Assembly (NCBI RefSeq): GCF_039822205.1
Contig: NZ_JBAGBW010000001.1
Coordinates: forward strand, 124,001-188,000
Source: Thermodesulfobium sp. 4217-1
GTDB taxonomy: Bacteria > Thermodesulfobiota > Thermodesulfobiia > Thermodesulfobiales > Thermodesulfobiaceae
Length of the DNA: 64,000 nt
Direction of reading: 5' to 3'
Part shown: piece by piece, positions 1 through 64,000 of the stretch
Position numbering within the stretch: the stretch's first letter is position 1
Layout of the letters: each line of letters starts with the position of its first letter
Made by a program: the position numbers and the translations under genes
The notes under the pieces: model-generated
What the model was told of the DNA's origin: nothing
Database searches by the model: none
Seen by the model: the letters and a program-made list of their open reading frames with translations, nothing else

Positions 1-168
1 GCCGCGAAGCCCCTCTCCTGGTATGTCTTTAGAGATTTTCTAAATGACATATATTTTGATAAAGAAGTTTTTAAAAATATATCTTTAAGCATATCAAAAT
101 ACCACTACGAGCTCTTTAAAGAACAGAAACTTCTTCAAAGCGATTCGAAGATTACTTTTAAGATTTAA
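1..168 (+). CDS. C-terminal end of an unknown protein (partial)
   Basis: The reading frame is open from base 1 to a TAA at 166-168 and gives the last 55 residues of a protein whose start lies outside the window. The tail is rich in Lys, Phe, Tyr and Ser and mostly hydrophilic, with no motif I recognise. Its last 75 bases overlap, tail to tail, the end of the minus-strand UGA-containing gene at 94-369. Codon use looks like that of the neighbouring genes, which favours a real coding end, but so short a fragment cannot be assigned a function. Confidence 0.5.
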   Translation, partial: AAKPLSWYVFRDFLNDIYFDKEVFKNISLSISKYHYELFKEQKLLQSDSKITFKI

Positions 169-369
169 TTCTCTTGGAATATAAATTTCGATTCCCTCCT
201 GTTCAAAAACTTTATATGACGTATCTTCCATAGGTTCTCCCGCTCGAACTGAGGGGGGCAGCGGAAGTCTGCTTCAGGAAAAACACGATGACGCATTTAA
301 GAAATAAATCTTCGAACCCTTTGCCTGTATGTATTCTTTAGCCTCTTTATCAAACTCAATTTTAGGCAT
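94..369 (-). CDS. CC/Se-motif family selenoprotein, downstream copy (UGA at codon 32 read as Sec)
   Basis: ATG at 369-367 has a good Shine-Dalgarno (GGAGG) inside the end of the upstream gene. Reading the TGA at 276-274 as selenocysteine gives 91 residues. Cys29 and Sec32 form a C-x-x-U redox motif, followed by a PSVRAGEP segment and a C-terminal EIYIP strand. It aligns without gaps to the upstream gene through the UGA: both have Lys/Ala-rich N-termini, an I-Y-x-L strand at about 21-24, and the UGA at residue 32. From memory it resembles the short proteins annotated as CC/Se-motif (seleno)proteins, whose function is unknown. A hairpin with loop AGUUC begins 24 nt after the UGA. The last 20 or so residues overlap the convergent partial gene and may not be conserved. 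If UGA were a stop, only 31 residues would be made. Confidence 0.72.
239..257 (-). promoter_or_regulatory. Candidate bacterial SECIS hairpin of the downstream UGA gene
   Basis: On the minus strand, arms CCCCCUC and GAGCGGG (one C/C mismatch) enclose the loop AGUUC. The loop starts 24 nt after the UGA, within the 16-37 nt range known for bacterial SECIS elements, and has G as its second base, as those elements require. A competing 8-bp stem using 260-267 and 237-244 is also possible and would keep the AGUU within a larger loop. No folding energy was computed. Confidence 0.6.
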
Positions 370-664
370 TTTTACCTCCATCTAAAGCATATATATAAAT
401 ATATTCCTTGCCATAAGAGCTCGACTTTGCATCAATAATTAGATCTTTGTCATAGGAAAAATTATCTGGTACATACAAAACTACATCGTCAAACTGCATG
501 TAAAAGTGTTTATCAAAATCTCTTTTTGGCCTTCCCCATCTAACTGATGGAATTCCAGAACCAGTTCCTCAAGTGCTGCACAACAAATCCCTTGATGGCA
601 AGATATAAATCTCGCCTCCATTAGTTTCAGCTAGTTTAATTGCCCTTTTAGTTAAAGATATCAC
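362..664 (-). CDS. CC/Se-motif family selenoprotein, upstream copy (UGA at codon 32 read as Sec)
   Basis: The frame runs from GTG at 664-662 to TAA at 364-362, 100 residues if the TGA at 571-569 is read as selenocysteine. Cys29-Ser-Thr-Sec32 gives C-x-x-U at exactly the same residues as in the downstream paralogue, followed by IPSVRWGRP. An extra 30 or so residues follow the shared VPDNF-like end. The GTG lacks an obvious Shine-Dalgarno, but alignment with the downstream copy supports a start here, and a TAA lies a few codons upstream in frame. It overlaps the downstream gene by 8 nt, so the two probably share one transcript. A hairpin with loop AGUUA begins 24 nt after the UGA. Function is unknown; a redox or metal role is inference from C-x-x-U only. 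The alternative is a pair of decayed genes, which is unlikely given the identical stop position. Confidence 0.72.
536..550 (-). promoter_or_regulatory. Candidate bacterial SECIS hairpin of the upstream UGA gene
   Basis: On the minus strand, CCAUC and GAUGG form a perfect 5-bp stem, extendable by two U-G pairs, around the loop AGUUA. The loop begins 24 nt after the UGA, the same spacing as in the paralogue, and again has G as its second base. The loop bases lie in codons for Pro-Ser-Val-Arg in both genes. Confidence 0.6.
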
Positions 665-794
665 TATATATATTAAAACACATTAACACATAACAGTGAA
701 GATCGGAAATTGGTAGCAAAAAAACAATTCCTACACAAATTTAAAAAAATAAGCTACTATTTATATTGGTAAATAAAAAATTTATGGAGGAATT

Positions 795-1664
795 ATGTCT
801 TTAGTAGATTACAAAGAAAGGCTTCAAAATGCTGTTGAGCTTGTGAACAAGAACGAGCTGGACGAAGCAAGGGAAATACTGCAAGAATTAGTTGAAAAGC
901 TTCATGACAGTCAGTCAAACGAAGAAGTAGATATTCTTGCAACCACACTGGACATAAGGAGCCTCATAAGAGCTTCCGGTAAAGATTTTGAGGGCTCAAT
1001 GAAGGACCTTGACGAATCAATTTCTCTTAGGAAGAAGTTGTTGGATGCAAATTTCGGCAATAACCAGGAAGATATTGCAAGGCTCCTGACTCACAAGGGG
1101 ATAAATTTAGGACAGATGGGAAAACTTGATGAGGCTCTCTCTCAGATCAAAGAGGCAGTAGACTTATACGATGAGAGCTACAAAAATGGCTCTCTTTCTA
1201 ACCCTGGTCTCTACACTCACGCGCTAAATCAGCTGGCAATTACACAAAAAAATATGAACAATTTTGATCAATCCTTTGAAACCTTCAATAAGGCCATAAA
1301 CCTCCTTGAAAAAGAGGTAGAAACAAAGGGCTTTCTAAATCTCGACCTTGCTGTAACGTATATGAATAGAGGGATCAATAACGTAGAGGCATCTAAAACC
1401 CAGGATTCTATTGATGACTTTAGAAAGAGCATAGACATTGTAATAGATTCGTTGAAAGAGCATCCAGAGCTTGTCGGGCTTTATTCAAGATTGGTCTATT
1501 ACTCAATACTCTCTATGGCAAGATCGGGCCTTATATTGCCAGATAAAATGGAGAAATTTAAAACAGAATCAGAATACGTCTTTAACACATACGGGATGAC
1601 GGAAGAATCAGAGTTTTGGATGACAAAAATTAGTGAAATATTTGCACCACCACAAAGCTCCTGA
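795..1664 (+). CDS. Tetratricopeptide-repeat protein
   Basis: 289 residues from ATG with a strong GGAGG Shine-Dalgarno 5 nt upstream. The protein is all-helical in character, with TPR-like helix pairs at about residues 5-35, 90-125 (LTHKGINLGQMGKLDEALSQ is the clearest unit), 135-170 and 185-215, each with the usual small/large residue spacing and an aspartate or asparagine turn. There is no signal peptide or membrane segment, so it is probably a cytoplasmic scaffold for protein-protein contacts. It is alone on its transcript: the divergent UGA genes lie upstream and a terminator follows. Partner unknown. Confidence 0.75.
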   Translation: MSLVDYKERLQNAVELVNKNELDEAREILQELVEKLHDSQSNEEVDILATTLDIRSLIRASGKDFEGSMKDLDESISLRKKLLDANFGNNQEDIARLLTHKGINLGQMGKLDEALSQIKEAVDLYDESYKNGSLSNPGLYTHALNQLAITQKNMNNFDQSFETFNKAINLLEKEVETKGFLNLDLAVTYMNRGINNVEASKTQDSIDDFRKSIDIVIDSLKEHPELVGLYSRLVYYSILSMARSGLILPDKMEKFKTESEYVFNTYGMTEESEFWMTKISEIFAPPQSS

Positions 1665-1703
1665 GGATCAAGCTGTTAACCCTTGGTCTAAGGGTTAGTT
1701 AAG

Positions 1704-1738
1704 TAAAAAAAGAAGAGAAAATTTTCTCTTCTTTTTTT
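1704..1738 (+). terminator. Rho-independent terminator after the TPR gene
   Basis: An AAAAAGAAGAGAAAA arm pairs with TTTTCTCTTCTTTTT, ending in a T run. A smaller inverted repeat (TAACCCTT/AAGGGTTA) sits just before it at about 1677-1697. Confidence 0.8.
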
Positions 1739-1800
1739 GTTACTTTAAGTTTATTATTAGCGTATTATACATAACCAAATTCTAAATTAGAGGTAAGAAA

Positions 1801-2478
1801 ATGTGTGATATGTGCAGTAGAAGATCATTTATTAAAAAGCTTATTTGTAGTTTCGTCGCTTTCAAAGTGCTGTCAATTAGCTCAGAGTCATTTGCAGACT
1901 CTCTGAGCAGCGTATGGGGTCAATGCCCAAAGGGGCTTCAGTATGATCCATATCCAGGTAAGTGCTCAAGATATATAGACACGAACAACGATGGGTATTG
2001 CGACTACTCAGAGCCGCCGCCAAAAAGTACGTCAAGCTTAGAGCCATCCTCTTCGCCCAAATCGGTTGAAAGCTTTAATAATTCTCAACCAATAATTGGC
2101 GACGATATTGCAGAGGCTGCAACCAGGCAAAGAAGACGCTCAATTATTGAGAGCTATAATACAGGCACAATATCTATAATGGCTATCTTATTTTCTTTAT
2201 TTGCAACGTATTTGGTAAGAGCAAAAATAATGAAAAAACAAATGCTCCTAAAGATATGTAATATTGTTTTAGTCATATCCTTTGTAGTATCTGGAATCCT
2301 TGGCATGGCGCTTTCGTGTAAATACGATGGCCTACTTGATGTATATATGCCATCATGGGTCTTGTTTCTACATGTAGAGCTTGGAATAGTCTTTTGCATA
2401 GTTGCATTCCTCCATCTTTTGCTAAATTGGAGAGCTATGTTAAATTGTTTTAAATTCAATAATAAATGCAAAAATTAG
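1801..2478 (+). CDS. Tat-signal membrane protein with Cys-rich segment and three C-terminal helices
   Basis: 225 residues. The N-terminus carries a twin-arginine-like motif (SRRSFIKKL) before a hydrophobic stretch, so export of a folded or cofactor-bearing domain by Tat is likely. Residues 40-75 hold several cysteines around a Cys-Pro-Lys-Gly start and an acidic turn DTNNDGYCD, which could bind metal. A Ser/Pro linker follows. Three hydrophobic segments at about 118-137, 148-170 and 180-212 make a membrane anchor; histidines in and near the last one (HVELG and FLHLLLNW) recall small b-type haem-binding membrane domains such as DUF4405. A redox role is inference. The gene stands alone with terminators on both sides. 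I know no named family that fits the whole protein. Confidence 0.65.
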   Translation: MCDMCSRRSFIKKLICSFVAFKVLSISSESFADSLSSVWGQCPKGLQYDPYPGKCSRYIDTNNDGYCDYSEPPPKSTSSLEPSSSPKSVESFNNSQPIIGDDIAEAATRQRRRSIIESYNTGTISIMAILFSLFATYLVRAKIMKKQMLLKICNIVLVISFVVSGILGMALSCKYDGLLDVYMPSWVLFLHVELGIVFCIVAFLHLLLNWRAMLNCFKFNNKCKN

Positions 2479-2509
2479 TCTTGCCCAGAACTTTTGGGGC
2501 AAGACTAAT
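2474..2509. terminator. Bidirectional terminator between convergent genes
   Basis: A 13-bp perfect stem, ATTAGTCTTGCCC and its complement, flanks a 10-nt loop and starts within the stop codon of the Tat-type gene. The T run is better on the minus strand (TTTTT after the stem), so it can also stop the facing antiporter transcript. Confidence 0.75.
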
Positions 2510-2638
2510 TATAATTAGGGGGGTGTACTTATTTAGTTTTTATAAACAATATATTAATTATAGACCTAATTACCATAAAATAATATTGGCTTTCCAAAAA
2601 ATATAGTTATGTATATATTGATTTTGCTAATGGATAAA

Positions 2639-3976
2639 TCAAACAAAATTATTCGACTTGTTTTCCTTTGATGGGAAAAGGCTAAAAAGAAGCGTAACTA
2701 TTGGCAAAATCCATAAAAGAAGTGCAAATGGGATATAATACATTGGCTTTACCCCTAATAGGATGGCACATATCTGAGACAATAAATTCCAAGGAATGAG
2801 CCCGGGAAAAACCTCCGCGCTATCTGCAAGGACCCTTGAGAGCATTGGAAGCTGGAAAGATTTCCCCCACTCAGTTCTTAATTGCTGAGCGGCCAACATC
2901 AATGGCAGGGCCTGATTACAAAATAACATCGAAGATATTAAATTAAGTATTACCACCTTGAAAACCGACTGGGAATAACTTTTTGGATTTATTATTCTTT
3001 TTACAAAAGAGTTTAAAAGCTGGCTTCTTTGAAGCAGTGAATTAAAAGCTGAAGAAATACAGACAAGGGCGACCAAAGGAAGCATAGAAAATATCCCGTT
3101 TAGATGGTTAAATGGCCAAACATTTATACCATAAAAAACAGACTGCAATAGTTTAAGATCAAAGCTTACCTTGCTTATGAGCAGCGCAAACACAGATGCA
3201 AGGAGAAATGAGAAAAAAAGGGGCACTTTTTTCATAAAAAGGGCGACCAGGATTCCAATAGGAAGCAGTTTTATATAATTAATTTGCGACAAATAGCCGG
3301 TATTTAGATGCGTTGAATTTGCTGGTACGTTACAAAAAAGGGGCACAAATAAAGAATAAAAAATTACAATTAGTATAACTGATATTATCGCGGTAGGCAA
3401 AATTGCCCTTAAGTGAGACCTAATATCAATGCCCACACATACAGCAGTAAGTCTTAGAGCAGAAGAAAACACAGAAGTTCTGTCGCCTAACATAGCTCCA
3501 GAAACAAGAGCTCCTGCCACTATATACGAGGGATAGTGTACGCTGTTTGAAAGTGCCATTATAGGCGCTGCAAGAATGCAAAGTGCCCCAGTTATGCTGC
3601 CAATTATCATAGAAAGACAAGCTGCAAAAATAAAAGAAAATAAAGCCAAATAGCCTGGATCCAAAATAGACATAAAAATTTTGAGTATTTCGTTAAGTGT
3701 CCCAGATAAGGCAAAAGAAGGAAGCATTATGCCAACGCCTACAAGTATGCCCACAACTTCTTTTACCATAAGTATGCCCTTTATGGAGATAGAGAATAGA
3801 TCTTTGAGTTCATTTTTCAAAAATAGTAGGTACATAAACAGCATAAAATAGGGCGGCAGTAGGCCTAAAAATAGGGGCAAAGAAGTTATTATACAAAAGC
3901 CTAAGCTAAATAGGATAATTATAACTAAGCCCAGCAAGATCGATTCTGATTTATAATTGTTAAATGTCTTAAACAT
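2639..3976 (-). CDS. NhaC-family Na+/H+ antiporter-like transporter
   Basis: About 445 residues with ten or more hydrophobic helices, in the inner membrane. The stretch near residues 160-200, with SGAMLGDRTS followed by a region reading IRSHLRAILPTA, resembles the conserved core of NhaC-type antiporters (family knowledge), which exchange Na+ or organic ions for protons. The frame stays open upstream to 4066, but those codons would run into bioA on the other strand, so I chose the ATG at 3976, whose product begins MFKTFNNYK. No clear Shine-Dalgarno precedes it. The substrate cannot be told from sequence; a role in amino acid exchange is equally possible. It is divergent from bioA, and the short gap between them must hold both promoters. 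Confidence 0.6.
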   Translation of the reverse strand: MFKTFNNYKSESILLGLVIIILFSLGFCIITSLPLFLGLLPPYFMLFMYLLFLKNELKDLFSISIKGILMVKEVVGILVGVGIMLPSFALSGTLNEILKIFMSILDPGYLALFSFIFAACLSMIIGSITGALCILAAPIMALSNSVHYPSYIVAGALVSGAMLGDRTSVFSSALRLTAVCVGIDIRSHLRAILPTAIISVILIVIFYSLFVPLFCNVPANSTHLNTGYLSQINYIKLLPIGILVALFMKKVPLFFSFLLASVFALLISKVSFDLKLLQSVFYGINVWPFNHLNGIFSMLPLVALVCISSAFNSLLQRSQLLNSFVKRIINPKSYSQSVFKVVILNLISSMLFCNQALPLMLAAQQLRTEWGKSFQLPMLSRVLADSAEVFPGLIPWNLLSQICAILLGVKPMYYIPFALLLWILPIVTLLFSLFPSKENKSNNFV

Positions 3977-4024
3977 AGAAATATTATAAATCAATGTAGT
4001 GTTAATATTTAGGGAGGTAAAACT

Positions 4025-5347
4025 TTGATACAAATTTGGCATCCTTGCACACAAATGAAGGACCACGAAAAATATCCATTAATAAAGATAAAAAACGCAA
4101 AAGGGGTTTATTTGTATGACTTTGAGGGAAACTCTTACATAGACGGCATATCTTCTTGGTGGGTCAATCTCTTTGGACACTCAAACGAAAGATTGAACAG
4201 GGCCATTGCTGAACAATTGAACTCGATGGAGCAGATTATATTTGCAGGCTTTACTCACGAAAAAGCCCTTGAGCTCACAAAATTGCTCTCTGAAATAGTG
4301 CCAGACAATCTTTCAAGGGCATTTTTTGCGGAAATTGGATCTAGCGCTGTAGAAATATCCCTTAAGATGAGCTACCACTACTTTCAAAACATAGGTCAGA
4401 AAAAAAGACATAAATTCGTATCTCTAAAAAATGGTTATCACGGTGAAACCATTGGTGCGCTCTCTGTTAGCGGAGAAGATCTCTATAAAAAGGCATACAA
4501 AAAGATTATGCCAAACAATATTGTATCCCCCTCCCCGGATTGTTATAGGTGCAAATTCGGTCAATCAAGAAGCTCTTGCAATGCAGAGTGTTTCACAGAC
4601 ATAGAAAAGATTTTGACCTCAAACTACGAAAAGATATGCGCTGTAATAGTTGAGCCTCTAGTACAATTTGCCGGAGGATTCAAAATATATCCGCCAAAAT
4701 ATTTAGTTAAGTTAAGAGAGCTCACTTCAAAGCTTGGAATCCATTTAATCTTGGACGAAATTGCTACTGGCTTTGGCAGAACAGGAAAGATGTTTGCCTG
4801 TGAATGGGCAAAGATAAAGCCTGATTTTATGTGTTTGTCCAAGGGGATTACAAGTGGCTATCTTCCTCTCTCAGTAGTTCTCACTACTGATGGCATATAT
4901 AGTGCATTTTATGACGACTATACAACGCTGAAAGCTTTTTTACACAGTCACAGCTACAATGGCAACGCCCTATCCTCGGCTGCTGCCGTAGAAACGTTGA
5001 AGATATTTAAAGAGGGGGACATTTTAGAAAAAAACAAAAAAAAGTACACGTATATGAGAGGGCTCATAGAAGATAGGTTCTCTGAGTCACATTATGTAGG
5101 AGAAATAAGACATATTGGCTTTATAAGCGTAGTAGAGCTTGTGGAAAACAAAAAAACAAAGAGGCCTTTCGACTGGAAAAAGAGAGTAGGATTCAACATA
5201 TATAGAGAGGGGCTTAAAAGAGGGGCTCTACTCAGAAATTTAGGGGATATAATATACTTTCTGCCACCCTACATAATAGAACCTCATCAAATTGAGGACT
5301 TGGTTAACGCAGCACATCAATCATATCTGGAGGTCTTAAAGAGATGA
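4025..5347 (+). CDS. bioA: Adenosylmethionine-8-amino-7-oxononanoate aminotransferase
   Basis: Moves an amino group from S-adenosylmethionine to KAPA to make DAPA in biotin synthesis. 440 residues, usual for the family. The start is TTG with GGGAGG in front; the product opens with the typical IWHPCTQM. Motifs: DGISSWWVN near residue 39, the GYHGETIGALSVSG segment near 140, the acidic DEIATGFGRTG motif near 241 that contacts the PLP ring nitrogen, and Lys273 in SKGITSGYLP as the Schiff-base lysine. bioD follows with a 4-nt overlap, so the two are translationally coupled. Confidence 0.95.
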   Translation: MIQIWHPCTQMKDHEKYPLIKIKNAKGVYLYDFEGNSYIDGISSWWVNLFGHSNERLNRAIAEQLNSMEQIIFAGFTHEKALELTKLLSEIVPDNLSRAFFAEIGSSAVEISLKMSYHYFQNIGQKKRHKFVSLKNGYHGETIGALSVSGEDLYKKAYKKIMPNNIVSPSPDCYRCKFGQSRSSCNAECFTDIEKILTSNYEKICAVIVEPLVQFAGGFKIYPPKYLVKLRELTSKLGIHLILDEIATGFGRTGKMFACEWAKIKPDFMCLSKGITSGYLPLSVVLTTDGIYSAFYDDYTTLKAFLHSHSYNGNALSSAAAVETLKIFKEGDILEKNKKKYTYMRGLIEDRFSESHYVGEIRHIGFISVVELVENKKTKRPFDWKKRVGFNIYREGLKRGALLRNLGDIIYFLPPYIIEPHQIEDLVNAAHQSYLEVLKR

Positions 5348-5910
5348 TCTTCTTTATAACCGCTACAGACACCGGGGTCGGAAAAACTTATTTTTCCTAT
5401 CTATTGGCAAAAAAGTTCTCTAAGGAGGGGAAAAAGACAAAATACATTAAGGTGGTCCAAACTGGCTATCCCGAAGATGACGATAGCTCATTTGTTGCAA
5501 AATCAAAGGTTGAGACAAAAACTCTATATTTCGGCAAAGAGCCTCTGGCACCATACTTTATTTTTGAAAATTTTCCCATAGACGAGGCAATAAATAAAAT
5601 TAAAAGCGAGGAGGTAGACTTCACTGTTGTAGAGGGCTCAGGCGGCTTATTAGTTCCATTGGATAAAAAAAACTTTATGGTCGATATTCCAAAACGAATG
5701 AAATTAAAAACTATAATAGTTGTGCCAAACAAACTTGGGTGCATAAATCAAACGCTTTTAAATTTGTATTACTGTGAAAAAGAAGACATAGATTTGTATG
5801 GCTTTGCGCTAAACGACTTCTTTTTAGAGAGGTATGATAATTTCAATGCCCTACAAAGTCTTACTGGTAAAATAAGATACAGATTTAAAAATGTGATAAA
5901 TACAACATAA
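5344..5910 (+). CDS. bioD: Dethiobiotin synthetase
   Basis: Closes the ureido ring of dethiobiotin from DAPA, CO2 and ATP. 188 residues, somewhat shorter than the usual 220-230, with a compact C-terminus. The P-loop TDTGVGKT is at residues 7-14, the KVVQTGYPEDDD strand supplies the substrate-binding lysine near 38, and the VEGSGGLLVPL motif is near 98. The ATG overlaps the bioA stop by 4 nt. Biotin synthase (bioB) is not in this window. Confidence 0.93.
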   Translation: MIFFITATDTGVGKTYFSYLLAKKFSKEGKKTKYIKVVQTGYPEDDDSSFVAKSKVETKTLYFGKEPLAPYFIFENFPIDEAINKIKSEEVDFTVVEGSGGLLVPLDKKNFMVDIPKRMKLKTIIVVPNKLGCINQTLLNLYYCEKEDIDLYGFALNDFFLERYDNFNALQSLTGKIRYRFKNVINTT

Positions 5911-5923
5911 AGAGGAGGTAGAT

Positions 5924-6544
5924 ATGAGAAGAAAGGAATTTGAAATTTCTGAGATTAAAGAAATACAAGAAATATTAGATATGTGTGAATATGGAGTCCT
6001 ATCTTTGGTTGACTTGAGCAATAAGCCATACTCAGTACCAATAAGCTTTTTTTACTACGACAACAACGTGTATTTTCACAGCGCAAAAAATGGAAAAAAA
6101 GTCGACATAATAAGAGAAAATCCTATAGCCTGTTTTGTCGCAGTTAAGCCCTATTCTTTTTTGCCCTCTTATTTTAAAAATGAAAAGATCGCATGTTTTG
6201 CAGGACAAGCTTATGCCTCAGTTTATTTTGAAGGTAAAATAACCGAAATAAAAGACAATACTAAAAAGTGTGAATACTTAAATATCTTGATGAAAAAATA
6301 TCAGCCAGAAGGCGGATACGATCCTATAGAATTCGAAGATGTCAACTATACAAAGTCGGTAGAAAATATCATATTATTTCAATTAAAAACTTCTTACATC
6401 AGCGCAAAGTTTAAATTTGATCAGCACAGAAGCAAAGATAATAACCTAGACCTAATCTCAAAACTAAAAGGGAGGGGTACAACTGCCGACTTAGAAACCG
6501 CTAAAATGATAGAGAAATTCTCTATCAACAATAATCACTTATAG
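5924..6544 (+). CDS. FMN-binding split-barrel protein (pyridoxamine 5'-phosphate oxidase / NimA-like)
   Basis: 206 residues, ATG preceded by AGAGGAGG. The N-terminal half matches the flavin-binding split-barrel fold: a strand ending in GVLSLVD, then PYSVPISFFY, the YFHSAKNGKKVD segment typical of NimA-type proteins, and CFVAVKPY. Members bind FMN or haem and reduce nitro or other small compounds; the substrate here is unknown. It lies 13 nt after bioD on the same strand, so it is probably cotranscribed with the biotin genes, but no role in biotin synthesis is established. Its end overlaps the end of bioC on the opposite strand by 10 nt. Confidence 0.8.
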   Translation: MRRKEFEISEIKEIQEILDMCEYGVLSLVDLSNKPYSVPISFFYYDNNVYFHSAKNGKKVDIIRENPIACFVAVKPYSFLPSYFKNEKIACFAGQAYASVYFEGKITEIKDNTKKCEYLNILMKKYQPEGGYDPIEFEDVNYTKSVENIILFQLKTSYISAKFKFDQHRSKDNNLDLISKLKGRGTTADLETAKMIEKFSINNNHL

Positions 6545-7296
6545 AATCCTACAACAAGGTAGCTATAGGTTGCATATATTTTTTCTCTGTCTTTAAAGTT
6601 TTTTTCGTAAAATTCACAAAACTTTTTAAAGTCCTCTTTAGAGCAGATCCCATTAAAACTTGTGAATCTGGCACCAGAAGCCTTGTGAAACTTTAAAAAC
6701 TCAATTACACTTTGAAAATATACTTTCTTGGTACAAACGTACTTGTAATTTAAATTTAAATCTTTAAAAATATTCATATAAAAGCTTTCATCTTTAAGAT
6801 TTAAGGCAGATCCAAATCCAGAAAAGATATTTGAAAGTTTTAATTCTTTAAAAGTAGGTTCAATAAAAACGCTGAAATGTATCTGTCCATTTTCTTTTAA
6901 CAGCGAAATAAAATTTCTCAATGTCTTTTCAGGGTCAAGAAACCATTGTATACAGGAGGAAGAGAGGATTACGTCAAACCTTCTTTCCAAAAATTCACAG
7001 CCTTCTGCATCAGAAATCATAAAGTTGTAGCCTTTTTGATCTTTTAGCTTCTCTTTGAGCCCCTTTATCATATTTTCTGAGATATCAAGACAGGTATAAT
7101 CTTTAAATTTGATATTTACAGACTGAGTCAAGTAGCCCGAGCCTGAGCCAATCTCTAAAACACTTTCAAACTCTCCCGAAAGATTAGACGAAATTATTTG
7201 CGCCATCTCTTGTTGAATGGGGGTAAACTCTTCATAAAATGTGGCCCTATCAAATGAATTTTTGACAAAATTTTTTATAGAGTGCGCTTTTTGCAA
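6535..7296 (-). CDS. bioC: Malonyl-ACP O-methyltransferase
   Basis: SAM-dependent enzyme that methylates malonyl-ACP so the fatty acid machinery can build the pimeloyl chain of biotin. 253 residues, normal length. SAM-binding motif I is VLEIGSGSGYLTQ near residue 46, followed by the acidic CLDISENM after strand 2, and the SSSCIQWF motif near 113, where BioC proteins carry a conserved W. The start is TTG with GGAG upstream, within the end of the esterase gene (22-nt overlap). It is last in the bioF-esterase-bioC operon. Confidence 0.88.
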   Translation of the reverse strand: MQKAHSIKNFVKNSFDRATFYEEFTPIQQEMAQIISSNLSGEFESVLEIGSGSGYLTQSVNIKFKDYTCLDISENMIKGLKEKLKDQKGYNFMISDAEGCEFLERRFDVILSSSCIQWFLDPEKTLRNFISLLKENGQIHFSVFIEPTFKELKLSNIFSGFGSALNLKDESFYMNIFKDLNLNYKYVCTKKVYFQSVIEFLKFHKASGARFTSFNGICSKEDFKKFCEFYEKNFKDREKIYATYSYLVVGFYK

Positions 7297-7880
7297 TTAT
7301 GTTCTCCAAAAACAATCTTTTTTAAAACAGGCTCTTCTACATAGTGGTTTGAATCTATCATCAACAAATCTCCAAAAACTTTGTTATGTACATCTAAAAA
7401 GGCATTAAATGGCAAAATGCTATCGTTTACTGGAGCTATAATCAATATATTTTTTTTATGATAAAGTTCATCAAAATTATTTTTTTCTTTAAGAAATAGC
7501 AAACCGTTTTGCAAAGTCTTGCTTATCCGTGTCTCTATATTCTTTCTTAGCCCTATCTTTGACCAAAAGTCGATTACACACTTATCTTTATTCTTCTTGA
7601 AAGCCAAGCTCATAAGGTCTACGATCCTTTTGTCCACATAATCGGTAAAATTTAAAAATGGAGCAATAAGAATTATTTTTTTCGCATTTAGTTTGTCAAT
7701 ATTTCTTATAATTAAACTTGCGCCGAGCGACCACCCTACCAGCAGATCCTCTTCCTGTCTTATCTCATCCAGATACCCTTCTAAAAAACCTTCATGTTGA
7801 AAAGGAACAATGTATTTACATTTTTCAGATATTTCAGGATAGGCTTCCCTAAAGCCGCTCCAGCCCGACAAAAATATCAA
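7275..7880 (-). CDS. Pimeloyl-ACP methyl ester esterase, BioH/BioG-like
   Basis: 201 residues, alpha/beta hydrolase. The nucleophile elbow GWSLGA is near residues 48-53, the acid is probably the Asp in APVNDSILP near 153, and the His is in SNHYVEEP near 178. It sits between bioF and bioC, with a 4-nt overlap to bioF, so it very likely removes the methyl group from pimeloyl-ACP methyl ester, the step done by BioH, BioG, BioK or BioV in other bacteria. It is shorter than BioH (about 255) and nearer BioG in size; I do not assign a symbol because these non-orthologous enzymes cannot be told apart with certainty by eye. TTG start. Confidence 0.8.
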   Translation of the reverse strand: MIFLSGWSGFREAYPEISEKCKYIVPFQHEGFLEGYLDEIRQEEDLLVGWSLGASLIIRNIDKLNAKKIILIAPFLNFTDYVDKRIVDLMSLAFKKNKDKCVIDFWSKIGLRKNIETRISKTLQNGLLFLKEKNNFDELYHKKNILIIAPVNDSILPFNAFLDVHNKVFGDLLMIDSNHYVEEPVLKKIVFGEHNCKKRTL

Positions 7881-9028
7881 ATTTTGCCCGCCAATGACAA
7901 AAATGATTGTTTTATAAATTCTAACTCATCCGCATTTAGATCAGATCTTAGAGAAATTCTAAGCCTTGCAGAATTCTTTGGGACGGTGGGTTCTCTTATA
8001 GCGGCCACAAATATACCCATATTAGAAAGAAGGTCTTGAGCTATCAAAGTTCTTTTACTACCACCCAAAACAATGGGAATTATCTGAGAAGAGGAGTTTA
8101 GGGTATCAAATCCCAATGATTTCAGATATTCTCTTATTTCACCTGAGAACTGCAGAAGAGATAAACCGCAAGATGGATTTTCTCTTACAAACCTCACAGC
8201 TGCAAGGTTGGCAGCCAAAACGGAAGGAGGCAGCGCCGTTGTAAAGATTAAAGGTCTTGCGAAATTAACAAGGCTATCTATTAATATTCTGTCTCCTGAC
8301 AGATAGCCCCCTAAGCTTCCTAAGGCCTTTGAAAAGGTTCCTACGCTAAGATGAATGTCCTTATTAACCGAGAGCTCATACGATAATCCCCTACCTTTAC
8401 CGAATATTCCTGTAGCATGAGCTTCGTCAAGAATCAAAAAGGCATCGTATTGTTTCGAAATCTTAACCAGGCTAACCAGGTCACTTGAGTCTCCATCCAT
8501 GCTGAAGATGCTCTCTGTAACTATTATCTTCGACTCACCAGAATTCTTTAACAACCTTTCAAGATGATCCAGGTCATTGTGCTGGAACCTATTGAGCCTT
8601 GATCCTGCAAGAATAGCGCCGTCTATCAAGCTCGCATGACATAACCTGTCCATAAAGATGTCACACTTTTTTGCAATTGACAAAGCAGCAAGATTTGCAC
8701 AGTAGCCGCTATTTAGAACCAAAGATGCACAGACCCCCTTGAAGTCTGAAAGCTCTCTTTCAAGCTCATCATATATGGAATTGTTGCCAGTAACGAGTCT
8801 AGAGGAGGAGGCACCAGTACCGAATTTATTTATTGCATCAATAGCCATAATTTTTATTTTTTCGTTACAAGATAGGCCAAGATAGTTGTTAGATGCAAGG
8901 TTTAATATTTTTTTGCCATTTATATCTATATATTTTTCAGAACCATTAGAAAGAGATTTTATAGATCTGAACTCAAACTCGGACTTAAGGTCTGCGAGTT
9001 TAAGTTCAAGATCGTCTATAAATTTCAT
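7877..9028 (-). CDS. bioF: 8-amino-7-oxononanoate synthase
   Basis: PLP enzyme that condenses pimeloyl-ACP (or -CoA) with alanine to make KAPA. 383 residues, standard. It shows SNNYLGLS near residue 46, GTGASSSRLVTGN near 70, the DEAHATG motif at 201-207 with the PLP-contacting Asp and His, and Lys234 in GTFSKALGSLGG as the Schiff-base lysine. It is first in the minus-strand bio operon and is separated from ndk by only 6 nt, so ndk may be cotranscribed upstream. Confidence 0.95.
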   Translation of the reverse strand: MKFIDDLELKLADLKSEFEFRSIKSLSNGSEKYIDINGKKILNLASNNYLGLSCNEKIKIMAIDAINKFGTGASSSRLVTGNNSIYDELERELSDFKGVCASLVLNSGYCANLAALSIAKKCDIFMDRLCHASLIDGAILAGSRLNRFQHNDLDHLERLLKNSGESKIIVTESIFSMDGDSSDLVSLVKISKQYDAFLILDEAHATGIFGKGRGLSYELSVNKDIHLSVGTFSKALGSLGGYLSGDRILIDSLVNFARPLIFTTALPPSVLAANLAAVRFVRENPSCGLSLLQFSGEIREYLKSLGFDTLNSSSQIIPIVLGGSKRTLIAQDLLSNMGIFVAAIREPTVPKNSARLRISLRSDLNADELEFIKQSFLSLAGKI

Positions 9029-9034
9029 CGTTTT

Positions 9035-9493
9035 TTATTCTAAATTTTCATATATATCTCTATCAACAACCCTCTCATAATCTAATACTTCATGATCTTC
9101 AAAAAATATCTTGATTTCTCTTTCGGCAGAATAAACTGAATCAGACCCGTGTATAACATTTCTGCCCAAGTCCATTGCAAAGTCGCCTCTAATAGTTCCA
9201 GGAGCTGCGTCGCGAGGGTTTGTGGTGCCCATCATAGTTCTAACCACAGTAACTGCATCTTTGCCTTCTAGAACTATGGCCACTATTGGAGATGATGTGA
9301 TAAAAGAAACAAGGCCATCAAAAAAAGGCTTTTTCTTGTGCTCTGCATAGTGATCCATTGCCTTTTCTTTAGGTAGCTGCATAAGCTTCAAAGCAACTAT
9401 TTTTAAACCCTTGTCCTCGAATCTTGCAAGAATTTTGCTTGTTAGCTGCCTCTTAACAGCATCAGGTTTAATCAATACCAAAGTTTTTTCCAA
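9035..9493 (-). CDS. ndk: Nucleoside diphosphate kinase
   Basis: Transfers the terminal phosphate between NTPs and NDPs through a phosphohistidine. 152 residues, normal. The catalytic His115 lies in NVIHGSDS, and the opening ERTLVLIKPDA-like segment and the GTTNPRDAAPGTIRGD loop are intact. ATG with a strong GGAGG upstream. It lies between parB and bioF on the same strand. Confidence 0.96.
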   Translation of the reverse strand: MEKTLVLIKPDAVKRQLTSKILARFEDKGLKIVALKLMQLPKEKAMDHYAEHKKKPFFDGLVSFITSSPIVAIVLEGKDAVTVVRTMMGTTNPRDAAPGTIRGDFAMDLGRNVIHGSDSVYSAEREIKIFFEDHEVLDYERVVDRDIYENLE

Positions 9494-9589
9494 ATTTTTT
9501 CCTCCTTATATAATGCAGCAGCAACGCTTAAGTAGCCACTGTTTTTAAATGCTTAGAATTAATTGTGTTGAAACATTTAAATTTAATAT

Positions 9590-10489
9590 TTACTCCTCGA
9601 GCCCATAAATACTAAAAATTTTTTCGACAAGATTGTTGAGCTCTTCTTTCGAGTAAAACTCGATGACAAAACGTCCAACATTACCGGAGAACGATATATG
9701 AACTGGAGTTTTAAGTTTCTTGGAGATTTCAATCTCAGCAAACCTAAGCTCTTCATCTTGTGTCACCTCTTTTTCGCTTTTTAAAGATCGATTGTTGCCC
9801 TTTATTTTTTTAGTCGAACTATCAATGCTATTGTTGTTTGGAAAAATTTTTAATTTCAGTTCCTCTGCATCCTTTACAGATATGCCCTCGTCAACTATCT
9901 TTTTTGCGAACAATAGTATTTGATCAATGTTTTTCAAAGACAGGAGAACCCTTCCATGTGCAGGGCTTATATCGTTGTTTTCGATGTGTTTGATTACCTC
10001 ATCTGGGAGTTGGAGCAGTCTTATGGTATTCGTAACATACGATCTAGATTTGCCAACTGAATTTGATATGTCTTCATGCGTCATTGCAAACTTGTCCTGG
10101 AGTTCCAGGTATGCCCTTGCCTCATCAATTGCAGAAAGGTTTTCCCTTTGTAAGTTTTCAACAAGGGCAAGTATTGCCATCTGATCATCTGCTATATCCT
10201 TGACAACAGCTGGTATTTCTACAATCCCTATCATTTCACATGCTCTAATTCTTCTTTCTCCTGAGACCAACTCATAAAATTGGCCCTTTTCTCTAACCAC
10301 TATAGGCTGAAGAACCCCGTGTGCCTTTATGGACTCCGAGAGCCTTGCAATGCTCTCAGTATCAAAAAATTTCCTTGGCTGATAAGGGTTTGGCACTATC
10401 TTCGACAGTGGAATAATCCTTAACGTATGTTCAGACTTATCATCCCCCAAAAGCGCATCAAGTCCTCTGCCCATTCCTCTTTTAGCCAT
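9590..10489 (-). CDS. parB: Chromosome partitioning protein ParB (Spo0J)
   Basis: CTP-dependent clamp that loads on parS sites near the origin and works with ParA and SMC to segregate the chromosome. 299 residues. The N-terminal MAKRGMGRGLDALL is the ParA-stimulating peptide typical of Spo0J, ISPAHGR supports the DNA-binding region, and SGERRIRA near residue 75 is the CTP/phosphate motif. The helix-turn-helix THEDISNSVGKSRSYVTNTIR lies near 135-155. A C-terminal dimer domain follows a polar linker. The start overlaps the parA end by 8 nt. Confidence 0.95.
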   Translation of the reverse strand: MAKRGMGRGLDALLGDDKSEHTLRIIPLSKIVPNPYQPRKFFDTESIARLSESIKAHGVLQPIVVREKGQFYELVSGERRIRACEMIGIVEIPAVVKDIADDQMAILALVENLQRENLSAIDEARAYLELQDKFAMTHEDISNSVGKSRSYVTNTIRLLQLPDEVIKHIENNDISPAHGRVLLSLKNIDQILLFAKKIVDEGISVKDAEELKLKIFPNNNSIDSSTKKIKGNNRSLKSEKEVTQDEELRFAEIEISKKLKTPVHISFSGNVGRFVIEFYSKEELNNLVEKIFSIYGLEE

Positions 10490-11234
10490 TGCCTTCTATC
10501 TCCTGTAAGAGTTCTCTAAAAGCGTTACTAACTACAGACCTTGGATCAAAGATTATTATTGGTTTTCCGTAACTTTGCGACTCTACCACCCTAATGCTCC
10601 TTGGAATCAATGTATTAAAAACTTTATCATTAAAGTGTGATCTCAGGTCGCTTAATACCTCGTTAGAAACGACCAGTCTTTGCATAAACATGTTAACAAG
10701 AATGCCCAATAGGTTAAGCTCTGGGTTAAGTCTAGATCTGACTTTTTCATAGGTATTAACTATCATGCTAAGCCCTTCCAGTGCATAAAACTCAGCTTGC
10801 ATTGTAACGATCAAATCCTTTGCAGCACTAAGCCCATTAAGGGTCAATATACCCAATGATGGCGGAGTATCGATGATTATTACGTCAAAGTCGCGATAAT
10901 TATCTAACTTTTTCTTCAATTTTATATTTCTATCTGAATCTTCGACGAGCTCCACTTCTGCGCCAGATAGATTTGGATGTGAACAAATTATTTTAAGATT
11001 GTCAATGCCAGTGTCAACTGGTTCAACAAAATCTTCTGATACCAAAAGATCGTATGATGAGGAGTCTAATTTTCTTTTGTTGATTCCTAAACCAGTAGTA
11101 GCATTGCCCTGAGGATCTAAATCTATAATAAGAGTCTTATTGTTTATCTCTGCATAAGAGGCTGCCAAATTAACTGCGCATGTAGTTTTGCCTACACCGC
11201 CCTTCTGATTTGAAAAAACTATAGTTCTTTTCAA
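10482..11234 (-). CDS. parA: Chromosome partitioning ATPase ParA (Soj)
   Basis: Deviant Walker-A ATPase that forms nucleoid-bound dimers and moves ParB-parS complexes. 250 residues, the usual length for the short chromosomal type. KGGVGKTT at residues 10-17, the Walker-B-like DLDPQGNATTGLG near 39 and IDTPPSLG near 122 are all present. It overlaps the NIF3-like gene by 4 nt at its start and parB at its end. Confidence 0.96.
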   Translation of the reverse strand: MKRTIVFSNQKGGVGKTTCAVNLAASYAEINNKTLIIDLDPQGNATTGLGINKRKLDSSSYDLLVSEDFVEPVDTGIDNLKIICSHPNLSGAEVELVEDSDRNIKLKKKLDNYRDFDVIIIDTPPSLGILTLNGLSAAKDLIVTMQAEFYALEGLSMIVNTYEKVRSRLNPELNLLGILVNMFMQRLVVSNEVLSDLRSHFNDKVFNTLIPRSIRVVESQSYGKPIIIFDPRSVVSNAFRELLQEIEGNG

Positions 11235-12181
11235 CGCCTTACTCTGAAGAGTCCCGATGTTGGAATTATATTAACGCCATTTTTTTCAATCTCATCAAGT
11301 ATAAAGTTCATTCCAACCGAGTCTGATGGCATATGACCAGCTATAACAACGTTTATTCCAAACTTCTTAGCTTCCTGTAGGTGATCTTCTTTCATATGCA
11401 TGCCTACTATAGTTCCAATGCCAGCAATAGAAAGCTTTTCGTAAGCATCTTTGCTCCCTGACGTTCCGCCAGTCATGTCTACCCAAATTTTTCCACAACG
11501 ACTTTTTTCTGCTCCATTTACAATTTTTGGTCCAAAATTATGCGCTTGCGCATCTTTGTACTCAGGAATTTCAAGTAGGATATCTACAACTTCGCCTACC
11601 GTTTCAGGTTTCTTTTCTAAAAAGAGATCTGTCAAGAATTTTGTAACAATGTTGTCAGCCGGAGTGTGAATATTCATAAATGCGAACCCTAAAAGTTTAG
11701 CAGCATCTACTGCCCTATTGTGATTAGCAGGGTGAACAGAGCGAGAAACCTCTGATATCCTCGATCCCATAAGATTTTCAGCTACATTTATAGGTATCCC
11801 CTGCGAAAAAAGTATATCCTCTTGTAAGTGCATTACCCCCTCCAATCCCGGAAGAGATTTCCCTTCAGGATGGTGGGCAAATATAAGGTCTATTCTTTCG
11901 CCCTTTTCTACCAGTCTATCAGCAAGAATGATTTCTGGTACCTCCATATCAATGCCTACAAAAATCCCTTTTACTATCTGATCTTCTTTTCCACAAAGTA
12001 TTCGACTATCAGAGTATGGGTTTTCCAACAACTCCTTATCAAACCTGGCTTTTTTCTTTTCACTTAACTCTTCATAATTTTTCTTAACCCTTTCAAGGTG
12101 TCTGAAGACCTCTTCCTTTCCTCGCGGATCGGCTTCAATTCCCATATTAATGGCTAACTTATAGACCTCACTCAGTTTCAT
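11231..12181 (-). CDS. NIF3-like (DUF34) metal-binding protein
   Basis: 316 residues. The FAHHPEGKSLPGL segment near residue 101 and the C-terminal GHMPSDSVGMNFILDEIE segment carry the His and Glu residues that hold two metal ions in NIF3 proteins. The biochemical role of this family is still unclear; a GTP cyclohydrolase-like or chaperone function has been proposed for relatives. It is longer than the basic 250-residue form. First gene of an operon with parA and parB, an unusual partner for them. ATG with GGAGG 6 nt upstream. A parS-like site lies in its leader. Confidence 0.78.
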   Translation of the reverse strand: MKLSEVYKLAINMGIEADPRGKEEVFRHLERVKKNYEELSEKKKARFDKELLENPYSDSRILCGKEDQIVKGIFVGIDMEVPEIILADRLVEKGERIDLIFAHHPEGKSLPGLEGVMHLQEDILFSQGIPINVAENLMGSRISEVSRSVHPANHNRAVDAAKLLGFAFMNIHTPADNIVTKFLTDLFLEKKPETVGEVVDILLEIPEYKDAQAHNFGPKIVNGAEKSRCGKIWVDMTGGTSGSKDAYEKLSIAGIGTIVGMHMKEDHLQEAKKFGINVVIAGHMPSDSVGMNFILDEIEKNGVNIIPTSGLFRVRR

Positions 12182-12196
12182 AATTAACCTCCAAAA

Positions 12197-12212
12197 TGTT
12201 TCTCAAGAAACA
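12197..12212. promoter_or_regulatory. parS-like site 1
   Basis: TGTTTC-TCAA-GAAACA, with arms extended by AAAA and TTTT to 10 bp each. The outer six bases match the standard parS (TGTTTCACGTGAAACA), but the centre differs. The same 16-mer, with the same asymmetric centre, recurs at 19718-19733. It sits in the leader of the NIF3-parA-parB operon, so ParB binding here could also repress that operon. Confidence 0.7.
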
Positions 12213-12238
12213 TTTTTATGATAAAACAAAAAAAGATA

Positions 12239-13063
12239 TTAATCAAACAATATAGGGATCCTTGTGTGTAGCAAAAGGTATTCTGCTACACTGCCAAGCA
12301 AGAGCCCTTCAAGATATCCCTTTCCCCTTGTGCTCATAACTAGCATAGATACGTTTTCCTTTATAGCAGTAAATTCAATTTGTTTGGCAGGATTGCCTTC
12401 TAATACCAAATACCTTGCATTTGCGTTAACCTTTGTAAGACCTAAGGTAAGCTGCTCAATAGCTTCATTTACGATCGATGCTTCTTTTATCATAAGATTT
12501 GCATCAGTGGGCTTCAAAACGTGGAGCAAAATAATTTCTCTTATAATTGTAGAGAAGTCTTTTAAAAATTCAAAAGCTCTCATTGAACTTTTAGAAAAAT
12601 CTGTTGGAAATAATACCTTGTTAAATCTATTTTTAGAAGTCAGAAAGCCACTTTCGGTTTCCTGAAACCTTTCCACATAGACAGGCCTCTTTAATGTCCT
12701 AATAATATTAAACAAATTGCTGCCAACAAATATATCCTTAAAAAATCCCTCTCCGTGTTCTGACGCAACTACCAGATTCGCATCTATCTCGTCAGAGTAA
12801 GCAGCAATTTGATCTGCGACATCTCCAATAAGGATTTTTACAAAGACCTCAATTCCTTCTGAAGTATATCTATCTAAGTAAGAATTAAAGTGATCTGATG
12901 CAATCTTCACAACTTCCTTGTTCACCTCTAAGACATCAGGGTTTATAACGTGTACAAGATAAATTTGGCGAACGCCAAATTTCTTAAAGTCGTTGACAGC
13001 ATGGTAAAGCTTTGAAGATTGTTCTGAAAAATCAAGAGCTACCAATACCCTTTCAAACTTCAT
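12239..13063 (-). CDS. Tandem-domain universal stress protein
   Basis: About 274 residues, two UspA domains in one chain. Each ends with the ATP-binding pattern G-2-G-9-G-S: HGEGFF...FVGSN near residue 125 and RGKGYL...LLGSV near 250. The first domain starts MKFERVLVALDFS. I chose the ATG at 13063 because GGAGG sits 8 nt before it; the frame extends five codons further without a ribosome site. Such proteins bind ATP and act in stress survival. Single gene, divergent from trpE. Confidence 0.88.
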   Translation of the reverse strand: MKFERVLVALDFSEQSSKLYHAVNDFKKFGVRQIYLVHVINPDVLEVNKEVVKIASDHFNSYLDRYTSEGIEVFVKILIGDVADQIAAYSDEIDANLVVASEHGEGFFKDIFVGSNLFNIIRTLKRPVYVERFQETESGFLTSKNRFNKVLFPTDFSKSSMRAFEFLKDFSTIIREIILLHVLKPTDANLMIKEASIVNEAIEQLTLGLTKVNANARYLVLEGNPAKQIEFTAIKENVSMLVMSTRGKGYLEGLLLGSVAEYLLLHTRIPILFD

Positions 13064-13188
13064 TTTTAACCTCCACAATCAATTATTAACCTTTATTGTA
13101 AATCATTTTAGTGAAGATTATCAAAACATAGGGCATTTAATAAAATCTTTACAGGTTAATGTCGTTAACACAAGGTCAAATTTGATTG

Positions 13189-13216
13189 TTGACACAATAC
13201 AATTTTTTGTTATCAT
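13189..13216 (+). promoter_or_regulatory. Probable trp operon promoter
   Basis: TTGACA at 13189-13194 and TATCAT at 13211-13216, 16 bp apart, a good sigma-70-type match about 70 nt before the trpE start. The short leader shows no Trp-rich peptide and no clear attenuator hairpin, so the mode of tryptophan control is not visible. Confidence 0.6.
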
Positions 13217-13284
13217 AAATAAAGTCGTAGGTTTTAGAGTTACTTAGAAGAGAGGTTTTTTAGTTGAGACGAGAGGAGAGTTCT

Positions 13285-14730
13285 ATGTCAAAATTATTAG
13301 TTAGATCTTTTTCTGCAGATTCACAAACCCCTGTAAGCATATATGATAAGTTGAAAAACTTGCCATATTCTTTTTTATTGGAGAGCAAAACCTTTAATAA
13401 GCTTGCAAGGTATTCTTTTTTAGGAGCCTTTCCAAGATTCATCATATCTACAAACTCAAAAACCACTAGAATAGTTGCGGATATGGATCTTGAAAAAATA
13501 GGCATAAAAAGTATAAACACTACAAACTCGCTTATAGAAATTCTAAAAGAAATTTTTAACAAACTGCCAGCAGTTGACACGATATGCCCTTTTAGCTCAG
13601 GATTGGTGGGCTATATCGGCTATGAATGCGTAAGATTCTATGAAGAGTCTTTAAAATTTGAAAAGCCCTCTATATTTCCAGATGCAACGCTTTTTTTCCC
13701 CGGTCTTATTATTGCATTTGATCACTTTACCGATACCATATACCTTATGAGCCATTCGCTTTATCAGTCGGACGAAGAAAGAGCAGAGTTTTTCCTTAAC
13801 GAGGGCGAAAAAATACTTCAATCTAGCAATATTGGCAATTCATTAAAGGGACACGAGGATTCGCTAGACCTACAAAAAGACACGAAAAAAGATGGCAATA
13901 ATATTATAAAAAGTCATATAAAAAAGTCGGACTATGAGGACGGCGTAAATACTATCAAAGAATATATAAAAAATGGCGACACATTTCAAACTGTCCTCTC
14001 TCAGAGATTGTCTTCGGCTTTTCCAGGAGATCCTTTCGAATTTTATAGAGATTTAAGAAGGCTAAACCCATCGCCATATCTTTTCCACATAAAGTTAAAC
14101 GATGTGGTGATCTCTGGTTCTTCACCAGAAACATTTCTCACTTTAAGAGACAATAAACTTTTTTCAAGACCTATTGCGGGAACAAGGAAGAGAGGCAAGG
14201 ATCCAAGCGAAGACAAGAGACTAGCCAAAGAACTCTTGGAAGACCCAAAGGAATGCGCAGAACATGTGATGCTGGTAGACCTTGCCAGAAACGACCTTGG
14301 AAGGGTATGCGCCCCATCAACTATAAAGGTTGAAGAGTTTATGAAAGTAGAAAACTATTCACACGTAATGCACATTGTTAGCGAGGTTACAGGGCTATTA
14401 GATAAAAACATAAATCCTATAGAAGCATTTTTTGCCTCGTTTCCAGCGGGAACCGTATCGGGAGCCCCTAAAATCAGGGCAATTGAAATAATAGATTCCA
14501 TAGAACCAGAGAGAAGAGGACCCTATGCTGGTGCGGTTGGATATTTTGATATAAGCGGAAATTTTGATACCTGTATAGCCATAAGAACCGCTTTCTTCAA
14601 GGATAACAAGATATATCTTCAGGCTGGTGCTGGAATAGTCGCTGACTCTGACCCGCCTACCGAATATTTTGAAACAATTCATAAGGCAAAGGCTCTTCTT
14701 TCTATTGTTAACAAGGGAGAGACGCTGTGA
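13285..14730 (+). CDS. trpE: Anthranilate synthase component I
   Basis: Makes anthranilate from chorismate, with ammonia from TrpG. 481 residues from the ATG at 13285, which has GAGGAG upstream; an in-frame TTG at 13264 would add seven residues but lacks a ribosome site. The N-terminal region, including LLESKTFNKLARYSFLG near 33, should carry the tryptophan feedback site (the LLES motif). The chorismate-binding half is complete: FQTVLSQR, PETFLTLRD, RPIAGTRKRG, the catalytic ARNDLGRVC region, and a GAGIVADSDPPTEY end. First gene of trpEGDCFBA. Confidence 0.96.
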   Translation: MSKLLVRSFSADSQTPVSIYDKLKNLPYSFLLESKTFNKLARYSFLGAFPRFIISTNSKTTRIVADMDLEKIGIKSINTTNSLIEILKEIFNKLPAVDTICPFSSGLVGYIGYECVRFYEESLKFEKPSIFPDATLFFPGLIIAFDHFTDTIYLMSHSLYQSDEERAEFFLNEGEKILQSSNIGNSLKGHEDSLDLQKDTKKDGNNIIKSHIKKSDYEDGVNTIKEYIKNGDTFQTVLSQRLSSAFPGDPFEFYRDLRRLNPSPYLFHIKLNDVVISGSSPETFLTLRDNKLFSRPIAGTRKRGKDPSEDKRLAKELLEDPKECAEHVMLVDLARNDLGRVCAPSTIKVEEFMKVENYSHVMHIVSEVTGLLDKNINPIEAFFASFPAGTVSGAPKIRAIEIIDSIEPERRGPYAGAVGYFDISGNFDTCIAIRTAFFKDNKIYLQAGAGIVADSDPPTEYFETIHKAKALLSIVNKGETL

Positions 14731-15317
14731 GAGAGAGACTTGTAATAATTGATAACTTTGATTCATTTACGTACAATCTGGTCCAAGGTTTCGCACAGAT
14801 TAGAAGAACAAAAAAAGATATGATTGTATTAAGAGATGATGAGCCTTTTGAACGGATATTAGAATTCAATCCTGACAGATTGGTCATATCTCCTGGTCCA
14901 GGACATCCAAAAGATTGTAAACTATCTTCAAAAGCTTTTGAATACGCTAAAAAAAATAAAAAACCGCTTTTAGGTGTATGCCTTGGACACCAATTAATAG
15001 GATATCTCTCTGGAGCTAAAGTTATAAAAGCAAAAAATCTTATGCACGGCAAAACAAGTATGATAAATTTTATAAACGATACAATTTTTAACGGATTGAA
15101 AAACCCTTTTAAGGCGATGAGATATCATTCGCTGTGTTTAGATGAGCTGGGCTTACCAGAAGAGATTACAATATTGGCAAGGAGCACTGATGACGGCATA
15201 ATTATGGCGCTTAAACATAAAGAGATGCCAATTTATGGGCTCCAATTTCACCCAGAGTCGATTATGACCCCAAGCGGTCAAAAGATACTTAAAAATTTTT
15301 TGAATTTAAATAAATAA
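14727..15317 (+). CDS. trpG: Anthranilate synthase component II (glutamine amidotransferase)
   Basis: Class I amidotransferase that supplies ammonia to TrpE. 196 residues. The nucleophile Cys85 is in GVCLGHQ, and the catalytic His is in LQFHPES near 173, followed by Glu two residues later. GTG start overlaps the trpE stop by 4 nt. Whether it also serves folate synthesis (as PabA) cannot be judged; no other copy is in the window. Confidence 0.95.
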   Translation: MRERLVIIDNFDSFTYNLVQGFAQIRRTKKDMIVLRDDEPFERILEFNPDRLVISPGPGHPKDCKLSSKAFEYAKKNKKPLLGVCLGHQLIGYLSGAKVIKAKNLMHGKTSMINFINDTIFNGLKNPFKAMRYHSLCLDELGLPEEITILARSTDDGIIMALKHKEMPIYGLQFHPESIMTPSGQKILKNFLNLNK

Positions 15318-15334
15318 AACTAGGAGTAAAAAAG

Positions 15335-16366
15335 ATGAGAGGAGAGAGACAGGTGGTAAAGAGCATATTAGACAAGATTTTGAGCAGCGAGCACCTTTCG
15401 GAAGTTGAAGCAAAAGGCTTGATGGACAATATGATGGACGCAAGAGTGACGCAAAGTCAGATTGGTGCAATTCTTATAGGACTCAGGATGAAGAGGGAAA
15501 CCCCGGATGAATTAACTGGCTTTGTAAAGTCAATGAGGGAGCATGTAAGGAAAATTAAAACCAGGCACCCAATTGCTGTTGATACATGCGGGACTGGCGG
15601 CGATGGACTTAAAACATTTAATATCTCTACTGCAAGCGCTTTTGTCGTTGCAGGGGCAGGAATACCAGTAGCAAAACATGGAAACAGAAGCGTATCAAGC
15701 TCATCTGGTTCGGCAGACGTCTTAGAGAAGCTCGGCTTTAACATTAATCTTAGCCCAGACGTAATAGAAGACTGCCTCAATCACATAGGAATAGCATTTT
15801 TATTCGCGCCGCTACTTCATCCATCTATGAAAAACGTAGCTCCCATGAGGAGAGAGCTTGGTATTAGAACATTTTTTAATATCTTAGGACCACTAACAAA
15901 TCCAGCAGGGGTAGAAAATCAAGTCATTGGCGTTTTTGATAAATCAATAATGCCCACATTGGCTGAGGTAATAAAGAACCTCAATCCAAAACATATATAT
16001 CTAGTCCACGGTGCTGGAGGGATGGATGAGCTCTCCCTTGAGGGCCCAAATTATGTAATTGAAATTAAAGGGGATAAATCAAGAGAATTCTTTATCGATC
16101 CCGAACAATATAAATTTCAAAGAGTGTCATCCTCAGAATTTGTTGTAGAGAATTCGGATGAAAGTGCGAAAAAGATAATGAAGGTTTTAAGGGGAGAGGA
16201 TAGCTTTGACAAAGACATAGTAGTTTTCAATGCCGCCATGGCAATAATGGCAAGTGACTATACTTCAAATTTCGAAGAAGCACTTTCGATGGCCAAAGAT
16301 TCGATAGACTCAAAATTAGCGCTCTCGAAATTCGAAACCTTGAAAAACTACACAAACACATTATGA
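15335..16366 (+). CDS. trpD: Anthranilate phosphoribosyltransferase
   Basis: Joins anthranilate to PRPP. 343 residues, normal. Signature DTCGTGGDGLKTFNIST near residue 87 and the KHGNRSVSSSSGSADVLE loop near 111 bind PRPP; PMRRELGIRTFFNILGPL follows near 170. ATG with a modest AGGAG upstream, 17 nt after trpG. A further in-frame GTG exists a few codons in, but the first ATG has the better ribosome site. Confidence 0.96.
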   Translation: MRGERQVVKSILDKILSSEHLSEVEAKGLMDNMMDARVTQSQIGAILIGLRMKRETPDELTGFVKSMREHVRKIKTRHPIAVDTCGTGGDGLKTFNISTASAFVVAGAGIPVAKHGNRSVSSSSGSADVLEKLGFNINLSPDVIEDCLNHIGIAFLFAPLLHPSMKNVAPMRRELGIRTFFNILGPLTNPAGVENQVIGVFDKSIMPTLAEVIKNLNPKHIYLVHGAGGMDELSLEGPNYVIEIKGDKSREFFIDPEQYKFQRVSSSEFVVENSDESAKKIMKVLRGEDSFDKDIVVFNAAMAIMASDYTSNFEEALSMAKDSIDSKLALSKFETLKNYTNTL

Positions 16367-17145
16367 ATATCTTAGAAGAAATTTCTCAAAGAGAGATAGA
16401 AGAATTCAAACAAAGAAGAGATTTTTTCAATATGATAAAAAAATATGGGAGACCTAAACCTGTTAAGTCATTTTTTAACGCTCTCAAACCTGTAAGCATA
16501 ATATGTGAATTTAAGCCAGCATCTCCTGTAAAGGGGACGTTTATAAAAAATCCTAAGCTTGAAATTAGAAAATTTATTGATATCTACGAAAAAGGCGGTT
16601 GCAAAGCGCTTTCAGTCCTTACAAATAAAAGAGATTTTAAAGGCGATCCTCTATATATTTCTTATATAAAGTCTTTTTGTGATCTACCTATTTTATACAA
16701 AAATTTTATTCTATTAGAAGAGCAGATAGACGAGGCATATTTAGTAGGAGCTGATTGCGTGCTGCTTATAGCATCTATTTTGGATCTTAAAAGGTTAAGG
16801 GCGCTGTACGAATATGCCAGCGCCCTTGGGCTTGACTCCCTGATAGAGGTTCACGATGAAGAGGAATTAAAAGATACCTTGGAGTTAGAACCAAAGATAA
16901 TTGGCATTAACAATAGAAACCTAAAAACCTTTGAAGTAGATATAAACAACACTTTTAGGCTATCGAAATATATACCAAAGGGCATTAAGATAGTTTCAGA
17001 ATCTGGGATAAAATCTTCAAAAGAGATTGATAGACTTTTAGAATACAACATTTCAGGGGCCCTAATAGGAGAGACGGTGGTAAAGCTGGCCCTTGAGTCA
17101 CAAAGTAACAAGATTAAAGATTTTTTAATAAATAGGGACATTTAA
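16363..17145 (+). CDS. trpC: Indole-3-glycerol phosphate synthase
   Basis: Ring closure and decarboxylation to indoleglycerol phosphate; a TIM barrel of 260 residues, single-function (not fused to TrpF). It shows ICEFKPASPVKG near 47 with the catalytic Glu and Lys, LYKNFIL near 111, the LIEVHDEEEL strand near 160, GINNRNLKTFEVD near 179, and SESGIKS near 211. The ATG overlaps the trpD stop by 4 nt. Confidence 0.96.
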   Translation: MNILEEISQREIEEFKQRRDFFNMIKKYGRPKPVKSFFNALKPVSIICEFKPASPVKGTFIKNPKLEIRKFIDIYEKGGCKALSVLTNKRDFKGDPLYISYIKSFCDLPILYKNFILLEEQIDEAYLVGADCVLLIASILDLKRLRALYEYASALGLDSLIEVHDEEELKDTLELEPKIIGINNRNLKTFEVDINNTFRLSKYIPKGIKIVSESGIKSSKEIDRLLEYNISGALIGETVVKLALESQSNKIKDFLINRDI

Positions 17146-17148
17146 ACT

Positions 17149-17754
17149 GTGTTTGTTAAGATCTGCGGGATAAGAAGCCTTGAAGACGCAATTGTATCAA
17201 GCTCATTTATGCCAGATTATATGGGATTCATATTTTGCGAGAGTCCTAGAAAAATAGATATACAAACAGGTAAAAAGATAGTAAATAGTTTAAGTAGTAA
17301 AAAATTTATAGGTGTGTTCCAAGACAGCCAAATAGAGGATGTATTGAAGATTGCGAAAGCCTGTAATCTTTTTGGCATTCAACTTCATGGGGATGAAAGC
17401 CCAAAAGATATAGAGATCATAAAAGAAAACAACTTCATCGCAATAAAGGCCTTTAGGATAGAAAACAGCCTTCCAGAAAATCTTTCAGAATACAAACCCG
17501 ATTTTTTTTTATTTGATAAGGCAAGAGGATGCAAGGTTTTCAACACAAGCGTTTTAAAAAACTATGATTTAGACGTTCCATTCTTTATTGCCGGCGGGCT
17601 AAACAGCGAAAATGTCCACAAAACTTTAAAAAAGATTTCAAATGCTAAAATTTGCGGGATAGATCTATCATCTGGAGTAGAAAGAGATAACAAAAAAGAT
17701 CCCGATCTATTAGAAAAATTTTTCGCTGCAATTGAGAATCAAATATTTTTTTAA
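17149..17754 (+). CDS. trpF: Phosphoribosylanthranilate isomerase
   Basis: Amadori rearrangement in tryptophan synthesis; a small TIM barrel of 201 residues. The catalytic Cys in VKICGIRSLED at residue 6 and the acid in LFDKARGCKVFN near residue 123 (Asp) are present, as is the phosphate loop FIAGGLNSENV near 147 and GIDLSSGVE near 170. GTG start 3 nt after trpC. Confidence 0.93.
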   Translation: MFVKICGIRSLEDAIVSSSFMPDYMGFIFCESPRKIDIQTGKKIVNSLSSKKFIGVFQDSQIEDVLKIAKACNLFGIQLHGDESPKDIEIIKENNFIAIKAFRIENSLPENLSEYKPDFFLFDKARGCKVFNTSVLKNYDLDVPFFIAGGLNSENVHKTLKKISNAKICGIDLSSGVERDNKKDPDLLEKFFAAIENQIFF

Positions 17755-17776
17755 TTAATTTATGGAGGTTAAAAAA

Positions 17777-18970
17777 TTGGATAAAATTTTTAGTGGAGAC
17801 TTTGGTAAATTTGGCGGAGCCTTTGTCCCAGAAACTCTAATATATGCGCTTGATGAGCTCGAGGATTATTACAAAAAAATTAAGGGCGATAGAGAATTTT
17901 TTAAAGAATTTAATAACTTATTAACAGAGTATGCAGGAAGGCCCACTCCATTAACCTGGGCCCCAAATTTTTCTAAGAGATTTGGAGTTAATACATATTT
18001 AAAAAGGGAGGACCTGTTGCACACAGGAGCGCACAAATTGAATAACTGTCTGGGCCAGGGGTTAATTACAAAGGGGTTAAACAAGAAAAGGGTTATTGCA
18101 GAGACTGGAGCAGGGCAGCATGGCGTAGCAACTGCTACCGTTTGTGCATTTCTAAAAATTCCATGCGAGGTTTATATGGGTTCGGTTGATTATGAAAGAC
18201 AAAAATTAAACGTATTTAGGATGGAACTCCTTGGAGCAAAGGTGAACAAGGTCGATAGCGGATCAAAAACGCTAAAAGATGCAATGAACGAGGCCTTGAG
18301 GGATTGGGTTACAAATATAAATACCACTCATTATATGATAGGCTCGGCTGCTGGCCCACATCCATTTCCAACTATAGTAAGAGATTTTCAAAGAATAATT
18401 GGAGAAGAAGCAAGATTGCAAATTTTCAAAAGTACAGGTGCACTGCCTGATGCAATTTTTGCTTGTGTCGGCGGTGGGAGTAATTCTATAGGATTATTCA
18501 AAGCTTTTGTTGAAGACGATGGCGTAAAGATATTCGGCGCAGAGGCAGCAGGAAGGGGAATAGAAACAGGGCTACATTCAGCTACCCTATCAGCAGGAAG
18601 GCCAGGCGTATTACATGGATCTCTAAGCTATCTTTTACAAAACTCAGATGGTCAGGTAGAAGAAGCTCACTCTATTGCCCCCGGGTTAGATTACCCAGGA
18701 GTAGGTCCAGAACACTCTTATATGAAAGATTCGAGAAGGGCTATATATGAAGGGATAACAGACGATGAAGCAATGTGCGCGCTTGAAATACTCGCAAAGG
18801 AAGAGGGTATAATTTGCGCGCTTGAAAGCGCGCATGCCGTAGCTCTTGCAATAAAAAAGGTAAAGGAATTAGAAAAGGACAGCACGATAATTATAAATCT
18901 ATCTGGTAGGGGAGATAAAGATATGCAAACGATTATGAAAAGTATGGAGGCGAAAAATGAACAAAATTAA
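17777..18970 (+). CDS. trpB: Tryptophan synthase beta chain
   Basis: PLP enzyme that joins indole and serine to tryptophan. I place the start at TTG 17777, giving 397 residues; the ATG at 17762 lies inside what looks like the Shine-Dalgarno (ATGGAGG) and has no ribosome site of its own. With this start the PLP lysine is Lys87 in HTGAHKLNN, the usual number. [39 protein letters not shown] and LSGRGDKD are all intact. Its end overlaps trpA by 14 nt. Confidence 0.95.
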
Positions 18971-19715
18971 AGAGATTTTAAAAGAGAAGAAAACTTTAAT
19001 TCCATTTTTGCCCGCTGGTTACCCATCGATAAATGCTACCAAACAATTCGTTAAAGTGTTAGTAAGTTGTGGTATAAAGGTAGTCGAGCTTGGAGTTCCT
19101 TTCTCTGATCCAGTTGCAGATGGACCCACTATTACAAATAGTTACTCCTTTGCTATCCAAAATGGCACAAAAAGCGAAGACGTCTATCTCATGGCAGACG
19201 AATTAAAAGACGAATTTGGCATTGCAATTATACCGATGTTGTATTACAACTTAATTTACAATAAAGGCGAAGAAAATTTTGCAAAGAGGATATCCTCCTT
19301 CGCAGATGCCGTGATAGTTCCAGATTTACCCTTTAAAGAATCGCACAGGCTCAGACCCCATCTTGAAAAATTTGACATCTCTTACGTTCCATTTGCAACT
19401 CCAAACATAAAAGAAGAGGATGTAAAAAAAATCTCCGATTATGCTAACGCTTTTATTTATGCAGTAACTGTTTTCGGCATAACAGGAGCCAGATCCAATT
19501 ACAGCAACGACACTTATACCTATCTCGAACGCGTCAAGAAGATTAGCTCAAAATATGTTGCTGCAGGCTTTGGCGTTAGTTCAAAAGAGCAATTTGATAA
19601 TCTGCCAACAGATGCGGTAATTATAGGAAGCGCTTTAGTCAAACAGATAGAGCCAGACAATATTGAAAAGAGCAAGGCGAATATTGAAGGATTAATAAAA
19701 AATATAATTAATTAA
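18957..19715 (+). CDS. trpA: Tryptophan synthase alpha chain
   Basis: Cleaves indoleglycerol phosphate and passes indole to TrpB. 252 residues, a slightly short Trp[12 protein letters not shown] near 16, [16 protein letters not shown] near 44 with the catalytic Glu (position 45 here) and Asp (VPDLPF, near 122), and GFGVSSKEQ near 206. Last gene of the operon; a parS-like site follows directly. Confidence 0.96.
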
Positions 19716-19717
19716 AA

Positions 19718-19733
19718 TGTTTCTCAAGAAACA
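19718..19733. promoter_or_regulatory. parS-like site 2
   Basis: The same 16-mer as at 12197-12212, TGTTTCTCAAGAAACA, in the same orientation, 2 nt after the trpA stop. Two exact copies in 7.5 kb, on the parAB side of the origin, fit ParB loading sites rather than chance. Confidence 0.7.
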
Positions 19734-19868
19734 TGATCTATAAATATTCAAAAAATTTTTTAAACTTAAGTAAATAAAAAAGATAAATTAAACTAAGAAA
19801 ATTGTCGATATTATATTAGTATAGCGAGCATCTAAAATGCTATATAAATACAAATTTGGGAGGTAAAA

Positions 19869-20465
19869 GTGTCAACCTTAAATGTAAATTCTGTTTAAAA
19901 TCAACTTTATACCAGCAATCTTAATTCTACGTCTTCAGGCAACAATACACTAAACCAGAATCAATCTTCACAATCATCACCAACAGCTATTGGTCAAGCT
20001 CTTATGCAGACATTGCAGCAATATAGCCTCACACCCCAAGGTATGCAAGCCAACGCTGTATCTGTATCAGGACATCATGGGCACCATGGTGGAGGAGGTG
20101 GCGGAGCAGCCGGCCAATTTTTACAAGAGCTAATGGCTGCATTGAATCAGACAAGCACTACATCAAGCACTACTTCCTCTACTTCGAGCACTGACAATTC
20201 TAGCAGCTCTATACTCTCTTCTTTAAATAGTTTAATTTCATCTTTACAAAGCAATTCTACAACTTCAAGCACTTCTAATACCGATCTCACCAGTCTTAAC
20301 AATGCATTCTCAAATCTTATTAGCAATTCTACCTCTAATTCATCAAGTACTACCTCCTCATCTAACAATGTTACGCTTGTAAACTTCTTACAATCTCTTT
20401 CTCAAAATCTTACAAATGATATTGCCAGTAGTTCAACAGGTTCTCTTTTGAACACAACAACATAA
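19869..20465 (+). pseudogene. Ser/Asn/Thr-rich protein gene interrupted by an early TAA
   Basis: A strong ribosome site (GGGAGG) precedes GTG at 19869, which opens MSTLNVNSV and then hits TAA at 19896-19898. The same frame stays open beyond it to 20465, with codons of the same style (NQLYTSNLNS...), so one protein of about 197 residues was probably encoded. The next ATG at 20004 has no ribosome site. The product would have a His/Gly run (GHHGHHGGGGGG), then an Ala/Leu-rich segment and a long Ser/Thr/Asn tail, with hydrophobic positions every few residues. It could be a real nonsense mutation, a sequencing error in the run GTTTAAAATC, or rarely read-through. Function unknown. Confidence 0.5.
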
Positions 20466-20488
20466 TTAACTTTAATACTTCGTTTTTT

Positions 20489-20537
20489 AAATGCTCTGAG
20501 ATAGAAATCTATTTATTAAATCTATCTCAGAGCATTT
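20489..20537 (+). terminator. 17-bp inverted repeat, probable terminator
   Basis: AAATGCTCTGAGATAGA and its exact complement enclose a 15-nt AT-rich loop, shortly after the stop of the interrupted gene. No T run follows the stem on either strand, so it is less than typical; it may stabilise the mRNA end or pause polymerase. Confidence 0.6.
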
Positions 20538-20716
20538 ACTTTATAAGCTTGTATCAAAGACAGGTTAATTAGTGTATTGTTCTAAAAATTATCTTTAAGT
20601 GCATCCTAATTTTTTATATTTAATTTTTTACAGGAACGCATGACATTTGATGAACAAATAAGTTTATATAATACTTTTCTTATAAAATAAGTTGAAATTC
20701 TTATGGGTTAACAAAG

Positions 20717-20733
20717 TATAATGTCAGTATAAT
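20717..20733 (+). promoter_or_regulatory. Possible -10 elements of the ClC gene promoter
   Basis: Two exact TATAAT hexamers at 20717-20722 and 20728-20733 lie 32-48 nt before the TTG start. TTGAAA at 20692-20697 could be the -35 for the first, though 19 bp away. The rest of 20541-20764 holds nothing I recognise. Confidence 0.35.
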
Positions 20734-20764
20734 AGTATAAAGCACACAAAGTTATGGAGGAGAG

Positions 20765-22603
20765 TTGACAAAAAGAGAGTTAATAAACAACCTACAAGTT
20801 CTCCTTAAAAATTTTAGCAAAATGCCTTACATAGAGAGAATGAAAACGAAAGATGCAAGAAGATATCTGTATGTCCCAGTATTAATAGGAATTTCAGTTG
20901 GCATAGCGGCAGTAATCTTTTTATTAGCTTTGAAATATACCTCTTTTGTGTTTTTAAGATTACTAGTAGGGTATTATCCGCCAGCAGTTACAGGAGAAGG
21001 CGGTAACCCAGATTTATACCATATTATTATTGCTAGACCATATCTATTTCCAGTAAGCGTTGCACTAGGGGGATTAATATCGGGCTTATTAATATATAGG
21101 TTTGCGCCTGAGGCAAGCGGCGCTGGAACAAACGCAGCCATTAAAGCATACCACTTTGAAAAGGCAGTAATTAATATAAAAACAACATTTGTAAAGCTTT
21201 TAGCCTCAACAATTACAATTGGCGCGGGTGGAACCTCAGGCAGGGAGGGGCCGATGTCGTTAATCGGAGCAGGTTTAGGTTCTTTTATAGCCCAAAAATT
21301 AAATTTAAGCGAGGGGGAAAGAAGGATTGCTCTAGCAGCAGGTCTTGGAGCAGGTCTTGGAGCAGTTTTCAGAGCGCCTCTTGCTGGTGCCATAGTTGGC
21401 GCTGAGGTTTTTTATAAAAAAGACTTTGAGATACAATCAATGCTTAGCTGCTTCATTTCTGCGATAATAGCCTACACCTGTGTAGGATTGACATTTGGAT
21501 TTGAGCCCTTATTTTATATACACGTAGATGCCGCTAAAAATTTTAAAATAGTGGCATTATTGCAATACATAGTTCTTGGTTTTGCCTGTATGTTTATTGC
21601 AAAATCTATAATGAAGTCGTTTTTATACTCAAAAAAGCTTGCAAGCCTATTGCCTCTGCCTCAATATATGATTCAGCCAATAGGTGGCTTTGTTACAGGC
21701 CTGATAGGTATGATAAGCCCTGTGGTTATCAGCAGCGGTTATGGGTGGATTCAGCTTATAACTGATAAAAGACTTGACATCATCACACCTCAGTTCACAA
21801 TCATCGGCATCGTTGCAATGGTATTGGCATTAGGCTTTACATTGGGATTTAACAGTCCAGGAGGCGTTTTTGGACCATCGCTTGTCTCGGGCGGACTTAC
21901 AGGATTTGCAGTCAGTAGCCTTTTGTCAAACATAATTCCAAATAACAATCTTGATATAACATCATTTACTATTGTAGGCATGATGTCCGTCTATGCAGCA
22001 GTCTCAAAAGCGCCTTTGTCAACTATTGTTATGGTAGCAGAAATGAGTCATGGATACGATCTTCTTATTCCATCAATGATCTCTGTGTTCGTAGCCGATT
22101 TCTTTTCAGGACATCAAAGCATATACAGCGCACAGGTCGAAAGAAGAATGGACTCACCTGCATATCAGGACGAATGCATATCACACTATTTAACCTATAT
22201 AAAGATAAAAGAGGCTATGCAAAAGCCTCTGACAGCAAGTCCAGATCTAAAACTTGCTGAGGTTGAAGATATCATGACAAAAAATATATATACGGGCATT
22301 CCCATTACAGACAGCGGTTTTTTGGTAGGAATGATAACAAAAACAGATTTGTGGAAAGCAAGAAAACTGGACAAAAACAAAGTTCTTGCAAAGGATATCA
22401 TGACAAAAAATTTAATAACATTGACCCCTGAAGATTCATTGTACGATTTTATGAGAATAATTATGTCAAAGGGCATTGGAAGGGTACCAGTGGTAAAAGA
22501 TAACCTAAACAATGAGCTGGTTGGCATAATTACAAGATCGGACATAGGAAGAATAATGAGACAAGAAACGAGCGAAGATATCCTGACCACAACTGGGGTA
22601 TAA
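20765..22603 (+). CDS. ClC-family chloride channel/transporter with CBS domains
   Basis: 612 residues. TTG start, with ATGGAGGAG just upstream as the ribosome site. Residues 35-460 are the ClC membrane domain: a GAGTN segment near 121 in the first anion-site position, GREGP near 159 with the gating glutamate, and GGVFGPS near 366. The presence of the gate glutamate is typical of both channels and Cl-/H+ exchangers, so the mode cannot be settled. Two CBS domains at about 480-600 (each with an IMTKN start and an ITKTD or ITRSD end) may sense adenine nucleotides. Single gene. Confidence 0.9.
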   Translation: MTKRELINNLQVLLKNFSKMPYIERMKTKDARRYLYVPVLIGISVGIAAVIFLLALKYTSFVFLRLLVGYYPPAVTGEGGNPDLYHIIIARPYLFPVSVALGGLISGLLIYRFAPEASGAGTNAAIKAYHFEKAVINIKTTFVKLLASTITIGAGGTSGREGPMSLIGAGLGSFIAQKLNLSEGERRIALAAGLGAGLGAVFRAPLAGAIVGAEVFYKKDFEIQSMLSCFISAIIAYTCVGLTFGFEPLFYIHVDAAKNFKIVALLQYIVLGFACMFIAKSIMKSFLYSKKLASLLPLPQYMIQPIGGFVTGLIGMISPVVISSGYGWIQLITDKRLDIITPQFTIIGIVAMVLALGFTLGFNSPGGVFGPSLVSGGLTGFAVSSLLSNIIPNNNLDITSFTIVGMMSVYAAVSKAPLSTIVMVAEMSHGYDLLIPSMISVFVADFFSGHQSIYSAQVERRMDSPAYQDECISHYLTYIKIKEAMQKPLTASPDLKLAEVEDIMTKNIYTGIPITDSGFLVGMITKTDLWKARKLDKNKVLAKDIMTKNLITLTPEDSLYDFMRIIMSKGIGRVPVVKDNLNNELVGIITRSDIGRIMRQETSEDILTTTGV

Positions 22604-22647
22604 AAATATTAATGTTTTAAAGAAAACTATTTTGCTATTTTTCCTAA

Positions 22648-22724
22648 TGGCGCGCCCGAAGGGATTCGAACCCCTGACCAACGGATTCGAAGTCCGTCGC
22701 TCTATCCAACTGAGCTACGGGCGC
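22648..22724 (-). tRNA. tRNA-Arg (anticodon TCG)
   Basis: 77 nt with CCA encoded. Acceptor GCGCCCG/CGGGCGC, D arm with GCTC...GAGC, anticodon stem ACGGA/TCCGT around CTTCGAA (anticodon TCG), and a T arm with GGTTCGAATCC. Confidence 0.95.
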
Positions 22725-22728
22725 TAAA

Positions 22729-22804
22729 TGGGGTGGATGAGGGGAATTGAACCCCCAACATCTGCAGCCACAGTGCAGTGCTCTGCCTTTGAGCTACATC
22801 CACC
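22729..22804 (-). tRNA. tRNA-His (anticodon GTG)
   Basis: 76 nt with CCA encoded. Anticodon stem CTGCA/TGCAG around CTGTGGC (anticodon GTG). The acceptor has the extra 5' G paired to C at the discriminator position, the identity mark of tRNA-His. It is 4 nt upstream of tRNA-Arg on the same strand, so the two are likely one transcript. Confidence 0.95.
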
Positions 22805-22844
22805 ATCCAGCTTATTATATTTTAGAAAGGCTATAGATGTCAAA

Positions 22845-23468
22845 TTAGAAGTTAACTACTAAAAAATTTCTCTCACCAAAACCCTCTGGCAAATTATAAT
22901 TAAATATTTGGCAATTAAAATCGTTCAAGACAGTATTATTAAAGCTTTTTCCAAGCCATAATCCAGCAACCAAACCCTTATATTTACTTAAAACAGACAA
23001 CATGATCTCTAAAGGAAATGTGGCCCTTGAAATTATTCTTTTGGGCGCCTCAACCAAATCTTCAAACCTTTTCTGTACAACAAAAACATTGTGCAGGCTC
23101 AAATCAAAAATTACGCCTGAAAGAAAAATAACCCTTCTGTGTTTTGGCTCCAATAATGACCAGTAAATTTCTGGAAAACAAATAGATAAGATAAGACCAG
23201 GGATGCCTGCGCCAGATCCAATATCAAGAAAATTTGATGATTTGAAGAAATCAGAACAGATAATTGTTGGATATAAAGAGTCGTATATGTGTTTAAAAAA
23301 AAATTCATCAACAGTGTTAAAAGATACCAAGGAGTGTTTATTATTATATATAAAAAGTTTTTCTGTAAAAAGATTTATATCATCAAAATATCTCATAAAA
23401 TCTGGGAGATATTTTTCAAATAGCCCTTTAAATATTAAACTTTGGCTCTTAAAATTATCTATTACCAT
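22845..23468 (-). CDS. rsmG: 16S rRNA (guanine-N7) methyltransferase RsmG
   Basis: Methylates G527 of 16S rRNA using SAM (formerly GidB). 207 residues. The SAM motif FLDIGSGAGIPGLILS near residue 75 matches the family. It is last in the rpmH-rnpA-yidD-yidC-jag-rsmG operon, its usual place in many bacteria, with a 14-nt overlap to jag. Confidence 0.92.
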   Translation of the reverse strand: MVIDNFKSQSLIFKGLFEKYLPDFMRYFDDINLFTEKLFIYNNKHSLVSFNTVDEFFFKHIYDSLYPTIICSDFFKSSNFLDIGSGAGIPGLILSICFPEIYWSLLEPKHRRVIFLSGVIFDLSLHNVFVVQKRFEDLVEAPKRIISRATFPLEIMLSVLSKYKGLVAGLWLGKSFNNTVLNDFNCQIFNYNLPEGFGERNFLVVNF

Positions 23469-24093
23469 TAGTTAATGGTTCAATAACTATGTGCCTGGTT
23501 TTACCAACGCCAACACTATATACCTTTAAATCGTTACGCTTGGAAAGATATACGTGAATTACCTTTCTTTCATGAGAGGGCAACGGTAAAAATTCAATTT
23601 TCTTCCTATAATTAACACACTTTTCTGCAAGTTTATCGGATAACTCATATAGAAAGGCAGTTCTACTTTTCCAATATCCATTGATATCAAGGTTAATGCT
23701 ATGTTCATTAGAGCTAATCTTAGCAATTCTATTTAATAAAAATTCTATTGATTTCAGTATTGCCCCGTGTCTACCAATAAGACATCCAATATTGTCACCA
23801 TTAATTTCAACGAAATGTATGTCCCCTTCAATGTATGAATTCAAAGAAAAAGTGCTATCTGGAATCTCGTTAATTAATGCATGAATTACTTCTGATATAA
23901 CTTCTTCTACAGAAGGTGTATATCTCAAAATAATTTTGGCTTCTTTAGAGCCGATTCCTAAAAGACCTTTTTTTGGTTGCTCTAATACCTCAATGTCAAA
24001 TGGCGAATTTTCATCTATACCGAGCAATTCAAGACCGCGTTTTACCGCTTCTTCTTGATTTTTAGCTGTAACAAAAACCTCTCTAACCATCAT
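23455..24093 (-). CDS. jag: RNA-binding protein KhpB (Jag/EloR)
   Basis: 212 residues with three parts: a Jag N-terminal domain (1-55, ending GLLGIGSKEAKI), a KH-type RNA-binding domain near 75-150 with GCLIGRHGAIL as its loop, and an R3H domain near 150-205. Relatives affect cell elongation and division by binding RNA. A second ATG follows the first directly; both fit. It overlaps the yidC end by 4 nt. Confidence 0.92.
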   Translation of the reverse strand: MMVREVFVTAKNQEEAVKRGLELLGIDENSPFDIEVLEQPKKGLLGIGSKEAKIILRYTPSVEEVISEVIHALINEIPDSTFSLNSYIEGDIHFVEINGDNIGCLIGRHGAILKSIEFLLNRIAKISSNEHSINLDINGYWKSRTAFLYELSDKLAEKCVNYRKKIEFLPLPSHERKVIHVYLSKRNDLKVYSVGVGKTRHIVIEPLTNGNR

Positions 24094-24734
24094 GCATGCT
24101 TTCTCATTATTATATAGGATTGAATTATTCCAATGAAGTTAGAAACGTTCCAGTAAATTAAAATGCCAGCAGGAAATTGTATGGATATGAATCCCAAGAA
24201 GAGCGGCATCATTAGAAGCATCTGTTTTTGCATCTTGTCAGCAGTGTTTGTTGTCATTTTCTGCTGTATAAAGGTTGTAGCCATAAGCAGAGCAGGAAGA
24301 ATATAAAAAGGATCTTTCTCGGTTATATCAGAAATCCACAAAAAATTCACAGCTGAGTGGGTCTGAGCAATAATAGCTTTTAATTCTGGGCTTAATAAAA
24401 AATAATAAAATGCAATAAGTATAGGGAGTTGAATAAGCATTGGCAAGCATCCGCCAAATGGATTTATTTTATTATTTTTATAAAAGGCTACCATCTCAGT
24501 TTGAAGACGTTGGGGATCTGATTTAAATTTCTCTTGAAGTTCCTTTATTTTAGGTTGAAGTTTTTGCATCTTTTTCATTTGATCGAGAGATATGTGGTTA
24601 AGCGGCCACAACAAAGCTCTAATCAAAAGAGTGATAAGAATAATTACCAAGCCAAAATCATGCAAAAAACTCAGCAAAGAATAAAAAATAGGGTGAAAAA
24701 GATTAGTATCAAACCAACTAAAAAAAGAATTCAC
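24090..24734 (-). CDS. yidC: Membrane protein insertase YidC, short form
   Basis: 214 residues, lacking the large periplasmic domain of Gram-negative YidC and with no lipoprotein signal, so it resembles the compact OxaA/YidC form. The core is complete: a first helix with LLIRALLWPLN carrying the conserved hydrophilic-groove arginine, a cytoplasmic hairpin with coiled-coil character (KKMQKLQPKIKELQEKF), and GGCLPMLIQLPILIAFYYF. It inserts membrane proteins with or without SecYEG. Its position between yidD and jag is conserved in bacteria. Confidence 0.94.
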   Translation of the reverse strand: MNSFFSWFDTNLFHPIFYSLLSFLHDFGLVIILITLLIRALLWPLNHISLDQMKKMQKLQPKIKELQEKFKSDPQRLQTEMVAFYKNNKINPFGGCLPMLIQLPILIAFYYFLLSPELKAIIAQTHSAVNFLWISDITEKDPFYILPALLMATTFIQQKMTTNTADKMQKQMLLMMPLFLGFISIQFPAGILIYWNVSNFIGIIQSYIIMRKHA

Positions 24735-24738
24735 TATT

Positions 24739-24987
24739 TCATTTCTCCTCTCGAACTAAGAAATTTTCTGGTACAGGGTCATATCCACCATGATTAAATG
24801 GGTGGCATCTTAAAACTCTCTTTATTGCCAAAAAACTGCCCTTAAATGGTCCAAATCTAGAAATAGCAATAACTGCATATTCAGAGCAAGTAGGGTAAAA
24901 AATACAAGTTCTGCCCTTCAAGGGAGAAATAAATTTTTGGTAAAACTTTATTAAAAATATTAAAAAATATTTTAAATATATTTGCAT
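24739..24987 (-). CDS. yidD: Membrane protein insertion efficiency factor YidD
   Basis: 82 residues, YidD family, with the signature [21 protein letters not shown] and a later [13 protein letters not shown], both with the conserved cysteines. An amphipathic N-terminus carries [14 protein letters not shown]. It assists YidC. It overlaps the rnpA end by 16 nt. Confidence 0.94.
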
Positions 24988-25301
24988 AAATTTATTAGCT
25001 CCTGTATAACCTCTCTTCTGTTAGCTTTTGTAAAAGATTTCCTAACCAAAATTACAATATCAAAAAAATCCTTTCTGTTTTTGTTACAAAAAAACTCTTT
25101 AACGCAAAAACTCTTTACAAGTCTTTTCATATAATTTCTCTTAACAGAACTTTTTGAAACTTTCTTAGATACAATAACACAAATTCTAAAAGATTGAGAG
25201 GGTCTGTAAAATACATTAAAATACAAGCCATCTCTTCTTTTAGAATTTAATACACTACGAATTTCTAATGAGTTGCTTAGTGATTTATCCTTACTAAGCA
25301 C
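24972..25301 (-). CDS. rnpA: Ribonuclease P protein component
   Basis: Protein subunit of RNase P, which matures tRNA 5' ends. 109 residues, basic. The family signature around [15 protein letters not shown] near residue 52 is an RNR-like motif in which the central Arg-Asn-Tyr replaces the usual Arg-Asn-Arg. GTG start overlaps rpmH by 8 nt. Confidence 0.9.
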
Positions 25302-25437
25302 TTACCGCAAGGTCGTGTCTACCTTTAGTTCTTCTAGATTTAATAATTTTTCTACCAGCTTTAGTACTCATCCTGAGCAGAAAACCGTGTATCTTAAAAC
25401 GCTTTCTGACTTTTGGTTGATAAGTTCTTTTTGACAT
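25294..25437 (-). CDS. rpmH: Ribosomal protein L34
   Basis: 47 residues, beginning [19 protein letters not shown] and ending in a basic KSRRTKGRH-type segment, as in all L34. It was found by reading the minus strand between rnpA and dnaA. GGTGAATC upstream of the ATG is the ribosome site. First gene of the rpmH-rsmG operon. Confidence 0.95.
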
Positions 25438-25542
25438 TAAGATTCACCTCAAATTTTAGGATAATATATGATAACCTATCTATGATAAAATATATCTACA
25501 AATTTTAAAAGAGGTAGAAGATAACTGAGAGGGTTCGGTGAC
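25438..25542. promoter_or_regulatory. Divergent promoter region between rpmH and dnaA
   Basis: About 105 bp of AT-rich DNA that must start both operons. It holds a direct repeat TATGATAA at 25467-25474 and 25481-25488, 14 bp apart, and several TATA-like stretches, but no clear DnaA box. I cannot pick a certain promoter. Confidence 0.4.
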
Positions 25543-26880
25543 GTGAATAGTATATGGGATGAAATATTAGATACAGTTGAAGAAAAAATGGGAAAACCAA
25601 CGGTAGAAGCCTTTTTAAAACCTTCAAAAGCAATAATTAACAAGGAAGAAAACAGGTTAACATTGATAGTGCCAAATGACTTTATAAAAACTTATGTAGA
25701 ACAAAAATCTAGTAAGTTAAAGAACATCATAGAGGACATAATTGAAAGAGAAAATCTAAAATTATATTTAGAAGTAGATCAATCAATGGAAAGTTATGAT
25801 GATGTTGAAAAAAGAAATAATAACCAAAGAATGCAACAGACAGAGAGAGTTGAACAAAACAGCTTCTTATCAAAATATACTTTTGAAACCTTTGTTATAG
25901 GTCCTGGAAACAGAATGGCACACGCAGCATCGCTTGCTGTAGCTGATAATCCAGGTAAGGCATACAACCCTCTTTTTATTTATGGGGGGGCAGGACTCGG
26001 TAAAACACATCTACTTCAAGCAATAGCGACAACTGTCAGAATCAAAAAACCAAATCTATACGTGTTATACATAACAAGTGAAAAATTTACAAATGAATTT
26101 ATAAATGCAATAAAAGATGACAAAATTAACTCATTTCAAGAACATTACAGAAATATAGATATATTATTAGTTGACGATATACAATTTATAGCAGGTAAAG
26201 AAAGAACTCAAGAGGAATTTTTTCATACTTTCAATACGCTTTACGAGTCTGGAAAACAAATAGTGCTATCATCAGACAGACCACCAAAAGAGATTAGAAC
26301 TTTAGAAGAAAGATTAAGAACAAGATTCGAAATGGGATTGATTGCTGATGTGCAGCCTCCAGATTTAGAAACAAGGATAGCAATACTCCAAAAAAAGGCA
26401 GAAATAGAAGAAATAGACATAGAGCAAAATGCACTAATTTTAATAGCTGAAAAAGTAGCATCAAACATAAGGGAATTAGAAGGGGTTTTAACAAAAGCCA
26501 TGGCCCTTTGTTCTATTAATCAAGAATCAAAAATAACTGTAGAATACGCACAAGAAGCTTTAAAAAATATTGAAGAAAATAAGCTAAACAATCAACCAAC
26601 TATGGATGAAATTTCTATTGCTGTTTCCAAAATAATGCAAATTAAACTCGAGGATCTAAAAAGCAGAGGAAGGAAAAGTCATCAGGCCAATGCAAGACAA
26701 ATAGCAATGTATTTATGTAGAGAAATAACAAAAAATTCCCTACCGCAAATTGGAGAATACTTTGGAAGAGATCACTCTACTGTAATACACGCATATGAAA
26801 GAATTAAAGAAGATATAAGCAACGATCAATCAGTAAAAAGAATAGTGGAACAAATAAAGACATCTTTAAGAGTAACTTAA
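25543..26880 (+). CDS. dnaA: Chromosomal replication initiator DnaA
   Basis: Binds DnaA boxes and opens the origin. 445 residues, GTG start. Domain I at 1-70, a short polar linker, the AAA+ domain with Walker A GGAGLGKTHL near 149 and Walker B LLVDDIQFI, and a C-terminal domain with the DnaA signature (GRDHSTVIHAYERI near 407). No truncation. It is divergent from rpmH, with the origin just downstream. Confidence 0.97.
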   Translation: MNSIWDEILDTVEEKMGKPTVEAFLKPSKAIINKEENRLTLIVPNDFIKTYVEQKSSKLKNIIEDIIERENLKLYLEVDQSMESYDDVEKRNNNQRMQQTERVEQNSFLSKYTFETFVIGPGNRMAHAASLAVADNPGKAYNPLFIYGGAGLGKTHLLQAIATTVRIKKPNLYVLYITSEKFTNEFINAIKDDKINSFQEHYRNIDILLVDDIQFIAGKERTQEEFFHTFNTLYESGKQIVLSSDRPPKEIRTLEERLRTRFEMGLIADVQPPDLETRIAILQKKAEIEEIDIEQNALILIAEKVASNIRELEGVLTKAMALCSINQESKITVEYAQEALKNIEENKLNNQPTMDEISIAVSKIMQIKLEDLKSRGRKSHQANARQIAMYLCREITKNSLPQIGEYFGRDHSTVIHAYERIKEDISNDQSVKRIVEQIKTSLRVT

Positions 26881-27109
26881 AAAAAGGTTGACTTATCAAC
26901 AAATGTGGATAACCTGTTGATAACTTGTTAATATTGTGTGGATAAAAGTTAATAAACGGTTAATAACTTTAGATGTAATAAAAATTATCCACATAAGCAT
27001 CAAACAGTAAACAAGTTTTCAACAACCAAAATAGCTTTACAACATGTAAAAAGAGAGTTATCAACATATCCACAAGAACTATTACTATTACTTATAAAGG
27101 AGTTAAATA
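26881..27109. other. Likely replication origin (DnaA-box cluster)
   Basis: A 229-bp gene-free stretch between dnaA and dnaN. Exact TTATCCACA boxes occur at 26904-26912 (minus), 26937-26945 (minus) and 26985-26993 (plus). TTATCAACA variants occur at 26893-26901 (plus), 26915-26923 (minus) and 27058-27066 (plus), and a one-mismatch box at 27066-27074. The AT-rich span 26946-26984 between the oppositely oriented boxes is a candidate unwinding site. A promoter for dnaN may be included. Confidence 0.85.
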
Positions 27110-28222
27110 ATGGAAGAGATAAAAGGCAATGTGGAAAACTCATCAAGTGAGGGAAAAATAAAAATAGAATTAGAAATAAAAGAGTTAAATAAAATAATAC
27201 AAGACCTATCAAAAAATATTAAGAAACATCCAGTTGAAATATTAAGAAATATACAAGTACAAACAAAAGAAAAAAACATGATATTCAGATCTACTGATTT
27301 AGAAGTTGAAACTATTTATGTTTTTGAAATTAAAGAAGATGTAACCATAGAACCAATCTTAATAGAGTCTAATGAAATATCCAATCTAATTAAAAACTAT
27401 CCAAATGAAAAAATTACATTAGAATTTCAAGATGAGGAATTAAACTTAAAGGGTGAAAACCTATCGGCAACAATACCGATAAAAAAAGATCCAAACTTTC
27501 CAGAACAAATTGATATATCTAAAATAGAACCAAAAATAATAAAATTTTCAACAATAAAAAAGGCAATTGAAAAAGTAATAAACTCAAGCTCACAAAGCTC
27601 AGATTCTAAGATGAGCGGAGTAAACTTCAAGACAAAAGACAAAACTACAACTATAGCAGCTACAGACGGATTTAGATTATCAATTTATAAGATAGAACCT
27701 GAAGAAGAATTAGATATGAACTTCACTATATCAAAAAAATGCGCACAAGAAATAATTAAATTTGATGCAATAACTCCAATGTCATACTTAACAGATACAC
27801 ACTGGATATTATCAACTCACGAAAAAATTTTATCAGTTAAAAAACTTAATTATGAATATCCAAATTATGAAAAGGCTATACCTTCAGACAACAAATACAG
27901 ACTTCACATAAATAGAGAGGACTTTATAAAAAAGTTACTTTTTACCTCTTCACAATCAGAAATAATAAAATTAATCTTAGAAAACGATGACATAACAATA
28001 AAATCATCAGATACAAGAATAAACACAAAATTAAAAACTAAATCGTTAACAGAGATTAATAAAATAGAATTTTTATTTAAGTCGCAATATTTAATAGACG
28101 GTTTAAAAATTTTTACAGAAGATGAAATATTATTTACATATAAAGACGAAAACAAACCTATAACAATAGAAAATGAATTAAATACTACTTATATAACACT
28201 TCCAGCAAGACCAGAAAGATAG
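27110..28222 (+). CDS. dnaN: DNA polymerase III beta sliding clamp
   Basis: Ring clamp that tethers polymerase to DNA. 370 residues, normal. Three similar clamp folds can be followed; recognisable parts are FRSTDLEVET near 63, GVNFKTKDKTTTIAATDGFRLS near 170 and the ending TYITLPARPER. It is very rich in Lys, Ile and Asn. ATG with AAAGGAG upstream. An N-terminal extension of about 20 polar residues precedes the usual start of the fold. Confidence 0.93.
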   Translation: MEEIKGNVENSSSEGKIKIELEIKELNKIIQDLSKNIKKHPVEILRNIQVQTKEKNMIFRSTDLEVETIYVFEIKEDVTIEPILIESNEISNLIKNYPNEKITLEFQDEELNLKGENLSATIPIKKDPNFPEQIDISKIEPKIIKFSTIKKAIEKVINSSSQSSDSKMSGVNFKTKDKTTTIAATDGFRLSIYKIEPEEELDMNFTISKKCAQEIIKFDAITPMSYLTDTHWILSTHEKILSVKKLNYEYPNYEKAIPSDNKYRLHINREDFIKKLLFTSSQSEIIKLILENDDITIKSSDTRINTKLKTKSLTEINKIEFLFKSQYLIDGLKIFTEDEILFTYKDENKPITIENELNTTYITLPARPER

Positions 28223-28224
28223 AA

Positions 28225-29196
28225 ATGTTTTTAGAATTACACCAATTTAGAAATTATGACCACAAAATATTCAATTTTAATGAAAAAAATTTAATAATTG
28301 GTGAGAATGCATCTGGAAAATCAAATTTAATAGAAGCAATTTATTTAACATTAAGAGGGAAAACAAAAAATAATATTACAAATCAAAATCTAATAAATTT
28401 CTCAAAAAATAACTCACTTTTAAAAAATACGATTTACGGAAAAAGAATTGAAGTATCGATAAACAACAAAAATAAAATCATAAAATTCAATGATAAAAAA
28501 TTAAATTCCAACTTAATTTTATGGAAGTATTTCAAAGTCTTTTATATAAATTTATTCGATTCTCTTCTATTATCACAAGAACCAAAGAAAAAGAGGGAAT
28601 TTTTAGATGAAACTATAATTAATATAAATCCAGAAAAAATAAAACTTTATAAAGACATTAAAAACTTAAATACACAAAAAAACTTTATTTTAAAAAATAA
28701 TAAAGATAGAGAATTATTAAAAAGCTATGATATAACGCTTACTCAGCTGTCAAATGATATATCAAATCTCAGAGAGGAAGTTCTAAATAAATTATTTATT
28801 AATATAAGAGAATTTATTGATGAAGAAGATTTAGACATCAAGTTTTATAAAAGTCTAGATTCAAAAGAAATGAAAAATAGAGAGATAATTGAATCAAAAA
28901 TTAAAAGAAATTTAATAAACCCATCCAGGGATAACTTTACAATAAAAATAAAAAATATAGATTCAACATTTTTATCAACAGGAGAAATAAAAAAATTTTC
29001 TCTTGCGCTTCAATTAGCAAAAATAAAAATATTTGAAGATTATAATTGTATTTCTTTATTTGACGAGTTTAATTCATTTTTGGATAGCATAAATACTAAT
29101 AAGTTATTAAAGTGGATAGAAAAAATAAAAGGCTATATATTTATCACAACAACTGCTAATTTAAACATTGAAGATTTTGAAAGAACTGTATTATAG
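28225..29196 (+). CDS. recF: DNA replication and repair protein RecF
   Basis: SMC-like ATPase that helps load RecA at gaps. 323 residues, about 40 shorter than most RecF. Walker A GENASGKSN near 27-35, the signature-like LSTGEIKKFSLALQLAKI near 253, and Walker B SLFDEFNSFLD near 275 are present; the arm region in between is reduced. Extremely rich in Lys, Asn and Ile. It begins 2 nt after dnaN. Confidence 0.88.
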   Translation: MFLELHQFRNYDHKIFNFNEKNLIIGENASGKSNLIEAIYLTLRGKTKNNITNQNLINFSKNNSLLKNTIYGKRIEVSINNKNKIIKFNDKKLNSNLILWKYFKVFYINLFDSLLLSQEPKKKREFLDETIININPEKIKLYKDIKNLNTQKNFILKNNKDRELLKSYDITLTQLSNDISNLREEVLNKLFINIREFIDEEDLDIKFYKSLDSKEMKNREIIESKIKRNLINPSRDNFTIKIKNIDSTFLSTGEIKKFSLALQLAKIKIFEDYNCISLFDEFNSFLDSINTNKLLKWIEKIKGYIFITTTANLNIEDFERTVL

Positions 29197-29204
29197 TAAA
29201 TCTT

Positions 29205-29645
29205 ATGTTTAAAATAGATTCGATAATATTAAATCAAGTTCCAAAGAATTTAAGATTATGTTTTATTATTGAAAAAAATTGGTTAGAAATTGTTGGACCA
29301 AAGCTTTCCAAGCTTTCAAGACCAACAAAATTGAGCAATAAAACTTTAATCATATCAACGAACCATCCAATTATAAGTAGTGAAATTTCTCTATGTTCAA
29401 ATATAATTTTTGATAGAATAAAAAAAAATTTAGGCATAGAAATAGATAATTTAAAATTTAAGACATCAAATTTTGAATTAAAAGAGATTTGTAAAATAGA
29501 AAAGGATGAAGAAATTAAAATTGAAATAGAATATCCAGAATGTCTTAATAATATTGAAAACGAAAAAATAAAAAAAAATTTATTAAATATATACAAAACG
29601 ATTGTTAAAAAAAATTATTTAAAGGTTTCTAAAGGAGATGAATAA
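29205..29645 (+). CDS. DUF721/DciA-like protein
   Basis: 146 residues. The N-terminal half fits DUF721, with a WLEIVGPKLSKLSRPTKL segment and the following strand KTLIISTNHPIISSEIS. DciA-type members load or stabilise the replicative helicase DnaB, and the gene usually lies between recF and gyrB, as here. The C-terminal half is a charged Lys/Glu tail. Sequence divergence is high, so the assignment rests on context plus the short motif. Confidence 0.7.
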   Translation: MFKIDSIILNQVPKNLRLCFIIEKNWLEIVGPKLSKLSRPTKLSNKTLIISTNHPIISSEISLCSNIIFDRIKKNLGIEIDNLKFKTSNFELKEICKIEKDEEIKIEIEYPECLNNIENEKIKKNLLNIYKTIVKKNYLKVSKGDE

Positions 29646-29648
29646 ATA

Positions 29649-31547
29649 GTGAAATATACCTCAAAAGATATAGTAGTCTTAGAAGGAATGGAAGCAGTAA
29701 GAAAAAGACCGGGAATGTATATCGGTTCAATAGGTCTAAAAGGTTTATTACATTTGATATATGAAGTGATTGATAATTCAGTAGATGAATATATGGCTGG
29801 ATACTGTAAAAATATTTCAATAAAAATTCATAAATCAAATTTTGTAACAATAGAAGATGATGGAAGAGGAATACCCACAGATTTACACGAACAAACAAAC
29901 AAAAATGCTCTTGAACTTGTATTGACTACTCTACACGCAGGCGGAAAGTTTAATGATAAGGTCTACAAGGTGTCAGGCGGGTTACATGGAGTTGGTGTAT
30001 CTGTTGTAAATGCCCTGTCTGAAAAATTCGTTGCAACTGTTTATAGGGACGGTAAAATATTTACACAAGAATTTTCTAAGGGCATTCCAACTTCTGACAT
30101 AAAGATAATCGGTGAGAGCAACAATCATGGTACCAAAATAAATTTCCTACCTGACAAAGAAATTTTTAAGGATATTACATGGGATGTAGACGATCTAAAA
30201 TCAAGATTTCAAGAAATCGCATTTCTAAATCCTGGATTAACAATTAAATTTTTTGATGAAAGAATTGATGAAAAAGAAGTTTTTTATGATGATAAGGGAA
30301 TATCTGGATTTGTAGAGTATTTAAATAAAAATTCCAAAACTCTATACTATCCGCCTATAGCTATTCAGGGAGAATATGATGAAGTATACGTTGATATTGC
30401 TCTCCAACATATTGATTCAACATATGAAAACATAATCTGTTTTGCAAACAATATTTCCACAAAAGAGGGAGGTTCGCATTTAACCGCCTTTAAAAATTCG
30501 CTGACAAAATTTACAAATCAGTACGCAAAAGATAAAAAGTTTCTAAAAGAAGAAGAAAATTTTCAAGGTGAAGATATAAGATGTGGTTTAACCGCTGTAA
30601 TATCAGTAAAATTAAAAGAACCACTATTTGAAGGTCAAACAAAAACTAAATTATCATCTCTAGAAGCTAAGATTGCTGTAGAAAAGCTTATGGAAAAATT
30701 TATAGTAGAATTAGAATCAAAACCAGAAATAGCAAATATGATAATCAAGTCATCCCTAGCTGCAAAAGAGGCAAGAGAAGCAGCGAAAAAAGCAAGGGAT
30801 ATGGTAAGAAAGAAACACGATTTTACGACAAGCATCTCTCTACCTGGTAAATTAGCTCTATGCTCATCAAAGAAACCAGAAGAATGCGAACTATTTATTG
30901 TAGAAGGAGATAGCGCAGGTGGTTCTGCAAAACAAGGTAGAGATAGAAGATTTCAAGCCATATTACCACTTAGAGGAAAAATACTTAACGTAGAAAAAGC
31001 AAATATAGATAAGATTTTAGCAAACCAAGAAATAAAGGCCCTTGCAGCTTCAATTGGTTTACCATTTTACGAAGAAGAAAGAACCACAACAGATTGGATT
31101 AAAAATCTAAGATTTCACAAGGTAATAATAATGACAGATGCTGACGTAGACGGTTCACACATAAGAACCTTACTATTAACTTTATTTTTTAGATATTTTC
31201 GTCCACTGATAGAAATGGGCAAAATATTTATTGCACAACCACCGCTATATATGATTAGAAAGGGCAAAGAAAGAAGATATGCTATGAGCGACGATGAATT
31301 AAATAACATACTTTTAGAAATAAAAAATCCAGATTCGATACAAAGATTTAAAGGTTTAGGGGAAATGACTCCCACTCAACTTTGGGATATAGCAATGGAT
31401 CCTGACAAAAGAACAATGTTAAGAGTTTGTATAGATGATGCAAGTGAAGCAAATAGGATATTCGAAATACTTATGGGAGATAATGTCGAATACAGAAAAG
31501 CTTTTATTGAAAGATATGCTCGGGAGGTAAAAAACTTAGATGTCTGA
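29649..31547 (+). CDS. gyrB: DNA gyrase subunit B
   Basis: ATPase subunit of gyrase, which introduces negative supercoils. 632 residues. GHKL ATP site: [20 protein letters not shown] and [15 protein letters not shown]. The Toprim part shows [15 protein letters not shown] near 419 and DADVDGSHI near 494. It is short like other gyrases lacking the long insert of Gram-negative GyrB. GTG start just after GGAGATGAAT. Confidence 0.97.
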
Positions 31548-33954
31548 GATAATGAGAATAGTAGAAGAAGAAATAAAAGATTCATACTTAGATTATGCTA
31601 TGAGCGTAATTGTTGGTAGAGCAATACCTGATATAAGAGACGGTCTAAAACCCGTTCAAAGAAGAATTGTTTATGCTATGAGCGAGATGGGTATGACTTA
31701 CGATAAACCACACAAAAAGTGTGCAAGAGTAGTAGGAGAAGTTTTAGGAAAATTCCACCCTCACGGTGATACTGCAGTATACGATGCTCTTGTGAGAATG
31801 GCACAGGATTTTACTTATAGATACCCATTGATTGACGGTCATGGCAATTTTGGTTCTCTTGATGGAGACAGTGCAGCTGCTATGAGATACACTGAGGCAA
31901 GACTATCAAAGATTTCGAATACGCTTGTGTCAGAAATGAATTTCAATATTGTGCCCATGCAAGATAACTTTGATGGCTCTTTAAAAGAACCAGAGGTTTT
32001 GCCTGCAAAATTTCCGCAACTCTTAGCAAACGGCGCTTCTGGAATAGCTGTTGGAATGGCTACTTCTATTCCTCCTCACAATTTAGGGGAATTAATTGAC
32101 GCGCTTTTATTAATTTTAAGAAATCCTCAAACATCGGAAGAGGAATTATTAAAAGTATTACCTGGTCCTGATTTTCCTACAGGAGGAATAATAGTAGGAA
32201 AAAATGGCATTAGAGAATATTTTTTCAATGGCAAGGGAAAGGTTATCTTAAGAGGAAAATATCAAATAGAAATGGGCTCTAAAATAAATAAATTAGTTAT
32301 AAGTGAGATTCCTTATTCTGTTAATAAGGCTATTTTAGTTGAAAAGATTGATCAGCTAATTAAAGAAAAAAGATTAGATGGAGTTTCAGAAGTAAGAGAT
32401 GAATCTGGCAGAGAAGGAATAAGGGTTGTTTTGGAGCTTAAAAGAGATGCCAACTCTGAAAAAATTATGAAAAATCTATATAAACACACTACGATGCAGG
32501 TGACATTTGGCGTAATAATGCTCTCCTTGGTTGCTGGAGTTCCAAAGGTTTTGCCAGTAAAAGATGTTTTGTTACATTTTCTCACCTTTAGAAAGGATAT
32601 CCAAAGGAAAAGACTGGAAAAAATCCTTGAAGACTTGAAAAAAAGATTGATTCTTTTAGATGCTCTGTCCAAAGCTTTGGATAAAATAGATCAAGTTATA
32701 GAGATAATTAAAAAATCCTTAAATCCAGCAGAAGCGAAGAAGTCGCTATGCGAATTTCTTGAAATAACAGAAGAAGGTGCTCAGGGCATTTTAGACCTAA
32801 GATTACAAAGATTGACATCTTTAGAAAGAGAAAAAATTCTTAGGGATCTTGAAAAAACTTTGTTAGAAATTAAAGAGACAGAATTTGCTTTAAACAATGA
32901 AGAAAAATTTTTAGAAATTTTGGAAAAAGAACTCTTTGAAATAAAATCAAATTTTGCTGACAAGAGAAGGACAGAGATCTCTTTGGATTTTGAAGAAGAC
33001 GACATCGTTGAAGAGGACATCCCTGAAGGAGAAGTAATTGTTACAATAAGCAAATTAGGATTTATAAAAAGGATGAAAAACGAAGTTTATGGAAGGCAAA
33101 ATAAAGGCGGGAAAGGCATAGACGGAGTTCAAAAGAGCAGTGCAATTCAAGATAGAATTCAAACTTCAATAACTCTATCAAACAAAGATAAAGTATTATT
33201 TATATCCTCAAGAGGTAGAGCCTATACACTCCTTGCTTACAGTATTCCAGAATTTACAAGAACATCCAGAGGTACAGGCATAGCGAATATATTGCCACTT
33301 TCAGAGGACGAAAAAATTACATTTATGGTGCAGGTTAAAGATGATGAAATAAAAAAAGACATAATACTTTCGACATCAAAAGGCTATTTAAAAAAAATAA
33401 AACTTGAAAATATTGTCTCAAAGAGAAGAAATGGAGTAATTGCGATAAAACTTATTGATTCTGAATCTGTTGTAGGCGCGTGTATGGTATGTAAAGAGAG
33501 ATTCTTGCTTTACTCCAGCAAAGGGTTTGCAACCCTGGCTAATTTAAAGGATTTGAGAAGTATGGGAAATAATTCACATGGCGTTATCGGCATGAGACTC
33601 TCTAAGGACGACAAACTGTTAGGCATAGTTCCAGATTCAGAATTTTTTATAGTTATTGATAAGGATGGAAATGGCAAGAGAGTTAGCAATAAGAATTTTA
33701 CAGGTCACAACAGAGGGACAAAAGGAGTTAGGGTTGCAAAGTCAAGTCTTGCTACAATATTGAATTATGAACAGAATAAAGACTTAACAATATATACAGA
33801 AAAAGCCAAAGTTATAAGAATTGATATTGATTCGGTAAAGCAACTTTCAAGAAGTGCAAAGGGAGTAAAACTCCAAAAATTAGATGGTACTGATAAGGTT
33901 TTGGATGCTTATACCTCTCCACCAAATAATGACTTAATTGATGATAATTTATGA
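31540..33954 (+). CDS. gyrA: DNA gyrase subunit A
   Basis: DNA-cutting subunit. 804 residues. Catalytic Tyr117 in RYTEARLSK, the quinolone-region [17 protein letters not shown] just before, and the GyrA box [10 protein letters not shown] near 525, which marks a true gyrase rather than topoisomerase IV. Six C-terminal beta-propeller blades follow. The ATG overlaps the gyrB stop by 8 nt. Confidence 0.97.
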
Positions 33955-34895
33955 ATGCTATAACGGTAAAATTAGAACTAAAATCTCATATAAAATTATC
34001 AGAAATTGAACTCTCAAGAATATTAGAAACTGATGTAGATACTTTACGAAAGGCATCTTTGCATTTGCTTGACGCAGGTGGTAAAAGAATTAGACCGGCA
34101 ATAGTTTTTTTAAGCGCGCTTTGTATGAACCAAGATCTAGATAAAGTTGTAAAATACGCAGCAGTTGTAGAAGGTATACACCTGGCTACGCTTATACACG
34201 ATGATGTTATTGACGAATCCAATATAAGAAGAGGCATGCCCAGCGTAAATGGCAAGTATGGATTCAAGGTTGCGATTCTCTCAGGAGACTTTATCCTGGC
34301 AAAGATAACTCATTATCTTTCTTTGTTGCCAAATAAAGAGCCTGTAAGCCTTATGGCAGAAGTAATAATGCGCATGGCTGAGGGAGAAGTGATGCAACAA
34401 GAAGACCTTTTTAAAATAGTGCCAGTGGAAAGATACATCATCAGGTGTATTAACAAAACTGCAAAACTGATAAGCTCTTCTGCTCTTCTGGGGACAATTG
34501 ATGTTGTAGAAAAAAGAAATATTTTTGCTGATTTTGGGCTAAATTTGGGCATCGCATTTCAAATAATTGACGACATCTTAGATTTTACCGGTGAAATGAA
34601 AAAATTGGGCAAGCTGCCCGGTTCAGATTTGAAGTCAGGCGTGGTTACTCTTCCTGTTCTATTGCTCTCAAAGAAGAGTAAAGAAGTGAGATTATTGTTA
34701 GAAAACAAAACGGAAGACGACTTAAATAAAATAATTGAAATGGTTAGAAATGAAGAAGTTCTAAAAGAGAGTGTAAATTTAGCGAAAAACTACTCCGAGC
34801 GAGCTCTTGAGTGTTTGAGCGAGTTAAATATTAACAATATATACTCAAGAACTTTAATCGATTATGTAAAAATGCTTGAGGAGCGAGTGTCATAA
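33951..34895 (+). CDS. Polyprenyl diphosphate synthase
   Basis: Builds a long-chain prenyl diphosphate for quinone or carrier lipid by adding isopentenyl units. 314 residues. First Asp-rich motif [10 protein letters not shown] near 80 and second QIIDDILDF near 206, with GGKRIRPAI near 42. The residues before the first motif favour a medium or long product (hepta- to octaprenyl), but length cannot be stated from sequence by eye. The start overlaps gyrA by 4 nt. Confidence 0.9.
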
Positions 34896-35657
34896 TTGCC
34901 AGATGATATTATCGAGAAAGTTAATAATCCGGATGAGTTTTATAAATCTACAACAAAGATTGATATATATTTAATTAAGAGATCTGTATCTAAAGATGAA
35001 CTTGAAGGTCCTTACGGATCTATAATATCTTACTTAGAAGACAATAAAGAAATCCTTTGGATAGAGACTCCTATGGACAAGGGATACCCTCTTATTTTGG
35101 CACAAGGAGATCTCGTATTAGTTGACGTAAAAAAGGGAAAGACAATTTATCAATTTCAGAGCGCTGTTTTAGGAAGAAAAAAGGATTCTAATACAAATTT
35201 ATTTTTATTTGCATTAAACGTACCAAAAGAAGTAAAGAAGATTGAGAGAAGAGTTTTTTTTAGGCTTAAAATTACAGACTTGGATGTAGTTTTAAAAATT
35301 AAAAAAAACATGAATGACAAAGACTTTATCAGCTTTAAGGGAAATGCGCACGACCTTTCTGGGGGCGGTATAAAGGTTAGGCTGATATTAAAAGACAAAA
35401 AGCCAAATGACTACGAAAAGATTTTAACTTTAATAAAAGAAGAGGCTATAACGTTTATCGAATTTGAAATTGATAAAAAGAAAAAAATAAATCAAAAAAT
35501 AAAATTTATTAATTCACATAAAGATGAAGAAAATAAAATTGGATATATTTCTTTCTCTTTTGTTGAAATACCAAGGGGGATACAGGACTCAATCATTAGA
35601 TATATTTTTAATAAACAGAGAGAAATGAAACAAAAAGGTATAGAATTTGATGATTAA
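34896..35657 (+). CDS. PilZ-domain c-di-GMP receptor, YcgR-like flagellar brake
   Basis: 253 residues, TTG start directly after the previous stop. The N-terminal domain (about 15-105) is YcgR-type. The PilZ domain carries RRVFFR near 114-119 and DLSGGGI near 150, matching the R-x-x-x-R and (D/N)-x-S-x-x-G c-di-GMP motifs. It probably binds the flagellar motor to slow it. It stands at the head of the motility cluster and before fliA. Confidence 0.85.
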   Translation: MPDDIIEKVNNPDEFYKSTTKIDIYLIKRSVSKDELEGPYGSIISYLEDNKEILWIETPMDKGYPLILAQGDLVLVDVKKGKTIYQFQSAVLGRKKDSNTNLFLFALNVPKEVKKIERRVFFRLKITDLDVVLKIKKNMNDKDFISFKGNAHDLSGGGIKVRLILKDKKPNDYEKILTLIKEEAITFIEFEIDKKKKINQKIKFINSHKDEENKIGYISFSFVEIPRGIQDSIIRYIFNKQREMKQKGIEFDD

Positions 35658-35692
35658 TTTTATAAATAATAGATTATCTGATAAACTATTTA

Positions 35693-35717
35693 TAAAGCAA
35701 ACAGTTTGAAAGGATAA
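35693..35717 (+). promoter_or_regulatory. Possible sigma-28-type promoter before fliA
   Basis: TAAA at 35693-35696 and AGGATAA at 35711-35717, 14 bp apart, resemble the flagellar sigma consensus (TAAA, about 15 bp, CCGATAT). It would make fliA autoregulated. Weak evidence. Confidence 0.3.
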
Positions 35718-35758
35718 GGTGGACGGGTTGATTTCATTTTTATTTTTGAAGAACGAAA

Positions 35759-36430
35759 ATGTTAGATGAAAAAGCCCTTTGGATAAAATATAGAAATTCT
35801 ACAACTCAAGAAAACAGGAATTTGCTCGCTCTTAATTATCTATCGTTAGTAAAAAGAATTGCAGCAAAGATATATACAAATATACAGGGCAAAGTTGAGT
35901 TTGAAGAGCTTTTAAACTATGGAATTTTCGGTTTATTAACGTCAATTGAAAGATTCGAAGAATCTCGAGGTCTTAAATTCGAAACATTTGCTACACACAG
36001 AATTAGAGGGGCAATTTTAGATGGGCTTAGAGAACTAGATCCATTGAAAAGAGGGACTCGTTCTAAGGTAAAAAAATTAGATAGAGCAATTAACGAGCTA
36101 AAATCCTCACTTGACAAAAATCCAAGCGACAAAGACATCGCAGACTATCTGAGCATAACCCAAGAAGAGCTGCTTGATTGGTATGTTGAGATTGATGCGC
36201 CATCTGCCTTTGGAAATGAGTTAACCACTTCAGAAAATTCTTCGATTGATTTATCAATGGCTATTGATAGCCTTGAAGATAGAGAAAAACAAATTATTGA
36301 TCTATACTATTATGAGGATCTTTCTTTAGACGAGATCGCAAAGATTTTAAATATATCGATTTCTAGGGTATCTCAGATTCACGGTAAGGCTCTGATAAAA
36401 CTAAAATCACAGTTAGAGGGGGATGTATGA
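35759..36430 (+). CDS. fliA: RNA polymerase sigma factor for motility genes (FliA/SigD)
   Basis: 223 residues, a sigma-28 family factor. Region 2 covers VEFEELLNYGIFGLLTSIERFE and FETFATHRIRGAILDGLRELD; region 3 is the RSKVKKLDRAI part; region 4 ends with the HTH LSLDEIAKILNISISRVSQIHGKALIKLK. No anti-sigma gene (flgM) is seen here. It probably drives late flagellar and chemotaxis genes downstream. fapA overlaps its end by 4 nt. Confidence 0.93.
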   Translation: MLDEKALWIKYRNSTTQENRNLLALNYLSLVKRIAAKIYTNIQGKVEFEELLNYGIFGLLTSIERFEESRGLKFETFATHRIRGAILDGLRELDPLKRGTRSKVKKLDRAINELKSSLDKNPSDKDIADYLSITQEELLDWYVEIDAPSAFGNELTTSENSSIDLSMAIDSLEDREKQIIDLYYYEDLSLDEIAKILNISISRVSQIHGKALIKLKSQLEGDV

Positions 36431-37785
36431 ATCTAGATTTAGATCTTTCTGTTGATAAAATGTTGGCCACTATATGTATAAGAGTTCAAGAAGGAGAAAC
36501 CTTGCCCTCCCTTGAAGATATGAGACAATATCTCAAAAAGGGCGGAATAAATTATGGCATAGATGAAGAAGCTCTAAATCAGGCTATTGCAAAGCCAGGC
36601 TCGATATTTACTGTTGCAAAAGGAGAGAGTCCTACAAGTCCTGTAGATGGAAAAGTTGAGTACAAATTTCCATTGAAAACACAAATTAAACCCAAAGAAG
36701 ACAAAACTGGAAATGTAGACTATTTTGATTTAGGATTTGTATATAACACTAAAGAAGGAGATCTTCTTGCAGTTAAAACTCCCCCGATAGAGGGACAGCC
36801 TGGGCACGATGTTACTGGGAGGGTTTTAATGCCAAAGAAACCATTCAATCCAAAATTCGTGGCTGGTAAAGGGACAAAGTTGTCAGAAGATGGACTTAGT
36901 ATATTTGCAGAAGCTGCAGGTACCCCAAGACTCATTGATGGTAAAATTGTTGTATTGCACACCCTTGACATAGACAAGGATATAGACTTTTCAACGGGAA
37001 ATATTGTTTTTAATGGATCTGTCAACATAAAAGGCAGCGTTTTATCAGGATTTTCTGTTGAGGCAGATGGGGATGTAATGGTAGCTGGCATAGTTGAAGA
37101 GTCTACAATTAAGGCAAAGGGCAATGTGGTAGTAAGATCGGGTTTTGAGGGAGGGTCAAATGGCTTTATTCAAGCTGGAAAATCGGTCAATATTAGATTT
37201 GTTCATAATGGCAAGATTGTTGCAGGCGAAGATGTCTTAATAGAGTCTGAGGCATTTTTTTCCAGCATCATGGCTGGCGGTAAGGTTATTATGCAGGGCA
37301 GAAATTCTCAAATTACAGGCGGCAGTGTAGAAGCCGGTGTTGAAATTAGGTCGAGAGTTATCGGATCTTATAAACATACAAAAACCCAGGTAAGCGCAGG
37401 AATAGTTCCAGGTCTAAAGGAGAAATTAGAAACTATTTTAAACAGGATAAAGTCTATTGAAGCTCAGGTTAAGAAGGCTAAAGAAATAGAAGATAGATTT
37501 CTTTATCTTAAAAAGAGGCAAAAGGACAAATTTCCTCAAGCTCAATTAGATTCTCTTGAAAATATTCAGAAAACTATAGAATCATATTTGGGTCAGATAG
37601 AATCTTTGAAAAAGGTAAAAGATGAGATAATTAAAACAAAAGAAGAAAGAAAGAGCGGAAGGATAATTTCAGATATAATATATCCAGGAGTAATTTTAAC
37701 AATCGCCGATATATCTCAAGAGATATCGGAGGAGATGAGAGGCGTTAGCGTTAGAATTGAAGAAGGAGAGTTAAAGTTCTATTAA
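36427..37785 (+). CDS. FapA family protein (DUF342)
   Basis: 452 residues. The N-terminal part is DUF342-like with KPPFxP-type turns; a middle beta-helix of Gly/Val repeats runs from about 190 to 310 (DIDFSTGNIVFNGSV and GGKVIMQGRNSQITGG are typical turns); then a coiled coil at about 330-410. Members lie in flagellar operons of many bacteria, where they affect polar placement or regulation of flagella. No signal peptide, so cytoplasmic. Overlaps fliA and abuts the next gene. Confidence 0.82.
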   Translation: MNLDLDLSVDKMLATICIRVQEGETLPSLEDMRQYLKKGGINYGIDEEALNQAIAKPGSIFTVAKGESPTSPVDGKVEYKFPLKTQIKPKEDKTGNVDYFDLGFVYNTKEGDLLAVKTPPIEGQPGHDVTGRVLMPKKPFNPKFVAGKGTKLSEDGLSIFAEAAGTPRLIDGKIVVLHTLDIDKDIDFSTGNIVFNGSVNIKGSVLSGFSVEADGDVMVAGIVEESTIKAKGNVVVRSGFEGGSNGFIQAGKSVNIRFVHNGKIVAGEDVLIESEAFFSSIMAGGKVIMQGRNSQITGGSVEAGVEIRSRVIGSYKHTKTQVSAGIVPGLKEKLETILNRIKSIEAQVKKAKEIEDRFLYLKKRQKDKFPQAQLDSLENIQKTIESYLGQIESLKKVKDEIIKTKEERKSGRIISDIIYPGVILTIADISQEISEEMRGVSVRIEEGELKFY

Positions 37786-38288
37786 TGAAATGGTTAATGA
37801 TCGTAGGATTTTTAATAATTGCTATTATTGGCACAGCTGCTGGACTCTATTTTAGCGGCACGGTGAAATTTCCTTTTCTACCACCACAAAAATCTGTAAA
37901 AACACAGTCTGAGAGTGCTAATGTCTCTCAAAATCAAACTCAACAACAGACACCTTCAACAATATCACCCGCCCTAAACGCATCTCAAAACAATGCCAAC
38001 AATAGTGCTTCGATTACCAATAGTCAAAAAAATATTATCCAGTCCGCAGCAGATAAGGTGAAGCAGCAAGAGGTGCTGAAGTTACAAAGAGACGCAAGGG
38101 TTCTCTCCAATATGGATCCTTCCGATGCTGCTAAGATAATAGAAAACATGGACGATACCCAGGCTGCAAAGGTGCTTAGCTATATGGATAATAAAGAAGC
38201 ATCTGATGTGTTGTCCGAGCTTACGTCTAGCAATCCAAAAAAGGCTACAAAACTCTTAAATATGATGGGAGCATCGCCTGGTGGCTAA
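37785..38288 (+). CDS. MotE-like protein (MgtE-N-like domain, membrane anchored)
   Basis: 167 residues. One N-terminal membrane helix (4-24), a Ser/Asn/Gln-rich linker (40-85), a short helix, and a C-terminal helical domain with NMDPSDAAKIIENMDDTQAAKVLSYMDNKEASDVLSEL-style repeats (two given in short form: SDAAKIIENMDD and AAKVLSYMDN), as in the MgtE-N/FliG-N fold. MotE chaperones of this build help MotC/stator or motor assembly in some bacteria. It lies directly before motB. The motE name is inference. Confidence 0.65.
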   Translation: MKWLMIVGFLIIAIIGTAAGLYFSGTVKFPFLPPQKSVKTQSESANVSQNQTQQQTPSTISPALNASQNNANNSASITNSQKNIIQSAADKVKQQEVLKLQRDARVLSNMDPSDAAKIIENMDDTQAAKVLSYMDNKEASDVLSELTSSNPKKATKLLNMMGASPGG

Positions 38289-39009
38289 AAAAAAGAAAAG
38301 TTCAGGTGGAGGCGGAGGAGGTCATGATAGCGCTGGTGGTATGAGGTGGCTTTTGACCTACTCAGATATGATCACGCTCTTAATGGCTTTTTTCATCTTG
38401 CTATTTTCTATGGCTACCCTTAACGCTTCCAAATTTGCTGCAACCGCACAAGCGCTAAGAGAGGCGTTTGGAGGTTACACTATCCTTGACAGGGGTTCAT
38501 CTGTTATTGGAGAACCTGGTTCAACTACACAAAGCGCTCCTGTAATGCCTGATTCTGCAATGAAGGCACAGGATGCATCTTTAAAAATAGCTCAGATTCT
38601 AAGACAGTCTTTAAACTCTAACCAATTTTCAGTTATTCAAACTGAAAGGGGTTATTTAATCTCTATCTTAACTGACAAGATACTTTTTGACTCTGGAAAA
38701 GCTAATCTCAAAACTGATGCCTTTCCACTTCTCACAAAGATCGCAGCAGTTTTAGAAAAGATTGACAATGAAGTATATGTTGAGGGCCATACTGACAACG
38801 TTCCTATACATACAGTAGAATTTCCATCCAACTGGGAGCTTTCTGCTGCAAGGGCTGCCTCAGTAGCAAAATATTTTATAGAAAAAGGCGTATCCTCCTC
38901 AAGGTTGGTGATAGCTGGGTATGCAGATACCAGACCCGTAGCCTCAGATGACACTGCTGCTGGTAGACAAAAAAATAGAAGAATTGATATTCTTATAACA
39001 AAGAAATAA
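38281..39009 (+). CDS. motB: Flagellar motor stator protein MotB
   Basis: 242 residues. A basic N-terminus with a Gly run, then a single membrane helix whose start WLLTYSDMITLLMAF carries the proton-channel Asp. A plug region follows, then an OmpA-type peptidoglycan-binding domain (ending with NNRRIDILI-like KNRRIDILITK), with VEGHTDNVPIHT near 163. GTG start overlaps the previous gene by 8 nt. A motA gene, usually adjacent, is not found here. Confidence 0.93.
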   Translation: MAKKKKSSGGGGGGHDSAGGMRWLLTYSDMITLLMAFFILLFSMATLNASKFAATAQALREAFGGYTILDRGSSVIGEPGSTTQSAPVMPDSAMKAQDASLKIAQILRQSLNSNQFSVIQTERGYLISILTDKILFDSGKANLKTDAFPLLTKIAAVLEKIDNEVYVEGHTDNVPIHTVEFPSNWELSAARAASVAKYFIEKGVSSSRLVIAGYADTRPVASDDTAAGRQKNRRIDILITKK

Positions 39010-39035
39010 AGAAATTTGATATTTAGGAGGATAAA

Positions 39036-39515
39036 ATGAAATTGTTCTCAAATAAAAAGATGTTAATAGCTCTTGTAGTTTTGATAGTTTTGGGAGGTGG
39101 GATAGGCTTTTATGTTGCAAATATGTTGACTCCAAAGCCAGCCCCAAAAGAAAAACAAGAACCAATATTTTTTACTTATCCTCTCCAAGAGTTTGTGGTG
39201 AATACGAAGGATGGAAGGTTTCTAAAGGCTAGCATTGTCTTAGAACTAAACGAAGAGATACCTCTTAAAAGTGAAGCTGCAGGCGGGGAAGGTAAAAAAG
39301 TTGTTTTAGAACCGAAGGCCAAACCTATCCTGGATGCCCTGACTCCACAATTAAGAAATGCTGCTATAATTATATTGTCGAGCCAGACATATCAGGAATT
39401 GATAACTTCTCAGGGTAAGGAAAGGCTTAGACAGATATTATTTCAAAAGTTTAACCAAATTGTAGGACGCGATGTTGTAAAAGATGTTTACTTTACAAGT
39501 CTTGTTATGCAATAA
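39036..39515 (+). CDS. fliL: Flagellar basal-body-associated protein FliL
   Basis: 159 residues. One membrane helix (9-30), a Pro/Lys linker, and the FliL domain with FTYPLQEFVVNTKDGRFLKASIVLEL and ending VKDVYFTSLVMQ, as in the family. It surrounds the stator and affects its function. ATG with AGGAGG upstream. Between motB and cheY. Confidence 0.93.
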   Translation: MKLFSNKKMLIALVVLIVLGGGIGFYVANMLTPKPAPKEKQEPIFFTYPLQEFVVNTKDGRFLKASIVLELNEEIPLKSEAAGGEGKKVVLEPKAKPILDALTPQLRNAAIIILSSQTYQELITSQGKERLRQILFQKFNQIVGRDVVKDVYFTSLVMQ

Positions 39516-39550
39516 TATTTTTACCTTAAAACTTATGATAGGGGGAAACT

Positions 39551-39910
39551 ATGGCAAAAATATTGATTACTGATGACGCTACATTTATGAGGAAGATGTT
39601 AAAGGACATTTTAACAAAAAATGGTCATGAGGTGGTGGGTGAGGGAGTAAATGGTTTAGAAGCTTTAGAAAAATACAAAGAACTCAAGCCTGAGTTGACT
39701 TTGTTGGATATCACTATGCCTGAAAGAGACGGTCTTTGGGCTCTTAAGGAGATTAAGGCTTTTGATTCCAATGCTAAGATTATAATGGTGTCTGCAATGG
39801 GTCAGCAAGCAATAGTAATTGAGGCCATACAAGCTGGAGCAAGAGATTTTGTTGTAAAACCATTTCAACCAGACAGAGTATTGGAGGCAGTTAGGAAGGC
39901 CCTTTCTTAA
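39551..39910 (+). CDS. cheY: CheY-like single-domain response regulator
   Basis: 119 residues, receiver domain only. DD at 8-9, phosphorylated Asp53 in LLDITMPERDG, Ser/Thr at SAMG and Lys in KPFQP. It probably carries the signal from CheA to the flagellar switch (FliM, which is not in this window). A longer stem of acidic N-terminus is absent. RBS GGGGG. Confidence 0.92.
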   Translation: MAKILITDDATFMRKMLKDILTKNGHEVVGEGVNGLEALEKYKELKPELTLLDITMPERDGLWALKEIKAFDSNAKIIMVSAMGQQAIVIEAIQAGARDFVVKPFQPDRVLEAVRKALS

Positions 39911-39917
39911 ATTGATC

Positions 39918-40784
39918 ATGCGCTTTATATATATATTTTTATTTATAGCGCTTTTATCGTCAAACGCGTTTGCAGCCCAAAAAAATATAAATGGGCCGCT
40001 TCCTTCCTTCTTTCAAACTGACTCAACGCCTTCTATAAAGTTTGGGGTAAACAATCCTAAAGATATATATGTGCTAAATACAGACGACAATCAAAATAAA
40101 AACAATCTAAGTAAAACAAACACCCCAATCGAAGAAAAGGCTATTTCTATAGATAAGACCTCTAAAGCTGCGAACAATACTAGCTCTAATAACTTAGAAC
40201 CAATACAATACACCCAAAACTCTTCACCTCAATATCACCAACTCGATAAAATCTCCTCAAATGATAATATAAAAGTAAATAGCCCTGAAGAAGCAAAGAC
40301 GAATAATGTTGTAGAAAGTACTAACGCGGCTCAAAATCAAAACAATCCGTCAAAGGATAATTCTCTGGGTTTAACGGTAGACAACTCCCAAAATCAACAT
40401 AATTCATCCGCTCCCGATATTATGGGCTATCTCATTAGGTTTTCAATATTTTTGATTTTATTAGTTCTTGTTCCAATGTTAATTATCAGAAGACTAAAGG
40501 GAAAGCTTAAGGTCAGCTATTCTATACCAAAATCAACTAACGGCTTTGTCCGAGTAGTTGATAAGTTAACCCTATCATACTCTGAGCTTTTTATAGTTGA
40601 AGTTATGGATAAATATCTTCTGTTGTCAGTGTCTAAAGATGGCGACATAAAACTTTTAAGAGAATTTGAAACTATAGGAATTTTTCCAGAAAAAGATATT
40701 AAAGAAAAAAAATTGGAAAAAAGCAGTTTTTTGGATGTATTGAGAAAGTTAAAAAAAGAAGTAAAACAGTTAAATAATAGTTAA
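39918..40784 (+). CDS. fliO: Flagellar export protein FliO-like
   Basis: About 288 residues from the ATG at 39918 (an in-frame TTG lies 6 nt upstream). A signal peptide (RFIYIFLFIALLSSNAFA, after the Met) is followed by a long Asn/Gln/Ser-rich linker of about 150 residues, a single membrane helix near 172-192 (LIRFSIFLILLVLVPMLII) and a small beta-rich FliO domain (VRVVDKLTLSYSE and onward). It precedes fliP, the conserved FliO place. The low-complexity periplasmic linker is unusual. Family assignment by helix plus C-terminal domain and context. Confidence 0.78.
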   Translation: MRFIYIFLFIALLSSNAFAAQKNINGPLPSFFQTDSTPSIKFGVNNPKDIYVLNTDDNQNKNNLSKTNTPIEEKAISIDKTSKAANNTSSNNLEPIQYTQNSSPQYHQLDKISSNDNIKVNSPEEAKTNNVVESTNAAQNQNNPSKDNSLGLTVDNSQNQHNSSAPDIMGYLIRFSIFLILLVLVPMLIIRRLKGKLKVSYSIPKSTNGFVRVVDKLTLSYSELFIVEVMDKYLLLSVSKDGDIKLLREFETIGIFPEKDIKEKKLEKSSFLDVLRKLKKEVKQLNNS

Positions 40785-40786
40785 CA

Positions 40787-41527
40787 GTGAAAAAAAATTT
40801 TATATTTTTATTTTTTCTTTTGGGATTGGTTGTTTGCTCTCATACAGCTAATGCCGCTCCAAATATAAATATCGATTTAGGCGCTGGTTCGCCAAACGAT
40901 ATTGCAAATTCTTTAAAAGTTTTATTCATTCTAACCATTCTTGCTTTTGCGCCACTATTACTCTTGATGACCACTTCTTTTTTGAGACTGATAATAGTAT
41001 TTGGTTTTTTAAGAAACGCCCTTGGTGTGCAGCAAATAATACCTGGTCAGATTATAATAGGGCTTTCTTTGTTTCTTACGCTTTTTATTATGACCCCTAT
41101 AATCCAGAAAATTGAGCAAGACGCATATACTCCATATCAAAAAGGCCAGATCACTTTTCAAGACGCAATTGAAAAAGGATATGTCCCACTCAGAGACTTT
41201 ATGCTTCACAATACTAGAAAGAGCGACCTGTCCTTAATGATAGATCTTTCTCGATCCCCTAGGCCAAATTCTGTAAATGATATTCCTCCAACAGTAACCA
41301 TAAGCGCATATGTATTGAGCGAATTAAAAACATCATTTATAATTGGTATAGTAATATATTTACCTTTTGTTATAATAGATCTTGCAGTTGCAAGCATACT
41401 TATGTCTATGGGAATGATGATGATTCCACCTGTTATGATTTCTTTGCCGCTAAAGATACTTCTTTTCGTTTTGGCTGATGGCTGGTCCCTTTTGGTAAAA
41501 AGTTTGATTGCAAGTTTTACAATTTAG
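40787..41527 (+). CDS. fliP: Flagellar export gate protein FliP
   Basis: 246 residues. Signal peptide to about residue 23, then the conserved LLLMTTSFLRLIIVFGFLRNA and LIDLAVASILMSMGMMM-type segments (here IDLAVASILMSMGMMMIPP). Forms the core of the type III export gate with FliQ and FliR. GTG start, 2 nt after fliO. Confidence 0.96.
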   Translation: MKKNFIFLFFLLGLVVCSHTANAAPNINIDLGAGSPNDIANSLKVLFILTILAFAPLLLLMTTSFLRLIIVFGFLRNALGVQQIIPGQIIIGLSLFLTLFIMTPIIQKIEQDAYTPYQKGQITFQDAIEKGYVPLRDFMLHNTRKSDLSLMIDLSRSPRPNSVNDIPPTVTISAYVLSELKTSFIIGIVIYLPFVIIDLAVASILMSMGMMMIPPVMISLPLKILLFVLADGWSLLVKSLIASFTI

Positions 41528-41536
41528 GAGGCTGTA

Positions 41537-42571
41537 GTGTCTAAAATAAAACTATTTATAGTAGAAGACTCATTAGTCATAAGATCAATTCTCAAAAGAA
41601 TGCTTCTTGAGGAAAGCGATATAGAGGTAGTTGGCGAAGCTGGCAAGGTAAAAGACGCCATAGATGGGATAACTTCTTTAAGACCAGACGTAGTTACTCT
41701 TGATGTTATATTACCCGATGGCTCTGGACTGGATGTTTTGAAACAATTATCTGATAGCGGAACTCCTTTTATAATGCTTAGCTCTTCTACAACAGAGGGG
41801 GCTCAGGTAACAGTAGACGCACTTAACTATGGTGCCTTTGATTATGTTGCTAAGGTTAACCCCCCTCTTGGAGTTATGTCTGCTAAGGATGAATTGTTAA
41901 AAAAAATCAGAGCAGCCTATCTTGCAAGGGGAAAGATTAGAGTAAAGCCATGCATAGAGTGTTTGCCACCTAAAAAAACGCCCATAAAAATAGAAAGAAA
42001 GATTGCCAATAAGGCTGTTGCAATAGTCGCATCTACAGGTGCTCCTCCACAAATCAGAAAGGTCGTGTCAGAGTTAGATCCAGATTTTGATGCATCGCTG
42101 ATAATCGTCCAGCACATGCCTGTCGGATTTACAAAGATTTTTTCAGATAGCTTAAATACAATCTGTCCCTTTCCTATAAGCGAAGCTGAGGACGGGCAAT
42201 TGCTTTTGTCAAATACAGGAATTGTTGCAAAAGGCGGATACCACTTGAGAGTAAAAAATGACAAATCAATATATTTAGATGATAAAACTCAAGCTTATTT
42301 TGGCCTAAGGCCGGCAGGGGATATGACGCTTGAAACGCTTGGCCCAGTCTTTAGAGAAAAACTCTTGGTAGTTATAATGACTGGTATGGGATCTGATGGT
42401 ACTAGTGGTGCGAAAATAGTCAGAGAATCGGGTGGCAAGATCTACGCAGAGGATGAAAGTTCTTGTGTTGTTTATGGAATGCCTGGCTCAATTGTTCGCT
42501 CAAATTTACAAGACAAAATAGTAAATTTATCTGGTATACCTAATGCTATAATGGAATTTGTTAAAGATTAG
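41537..42571 (+). CDS. cheB: Protein-glutamate methylesterase/deamidase CheB
   Basis: 344 residues, two domains. The receiver domain has Asp56 (TLDVILPDGSG) as phosphorylation site. The methylesterase domain shows the Ser in ASTGAPPQ near 169, His in IVQHMPVGFT near 193, and Asp in TGMGSDGT near 286. It removes methyl groups from, and deamidates, chemoreceptors. GTG start after AGGAGG. Next to cheR in the usual pair. Confidence 0.94.
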   Translation: MSKIKLFIVEDSLVIRSILKRMLLEESDIEVVGEAGKVKDAIDGITSLRPDVVTLDVILPDGSGLDVLKQLSDSGTPFIMLSSSTTEGAQVTVDALNYGAFDYVAKVNPPLGVMSAKDELLKKIRAAYLARGKIRVKPCIECLPPKKTPIKIERKIANKAVAIVASTGAPPQIRKVVSELDPDFDASLIIVQHMPVGFTKIFSDSLNTICPFPISEAEDGQLLLSNTGIVAKGGYHLRVKNDKSIYLDDKTQAYFGLRPAGDMTLETLGPVFREKLLVVIMTGMGSDGTSGAKIVRESGGKIYAEDESSCVVYGMPGSIVRSNLQDKIVNLSGIPNAIMEFVKD

Positions 42572-42591
42572 AATATTTTAGGGAGTGAATA

Positions 42592-43374
42592 ATGGACGAT
42601 CAAAAGGAATATAAAGAATTTACTGAAGAGATATTCAGGCTAACAAGCATTCCATTGCATTTATACAGAGAAAACCAGGTAAGAAGAAGGGTAACTCTGT
42701 GGATGAGCTTTTTAGGCATAAAGACATTTGGAGAGTATTTAGGCTACCTTAAGTCGAATCCAAAGGCGTTGGAAGAGTTTAAGAAAAAATTTACCATAAA
42801 CGTGTCTGAGTTTTTCAGAAATCCAGAGCTTTTTGAAGAGCTACAAAAATACATACCAGAACTATCAAAAAAAACAGACGTGTTGAAAATTTACAGCGCT
42901 GGTTGTTCTGTGGGGGCAGAGGCATACACCGTTGCAATAATACTTAATGAATATTTTAAAGGCATAAAGTATCATATATGGGGGCTTGATATTGACGATG
43001 AAGCTCTTGAAAAAGCTAAGATAGGAATCTATACGAAAGATTTTTTTAAAAGCGCAAAAGCGCAACTGCTTGAAAAGTATTTCAAGAAATTTCCAGATGA
43101 AAAATATCAGGTTAACGACGATATTAAGCAGAATACAACATTTGTGAGGGGAGACTTGATTCTGGGTGAACCTCCAAGATTGGATTTTGATATTGTACTT
43201 TGCAGAAATGTGGTAATATATTTTGATGAAGAGGCAAAAGAGAAGGTTTATGCAAATATTAGCAAGAGTCTTAAATTAGGGGGAATTCTTTTTGTGGGAG
43301 CCACCGAGCGAGTTTTTAATGCAAGAAGATTTTCCTTGGAATATGTCTCGTCATTTATATATAAAAAGGTCTGA
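42592..43374 (+). CDS. cheR: Chemotaxis protein methyltransferase CheR
   Basis: 260 residues. SAM-binding motif IYSAGCSVGAEAYTVA near 100 and the acidic GLDIDDEAL near 130, the FVRGDLI and DIVLCRNVVIYFDEEAKE segments near 190, and a helical N-domain (1-75). Methylates receptor glutamates. ATG, 20 nt after cheB. Confidence 0.94.
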   Translation: MDDQKEYKEFTEEIFRLTSIPLHLYRENQVRRRVTLWMSFLGIKTFGEYLGYLKSNPKALEEFKKKFTINVSEFFRNPELFEELQKYIPELSKKTDVLKIYSAGCSVGAEAYTVAIILNEYFKGIKYHIWGLDIDDEALEKAKIGIYTKDFFKSAKAQLLEKYFKKFPDEKYQVNDDIKQNTTFVRGDLILGEPPRLDFDIVLCRNVVIYFDEEAKEKVYANISKSLKLGGILFVGATERVFNARRFSLEYVSSFIYKKV

Positions 43375-43383
43375 GGAGGTTCC

Positions 43384-43992
43384 ATGGGATACGAAAAGCT
43401 TGAAGCTGACCACTTAGATGCTTTAAAAGAATTAGGCAACATTGGTGCCGGCAATGCTGTTACTGCCCTGTCTTCTTTCTTGAATACCGAGATAAATATG
43501 GAGGTAGTGGAGGCGAAGCTTGCCACCTTTAATGAGGCTGCTAATATCTTTGGCAGTCCAGAAAAGGAAGTGGCAGCTGTGTATTTAGCAATTTCTGGCA
43601 ATCTAAAGGGCCACGTTTTATATCTTTGGCCAGTCCAAAGCGCAAAGGCAATAGCAGGCATGCTTATGGGTATGAATCCAGATGAGCTTGAGTTTGATGA
43701 GATGACAATGTCTGCGATTTCTGAAATAGGCAACATTATGTCTGGATCATATATAACTGCCCTATCCTCTTTTACTGGTATGACATTCGATATTAGCCCT
43801 CCTGCTGTGGCAGTAGATATGAACGGTGCACTTTTAGACGGCATTATATCCTTAACTGCTGTGGGCGATAGAGTTTTGATTATACAGACAAGCATGGTTG
43901 CTTATGGCGTAAGAATTGCTGGAGTTTTGGCCGTTTTGTTTGAACCAGATTCTTTAATAAAACTTTTAGAGTCAATTGGAATGGGTGTTTGA
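43384..43992 (+). CDS. cheC: CheY-P phosphatase CheC
   Basis: 202 residues. Both phosphatase motifs are intact: LKELGNIGAGNAVTALS near 15 and AISEIGNIMSGSYITALS near 116 (each with E and N in E-x-x-N). It dephosphorylates CheY-P and pairs with CheD. ATG with GAGGAGG upstream, followed by cheD. Confidence 0.93.
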   Translation: MGYEKLEADHLDALKELGNIGAGNAVTALSSFLNTEINMEVVEAKLATFNEAANIFGSPEKEVAAVYLAISGNLKGHVLYLWPVQSAKAIAGMLMGMNPDELEFDEMTMSAISEIGNIMSGSYITALSSFTGMTFDISPPAVAVDMNGALLDGIISLTAVGDRVLIIQTSMVAYGVRIAGVLAVLFEPDSLIKLLESIGMGV

Positions 43993-43993
43993 T

Positions 43994-44464
43994 ATGGCTG
44001 AGTATTTTTGTGGTATGGGAGAATGGGCTGTGGGTCAGGTGGGGGATATTCTTTGTGCGAGAGGTCTTGGTTCTTGTTTAGGTCTGGTGCTTATTGACAA
44101 CAAAAAACGTATGGCTGCTATGGCTCATGTAATGCTTCCATCTTCTAATGGCAAGGTGGATATGCCTGCTAAATATGCTGATACTGCGGTAATGTATCTT
44201 TTAGAGCAATTAAAGAAAAATGGTTCGAGTATGAATATTAGTTGTAAAATGGCTGGCGGGTCAAAGATGTTTAATGTTTCGGAGTCTTCTCTTTTGGATA
44301 TAGGCAGAAGGAATGCCGAGGCCCTGGAAAATTCCTTAAAAGAAAATGGGATCCAACTTCTAAGTAAGGATGTAGGCGGAAGCTTTGCCAGAACAGTCAT
44401 TTTTGACGTTATGAAAAGGAAATTTTTAGTTAGGACAATCGGACGAGGTGAGGTAGAGATCTGA
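43994..44464 (+). CDS. cheD: Chemoreceptor glutamine deamidase CheD
   Basis: 156 residues from the ATG at 43994; an ATG at 43976 would add six residues and overlap cheC, and is possible. Catalytic Cys in GLGSCLGLVL near 32, His in MAHVMLPS near 50. Partner of CheC. Its stop overlaps fliQ by 1 nt. Confidence 0.91.
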   Translation: MAEYFCGMGEWAVGQVGDILCARGLGSCLGLVLIDNKKRMAAMAHVMLPSSNGKVDMPAKYADTAVMYLLEQLKKNGSSMNISCKMAGGSKMFNVSESSLLDIGRRNAEALENSLKENGIQLLSKDVGGSFARTVIFDVMKRKFLVRTIGRGEVEI

Positions 44465-44733
44465 TGAGCCAGGGGCTTGTTCTCGACCTTTCGAGGAATG
44501 CAATGTTAATTCTTCTTCTAATAACAGCCCCAGTTTTATTTGTTGCTTTGTTTATCGGTCTGTTTTTGGGAATATTTCAGGCTGCAACACAGCTTCAGGA
44601 TATTACCATATCTTTTGTTCCAAAACTTTTAGCAGTCATTATAGTTATGTTTTTATTGGGCCCATTCACTTTAAACGTTTTGACAGACTATATAATAAGA
44701 CTCTATCAAAATATTCCTAATATCATAAAATGA
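44464..44733 (+). CDS. fliQ: Flagellar export gate protein FliQ
   Basis: 89 residues, two membrane helices (15-38 and 55-75) with the conserved LFIGLFLGIFQAATQLQD and FVPKLLAV segments. Part of the FliP-FliQ-FliR export gate. ATG overlaps cheD by 1 nt. The chemotaxis genes split the fliP-fliQ pair. Confidence 0.95.
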   Translation: MSQGLVLDLSRNAMLILLLITAPVLFVALFIGLFLGIFQAATQLQDITISFVPKLLAVIIVMFLLGPFTLNVLTDYIIRLYQNIPNIIK

Positions 44734-45500
44734 ACGATATATCCCTTTTCTGGGATATGGTGATTCGCTCTTTGATGCCGATACTTAGGTTTTCAGGCTT
44801 TTTTGCTGTCGCTCCGTTCTTTAGCACAAAGGTGATACCGACTCAAGTTAAAATATTGATAATTCTTATCTTTTCTATATTGATTACAATGAACATGAAG
44901 ATTAATGTCCCAGATAATCCCATAATCTTTATTTTTTCGTCAATTTTTGAAGTTTTGATAGGAATGTGGATGGGCTTTATATTTTATTTATTTTTGTGGA
45001 TCCTTGAATTCGCGGGCGGGTTATTTGATATGCAATCTGGAATGGGTATGGCTGCGTTCTATGACCCTCAAATGGGGACTGAGACATCTGTTTATGGCAA
45101 TTTTTTTACGCTACTGGGACTTTTGATGTTCTTAATAGGAAATTTTCACTATCTTCTTTTAAAAATATTTGTTGAAAGCTATTATATCTTGCCAGTGGGT
45201 CAATTTATCAAACCAGGACCCTCATACCAGCTATTAATGACCACTTTAATGTGGGCGATGATTGCGGGATTGCAGATGGCTTTGCCGGTTGTTTTAATTT
45301 TATTTTTGATAGATTTTAGTTTAGGAATAATGGCAAGAACTGCGCCTCAACTAAACGTCTTGTTGTTAGGGCTTCCTTTAAAAATTCTTATTACCACTAT
45401 GATGATTATTATATTTTTGGGTTTTGCCCTGCCTTTTATAAACCAATGTTTTAATTATATGAACACTGTTTCAATGGAGCTAATCAATGCCCTTCGATGA
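44730..45500 (+). CDS. fliR: Flagellar export gate protein FliR
   Basis: 256 residues with about six membrane helices. MPILRFSGFFAVAPFFSTKVIP near the start and FDMQSGMGMAAFYDPQMG in the middle match FliR. Overlaps fliQ by 4 nt and flhB by 14 nt. Confidence 0.95.
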   Translation: MNDISLFWDMVIRSLMPILRFSGFFAVAPFFSTKVIPTQVKILIILIFSILITMNMKINVPDNPIIFIFSSIFEVLIGMWMGFIFYLFLWILEFAGGLFDMQSGMGMAAFYDPQMGTETSVYGNFFTLLGLLMFLIGNFHYLLLKIFVESYYILPVGQFIKPGPSYQLLMTTLMWAMIAGLQMALPVVLILFLIDFSLGIMARTAPQLNVLLLGLPLKILITTMMIIIFLGFALPFINQCFNYMNTVSMELINALR

Positions 45501-46536
45501 GGGAGATAAGACAGAGCCGGCTACAGACAAAAGAAGGCGAGAGGCCAGAAAAATGGGTCAGGTAGCGAAATCTCAAGAGCTCTCTAGCATTCTTGTATTT
45601 TTTGGAAGTTACATGATTTTACAGTTCTTTTTATTTACATTTTTTAATAGCTGGTTTAATCTATGGAAGAGTTTTTTAGCTTTTGATACCCTTGACTTAA
45701 ACGTTCAATATCATAATTTTTTGATTGCTTTTTTAGTTCTTATGGTCCCCCCCGTGATTGGGGCTCTTTTTATGTCATTGTTATCAAATATTTTGCAGGT
45801 TGGTTTCGTAATAACGCCACAAGTTCTTATTCCAAAATTTTCTAATCTTGACATTTTAAAGTACTTCAAAAGGCTTTTTTCTGTTAGGGGATTTGTAGAT
45901 CAAGTCTTGAAGCCAGCTATTAAGATATTGATCCTTGCATATATTTTAATATCTTCTCTATTGGTTGTTCTTCCTGAAATCTTAAACCTCTCCTTCATAG
46001 ATATTCACAAAAGTTTTCAAATCGTTATAGAAATTGTTTCATCAATTCTTGTGAAGACTATGATAGTGTTGTTTTTCTTTGCATTGATTGACTATCTTTT
46101 TCAAAGATGGCAATATGAAAAGGGCATTAGGATGAGCAAACAAGAGATCAAAGAGGAATATAAGAGCACAGAAGGGGATCCTCTCGTAAAATCCAGGATA
46201 AAAAGGTTGCAAAGTGAAATGGCGAGAAGGAGGATGATGCAAGAGGTTCCAAAGGCCGATGTAATCATTACAAACCCTACTCACGTTGCAGTTGCTATAT
46301 TTTATGATCCAGAGAAATATAGAGCACCAAAGGTCGTGGCTAAAGGAATGGGCATCGTAGCTGAAAAAATTATGCAAATAGCTAAAGAAAACGATGTTCC
46401 ACTAATAAGAAATGAAATTTTGGCGAGGTCGATTTTTAAAGAGGTAGAAATCAACTTCGAAATTCCCGAAAAGTTTTATAAAGCTGTTGCAAGTATTTTG
46501 GCAACGGTATATAAGGGAAAAAAGAAGGTGATCTAA
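45487..46536 (+). CDS. flhB: Flagellar export switch protein FlhB
   Basis: 349 residues. A short cytoplasmic start (EGDKTEPATDKRRREARK), four membrane helices up to about 210, then a cytoplasmic domain with the autocleavage site NPTH near residue 263 (IITNPTHVAVAIFY). Cleavage switches export from rod/hook to filament subunits. A second C-terminal-domain copy follows as its own gene. Confidence 0.95.
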   Translation: MPFDEGDKTEPATDKRRREARKMGQVAKSQELSSILVFFGSYMILQFFLFTFFNSWFNLWKSFLAFDTLDLNVQYHNFLIAFLVLMVPPVIGALFMSLLSNILQVGFVITPQVLIPKFSNLDILKYFKRLFSVRGFVDQVLKPAIKILILAYILISSLLVVLPEILNLSFIDIHKSFQIVIEIVSSILVKTMIVLFFFALIDYLFQRWQYEKGIRMSKQEIKEEYKSTEGDPLVKSRIKRLQSEMARRRMMQEVPKADVIITNPTHVAVAIFYDPEKYRAPKVVAKGMGIVAEKIMQIAKENDVPLIRNEILARSIFKEVEINFEIPEKFYKAVASILATVYKGKKKVI

Positions 46537-46551
46537 GTCAAGAAAAGAGTC

Positions 46552-46800
46552 GTGGCTTTAAAATATGATAAATCTAAAGGGCCCCCAAGAGTTGTAGCTA
46601 AGGGCCAAGACGAGCTTGCTGAGAGAATTATAAATATGGCAAGATTGCACAACATTCCTGAGATAAAAGATCCCAATCTCTTAAAAGACCTGTATAAAGT
46701 TAATATTGGTGACGATATACCAGTAGGACTATATGAATCGGTTGCAAAAATTATTGCAAAAATCTACCTATTAAAGGGCAAAAAGAGTATTGACCAGTGA
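46552..46800 (+). CDS. FlhB C-terminal-domain homologue (FlhX/YlqH-like)
   Basis: 82 residues, matching only the part of FlhB after the cleavage point: ALKYD-type start, PPRVVAKGQDELAERIINMA, and a closing AKIIAKIYLLKGK. It lacks the NPTH site and membrane helices. In Helicobacter and others a similar FlhX can replace the C-terminal half of FlhB. GTG start 15 nt after flhB. Confidence 0.8.
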   Translation: MALKYDKSKGPPRVVAKGQDELAERIINMARLHNIPEIKDPNLLKDLYKVNIGDDIPVGLYESVAKIIAKIYLLKGKKSIDQ

Positions 46801-46856
46801 GTCATATATATTTTAATTTGATGATATACTTAAAATATTGATAAGAGGTGATATGA

Positions 46857-47117
46857 ATGATTAGCTCTGTTGATATGCAAGGGGTACTTATGCAAATAAC
46901 AGAATCAGGGAGGGCACAGCTTGCCAACCCCGGTTCAAGAGTTGATGCTGCTCAGCAATCAATGGCTATTCAATTTCAAAAGATCCTTGAGGAAAATCGA
47001 AATAAGGTTAAAAAGACAGAGGAAGCTGAAAAATCTTCCTCAATAAAAAGGGTGTCGCATAGACAGACCAAGGGTGAACAGGGCAAGAATAACAAAGGAC
47101 TCAATGTGGTGGTTTAA
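46857..47117 (+). CDS. Small conserved-position protein of the flagellar cluster
   Basis: 86 residues of unknown family. Helical N-terminus (MQGVLMQITESGRAQL), a Gln-rich central helix, and a strongly basic, Gly/Asn-rich tail ending LNVVV. ATG with AGAGGTG upstream, and the stop abuts the next gene, so it is translated with the cluster. Similar small Gln/Lys-rich proteins are found next to flagellar genes in other anaerobes; no function known. Confidence 0.6.
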   Translation: MISSVDMQGVLMQITESGRAQLANPGSRVDAAQQSMAIQFQKILEENRNKVKKTEEAEKSSSIKRVSHRQTKGEQGKNNKGLNVVV

Positions 47118-47555
47118 ATGGAGCTATTAATTTTATTGTTTCAGATTGTTATTCTTGGCGCATCTATCTTTTTTCTTTACTCGCGAGAGGTGAGGTTGAG
47201 GGATATTTATTCAAAGCTTCCTTCTGAAAGCGAGATTATAGAGCTTGAGAGTGAGATGAGGGAAATACTTTATGAGTTAAAAGATTCCTTGAGAAGGGTG
47301 AAAACTCTTGAGTCAGATGAAGCGCTAAAGGTTGAACACCTTGAGCAAGCGGATGAAAAATATACCGATCTTGATATTGAAAATATTTTGCCAAAATCCT
47401 TGGAGCAAAACGGCGTTTATGATGATGTTATAGGGCTTTTTAATAAAGGTATGTCAGAATTTGAAATTTGCAGGAAGCTCAGTCTTCCTAAGGGAAAGGT
47501 AGATCTTATCTTGAATTTAGAAAAGCTAAAAAAAGAATTTAAAGGGGGTTTTTAA
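47118..47555 (+). CDS. Membrane-anchored coiled-coil protein with C-terminal HTH-like segment (SwrB/DUF6115-like)
   Basis: 145 residues. N-terminal membrane helix (3-21), a coiled coil at about 35-80, and a C-terminal helix pair (IGLFNKGMSEFEICRKLSLPK) that looks like a small helix-turn-helix. This order matches SwrB-type proteins that help FliF/FliP assembly in some Firmicutes; the similarity is by layout, not by a signature. Precedes cheW by 1 nt. Confidence 0.55.
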   Translation: MELLILLFQIVILGASIFFLYSREVRLRDIYSKLPSESEIIELESEMREILYELKDSLRRVKTLESDEALKVEHLEQADEKYTDLDIENILPKSLEQNGVYDDVIGLFNKGMSEFEICRKLSLPKGKVDLILNLEKLKKEFKGGF

Positions 47556-47556
47556 T

Positions 47557-48045
47557 TTGGAAAAAGATATTTTAACATCTGATGTTTATGAGATCCAGCT
47601 TGTGGTTTTCAAGCTTGCAAAGGAATTTTATGGAATCGAGATTTCATCTGTTCAGGAGATAATTAAGATTCAAGACATCACGCGGGTGCCAAAGGCACCA
47701 GGTTTTGTCGAAGGGGTTATAAATCTGAGAGGCAAGATAGTTCCAATTGTCGATCTTAGAAGGCGATTTGAGCTTGGACAAACTGAGCGAACAAAGGATA
47801 CCAGAGTAATAGTTGTAGAGACTTCAGGCAATATTGTAGGCTTCATTGTAGATCTTGTTACTGAGATACTTAGATTTTCTTCAGATTCTCTTGAGCCGCC
47901 TCCGCCAATTTTTTCTGGAATTGATGCAGAGTACATAAAGGGTGTTGCAAAAGTTGACGAAAGGTTGATAGTTTTACTAGACATCAACTTAATGTTCAAA
48001 GGGGAAGAAGAAGATGGATTGAAGATGCTTGAGGCAGGCAAATAG
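47557..48045 (+). CDS. cheW: Chemotaxis coupling protein CheW
   Basis: 162 residues, a single CheW domain. VVFKLAKEFYGIEISSVQEIIK near 12, PGFVEGVINLRGKIVPIVDLRRRF near 48 and the ending KGVAKVDERLIVLLDI are typical. It links receptors to CheA. TTG start after GGGGG; the next ATG is too far inside the fold. Confidence 0.95.
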   Translation: MEKDILTSDVYEIQLVVFKLAKEFYGIEISSVQEIIKIQDITRVPKAPGFVEGVINLRGKIVPIVDLRRRFELGQTERTKDTRVIVVETSGNIVGFIVDLVTEILRFSSDSLEPPPPIFSGIDAEYIKGVAKVDERLIVLLDINLMFKGEEEDGLKMLEAGK

Positions 48046-48054
48046 GAGGCATTT

Positions 48055-50103
48055 ATGGATATTGACGTAAATGAATATCGGTCTATATTTTTAGAAGAAA
48101 CTAAAGAGCTCATAGAGCAGTTTGAAAAATCTCTCTTAGAGTTAGAAAAACAACCTAATAACACAGACGCTATACAATCGCTTTTTAGAGCGGCTCATAC
48201 TATAAAGGGCTCTTCGTCATCGCTTGGTTTTGATTCGCTTGCTAAGTTTACCCATAGCCTTGAAAGCCTTATGGATATGGTTAGAAGCTCAAAGCTTTCT
48301 CTTAATCAAAACATTATAAACATCCTCTTTAAGGGTTTGGATTTTATACAAGAAGCTGTTGACGATATAGAAGAGGGACACAATGGAGATATAGACTCAT
48401 CAGAGCTTGTGTCAATGATTGAAAAAGCCAAAACATCGCCATCAGAACTCAGCATCCCTACTGTTGATTCTGTAATAGAAAAAAACGTAGTGCGTTCTTT
48501 AGATGTGCTTAACGAAGCTGAAACGGGAGTTATTAACGAGGCGTTTATAAAAGGGCTTAACGTTTTTGTTGTGAAGTTTTCTCTTGCTCAAGGATGCCAG
48601 ATGAAGTACCCCAGGGCATATATGGTCTTGAAATCTCTTGAACAGCTCGGTGAGATATTCAAAACTCTTCCAGCTGTTACAGAAATTGAGCAGGAGAAGT
48701 TCGACCTTGATCTGACATATTACATCGTCACAAAATCAACTGAAGAGGAAATAAAAAACGTCGTTCAAGGCATAGCTGAGGTTGAGATGGTAGAGGTGTT
48801 GCCATATGAATCGGCTAGAACAGAGCAAATTCAAAGTGTTTCCCAAGAGAATATCGAAAAGGATGAAAAGAGTGAAATAAAAGTTAAAACAGATTTCAAA
48901 AAAAGCCAAACTATACGTATTAGTGTTGAAAGACTCGATAATCTGATGAACCTTGTCGGAGAACTTGTCATTGACAGGACGAGGCTTATAAAGATTAGCG
49001 AAGACGTAGGAGAGGCCCTTTCAGGATCTGACTCTGTAACCTCGCTTTCTGAGGTTACCACCCATATGGGCAGGACTATTAACCTGCTTCAAGATGAGAT
49101 ACTCAGAACAAGAATGCTGCCTGTGTCGCACATATTTGAGAGATTCCCAAGACTGGTTAGAGACCTCTCGCATCAATTGAATAAGCAAATAGACTTTATC
49201 GTCTCGGGCGAGGAAACAGAGCTTGATAAATCTATAATAGACGAGATTGGTGAGCCTCTTGTCCACCTTATTAGAAATTCACTTGATCACGGAGTCGAAT
49301 CTCCTGAAGAAAGAAAGTCTAAAGGTAAACCTGAGAGAGGCAAGCTTAAGTTATCTGCCAAACAGGAAGAAGGTTATGTTGTTATTCAGATTGAAGACGA
49401 TGGAAGAGGCTTAAATCCGGATAAAATAAGGGAAAAGGCAAAAAAGAGAGACATAGTGTCTCCAAATATCTTAGATCAGATGGACGATCAGGCGCTGTTT
49501 GAACTCCTTTTCCTGCCAGGATTTTCTACAGCCGATAAGGTGTCTGAAGTTTCCGGCAGAGGTGTAGGCCTTGATGTCGTAAAATCTGTGGTAGAAAGGT
49601 TAAACGGTTCCGTTTCTTTGATCAGCAAGTTGGGAGAATATACTCGCTTTACCCTAAAATTCCCTCTTACACTTGCTATTATTCAGGCTTTGCTTGTTAA
49701 AGTTGGCAAGGAGGTTTATGCTTTGCCCTTAAACGTAGTTCTTGAAACAAGATTCTTAGAAGAAGAAGAGGTACAATCAATACAGTCGCAGCAGGTAACG
49801 CTTTTTAGAGGTGAGGTTTTGCCAGTCTTAAGGCTTGCTGATATATTTGAAACTCCAGGCAAACAAGATTTTAATGAAAACTTCCTTGTAGTCGTTTCAA
49901 CCTCTGATAAAAATGTAGTTTTATCTGTGAGCGATCTTATAGGGAATTCAGAAGTTGTTATAAAACCATTGGGATACATTGTCAATAGAGTAAAAGGCTT
50001 TTTTGGTGCTACTATATTAGGTGACGGCAGGGTTGCTTTGATTGTTGATACTGTTTCTTTAATGAGTGCCGTTAAAGAGAAAAACTTTATAAAGGTGGGT
50101 TAA
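48055..50103 (+). CDS. cheA: Chemotaxis histidine kinase CheA
   Basis: 682 residues. HPt domain with phosphorylated His48 (RAAHTIKGSSSSLGF), a P2-like CheY-binding segment near 170-250, dimerization helices (LVGELVIDRTR), the HATPase with N box HLIRNSLDHG, G boxes EDDGRGL and GRGVGLDVV, and a C-terminal CheW-like domain. Phosphorylates CheY and CheB. ATG, 9 nt after cheW. Confidence 0.97.
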   Translation: MDIDVNEYRSIFLEETKELIEQFEKSLLELEKQPNNTDAIQSLFRAAHTIKGSSSSLGFDSLAKFTHSLESLMDMVRSSKLSLNQNIINILFKGLDFIQEAVDDIEEGHNGDIDSSELVSMIEKAKTSPSELSIPTVDSVIEKNVVRSLDVLNEAETGVINEAFIKGLNVFVVKFSLAQGCQMKYPRAYMVLKSLEQLGEIFKTLPAVTEIEQEKFDLDLTYYIVTKSTEEEIKNVVQGIAEVEMVEVLPYESARTEQIQSVSQENIEKDEKSEIKVKTDFKKSQTIRISVERLDNLMNLVGELVIDRTRLIKISEDVGEALSGSDSVTSLSEVTTHMGRTINLLQDEILRTRMLPVSHIFERFPRLVRDLSHQLNKQIDFIVSGEETELDKSIIDEIGEPLVHLIRNSLDHGVESPEERKSKGKPERGKLKLSAKQEEGYVVIQIEDDGRGLNPDKIREKAKKRDIVSPNILDQMDDQALFELLFLPGFSTADKVSEVSGRGVGLDVVKSVVERLNGSVSLISKLGEYTRFTLKFPLTLAIIQALLVKVGKEVYALPLNVVLETRFLEEEEVQSIQSQQVTLFRGEVLPVLRLADIFETPGKQDFNENFLVVVSTSDKNVVLSVSDLIGNSEVVIKPLGYIVNRVKGFFGATILGDGRVALIVDTVSLMSAVKEKNFIKVG

Positions 50104-50105
50104 CA

Positions 50106-50975
50106 ATGATAGATCTTTCTCAAAGGGCACAAGAAAATATGAAGCAAATCTTGGATAGAGTATCTGATATACCCCCTTTACCACATATAGTAATAGAAGC
50201 TCTAAACATTATAAAAGATCCAAAATCAACGGCGGTAAATCTGGCAAACGTTATAAGTCAGGATCAGGCTCTTACGGCAAGAGTTTTAAGGCTTTCAAAC
50301 GCTGCCTATTTTGGATATGCAAGAAGGATCAAGACTGTTACTGAGGCAATTGTTATATTGGGGTTCGGAGTAGTTGAAAACATACTTTATGCAGCAGCTC
50401 TTCATGCGCACTTGTCCAAGGAGGTTGAGGGCTATGAACTTCAAAAAGGAGCTCTTTGGGAACACTCAATGTCTGTGGCTATCGGAGCAAAAACTCTTGC
50501 AAAATTAATAAAATATCCTAAGCCAGAAGAGCCATTTACCGCTGGAATACTTCACGATATAGGCAAAACTATAATCGGCAAATTTGTTCAAAAGGAATTT
50601 CAGACCATAAATGAACTTGTAGAAGAGGGCAAGTCATTCCAGGAAGCTGAGATCGCAGTTCTTGGGTTTGATCATGCATATCTTGGCGGCAAAGTTGCTG
50701 AAAAATGGAATTTACCTCCAATGCTGATTGAAGCTATTGCTCATCATCACAGCCCAATGGATGCTAAGGATTTTGTAGACATTGTTTGCATTGTCCATAT
50801 TGCTGATGCAGTCGCCCTTATGAGTGGTCAGGGGGTCGGTGCCGATGGTCTTTTGTATAGGCTGGAGCCTAAGGCCATGGAGGTATTAAATATTAAAGAA
50901 GAGCACCTTGAAAACATTTACACTCAAGTTGTCCAGGCATTCATAGACCACAGACAACTTTTGGAGATAGACTGA
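50106..50975 (+). CDS. HDOD-domain protein
   Basis: 289 residues. The HDOD domain covers most of the protein: PPLPHIVIEALNIIKDPKST at the start and GILHDIGKTIIGKF and DHAYLGGKVAEKWNLPPMLIEAIAHHHSP later. Metal-binding histidines of an active HD phosphodiesterase are only partly matched, so it is probably a signalling or scaffold protein. Its role in chemotaxis is suggested by its place between cheA and flgB only. Confidence 0.85.
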   Translation: MIDLSQRAQENMKQILDRVSDIPPLPHIVIEALNIIKDPKSTAVNLANVISQDQALTARVLRLSNAAYFGYARRIKTVTEAIVILGFGVVENILYAAALHAHLSKEVEGYELQKGALWEHSMSVAIGAKTLAKLIKYPKPEEPFTAGILHDIGKTIIGKFVQKEFQTINELVEEGKSFQEAEIAVLGFDHAYLGGKVAEKWNLPPMLIEAIAHHHSPMDAKDFVDIVCIVHIADAVALMSGQGVGADGLLYRLEPKAMEVLNIKEEHLENIYTQVVQAFIDHRQLLEID

Positions 50976-51379
50976 TGATAATTAATGACCCCGTTTTTAA
51001 AGTACTTGGATTTGGGCTTTCTGGCGCTTATAAGAGAAACGAAGTCCTTGCCCAAAATATAGCAAACGCTGATACTCCAGGATACAAGTCTTATGATATT
51101 AATTTTATGGCCCAGTTAAGGGAGGTTTTAAAAAAAGATGAGAACAACCTCCCACTGAAGAGAACCGATCCATTGCATATTGACGATAGTCAAACTCTTG
51201 ATGAGGGTTTTAAGACAGTAAAAAGAAATGAAGGCGTCTATACAAACGGCAATGACGTTGATCCAGAGAGGGAAAACGCAATGCTCCTTGATAATGCCCT
51301 TTATTATGAATCATTGCTTGGCAGCATCTCTAAGGAGTTTTCTATATGGATGAACGTGGTGTCAGAGGGCAAAAAGTAA
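50975..51379 (+). CDS. flgB: Flagellar basal-body rod protein FlgB
   Basis: 134 residues, proximal rod protein. The FlgB/FlgC N-terminal motif QNIANADTPGYKSYDINF near 29 matches the axial-protein family. It overlaps the HDOD gene by 1 nt. flgC and fliE, usually next, are not adjacent here. Confidence 0.93.
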   Translation: MIINDPVFKVLGFGLSGAYKRNEVLAQNIANADTPGYKSYDINFMAQLREVLKKDENNLPLKRTDPLHIDDSQTLDEGFKTVKRNEGVYTNGNDVDPERENAMLLDNALYYESLLGSISKEFSIWMNVVSEGKK

Positions 51380-51439
51380 TTATAAATAGCTATCTTATTT
51401 TAATACTCAATTAGCTTTAAAATATTAACGGAGGTTAAG

Positions 51440-52084
51440 ATGAAAAGGGTAACCCAGAAGCAGGGACTTGATATTTCAAGCTTGATATCTAGCTCTGGCT
51501 CTTTTAAAGAGGACTATAAAACTGACTTCAAGAGCGTTTTGAAGGAGACTGAAAGTAAAAAAAATCTGGCTGCAACTTCACCTTCAAAATTTAATGGTTT
51601 GATATCCTCTTCGGGCGCTGTGTTCTCTTCAGAAATCAATTCAGTTGTAGCTCAGGCTGATCCTGTTAATCAAAATTATGACAAAACCGAAATAAATCAG
51701 ATCGCGTCTAGTGATTGGGAGAAAGAGCTCCCGGATATAGCCAATGAATATGGCATCAAGCCAAGCTTGTTAAAGGCAATAGTTTTAGCTGAATCTAATG
51801 GAAATCCAAATGCCGTGTCACCTGATGGGGCTCTTGGGTTGGGCCAACTTATGCCAGCTACAGCAAGGGGTTTGGGTGTGGATAACCCGCTCGATCCCAT
51901 AGAAAACCTCAGAGGAACAGCAAAATATCTTTCAAGTCTCTTAAAAACATTTAAGAGCGTTGATCTTGCACTTGCTGCGTACAACGCAGGCCCGGGCTCC
52001 GTTGAAAGATTTAACGGCGTGCCTCCTTATGCTGAAACCATTAATTATATCAGGCGAGTTAAAAGTTTGATGGTTTCGGTCTAA
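51440..52084 (+). CDS. Lytic transglycosylase (SLT domain)
   Basis: 214 residues. N-terminal 95 residues are Ser/Lys-rich without a clear signal peptide; the C-terminal SLT domain has the catalytic Glu in [12 protein letters not shown], then [14 protein letters not shown], and AAYNAGPG near the end. It probably opens peptidoglycan for flagellar rod passage, given the gene order after flgB. No visible signal peptide, so export may use the flagellar system or another route. Confidence 0.85.
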
Positions 52085-52093
52085 TTTTTTGCT

Positions 52094-54082
52094 ATGACAT
52101 TGAACCCCATTGAAAATTGTGATGTAAGGAGCATAAGATGTAGAATTTTAATTGTAATTATTTTATCCTTTTTAATTCCAGTTTTGTTTTTTGCATGCAC
52201 CCTTTTTATCCAGTATCAGGATTTTAAAAACGATATTTCAAACAACCTTGGCTCTTCAACTGAAAGGTATAAAAGCACATTAGAGAACTTTATTTCAAGT
52301 GAATTCTATAAACTTGAGATGCTTTCATCGCTCGATAGCATAAAGAGAGCGTCCCCTGAGTCTGAATCTATATTGAGAAATCTAAAGGGCTCTTTTCCCG
52401 AAGCTCAAAGTATAGCTTATGTCAATGTATCAGGCCAGATTGAATATTCAACGACTAAGATTAAAAATATTTCCGTTGCCGATAGAAGTTATTTTATTAA
52501 AGCCATGAAGGGAGAAAAGTCAGTTTCTGGGCTACTCCTTTCAAGGTTTGACAATGAAAGAGTGATAGTTTTTGCTGTGCCAGTTTTTACTAAGGATAAT
52601 TTTATAACAGGCGTAGTCATATCCATAATCCCAGTTGAAAATATTTATAAGATTATTTCACCGATTAATAGCTCGATAAATGGTTTGGGTTCTCAGGTAC
52701 GTTTCGCATTAATAGACCAAAATTCAAACGTTATTGTGTCCAATCCTAAGTACTCTACTCAGTTTATAGGGAAGGATTTTAAAGCATTTTTTATAAACAA
52801 TCCTGTTAATTTTTTTAATCTTATCTTTTTTGATCGATGGTTAAGCAGTGAGACTAAATTAACAACTTCTGGATGGACAATCTACTTCGCCATCTCGTCA
52901 AGCGTTTTCTTAAGCCTTGTTAGGTTTACTTTTATTGCTATCTTTTTTTGTCTTTTAGCTATGATAATGCTGCTTTGGTTTGGATATTTTTTTGTTTACA
53001 AAGAATTTGCCAAACCAATTAAAGTTCTTGAAGATATTTTTTATAAAGACAGAAGAGATGTTAGAGAGATTTGCTCCATTCAGTCAGACAAGTTTACGCT
53101 GGAATTTAAATCGCTATTCGATAACCTCATTAAAATATTGAAACAACTAGATCAAAAGGACACTGAACTTGAAGATGTTAATAAAGAGCTAAGATCTGCT
53201 GAAAGAAAATATAGAGCCTTAGTTGACAACTCGCTTACTGGAATATTTATGCTCGCTCCTGATTTTACATTTAGGTATGCAAATGTTCAGTTTGCCAGTA
53301 TTTTTGGCCTCTCTATCGAAGAGCTTTTAGTAAAATCTCCTCTTGAGCTGTTTACAAAAGATGGTCAAGAGGCGATAAGATCTGTCGTTACCGAAGAAGG
53401 CATGGTAATTGGCGATCGATTTCATTCAATCGTTACAGGAAATCATAAAGATGGCAGTTTAATATATTTAGAAGTGCTCTTGACATATCTTCTTGATGAC
53501 GAGGGTATATATTTATTCGGTACCGCTGCTGACGTTTCTGACAAGGTGGAATACCAGAGAAATCTTGAATTTTTGAGCTATAGGGATTCGCTTACCGGGA
53601 TATATAACAGGAGATTTTTTGAAGAGGAATTAGCGAAGCTTAGCATTTCAAAACTAAAAAGAAAAATTGCAATAGTCGTAGTAGATATCGACTGTTTGAA
53701 ATGGGCAAACGATAGAATAGGACACGCAGAGGGCGACAATTTGATAATTCGTACTGCCCACTTGCTGGACGGCATTTTCAAAGAGATTGGTCGCGTGTGT
53801 AGGATAGGCGGAGATGAATTTGCGGCTGTTTGTACCGATTATAGAAGCGATGAGCTAAACGCTGCTATTGACAAATTAAAAAATAATATAGGGTTGGCTG
53901 AAGGTGAGCATGTCCCGCTGTATATGTCTTTTGGCTTGGCATTTGGCCACGTGCCTGGAGACGATTTGCAGGATATCTTCAGAAGAGCTGACGACGAAAT
54001 GTACATAGACAAAGGGTCTCATCATGAGGCTGTATACAATATACTGAAGACCTATGCCAAAGAGCGGGGATTTGAGTCTTAG
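52094..54082 (+). CDS. Cache-PAS-GGDEF diguanylate cyclase
   Basis: 662 residues. Membrane helix 1 at about 17-40, an extracellular Cache-like sensor (45-265, with FSRFDNERVIVFAVPVF core), helix 2 at about 275-300, a HAMP-like coiled coil, a PAS domain (375-490), and a GGDEF domain with RIGGDEFAAVC intact. No R-x-x-D inhibitory site precedes the motif. It would make c-di-GMP, which the PilZ protein at 34896 could read. Its end overlaps the convergent exporter gene by 4 nt. Confidence 0.9.
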   Translation: MTLNPIENCDVRSIRCRILIVIILSFLIPVLFFACTLFIQYQDFKNDISNNLGSSTERYKSTLENFISSEFYKLEMLSSLDSIKRASPESESILRNLKGSFPEAQSIAYVNVSGQIEYSTTKIKNISVADRSYFIKAMKGEKSVSGLLLSRFDNERVIVFAVPVFTKDNFITGVVISIIPVENIYKIISPINSSINGLGSQVRFALIDQNSNVIVSNPKYSTQFIGKDFKAFFINNPVNFFNLIFFDRWLSSETKLTTSGWTIYFAISSSVFLSLVRFTFIAIFFCLLAMIMLLWFGYFFVYKEFAKPIKVLEDIFYKDRRDVREICSIQSDKFTLEFKSLFDNLIKILKQLDQKDTELEDVNKELRSAERKYRALVDNSLTGIFMLAPDFTFRYANVQFASIFGLSIEELLVKSPLELFTKDGQEAIRSVVTEEGMVIGDRFHSIVTGNHKDGSLIYLEVLLTYLLDDEGIYLFGTAADVSDKVEYQRNLEFLSYRDSLTGIYNRRFFEEELAKLSISKLKRKIAIVVVDIDCLKWANDRIGHAEGDNLIIRTAHLLDGIFKEIGRVCRIGGDEFAAVCTDYRSDELNAAIDKLKNNIGLAEGEHVPLYMSFGLAFGHVPGDDLQDIFRRADDEMYIDKGSHHEAVYNILKTYAKERGFES

Positions 54083-55221
54083 TCTTTGGGCAGGCAAAAA
54101 GATAATGGGATGGCTATTAAGGGTATTATAGCTATAACGTAAAATGCAGAAATTAATCCATAGCTGTCTGCTAAAACTCCCAACAAGGGTGCGATTATTC
54201 CGCCCACGCTAACAGCAAGGCCAATAGTTACCCCTGATGCCAAGCCCATGCTGTTTGGAAGATATTTTTGACCAAGGACTACCATCGGGCTAAACGCCAT
54301 ATATACTGCAAAACCTATGGGCACTAACAGCGCCATTGCTAAGGTTTGATTGTTTATAAAAGGAAATGCAAGAAGGGCTGGCAATAGGACAATGAATCCA
54401 AATCTAACTATATTGACGTATCCAATCCTGTCAGCTAAATTGCCACCTAGTACTGTTCCTATCGCACCCATTAGAAAGAATATTGCCAGTGCAATACTGC
54501 CTTCGGTTTGAGAAGAGTGATAGTAGTTTATCCACAAAAGAGGAATAAAGGTATTTAGACCAAAAAATATACTTGATCTACAGAACACAATGCCAGTAAG
54601 GATTGAAAAAGCACTAATTTGGTTTTTTGTATTTTTTGCCCAGGCAGTTTTTGTTTCCTTTGGGCTTTTAAGTATCTTGTCAAAAAACGGAATGTGAGGT
54701 ATAAACAGGATAGCCATAAAAAGGCTTAATATGAGCAGAATAATTGTGGCATGAAATCCAAAATGCAGTATTGCTATTGTGGCAATGATTGGTCCAAGAG
54801 CGTAGCCACCATTACCACCAAGCGCGAATAAAGAAAGCCCACTTGCCTTTTTGCTGCCTGCAAGCTTATTGGCCAAGAGAGCCCCTTCTGGGTGAAACAT
54901 CGCAACCCCCAAACCGCTTATTGATATAATGCAAAACAATATTGTATAATTTGGAATATAACCAGAAAAGCCAATGCCAAGGCCAGCTAAAAATATTCCA
55001 GCTATCATCATCCAGGCTCTTGCATGTTTGTCTGCCATTATTCCAAATATTGGTTGGACTACAGAGGACAAAAAATTTGCAGCAAAAATGAGACCAGCAG
55101 CTTGAGCGTAATTTAAACCGTGCTCTGTAATCATAAAGGGCAGCAGGGCTGGCAAAGCACCCTGATTTAGGTCGGTAAAAAGATGACCCATTGTTAACAA
55201 AAATAAATATTTATAATTCAT
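54079..55221 (-). CDS. MFS exporter, fosmidomycin-resistance (Fsr) type
   Basis: 380 residues, about 12 membrane helices. It begins MNYKYLFLLTMGHLFTDLNQGALPALLPF; the AMFHPEGA segment and SGLSLFALGGNGGYALGP match the Fsr subgroup. These pump out small compounds; the substrate is unknown. ATG with TGGAGG upstream (minus strand). Single gene. Confidence 0.85.
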   Translation of the reverse strand: MNYKYLFLLTMGHLFTDLNQGALPALLPFMITEHGLNYAQAAGLIFAANFLSSVVQPIFGIMADKHARAWMMIAGIFLAGLGIGFSGYIPNYTILFCIISISGLGVAMFHPEGALLANKLAGSKKASGLSLFALGGNGGYALGPIIATIAILHFGFHATIILLILSLFMAILFIPHIPFFDKILKSPKETKTAWAKNTKNQISAFSILTGIVFCRSSIFFGLNTFIPLLWINYYHSSQTEGSIALAIFFLMGAIGTVLGGNLADRIGYVNIVRFGFIVLLPALLAFPFINNQTLAMALLVPIGFAVYMAFSPMVVLGQKYLPNSMGLASGVTIGLAVSVGGIIAPLLGVLADSYGLISAFYVIAIIPLIAIPLSFCLPKD

Positions 55222-55408
55222 TTAAAACCTCCAGAAGTGTAACTGGTTTTTTTGATATTTTATAGTATTATACAGTTTATTTCAAAAACTTTTTATATGT
55301 CAAACTTTTTATTTAGTATCGCCCAAAAATTTGTTATACTAAAAATTCTATATTGTTAGAGCTATCTATGAGGCTTGTATATTATTAGATGTTTGAAAGG
55401 AGATAATT

Positions 55409-56119
55409 ATGGGTAAGGATTCCAGCGACAAGATTGTATTTGAAAATGGAGCAATCTACGAGGGCGATATTTTAAATGGAGAGCCACACGGAAGAGGCAT
55501 TATGAATTATGTTGATGGTACTGTATACGAAGGCGATTTCGTTCAAGGCAAGAGGAATGGCAGAGGGAAGATTGCATGGCTTACAGGCGATGAGTACGAG
55601 GGAGACTGGAAAAACGACAGGATAAGCGGATATGGGAATTTTTCTTTTCACGATGGGCGACAGTATGTTGGAGAATGGAAGGATGACAAGGAAAATGGTT
55701 ATGGCAGGCTTAGCTTTCCTGATGGACGTTATTACGAGGGCGACTGGATTGATGGCAAGAAGCAGGGAAAGGGCGAGTTTGCCTGGCCTGACGGCACCTT
55801 TTATTTAGGAGAATTTTATCAGGACCATTTTAACGGTCAGGGTCTATTTTGCCAGGCTGACGGCACGAGATTCGCTGGCACATTTAATATGAACAGAACG
55901 GAAGGCAGGGTCGTAGTTACATATTCTGATGGTTCATGGTATGCAGGTGGCTATCTTAATGGCAAAAGACATGGATTTGGTGTTCTGGTATTGCCAGATA
56001 TGACGAGATATGTGGGTGGGTGGAAAGAAGATTTAAAACATGGTGAGGGCAAACTTGTCACTCCTGATGGTAAATCTGAAGATGGAGTTTGGGCAGAGGA
56101 CGAAATTGTAGAAAAATAA
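55409..56119 (+). CDS. Cytoplasmic MORN-repeat protein
   Basis: 236 residues made of about nine MORN repeats of 23 residues (pattern Y-E-G-D-x(6)-G-x-G-x(4)-D-G). The second and third units open YEGDFVQGK and YEGDWKNDR. No signal peptide. ATG with AAAGGAG upstream. MORN proteins bind lipids or act as scaffolds in eukaryotes; the role in bacteria is unclear. Confidence 0.85.
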   Translation: MGKDSSDKIVFENGAIYEGDILNGEPHGRGIMNYVDGTVYEGDFVQGKRNGRGKIAWLTGDEYEGDWKNDRISGYGNFSFHDGRQYVGEWKDDKENGYGRLSFPDGRYYEGDWIDGKKQGKGEFAWPDGTFYLGEFYQDHFNGQGLFCQADGTRFAGTFNMNRTEGRVVVTYSDGSWYAGGYLNGKRHGFGVLVLPDMTRYVGGWKEDLKHGEGKLVTPDGKSEDGVWAEDEIVEK

Positions 56120-56262
56120 GCTCTATCTATATCCTTAATTTTTTACTATTTATTATGTTTATGAATACATAACAATTCTTAATTCATAATATGTTTAATT
56201 ATCGATTTGTTTGATTTATAATCTAAGTTAGCGTTTAGGATTTGCCCAAAGGAGGGTAAATA

Positions 56263-57009
56263 GTGAAAATAGCTGTAGCGGGCAAAGGTGGTGTAGGTAA
56301 GACCACTGTTTGTGCTTGGTTTGCTGACTTTCTTTCAAGGCAGGGGAAGGACGTCCTCTTGATAGATGCTGATTCAAACGCAACATTGGGTCTGGCTTTG
56401 GGGTTTTCTGAAGGTCAATTGCCTGTCCCTATATCTGAAGAGCTAGAGTTAATTAATTCCAGAGTGGGGAGCGGGATTATAAACCTAAATCCAAAAGTAG
56501 AAGACATTCCTGAAAGATACTCTGTCAAAAAAGAAAATATTAAGTTATTGGTCCTTGGGGGGATAAAAGCTGCAGGTAGCGGTTGCTCTTGCAATGCCAA
56601 TGCATTCTTAAAAGCCCTTCTCGCGCACGTAGTGCTCGAGAGAGACGAAATAATTTTGGTAGATCTGGAGGGGGGAATAGAACATTTAGGCAGAGGTACA
56701 GTAGAGGGGATGGATGCCTTGATAGTTGTTAGCGAGCCAACCTTAGTTAGCTTTAAAACAGCTAAGAACATTTCTTCAATGGCGACCGAGCTTGGTCTGA
56801 CAAAAAGAATTCTTATTTTCAATAAATCAGATAAAGATAATTTCGACTTTAATGGCTATAGCAATTTTGACAATATTAATTTCATTGATTATCTGCCAGA
56901 TCTTGTAAGGATGGGCATGTCAAATCCATGTATTTTGGACATTGAACAGAGAAAGATATGCGATCCTATTTTTTCTGATATATTTAAATTTTTGAATAAG
57001 GAGGACTAA
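56263..57009 (+). CDS. cooC: CO dehydrogenase maturation ATPase CooC
   Basis: 248 residues. Deviant Walker A GKGGVGKTT at 8-16 and the Cys108-x-Cys110 pair (GCSCNANAF) that can bind Ni or Zn in the CooC dimer. It loads nickel into the CODH active site. GTG start after AAAGGAGG. The last base is 1 nt before cooS. A TATAAT at 56217-56222 may be the promoter. Confidence 0.94.
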   Translation: MKIAVAGKGGVGKTTVCAWFADFLSRQGKDVLLIDADSNATLGLALGFSEGQLPVPISEELELINSRVGSGIINLNPKVEDIPERYSVKKENIKLLVLGGIKAAGSGCSCNANAFLKALLAHVVLERDEIILVDLEGGIEHLGRGTVEGMDALIVVSEPTLVSFKTAKNISSMATELGLTKRILIFNKSDKDNFDFNGYSNFDNINFIDYLPDLVRMGMSNPCILDIEQRKICDPIFSDIFKFLNKED

Positions 57010-57010
57010 A

Positions 57011-58894
57011 ATGGCACGAAGCCAGGATGAGATCGAAGAGCTAAGTATTTGTAAGGATGCTCAGATTATGATCGAAAAGGCCGAAAAGGACGGGGTTGTA
57101 ACTGTTTGGGATAGGTTTAAAGCCCAGCAACCACAGTGTACATTTTGTAAACAGGGACTTTCATGTAGAAATTGTACTATGGGACCCTGTAGGATAGTAC
57201 CTGGTAAGGAAAAAAGCCTTGGCGTGTGCGGCGCAAATGCAGATACCATTGTAGCAAGGAACTTCGGTAGGGGTGTTGCGGCTGGCGCTGCGGCCCATTC
57301 TGATCATGGAAGGGATCTACTCGAAACCCTTGATGCAGTTGCAAACTCAGAAACACAAAGCTATGAGATTAGAGATGTAGATAAGCTTCTAAGGATAGCC
57401 AAGGAATTGGGCATTAATACAGAGGGAAAAGAGACCTTGCAAGTAGCAAAGGATCTATCCAGCACTCTTTTTGATGAGTTTGGCATAAAGAAGGGCAATA
57501 TTGGTTTTGCTATGAGGGCACCAGAATCAAGGAGAAAGCTCTGGGAATCCCTGACTATATCACCAAGAGGCATTGATCGCGAAGTGGTAGAGATGATGCA
57601 CAGAACTCATATGGGCGTAGATCAGGATCCCGTAAGCTTGCTTTTGCATTCCGCAAGAGTATCGCTTTCTGATGGTTGGGGCGGTTCAATGGTTGCAACA
57701 GAGCTATCTGACATCCTTTTTGGTACCCCTAAGCCCGTAGAGTCTAAGGTTAACCTGGGGGTTCTTAAGCAAGATGAGGTAAATATACTCGTTCATGGAC
57801 ACAGTCCTATAGTTTCTGAAGCAGTCTTGACAGCAGTTAGAGACAAAAATAATATTGAGAGTGCAAAGGCTGCGGGTGCAAATGGTATAAATTTAGCTGG
57901 TCTTTGCTGCACTGGCAACGAGCTTTTGATGAGACAAGGCATACCGATGGCTGGGAATCACCTTATGACAGAGCTGGCTATCGCTACTGGTGCCGTAGAA
58001 TTAGTCATAGTAGATTATCAGTGTATAATGCCAGGCTTGATACCCGCAATGAATTGTTATCATACTAAAATGATTACTACCTCTCCAAAGGCGAAATTCC
58101 CGGGGGCCGAGCACGTAGAGTTTAGCGTAAAGAACGCTCGAACTCAGGCGCAAAAGCTCGTTGAAATGGCAATTGAGCTCTATAAGAAGAGGGATAAAAA
58201 CAGAGTTTTGATTCCTGTTGAGCCAGTTCCAATGATGAGCGGTTTTTCAAACGAGGCAATATTGGAGGCTTTAGGTGGCTCTCTTACACCTCTTCTGGAT
58301 GCTATAAAATCAGGAAAGATAAGAGGAGTAGCAGGGCTTGTTGGATGCAATAATCCGAGAAGAAAACACGATTATTGTCATGTAACCCTTACAAAAGAGT
58401 TGATAAAGAATGACATTCTGGTTTTAGGAACGGGCTGTTCTGCTGTAGCTATGGGCAAGGCAGGACTTTATATGCCAGAAGCAGCATCCCTTGCTGGTCC
58501 TGGTTTGAGCTCAGTTTGCAAGGCTCTTAATATACCCCCTGCACTTCATGTGGGAAGCTGTGTAGACAATTCAAGAATATTGCATCTTTGCGGTTTGGTG
58601 GCAAAAGAGCTTGGCGTCGATATCTCTGATCTCCCTGTGGCAGGATCAGCGCCTGAATGGTATTCAGAAAAGGCACTCTCTATCGGACTGTATTTTGTAG
58701 CAAGCGGCGTTTATACTGTCTTGGGAGTGACTCCAAACATTACTGGCAGCAAACTCGTCACAGACCTGGCACTTGATGGCCTGACCAACGTAGTGGGCGC
58801 CTGTTTTGCTGTAGAAACGGATCCGCATAAGATGGCAGAACTGATGATTAATCATATAAACAAGAAGAGAAAGAAGCTTAATCTCCCTGTATAA
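57011..58894 (+). CDS. cooS: Anaerobic Ni-Fe carbon monoxide dehydrogenase catalytic subunit
   Basis: 627 residues, oxidising CO to CO2 at a Ni-4Fe-5S centre. Cysteines of the D and B clusters are in CTFCKQGLSCRNCTMGPCR near 38-55; cluster C ligands appear in LCCTGNELLMRQGI, VGCNNPRRKHD, GTGCSAVAMGK and the HVGSCVDNSR segment. Complete. No cooF, acsB or hydrogenase genes flank it, so the electron acceptor is encoded elsewhere. ATG with AAGGAGG upstream. Confidence 0.96.
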   Translation: MARSQDEIEELSICKDAQIMIEKAEKDGVVTVWDRFKAQQPQCTFCKQGLSCRNCTMGPCRIVPGKEKSLGVCGANADTIVARNFGRGVAAGAAAHSDHGRDLLETLDAVANSETQSYEIRDVDKLLRIAKELGINTEGKETLQVAKDLSSTLFDEFGIKKGNIGFAMRAPESRRKLWESLTISPRGIDREVVEMMHRTHMGVDQDPVSLLLHSARVSLSDGWGGSMVATELSDILFGTPKPVESKVNLGVLKQDEVNILVHGHSPIVSEAVLTAVRDKNNIESAKAAGANGINLAGLCCTGNELLMRQGIPMAGNHLMTELAIATGAVELVIVDYQCIMPGLIPAMNCYHTKMITTSPKAKFPGAEHVEFSVKNARTQAQKLVEMAIELYKKRDKNRVLIPVEPVPMMSGFSNEAILEALGGSLTPLLDAIKSGKIRGVAGLVGCNNPRRKHDYCHVTLTKELIKNDILVLGTGCSAVAMGKAGLYMPEAASLAGPGLSSVCKALNIPPALHVGSCVDNSRILHLCGLVAKELGVDISDLPVAGSAPEWYSEKALSIGLYFVASGVYTVLGVTPNITGSKLVTDLALDGLTNVVGACFAVETDPHKMAELMINHINKKRKKLNLPV

Positions 58895-58902
58895 AATTAT
58901 AT

Positions 58903-58926
58903 AAAGGGCCGCTTCGGCGGCCCTTT
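58903..58926 (+). terminator. Rho-independent terminator after cooS
   Basis: AAAGGGCCGC, loop TTCG, GCGGCCCTTT: a perfect 10-bp stem with a stable tetraloop, followed by a short T-rich tail. Confidence 0.9.
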
Positions 58927-58980
58927 ATTATGTTTTAATAATAAAGTTTATAAATAAACTATAATTTAAGGAGATGAATT

Positions 58981-59415
58981 ATGGGGACAATATTGTCTAT
59001 TAATGTTAGCAAGAACAAGGGTGAAGTTAAAAAACCAGTTAATGAAGCTTTATTGGTAAATGATTTTGGAATTGAGGGCGATGCACATTTTGGTTTTGGT
59101 CACAGGCAGGTTAGCCTTTTAAGCATATTTAGTCTGGATAGAGCTAGAGAAAAACATAAGGACTTGAGTTTTGGAGATTTTGCAGAAAATTTTACTGTTG
59201 ATATAGATCTAAGCACACTTACAATAGGAACAAAATTGAAATTGGGCAATTCTATAATATCTATTAGTCAAATTGGAAAAGAGTGTCACACAAAGTGTGC
59301 AGTTTACGAAAAAACAGGCGACTGTATAATGCCCAAAGAAGGCTATTTTGCCTCGGTAGAAGAAGGGGGAATTGTTAGGGTTGGTGATACAATTGAAGTT
59401 ATAAAAATTGAATAA
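58981..59415 (+). CDS. MOSC-domain protein
   Basis: 144 residues, a single MOSC domain with the IGKECHTKCAVYEKTGDC segment holding the conserved Cys. Such domains transfer sulfur or handle the molybdenum cofactor. GGGGIEGDAHFG-type start (here GIEGDAHFGFGHRQV) is typical. Overlaps ade by 8 nt, so the two are coupled. Confidence 0.88.
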   Translation: MGTILSINVSKNKGEVKKPVNEALLVNDFGIEGDAHFGFGHRQVSLLSIFSLDRAREKHKDLSFGDFAENFTVDIDLSTLTIGTKLKLGNSIISISQIGKECHTKCAVYEKTGDCIMPKEGYFASVEEGGIVRVGDTIEVIKIE

Positions 59416-61054
59416 TCTGAAAGGGAGCCTTATGTTTGACGTTGCAATTAATAACTGTTTTATACCTGACTTTGAAAAAAATATATTTACAAAAACCTCT
59501 GTTGGTATTAGAGACAATCTAATTTCGTATATAGGCGAAAAAAATATTGAGGCAAAAGTAGTAATTGAAGCTGAAAACAAAATACTTTCTCCAGGCTTAA
59601 TTGACGGACACTGTCACATAGAAAGCTCAATGCTTCCTCCTTCAATTTTTGGGAATCTGGTTTCAAGATTTGGCACTCTATATGTAGTCTCAGATAATCA
59701 TGAGATTGCTAATATTTTTGGGGTAAAGGGAATCAGACTGTTTATGAAGGATGCAAAGAGCTCTTTGTCAAAGATCTTTTTTGCCATACCATCAAGCGTT
59801 CCTGCTACAAGGTTTGTGAAATCTGGCTCAAAGATCACTGCTAAGGATATTAAGAAGCTAATAGAGGAGCCCGATGTAATCTCTATAGGAGAGATGATGA
59901 ACGTATATGGGGTTATAAATGACGATGAGCCTTATAAGTCAATTCTTGATCTTGCAAAAGAGAAAAATATTTTAATCAATGGTCACTTTCCTTATAGGGA
60001 TAGTGAAATGTTAAAAAAATACATTTCAAAAGGCATCTCAGATGACCACGAAAGCGAGACCTATGACGATCTAAAAAGCAAGATAGATGCAGGTATGTTC
60101 GTGTTTATCAGAGAGGGCAGCGCTGAGGCTATGCAAGATTTGGCCTATAGAGTAATTTCAGAATATCCTGATAAAGTGGGTTTTTGCACTGATGATAAGA
60201 GCGTTGTCGATCTTAAAAGGACTGGTAGCGTAATATTTAATCTTAGAAAGGCTGTAACATTGGGTATAGATCCAATTCTGGCACTAAGGGCTGCAACTTA
60301 TAACACTCTCAATCATTATGGCTTAAATATGTACTCTCAAGTCAAAGAGGGCAGTTTCGCCAACCTTGTTTTATTTAAGGATTTTAAAGAATTTGAAATT
60401 TGTAAGGTAATAGTTAACGGTAAAATAATAGAAAACTTTAATACAAAGAAAAAAAGATTTTCAAAAGCATTCTTTAACTCCTTTAGAGTAAACAGAGATG
60501 AAATTGTAATACCTGAGATAGATGAAAGAATAAGATCACTGTGTATTGTTGCAAAGGACAAGAGCCTTATCACAGAACTGTTTTCTACCGAGAAAGACGA
60601 ATTTGATATAGCAGAAGATATCCTAAAGTTGGTAGTGATATCAAGATATGAGAAAAATAAAGGCTCAGCGTGTAAGATTAAGGGTTTTGGCTTAAAAAGA
60701 GGGGCTGTTGCAACGTCAATCTCTCACGATTGTCACAACGTTATATGTGTAGGAGCAGATGATTTATCTATCAAAAAGGCCGTTGAGAGGGTTTTCGACT
60801 TAAAAGGAGGGCTTGTCTATTTTGATGGAGAATATTTCACACAAGTAGGGCTGCCTCTGGCCGGTATACTGTCAGACTCAGACGAAGACAATCTAATTTC
60901 TGAATTGGATAAGTTAAATGATGCTGTTAGAAAAAATGGCTCTGAGTTAAGCGATCCGTTTGGCACGTTAAGCTTTATGGCGCTTGAAGTAATTGGCCAT
61001 GTAAAGCTCACTGTCAATGGGCTGTTTAATGTCGATAAGTTTGAGTTTATTTAA
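59408..61054 (+). CDS. ade: Adenine deaminase
   Basis: 548 residues, amidohydrolase fold, converting adenine to hypoxanthine. Metal site GLIDGHCHIESS near 60, DNHEIANIFG near 96, then GHFPYRD with the next His near 190 and the DDHESETYDDL segment. Slightly short of the usual 570-600. Reading from the ATG at 59432, which has AAGGGAG upstream, would remove eight residues and may be the true start. Confidence 0.92.
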   Translation: MNNLKGSLMFDVAINNCFIPDFEKNIFTKTSVGIRDNLISYIGEKNIEAKVVIEAENKILSPGLIDGHCHIESSMLPPSIFGNLVSRFGTLYVVSDNHEIANIFGVKGIRLFMKDAKSSLSKIFFAIPSSVPATRFVKSGSKITAKDIKKLIEEPDVISIGEMMNVYGVINDDEPYKSILDLAKEKNILINGHFPYRDSEMLKKYISKGISDDHESETYDDLKSKIDAGMFVFIREGSAEAMQDLAYRVISEYPDKVGFCTDDKSVVDLKRTGSVIFNLRKAVTLGIDPILALRAATYNTLNHYGLNMYSQVKEGSFANLVLFKDFKEFEICKVIVNGKIIENFNTKKKRFSKAFFNSFRVNRDEIVIPEIDERIRSLCIVAKDKSLITELFSTEKDEFDIAEDILKLVVISRYEKNKGSACKIKGFGLKRGAVATSISHDCHNVICVGADDLSIKKAVERVFDLKGGLVYFDGEYFTQVGLPLAGILSDSDEDNLISELDKLNDAVRKNGSELSDPFGTLSFMALEVIGHVKLTVNGLFNVDKFEFI

Positions 61055-61901
61055 CCCTTTCCCAATAAACCCTTGCGTTTTCCAGAAAGAAATCAACTTT
61101 ATTTATCCTGGTAAGGGCGCTCAGGTGGCTCTTTATAACGGTTACTGCAATCCAATATTGAGCAAGAGAGTTGCTTATTTCAAGTGATGACAAGACGTCT
61201 GATATTATCTCTTCAGTTGAGCAGGGAGATTCCAAAAGCCTTAGGATAAGATTGTCAATTTCGTTAATTTTATCTATATGATACTCTATTTCTTCCATTG
61301 CCTCTTTTTTAGACAAGATCTTGCCATGACCTGGAACAAGGTAATCAAATTCAATGCTGCCAATTCTCTTCAGGGACTGTTTTACCAGTAAAGGGTCGAT
61401 TGAATATGGCAGTGGAAATGTTTTCCACAGCTCCTTTGTATATAGTGCATCGCCTGTGAAAAAAATTTTATCAGATGTAAGATAGCCCACCTGAGATATA
61501 GAATGACCTGGCAGGGGGACTACTGTAATGCCTGGATAGAAAAAGTTTTCGCTATATATATCGACTTTGCATGGAACGCCTTTCATAAGAGAGCTGACCA
61601 TTGCATCGGGAGGTATGGCCCAGCTAAACGTTGCTCTTACGTTTATTTCCGGATTTTCTACGAAGATGCACTCCTCCTTGGGCGCAACTATTTTTGTTCC
61701 TTTCCCCTTAAATAAAAAGGCAATTCTAAAGTGATCTGCATGTCCGTGAGTTAGAAGCAAGTATTCCGGGTTTATCTTTTTGTGGTTGTGCATCTCCCAT
61801 GGGGTATCTATCATACAGTTGTCATAAAATCCACAGTTTACCTGACCCGGGATGTATGAAGTTTTTCCTGTAATCGCTTCTATAAGAAATTTCTCGTCCA
61901 T
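61047..61901 (-). CDS. Metallo-beta-lactamase-fold hydrolase
   Basis: 284 residues. Metal-binding THGHADHFR near 51-59, then PLPGHSISQVG and FTGDALY supply the other ligands. A helical C-terminal extension (about 190-284) follows. Substrate unknown. It is convergent with ade, overlapping by 8 nt. Confidence 0.85.
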   Translation of the reverse strand: MDEKFLIEAITGKTSYIPGQVNCGFYDNCMIDTPWEMHNHKKINPEYLLLTHGHADHFRIAFLFKGKGTKIVAPKEECIFVENPEINVRATFSWAIPPDAMVSSLMKGVPCKVDIYSENFFYPGITVVPLPGHSISQVGYLTSDKIFFTGDALYTKELWKTFPLPYSIDPLLVKQSLKRIGSIEFDYLVPGHGKILSKKEAMEEIEYHIDKINEIDNLILRLLESPCSTEEIISDVLSSLEISNSLAQYWIAVTVIKSHLSALTRINKVDFFLENARVYWERVK

Positions 61902-61997
61902 TTTTTTATTATATCAAATGAATCTTTAATTTATTAGCATTTGAAATATTGTATGATAAGATCTTAAAAATAAATAATGATTTAAGGGGGCACACGC

Positions 61998-62558
61998 TTG
62001 AAGTACTTTCAAATATTAATAATTTTGCTTTGTCTGTTTGTTTTGCAACAGAGTGCCTTTGCTGATTTTGTAACAGTAGAAGATCCTAACTCTTCTTGCC
62101 AGATAAAGTTATTAAAACCCTTAGCACAAGGAGAGTCAGTATCCTGGTCTGGGCCATGTGAAAACGGTTTAGCGAACGGCGAAGGCGTTTTTGTTCTTTA
62201 TGATAAGAATGGAAACGAACTTTATAAGTATTCTGGGTTTATAAAAGACGGCGTGCGAGAAGGGCATGCAACAATTGGGACTCCAAACTATAAATATGAA
62301 GGAGATGTAAAAGACTGCGTTTTTGACGGCTTTGGCAAGATCGAATATTCGAACAAAAATTCAAACGTTGTTTCATACGAAGGCGAGTTTAAAAGAGGCT
62401 TTTATAACGGAAAGGGTTCGATAAAATATAAAGATGGCAGTGTTTATACGGGCGAGTTTAAAAATGGTCTAAGAGATGGCTATGGAACTTTCAGGAACTC
62501 TAAGGGCAAAATTATTTATGACGGTCTTTGGAAAGAGAACGTTTTCTTAGGCAAATAA
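61998..62558 (+). CDS. Secreted MORN-repeat protein
   Basis: 186 residues. A signal peptide of about 22 residues ending QQSAFA is followed by a short Cys-containing domain and four or more MORN-like repeats (YEGEFKRGFYNGKGSI, YTGEFKNGLRDGYGTF). TTG start with AAGGGGG upstream. Two cysteines near 35 and 50 could form a disulfide. Periplasmic or surface. Confidence 0.8.
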   Translation: MKYFQILIILLCLFVLQQSAFADFVTVEDPNSSCQIKLLKPLAQGESVSWSGPCENGLANGEGVFVLYDKNGNELYKYSGFIKDGVREGHATIGTPNYKYEGDVKDCVFDGFGKIEYSNKNSNVVSYEGEFKRGFYNGKGSIKYKDGSVYTGEFKNGLRDGYGTFRNSKGKIIYDGLWKENVFLGK

Positions 62559-62607
62559 AAGTTTGCAATATTGGCTTTGCGTAGAAATATTTTTGGTTGC
62601 TTAAAAG

Positions 62608-63444
62608 TTATGAGTGCTCAATTTCAAAGTTTATCTTTTCCATAACGTCTTTGTAAAAATCATTGGGTGTAACGTCAAATACCTCAGTAAAGGCTCGGCT
62701 CCAGGATACGTTTTCGTGCATAAGTCTATATACTTCTTGAATTTTCGAAAAATTATCCCCTGTTAAGTGAAGAACCATAAGAGTGGCAAGAGAGTATACG
62801 GGAACTTTTTTTGACATACAATCTCTCCAGGTAGCTTCATTTAAAGTTTCTGGGTTTGGCAAAGAGTTATGGGTTAACTTTACGTACATGTTCAGTCTTG
62901 CAAGCGGATCTTGAAACGCTATCTCTTTTGAGGTAATACCAGCTTTTACCTGGGCAATATACCTGAATGCCTCTGGGGTTCCCTCTTCAAACCATATTGG
63001 CACATTTGTTTGCTTTCCATACTGTCTTTGAATCTGGTGAAAGATCTCGTGCGGAAGGACCCTAAATGCCTCTGCTTTATACTTATCAAGCCTATCAGAG
63101 CCCCTGATTATAACGATAGGCTCTTTTGTAGAGCTTTCCCCTCCTGATATGCTTGCTTCCTTTTCTGCTAAGGCCTCTGAATAATGAAAGTACTCAATTA
63201 AAGCATTTTTATAGTCCTCTTTGTCACTTGTTATGACCACATTTATTCTTTCGTTCAATACGAAGCCATAATCTTTGATCATCTCGCTGGTGGTATTAAG
63301 TGCTAAATTTATATTATCAATTTCGTTCTGAGTAACTCCAGATCTAATTATCAAATGAAAAATATCAGCTCTAGCTATACCATTAAGAGGAGCAAATAAT
63401 AGACAAATAAAGAAGAGTATTGCAGAAAAAAGATGCTTTGTCAT
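62608..63444 (-). CDS. Secreted HEXXH metallopeptidase-like protein (peptidase MA-like)
   Basis: 278 residues. Signal peptide ending GIARA near 26. The active-site HEIFH lies near residue 132, followed by WFEEGTPEAF, the third zinc ligand glutamate of gluzincins. N-terminal part resembles domains that precede such sites in other MA-clan proteins. Probably a periplasmic peptidase; substrate unknown. ATG with GGAGAGG upstream. Confidence 0.8.
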   Translation of the reverse strand: MTKHLFSAILFFICLLFAPLNGIARADIFHLIIRSGVTQNEIDNINLALNTTSEMIKDYGFVLNERINVVITSDKEDYKNALIEYFHYSEALAEKEASISGGESSTKEPIVIIRGSDRLDKYKAEAFRVLPHEIFHQIQRQYGKQTNVPIWFEEGTPEAFRYIAQVKAGITSKEIAFQDPLARLNMYVKLTHNSLPNPETLNEATWRDCMSKKVPVYSLATLMVLHLTGDNFSKIQEVYRLMHENVSWSRAFTEVFDVTPNDFYKDVMEKINFEIEHS

Positions 63445-63594
63445 ATCCTCTCCTTAAATCAAGAATTTGGTATATGCATATTATATATCTAAAATTTAAT
63501 AACTTAAGAAATCAAATTTTTAAATGTGATTTTAAATTTCTATACCTTTTTGCTATATAATACGTAATATTAATTTTCAAGGGAGGTTTTGGTG

Positions 63595-64000
63595 GTGGAC
63601 AGAACTCAATTAGATGAGATGTTAAAAAGAACATTGAGCAAAAGGTATTTTAATGTGATTTTGCCATTATTTATTGCTTCTGTATTGGCATTTCTCGATC
63701 GCCTCAATCTGAGCTATGCTGCACTGACTATGAACAAGGCGTTAGGCTTTTCACCTGAGGTTTTCGGTTTTGGTGCAGGCATTTTATTTTGGGGATATGT
63801 GCTTTTTGAAGTCCCGGGCGCTATATGTGCTGCAAAATGGAGTGCGTCAAAATGGATTGTGAGAATTCTAGTTACGTGGAGCATCGCTACCTCTCTTATG
63901 ATTTTTGTTAAAACCCCAATAGAGTTTTACGTTGTTCGATTTTTAATAGGAGCTGCTGAGGCAAGCTTTTATCCAGTGTGCTATGCTATTTTTTTCCCAA
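63595..64000 (+). CDS. MFS transporter, anion:cation symporter (ACS) type (partial, N-terminal half)
   Basis: Open from GTG at 63595 (or GTG 63592) with GGGAGG upstream, to the window end, 135 residues. Helix 1 with AFLDRLNLSYAALTMNK, helix 2 with FGFGAGILFWGYVLFEVPG, and RFLIGAAEASFYPVCYAIFFP are typical of ACS-family carriers of carboxylates and sugar acids. The rest lies beyond the window. Confidence 0.88.
   Translation, partial: MDRTQLDEMLKRTLSKRYFNVILPLFIASVLAFLDRLNLSYAALTMNKALGFSPEVFGFGAGILFWGYVLFEVPGAICAAKWSASKWIVRILVTWSIATSLMIFVKTPIEFYVVRFLIGAAEASFYPVCYAIFFP

Follow-up and report, generated by a model that had tools for sequence, protein, structure and literature searches.

Two overlapping genes on the minus strand of the 64-kb stretch of Thermodesulfobium sp. 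4217-1 DNA analyzed here (the window) stay open only if an in-frame TGA is read through, raising the question of whether these codons specify selenocysteine (Sec). Inspection of the reading frames confirmed this arrangement, with which the original prediction had begun. Gene 1 (362..664, minus strand) runs from a GTG start to a TAA stop and encodes 100 residues, and gene 2 (94..369, minus strand) runs from an ATG start, with a GGAGG ribosome-binding site a short way upstream, to a TGA stop and encodes 91 residues; the two genes overlap by 8 bases. The in-frame TGAs, at 569..571 in gene 1 and 274..276 in gene 2 (both minus strand), fall as claimed at residue 32, three residues past Cys29, within C-x-x-U motifs (CSTU and CFSU, respectively). 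The two products share 26% identity over 91 residues (BLASTP E 5e-10, single comparison). Their alignment had been described as free of gaps, which proved slightly wrong: the starts are offset by two residues, a two-residue insertion precedes the Cys, and one further gap comes after it. Despite these gaps, the predicted Sec is residue 32 in both products.

A mechanical scan of the whole 64-kb window for frames with at least 20 codons before and at least 50 codons after a TGA returned genes 1 and 2 as the sole read-through frames outside long ordinary open reading frames. At 42592-43992 of the window (plus strand), one TGA divides two long open frames of 260 and 205 codons (KKVUGGSMGYEK), which looks like two neighbouring genes rather than a Sec site. 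The gene pair lies beside a glycosyltransferase gene and a divergent TPR gene, a gene order kept in the congeneric genome G001, and these neighbouring genes indicated no pathway for genes 1 and 2.

To which family do the products belong? The original prediction had proposed a search against CC/Se-motif families, and this guess was right: gene 2 matches the NCBIfam model NF041239 (Moor_selen_rel, 'CC/Se motif family (seleno)protein') with 65.4 bits, residues 3-89 aligning to positions 2-88 of the 91-position profile, well over the curated cut-off of 40 bits. Gene 1 (25.8 bits, E 8.1e-6, residues 2-82) and a third paralogue described below (gene 3, 24 bits) score under this cut-off. In a 2026 review (PMC13188914, Table 1), NF041239 appears among the CxxU selenoproteins, with a single Sec and a predicted occurrence in Moorella thermoacetica, and is credited to papers of 2008 and 2016. 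As judged from these profile scores, gene 2 belongs to the family, and gene 1 is treated as a divergent paralogue rather than a filed member. The locus represents a kind of system already known, and the family was catalogued before, without a known function. It had also been expected that a standard gene caller would miss both genes; as gene 2 exceeds the NCBIfam cut-off, an annotation pipeline that includes the NF041239 model could detect it.

The locus resembles other NF041239 members in the full-length match of gene 2 and in its CxxU motif with one Sec, but differs in that two Sec members stand in tandem. Of 386 sampled genomes, seven contained members of the family, and three of the seven belong to other genera. 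Beyond the genus, relatives in one class have CTU, CSU, or CAU forms, so that the motif there is CxU and not CxxU, while those in another class are Cys forms that retain a single Cys. The CxU relatives (L040-L043) carry a strong 8-bp hairpin with a GGUC loop 17 nt past the UGA. All 22 collected relatives match NF041239. Neither product matched any Pfam family, and the relatives gave only scattered weak Pfam matches. No plasmid homologue was found, and a scan of genome contigs returned only one near-identical locus. We discarded the one match from a PDB sequence search as chance, and a toxin-subunit NCBIfam match of one relative (E 0.07) as noise.

Two further paralogues of genes 1 and 2 were identified among the four congeneric genomes, that of the window (G000) included. 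Gene 3, with a C-x-x-TGA motif (CGSU or CGAU), occurs in three of the four (G000:C28, G002, and G003), and the TGA is kept in each. Its copy in the genome of the window, outside the window itself (L013:1501-1842), encodes 114 residues with a CGSU motif and lies in a phosphate-transport neighbourhood, between phoU-like and universal-stress-like genes (named from sequence only). A Sec-free Cys paralogue is present in all four genomes. In the genome of the window this gene (G000:C14; L011:1492-1776, again outside the window) has a single Cys at the Sec column; it lies shortly after an apparent tRNA 3' end and ~7 kb from selA.

The selA, selB, selC, and selD genes that the original prediction had proposed to look for are all present in this genome (2.0 Mb, 69 contigs), so that one of its two refuting cases, a genome lacking selB and selC, does not apply. 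The tRNA-Sec gene selC (L010:10001-10090) scores 76 bits (E 5.6e-16), above the Rfam cut-off. It is followed ~25 bases downstream, on the same strand, by a 626-residue SelB-like open frame (L010:10116-11996), whose identity was assigned by reading the frame beside selC (GTPase start AGHIDHGKTELI...) rather than by family search. Matches to selA (526 bits) and selD (325 bits) were obtained, and both genes occur in all four congeneric genomes. The selD gene contains an in-frame TGA of its own (L030:1531-1533) with an AGGUG-loop hairpin after it; SelD is thus probably also a selenoprotein.

We then looked for hairpins 3' of the UGAs. The published model of the bacterial SECIS element describes a loop of 3-9 nt, a stem of 4-16 bp, a G in the first two loop positions, a distance of 16-37 nt after the UGA, and an energy of no more than -7.5 kcal/mol (PMC13188914). 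Both UGAs in the window satisfy this model at fold lengths of 45, 51, and 57. The putative hairpin of gene 1 (532..552, minus strand) has two alternative pairings, with an apical loop of AGUUA or GUUAGA 23-24 nt past the UGA, and was folded with the GUUAGA loop, a 7-bp stem, and a distance of 24 nt (-10.7). That of gene 2 (239..256, minus strand) has an AGUUC loop, a 6-bp stem, and a distance of 23 nt (-11.9). As a background, 6.4% of the 2240 TGA triplets in the window satisfy the model, and 3.2% do so with G[GU] in the loop; this stricter form is satisfied by both UGAs of the window and by 13 of 15 UGA members (fold length 51 nt). A scan for AGUU hairpins was also supportive, but its motif was picked after seeing these genes, and for this reason the published model was used instead. 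In genes 1 and 2, the AGUU loop is partly explained by the TCA GTT codons, which encode a conserved Ser-Val. In gene 3, the AGUU segment is kept in the hairpin in another reading frame and with different codons (AGC AGT TTG), which speaks for conservation of the RNA itself. The gene 1 hairpin has competing folds in some species, and the G001 copies of genes 1 and 2 have minimum-energy structures built on a different hairpin.

Could the in-frame TGAs simply reflect decay or sequencing error? If they were nonsense mutations, the frames would be pseudogenes, and standard translation does halt both genes at residue 31. This reading is refuted by the pattern of conservation; the original prediction had already set decay aside, on the ground that it would not put identical stops in both copies. 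Family searches recovered the tandem pair in each of the three other genomes from the phylum, the pair in the window having been read directly, and the TGA stands at the same codon of both genes in all four congeneric genomes. On either side of the TGA, pairwise dN/dS does not exceed 0.29 in gene 1, 0.10 in gene 2, or 0.14 in gene 3, and the synonymous divergence (dS) in these comparisons reaches 1.9. Downstream of the TGA alone, purifying selection is strong (omega at most 0.28 for gene 1 and 0.10 for gene 2), with no frameshift or other stop. That gene 3 has the same arrangement also speaks against decay, to which we give virtually no weight.

A different possibility is that the UGAs are translated as another residue, either Trp by recoding or whichever residue is inserted by near-cognate suppression, a process that would proceed without selenium and for which precedent exists in that near-cognate tRNAs can read through UGA. 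Global reassignment of TGA was rejected, since this codon closes 16 of the 53 long open frames in the window and gene 2 itself. Moreover, gene 2 stops with TAA in one genome but with TGA in the other three, indicating that UGA still acts as a stop at the end of the gene. The Sec column, one of five invariant columns in the 22-member alignment, holds only TGA or Cys in all 22 relatives; the Sec-free paralogue and homologues from other phyla have Cys there, and Sec-free homologues never have Trp, and the original prediction's refuting case, homologues with nothing but stops or gaps at this position, was not borne out. Together with the full Sec machinery and the SECIS-like hairpins 3' of the UGAs, these observations make insertion of another residue very improbable. 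Only a slim chance is likewise given to the proposal that the UGA is a regulated stop, with Sec inserted when selenium is available and a 31-residue product made otherwise, so that the pair serves as a selenium switch. In its favour, this genome also has the Sec-free Cys paralogue (G000:C14), which could stand in when selenium is lacking, but the sequence gives no sign of a role for the short product, and the proposal would be a layer of regulation on top of Sec insertion, not an alternative to it.

Overall, from the computed reading frames, family match, machinery genes, conservation, and hairpins, we infer that Sec is inserted at both UGAs. We place the probability of this reading, combined with assignment to the CC/Se motif family, at about 0.93 on the sequence evidence. 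Sec insertion had been put forward from the outset as the best explanation, and the machinery genes, the conserved TGAs, the low dN/dS values, and the Cys in the homologue column uphold it. The two-gene unit would accordingly be expressed as two paralogous small selenoproteins, with SelB, charged tRNA-Sec, and the SECIS hairpin ~23 nt past each UGA directing Sec to residue 32. These products would most likely be small cytosolic proteins in which an exposed loop carries the C29/Sec32 pair.

For gene 2 (pLDDT 86, pTM 0.78) and gene 1 (pLDDT 84, pTM 0.76), AlphaFold models show a beta-alpha-beta start followed by a beta-rich remainder; prediction is poor in the CxxU loop, parts of which fall below pLDDT 50. 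For each model, the nine best PDB matches found by Foldseek are IscA, SufA, and related A-type or Fe-S biosynthesis proteins, with marginal best E values of 2.6e-3 (gene 1) and 6.9e-3 (gene 2) and TM scores of about 0.5-0.6 (up to 0.60). We also aligned the CC/Se family profile with a HesB-like/A-type profile, for which HesB-like selenoproteins and A-type relatives were gathered from other genomes. The alignment scored 27.1, compared with at most 15.2 for 60 column shuffles and 13.4 for the reversed profile, and placed the Sec column on a conserved Cys/Sec, the N-terminal Cys of A-type proteins. Gene 1 alone gave a weaker alignment to the HesB profile, in which Sec did not fall on the conserved Cys. 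Based on these models and alignments, the chance that the products are built on an A-type (IscA/SufA/HesB-like) scaffold appears somewhat better than even.

The likeness to known A-type proteins is partial. What the products would share with IscA and SufA is a Cys or Sec in one particular loop: the CxxU motif appears to sit where IscA has its N-terminal cluster-ligand Cys. A-type proteins bind their cluster with a C-terminal Cys pair (PMC7144353). This pair is absent from both products, neither of which has the three Cys ligands, and identity in the best matches is 9-16%. Given the missing C-terminal Cys pair, we do not class the products as Fe-S carriers. HesB-like selenoproteins (TIGR01911) have a similar size and order of elements, and their conserved Sec/Cys aligns with the Sec column of the CC/Se family; their motif, in contrast, is UxGP/UGGP and not CxxU. 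No match to TIGR01911 was detected at E 0.001 in the genome of the window or its congeners (G000-G003). A literature search on A-type proteins and selenocysteine listed no paper that by its title concerned the CC/Se motif family. The A-type fold lead, the most useful element of this analysis, may be new for this family.

What chemistry might these proteins perform? The Cys and Sec of a CxxU motif usually join in a reversible selenenylsulfide. We infer that the pair in genes 1 and 2 could work as a thiol/selenol redox pair or as a metal- or chalcogen-binding pair, the latter being what an A-type-like scaffold may instead support. Loss of the C-terminal ligands leads us to prefer a redox role over cluster carrying, although we would call this role an even bet. 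We give about even odds to a broader reading, in which the CC/Se motif family is a branch of the A-type (IscA/HesB) scaffold whose cluster-ligand Cys became Sec and whose C-terminal ligands were lost; in this lineage it would have grown to four paralogues, three with Sec and one with Cys, that have taken on different roles.

These results support the prediction of two selenoprotein genes and reveal that two divergent subgroups, represented by genes 1 and 3, are scored under the cut-off by the current family model. They also offer a testable structural lead for a family that lacks a function, namely an A-type scaffold with Sec at the position of a cluster ligand. Finally, a 2 Mb genome with four paralogues, three using Sec and one using Cys, is suited to testing why Sec is retained.
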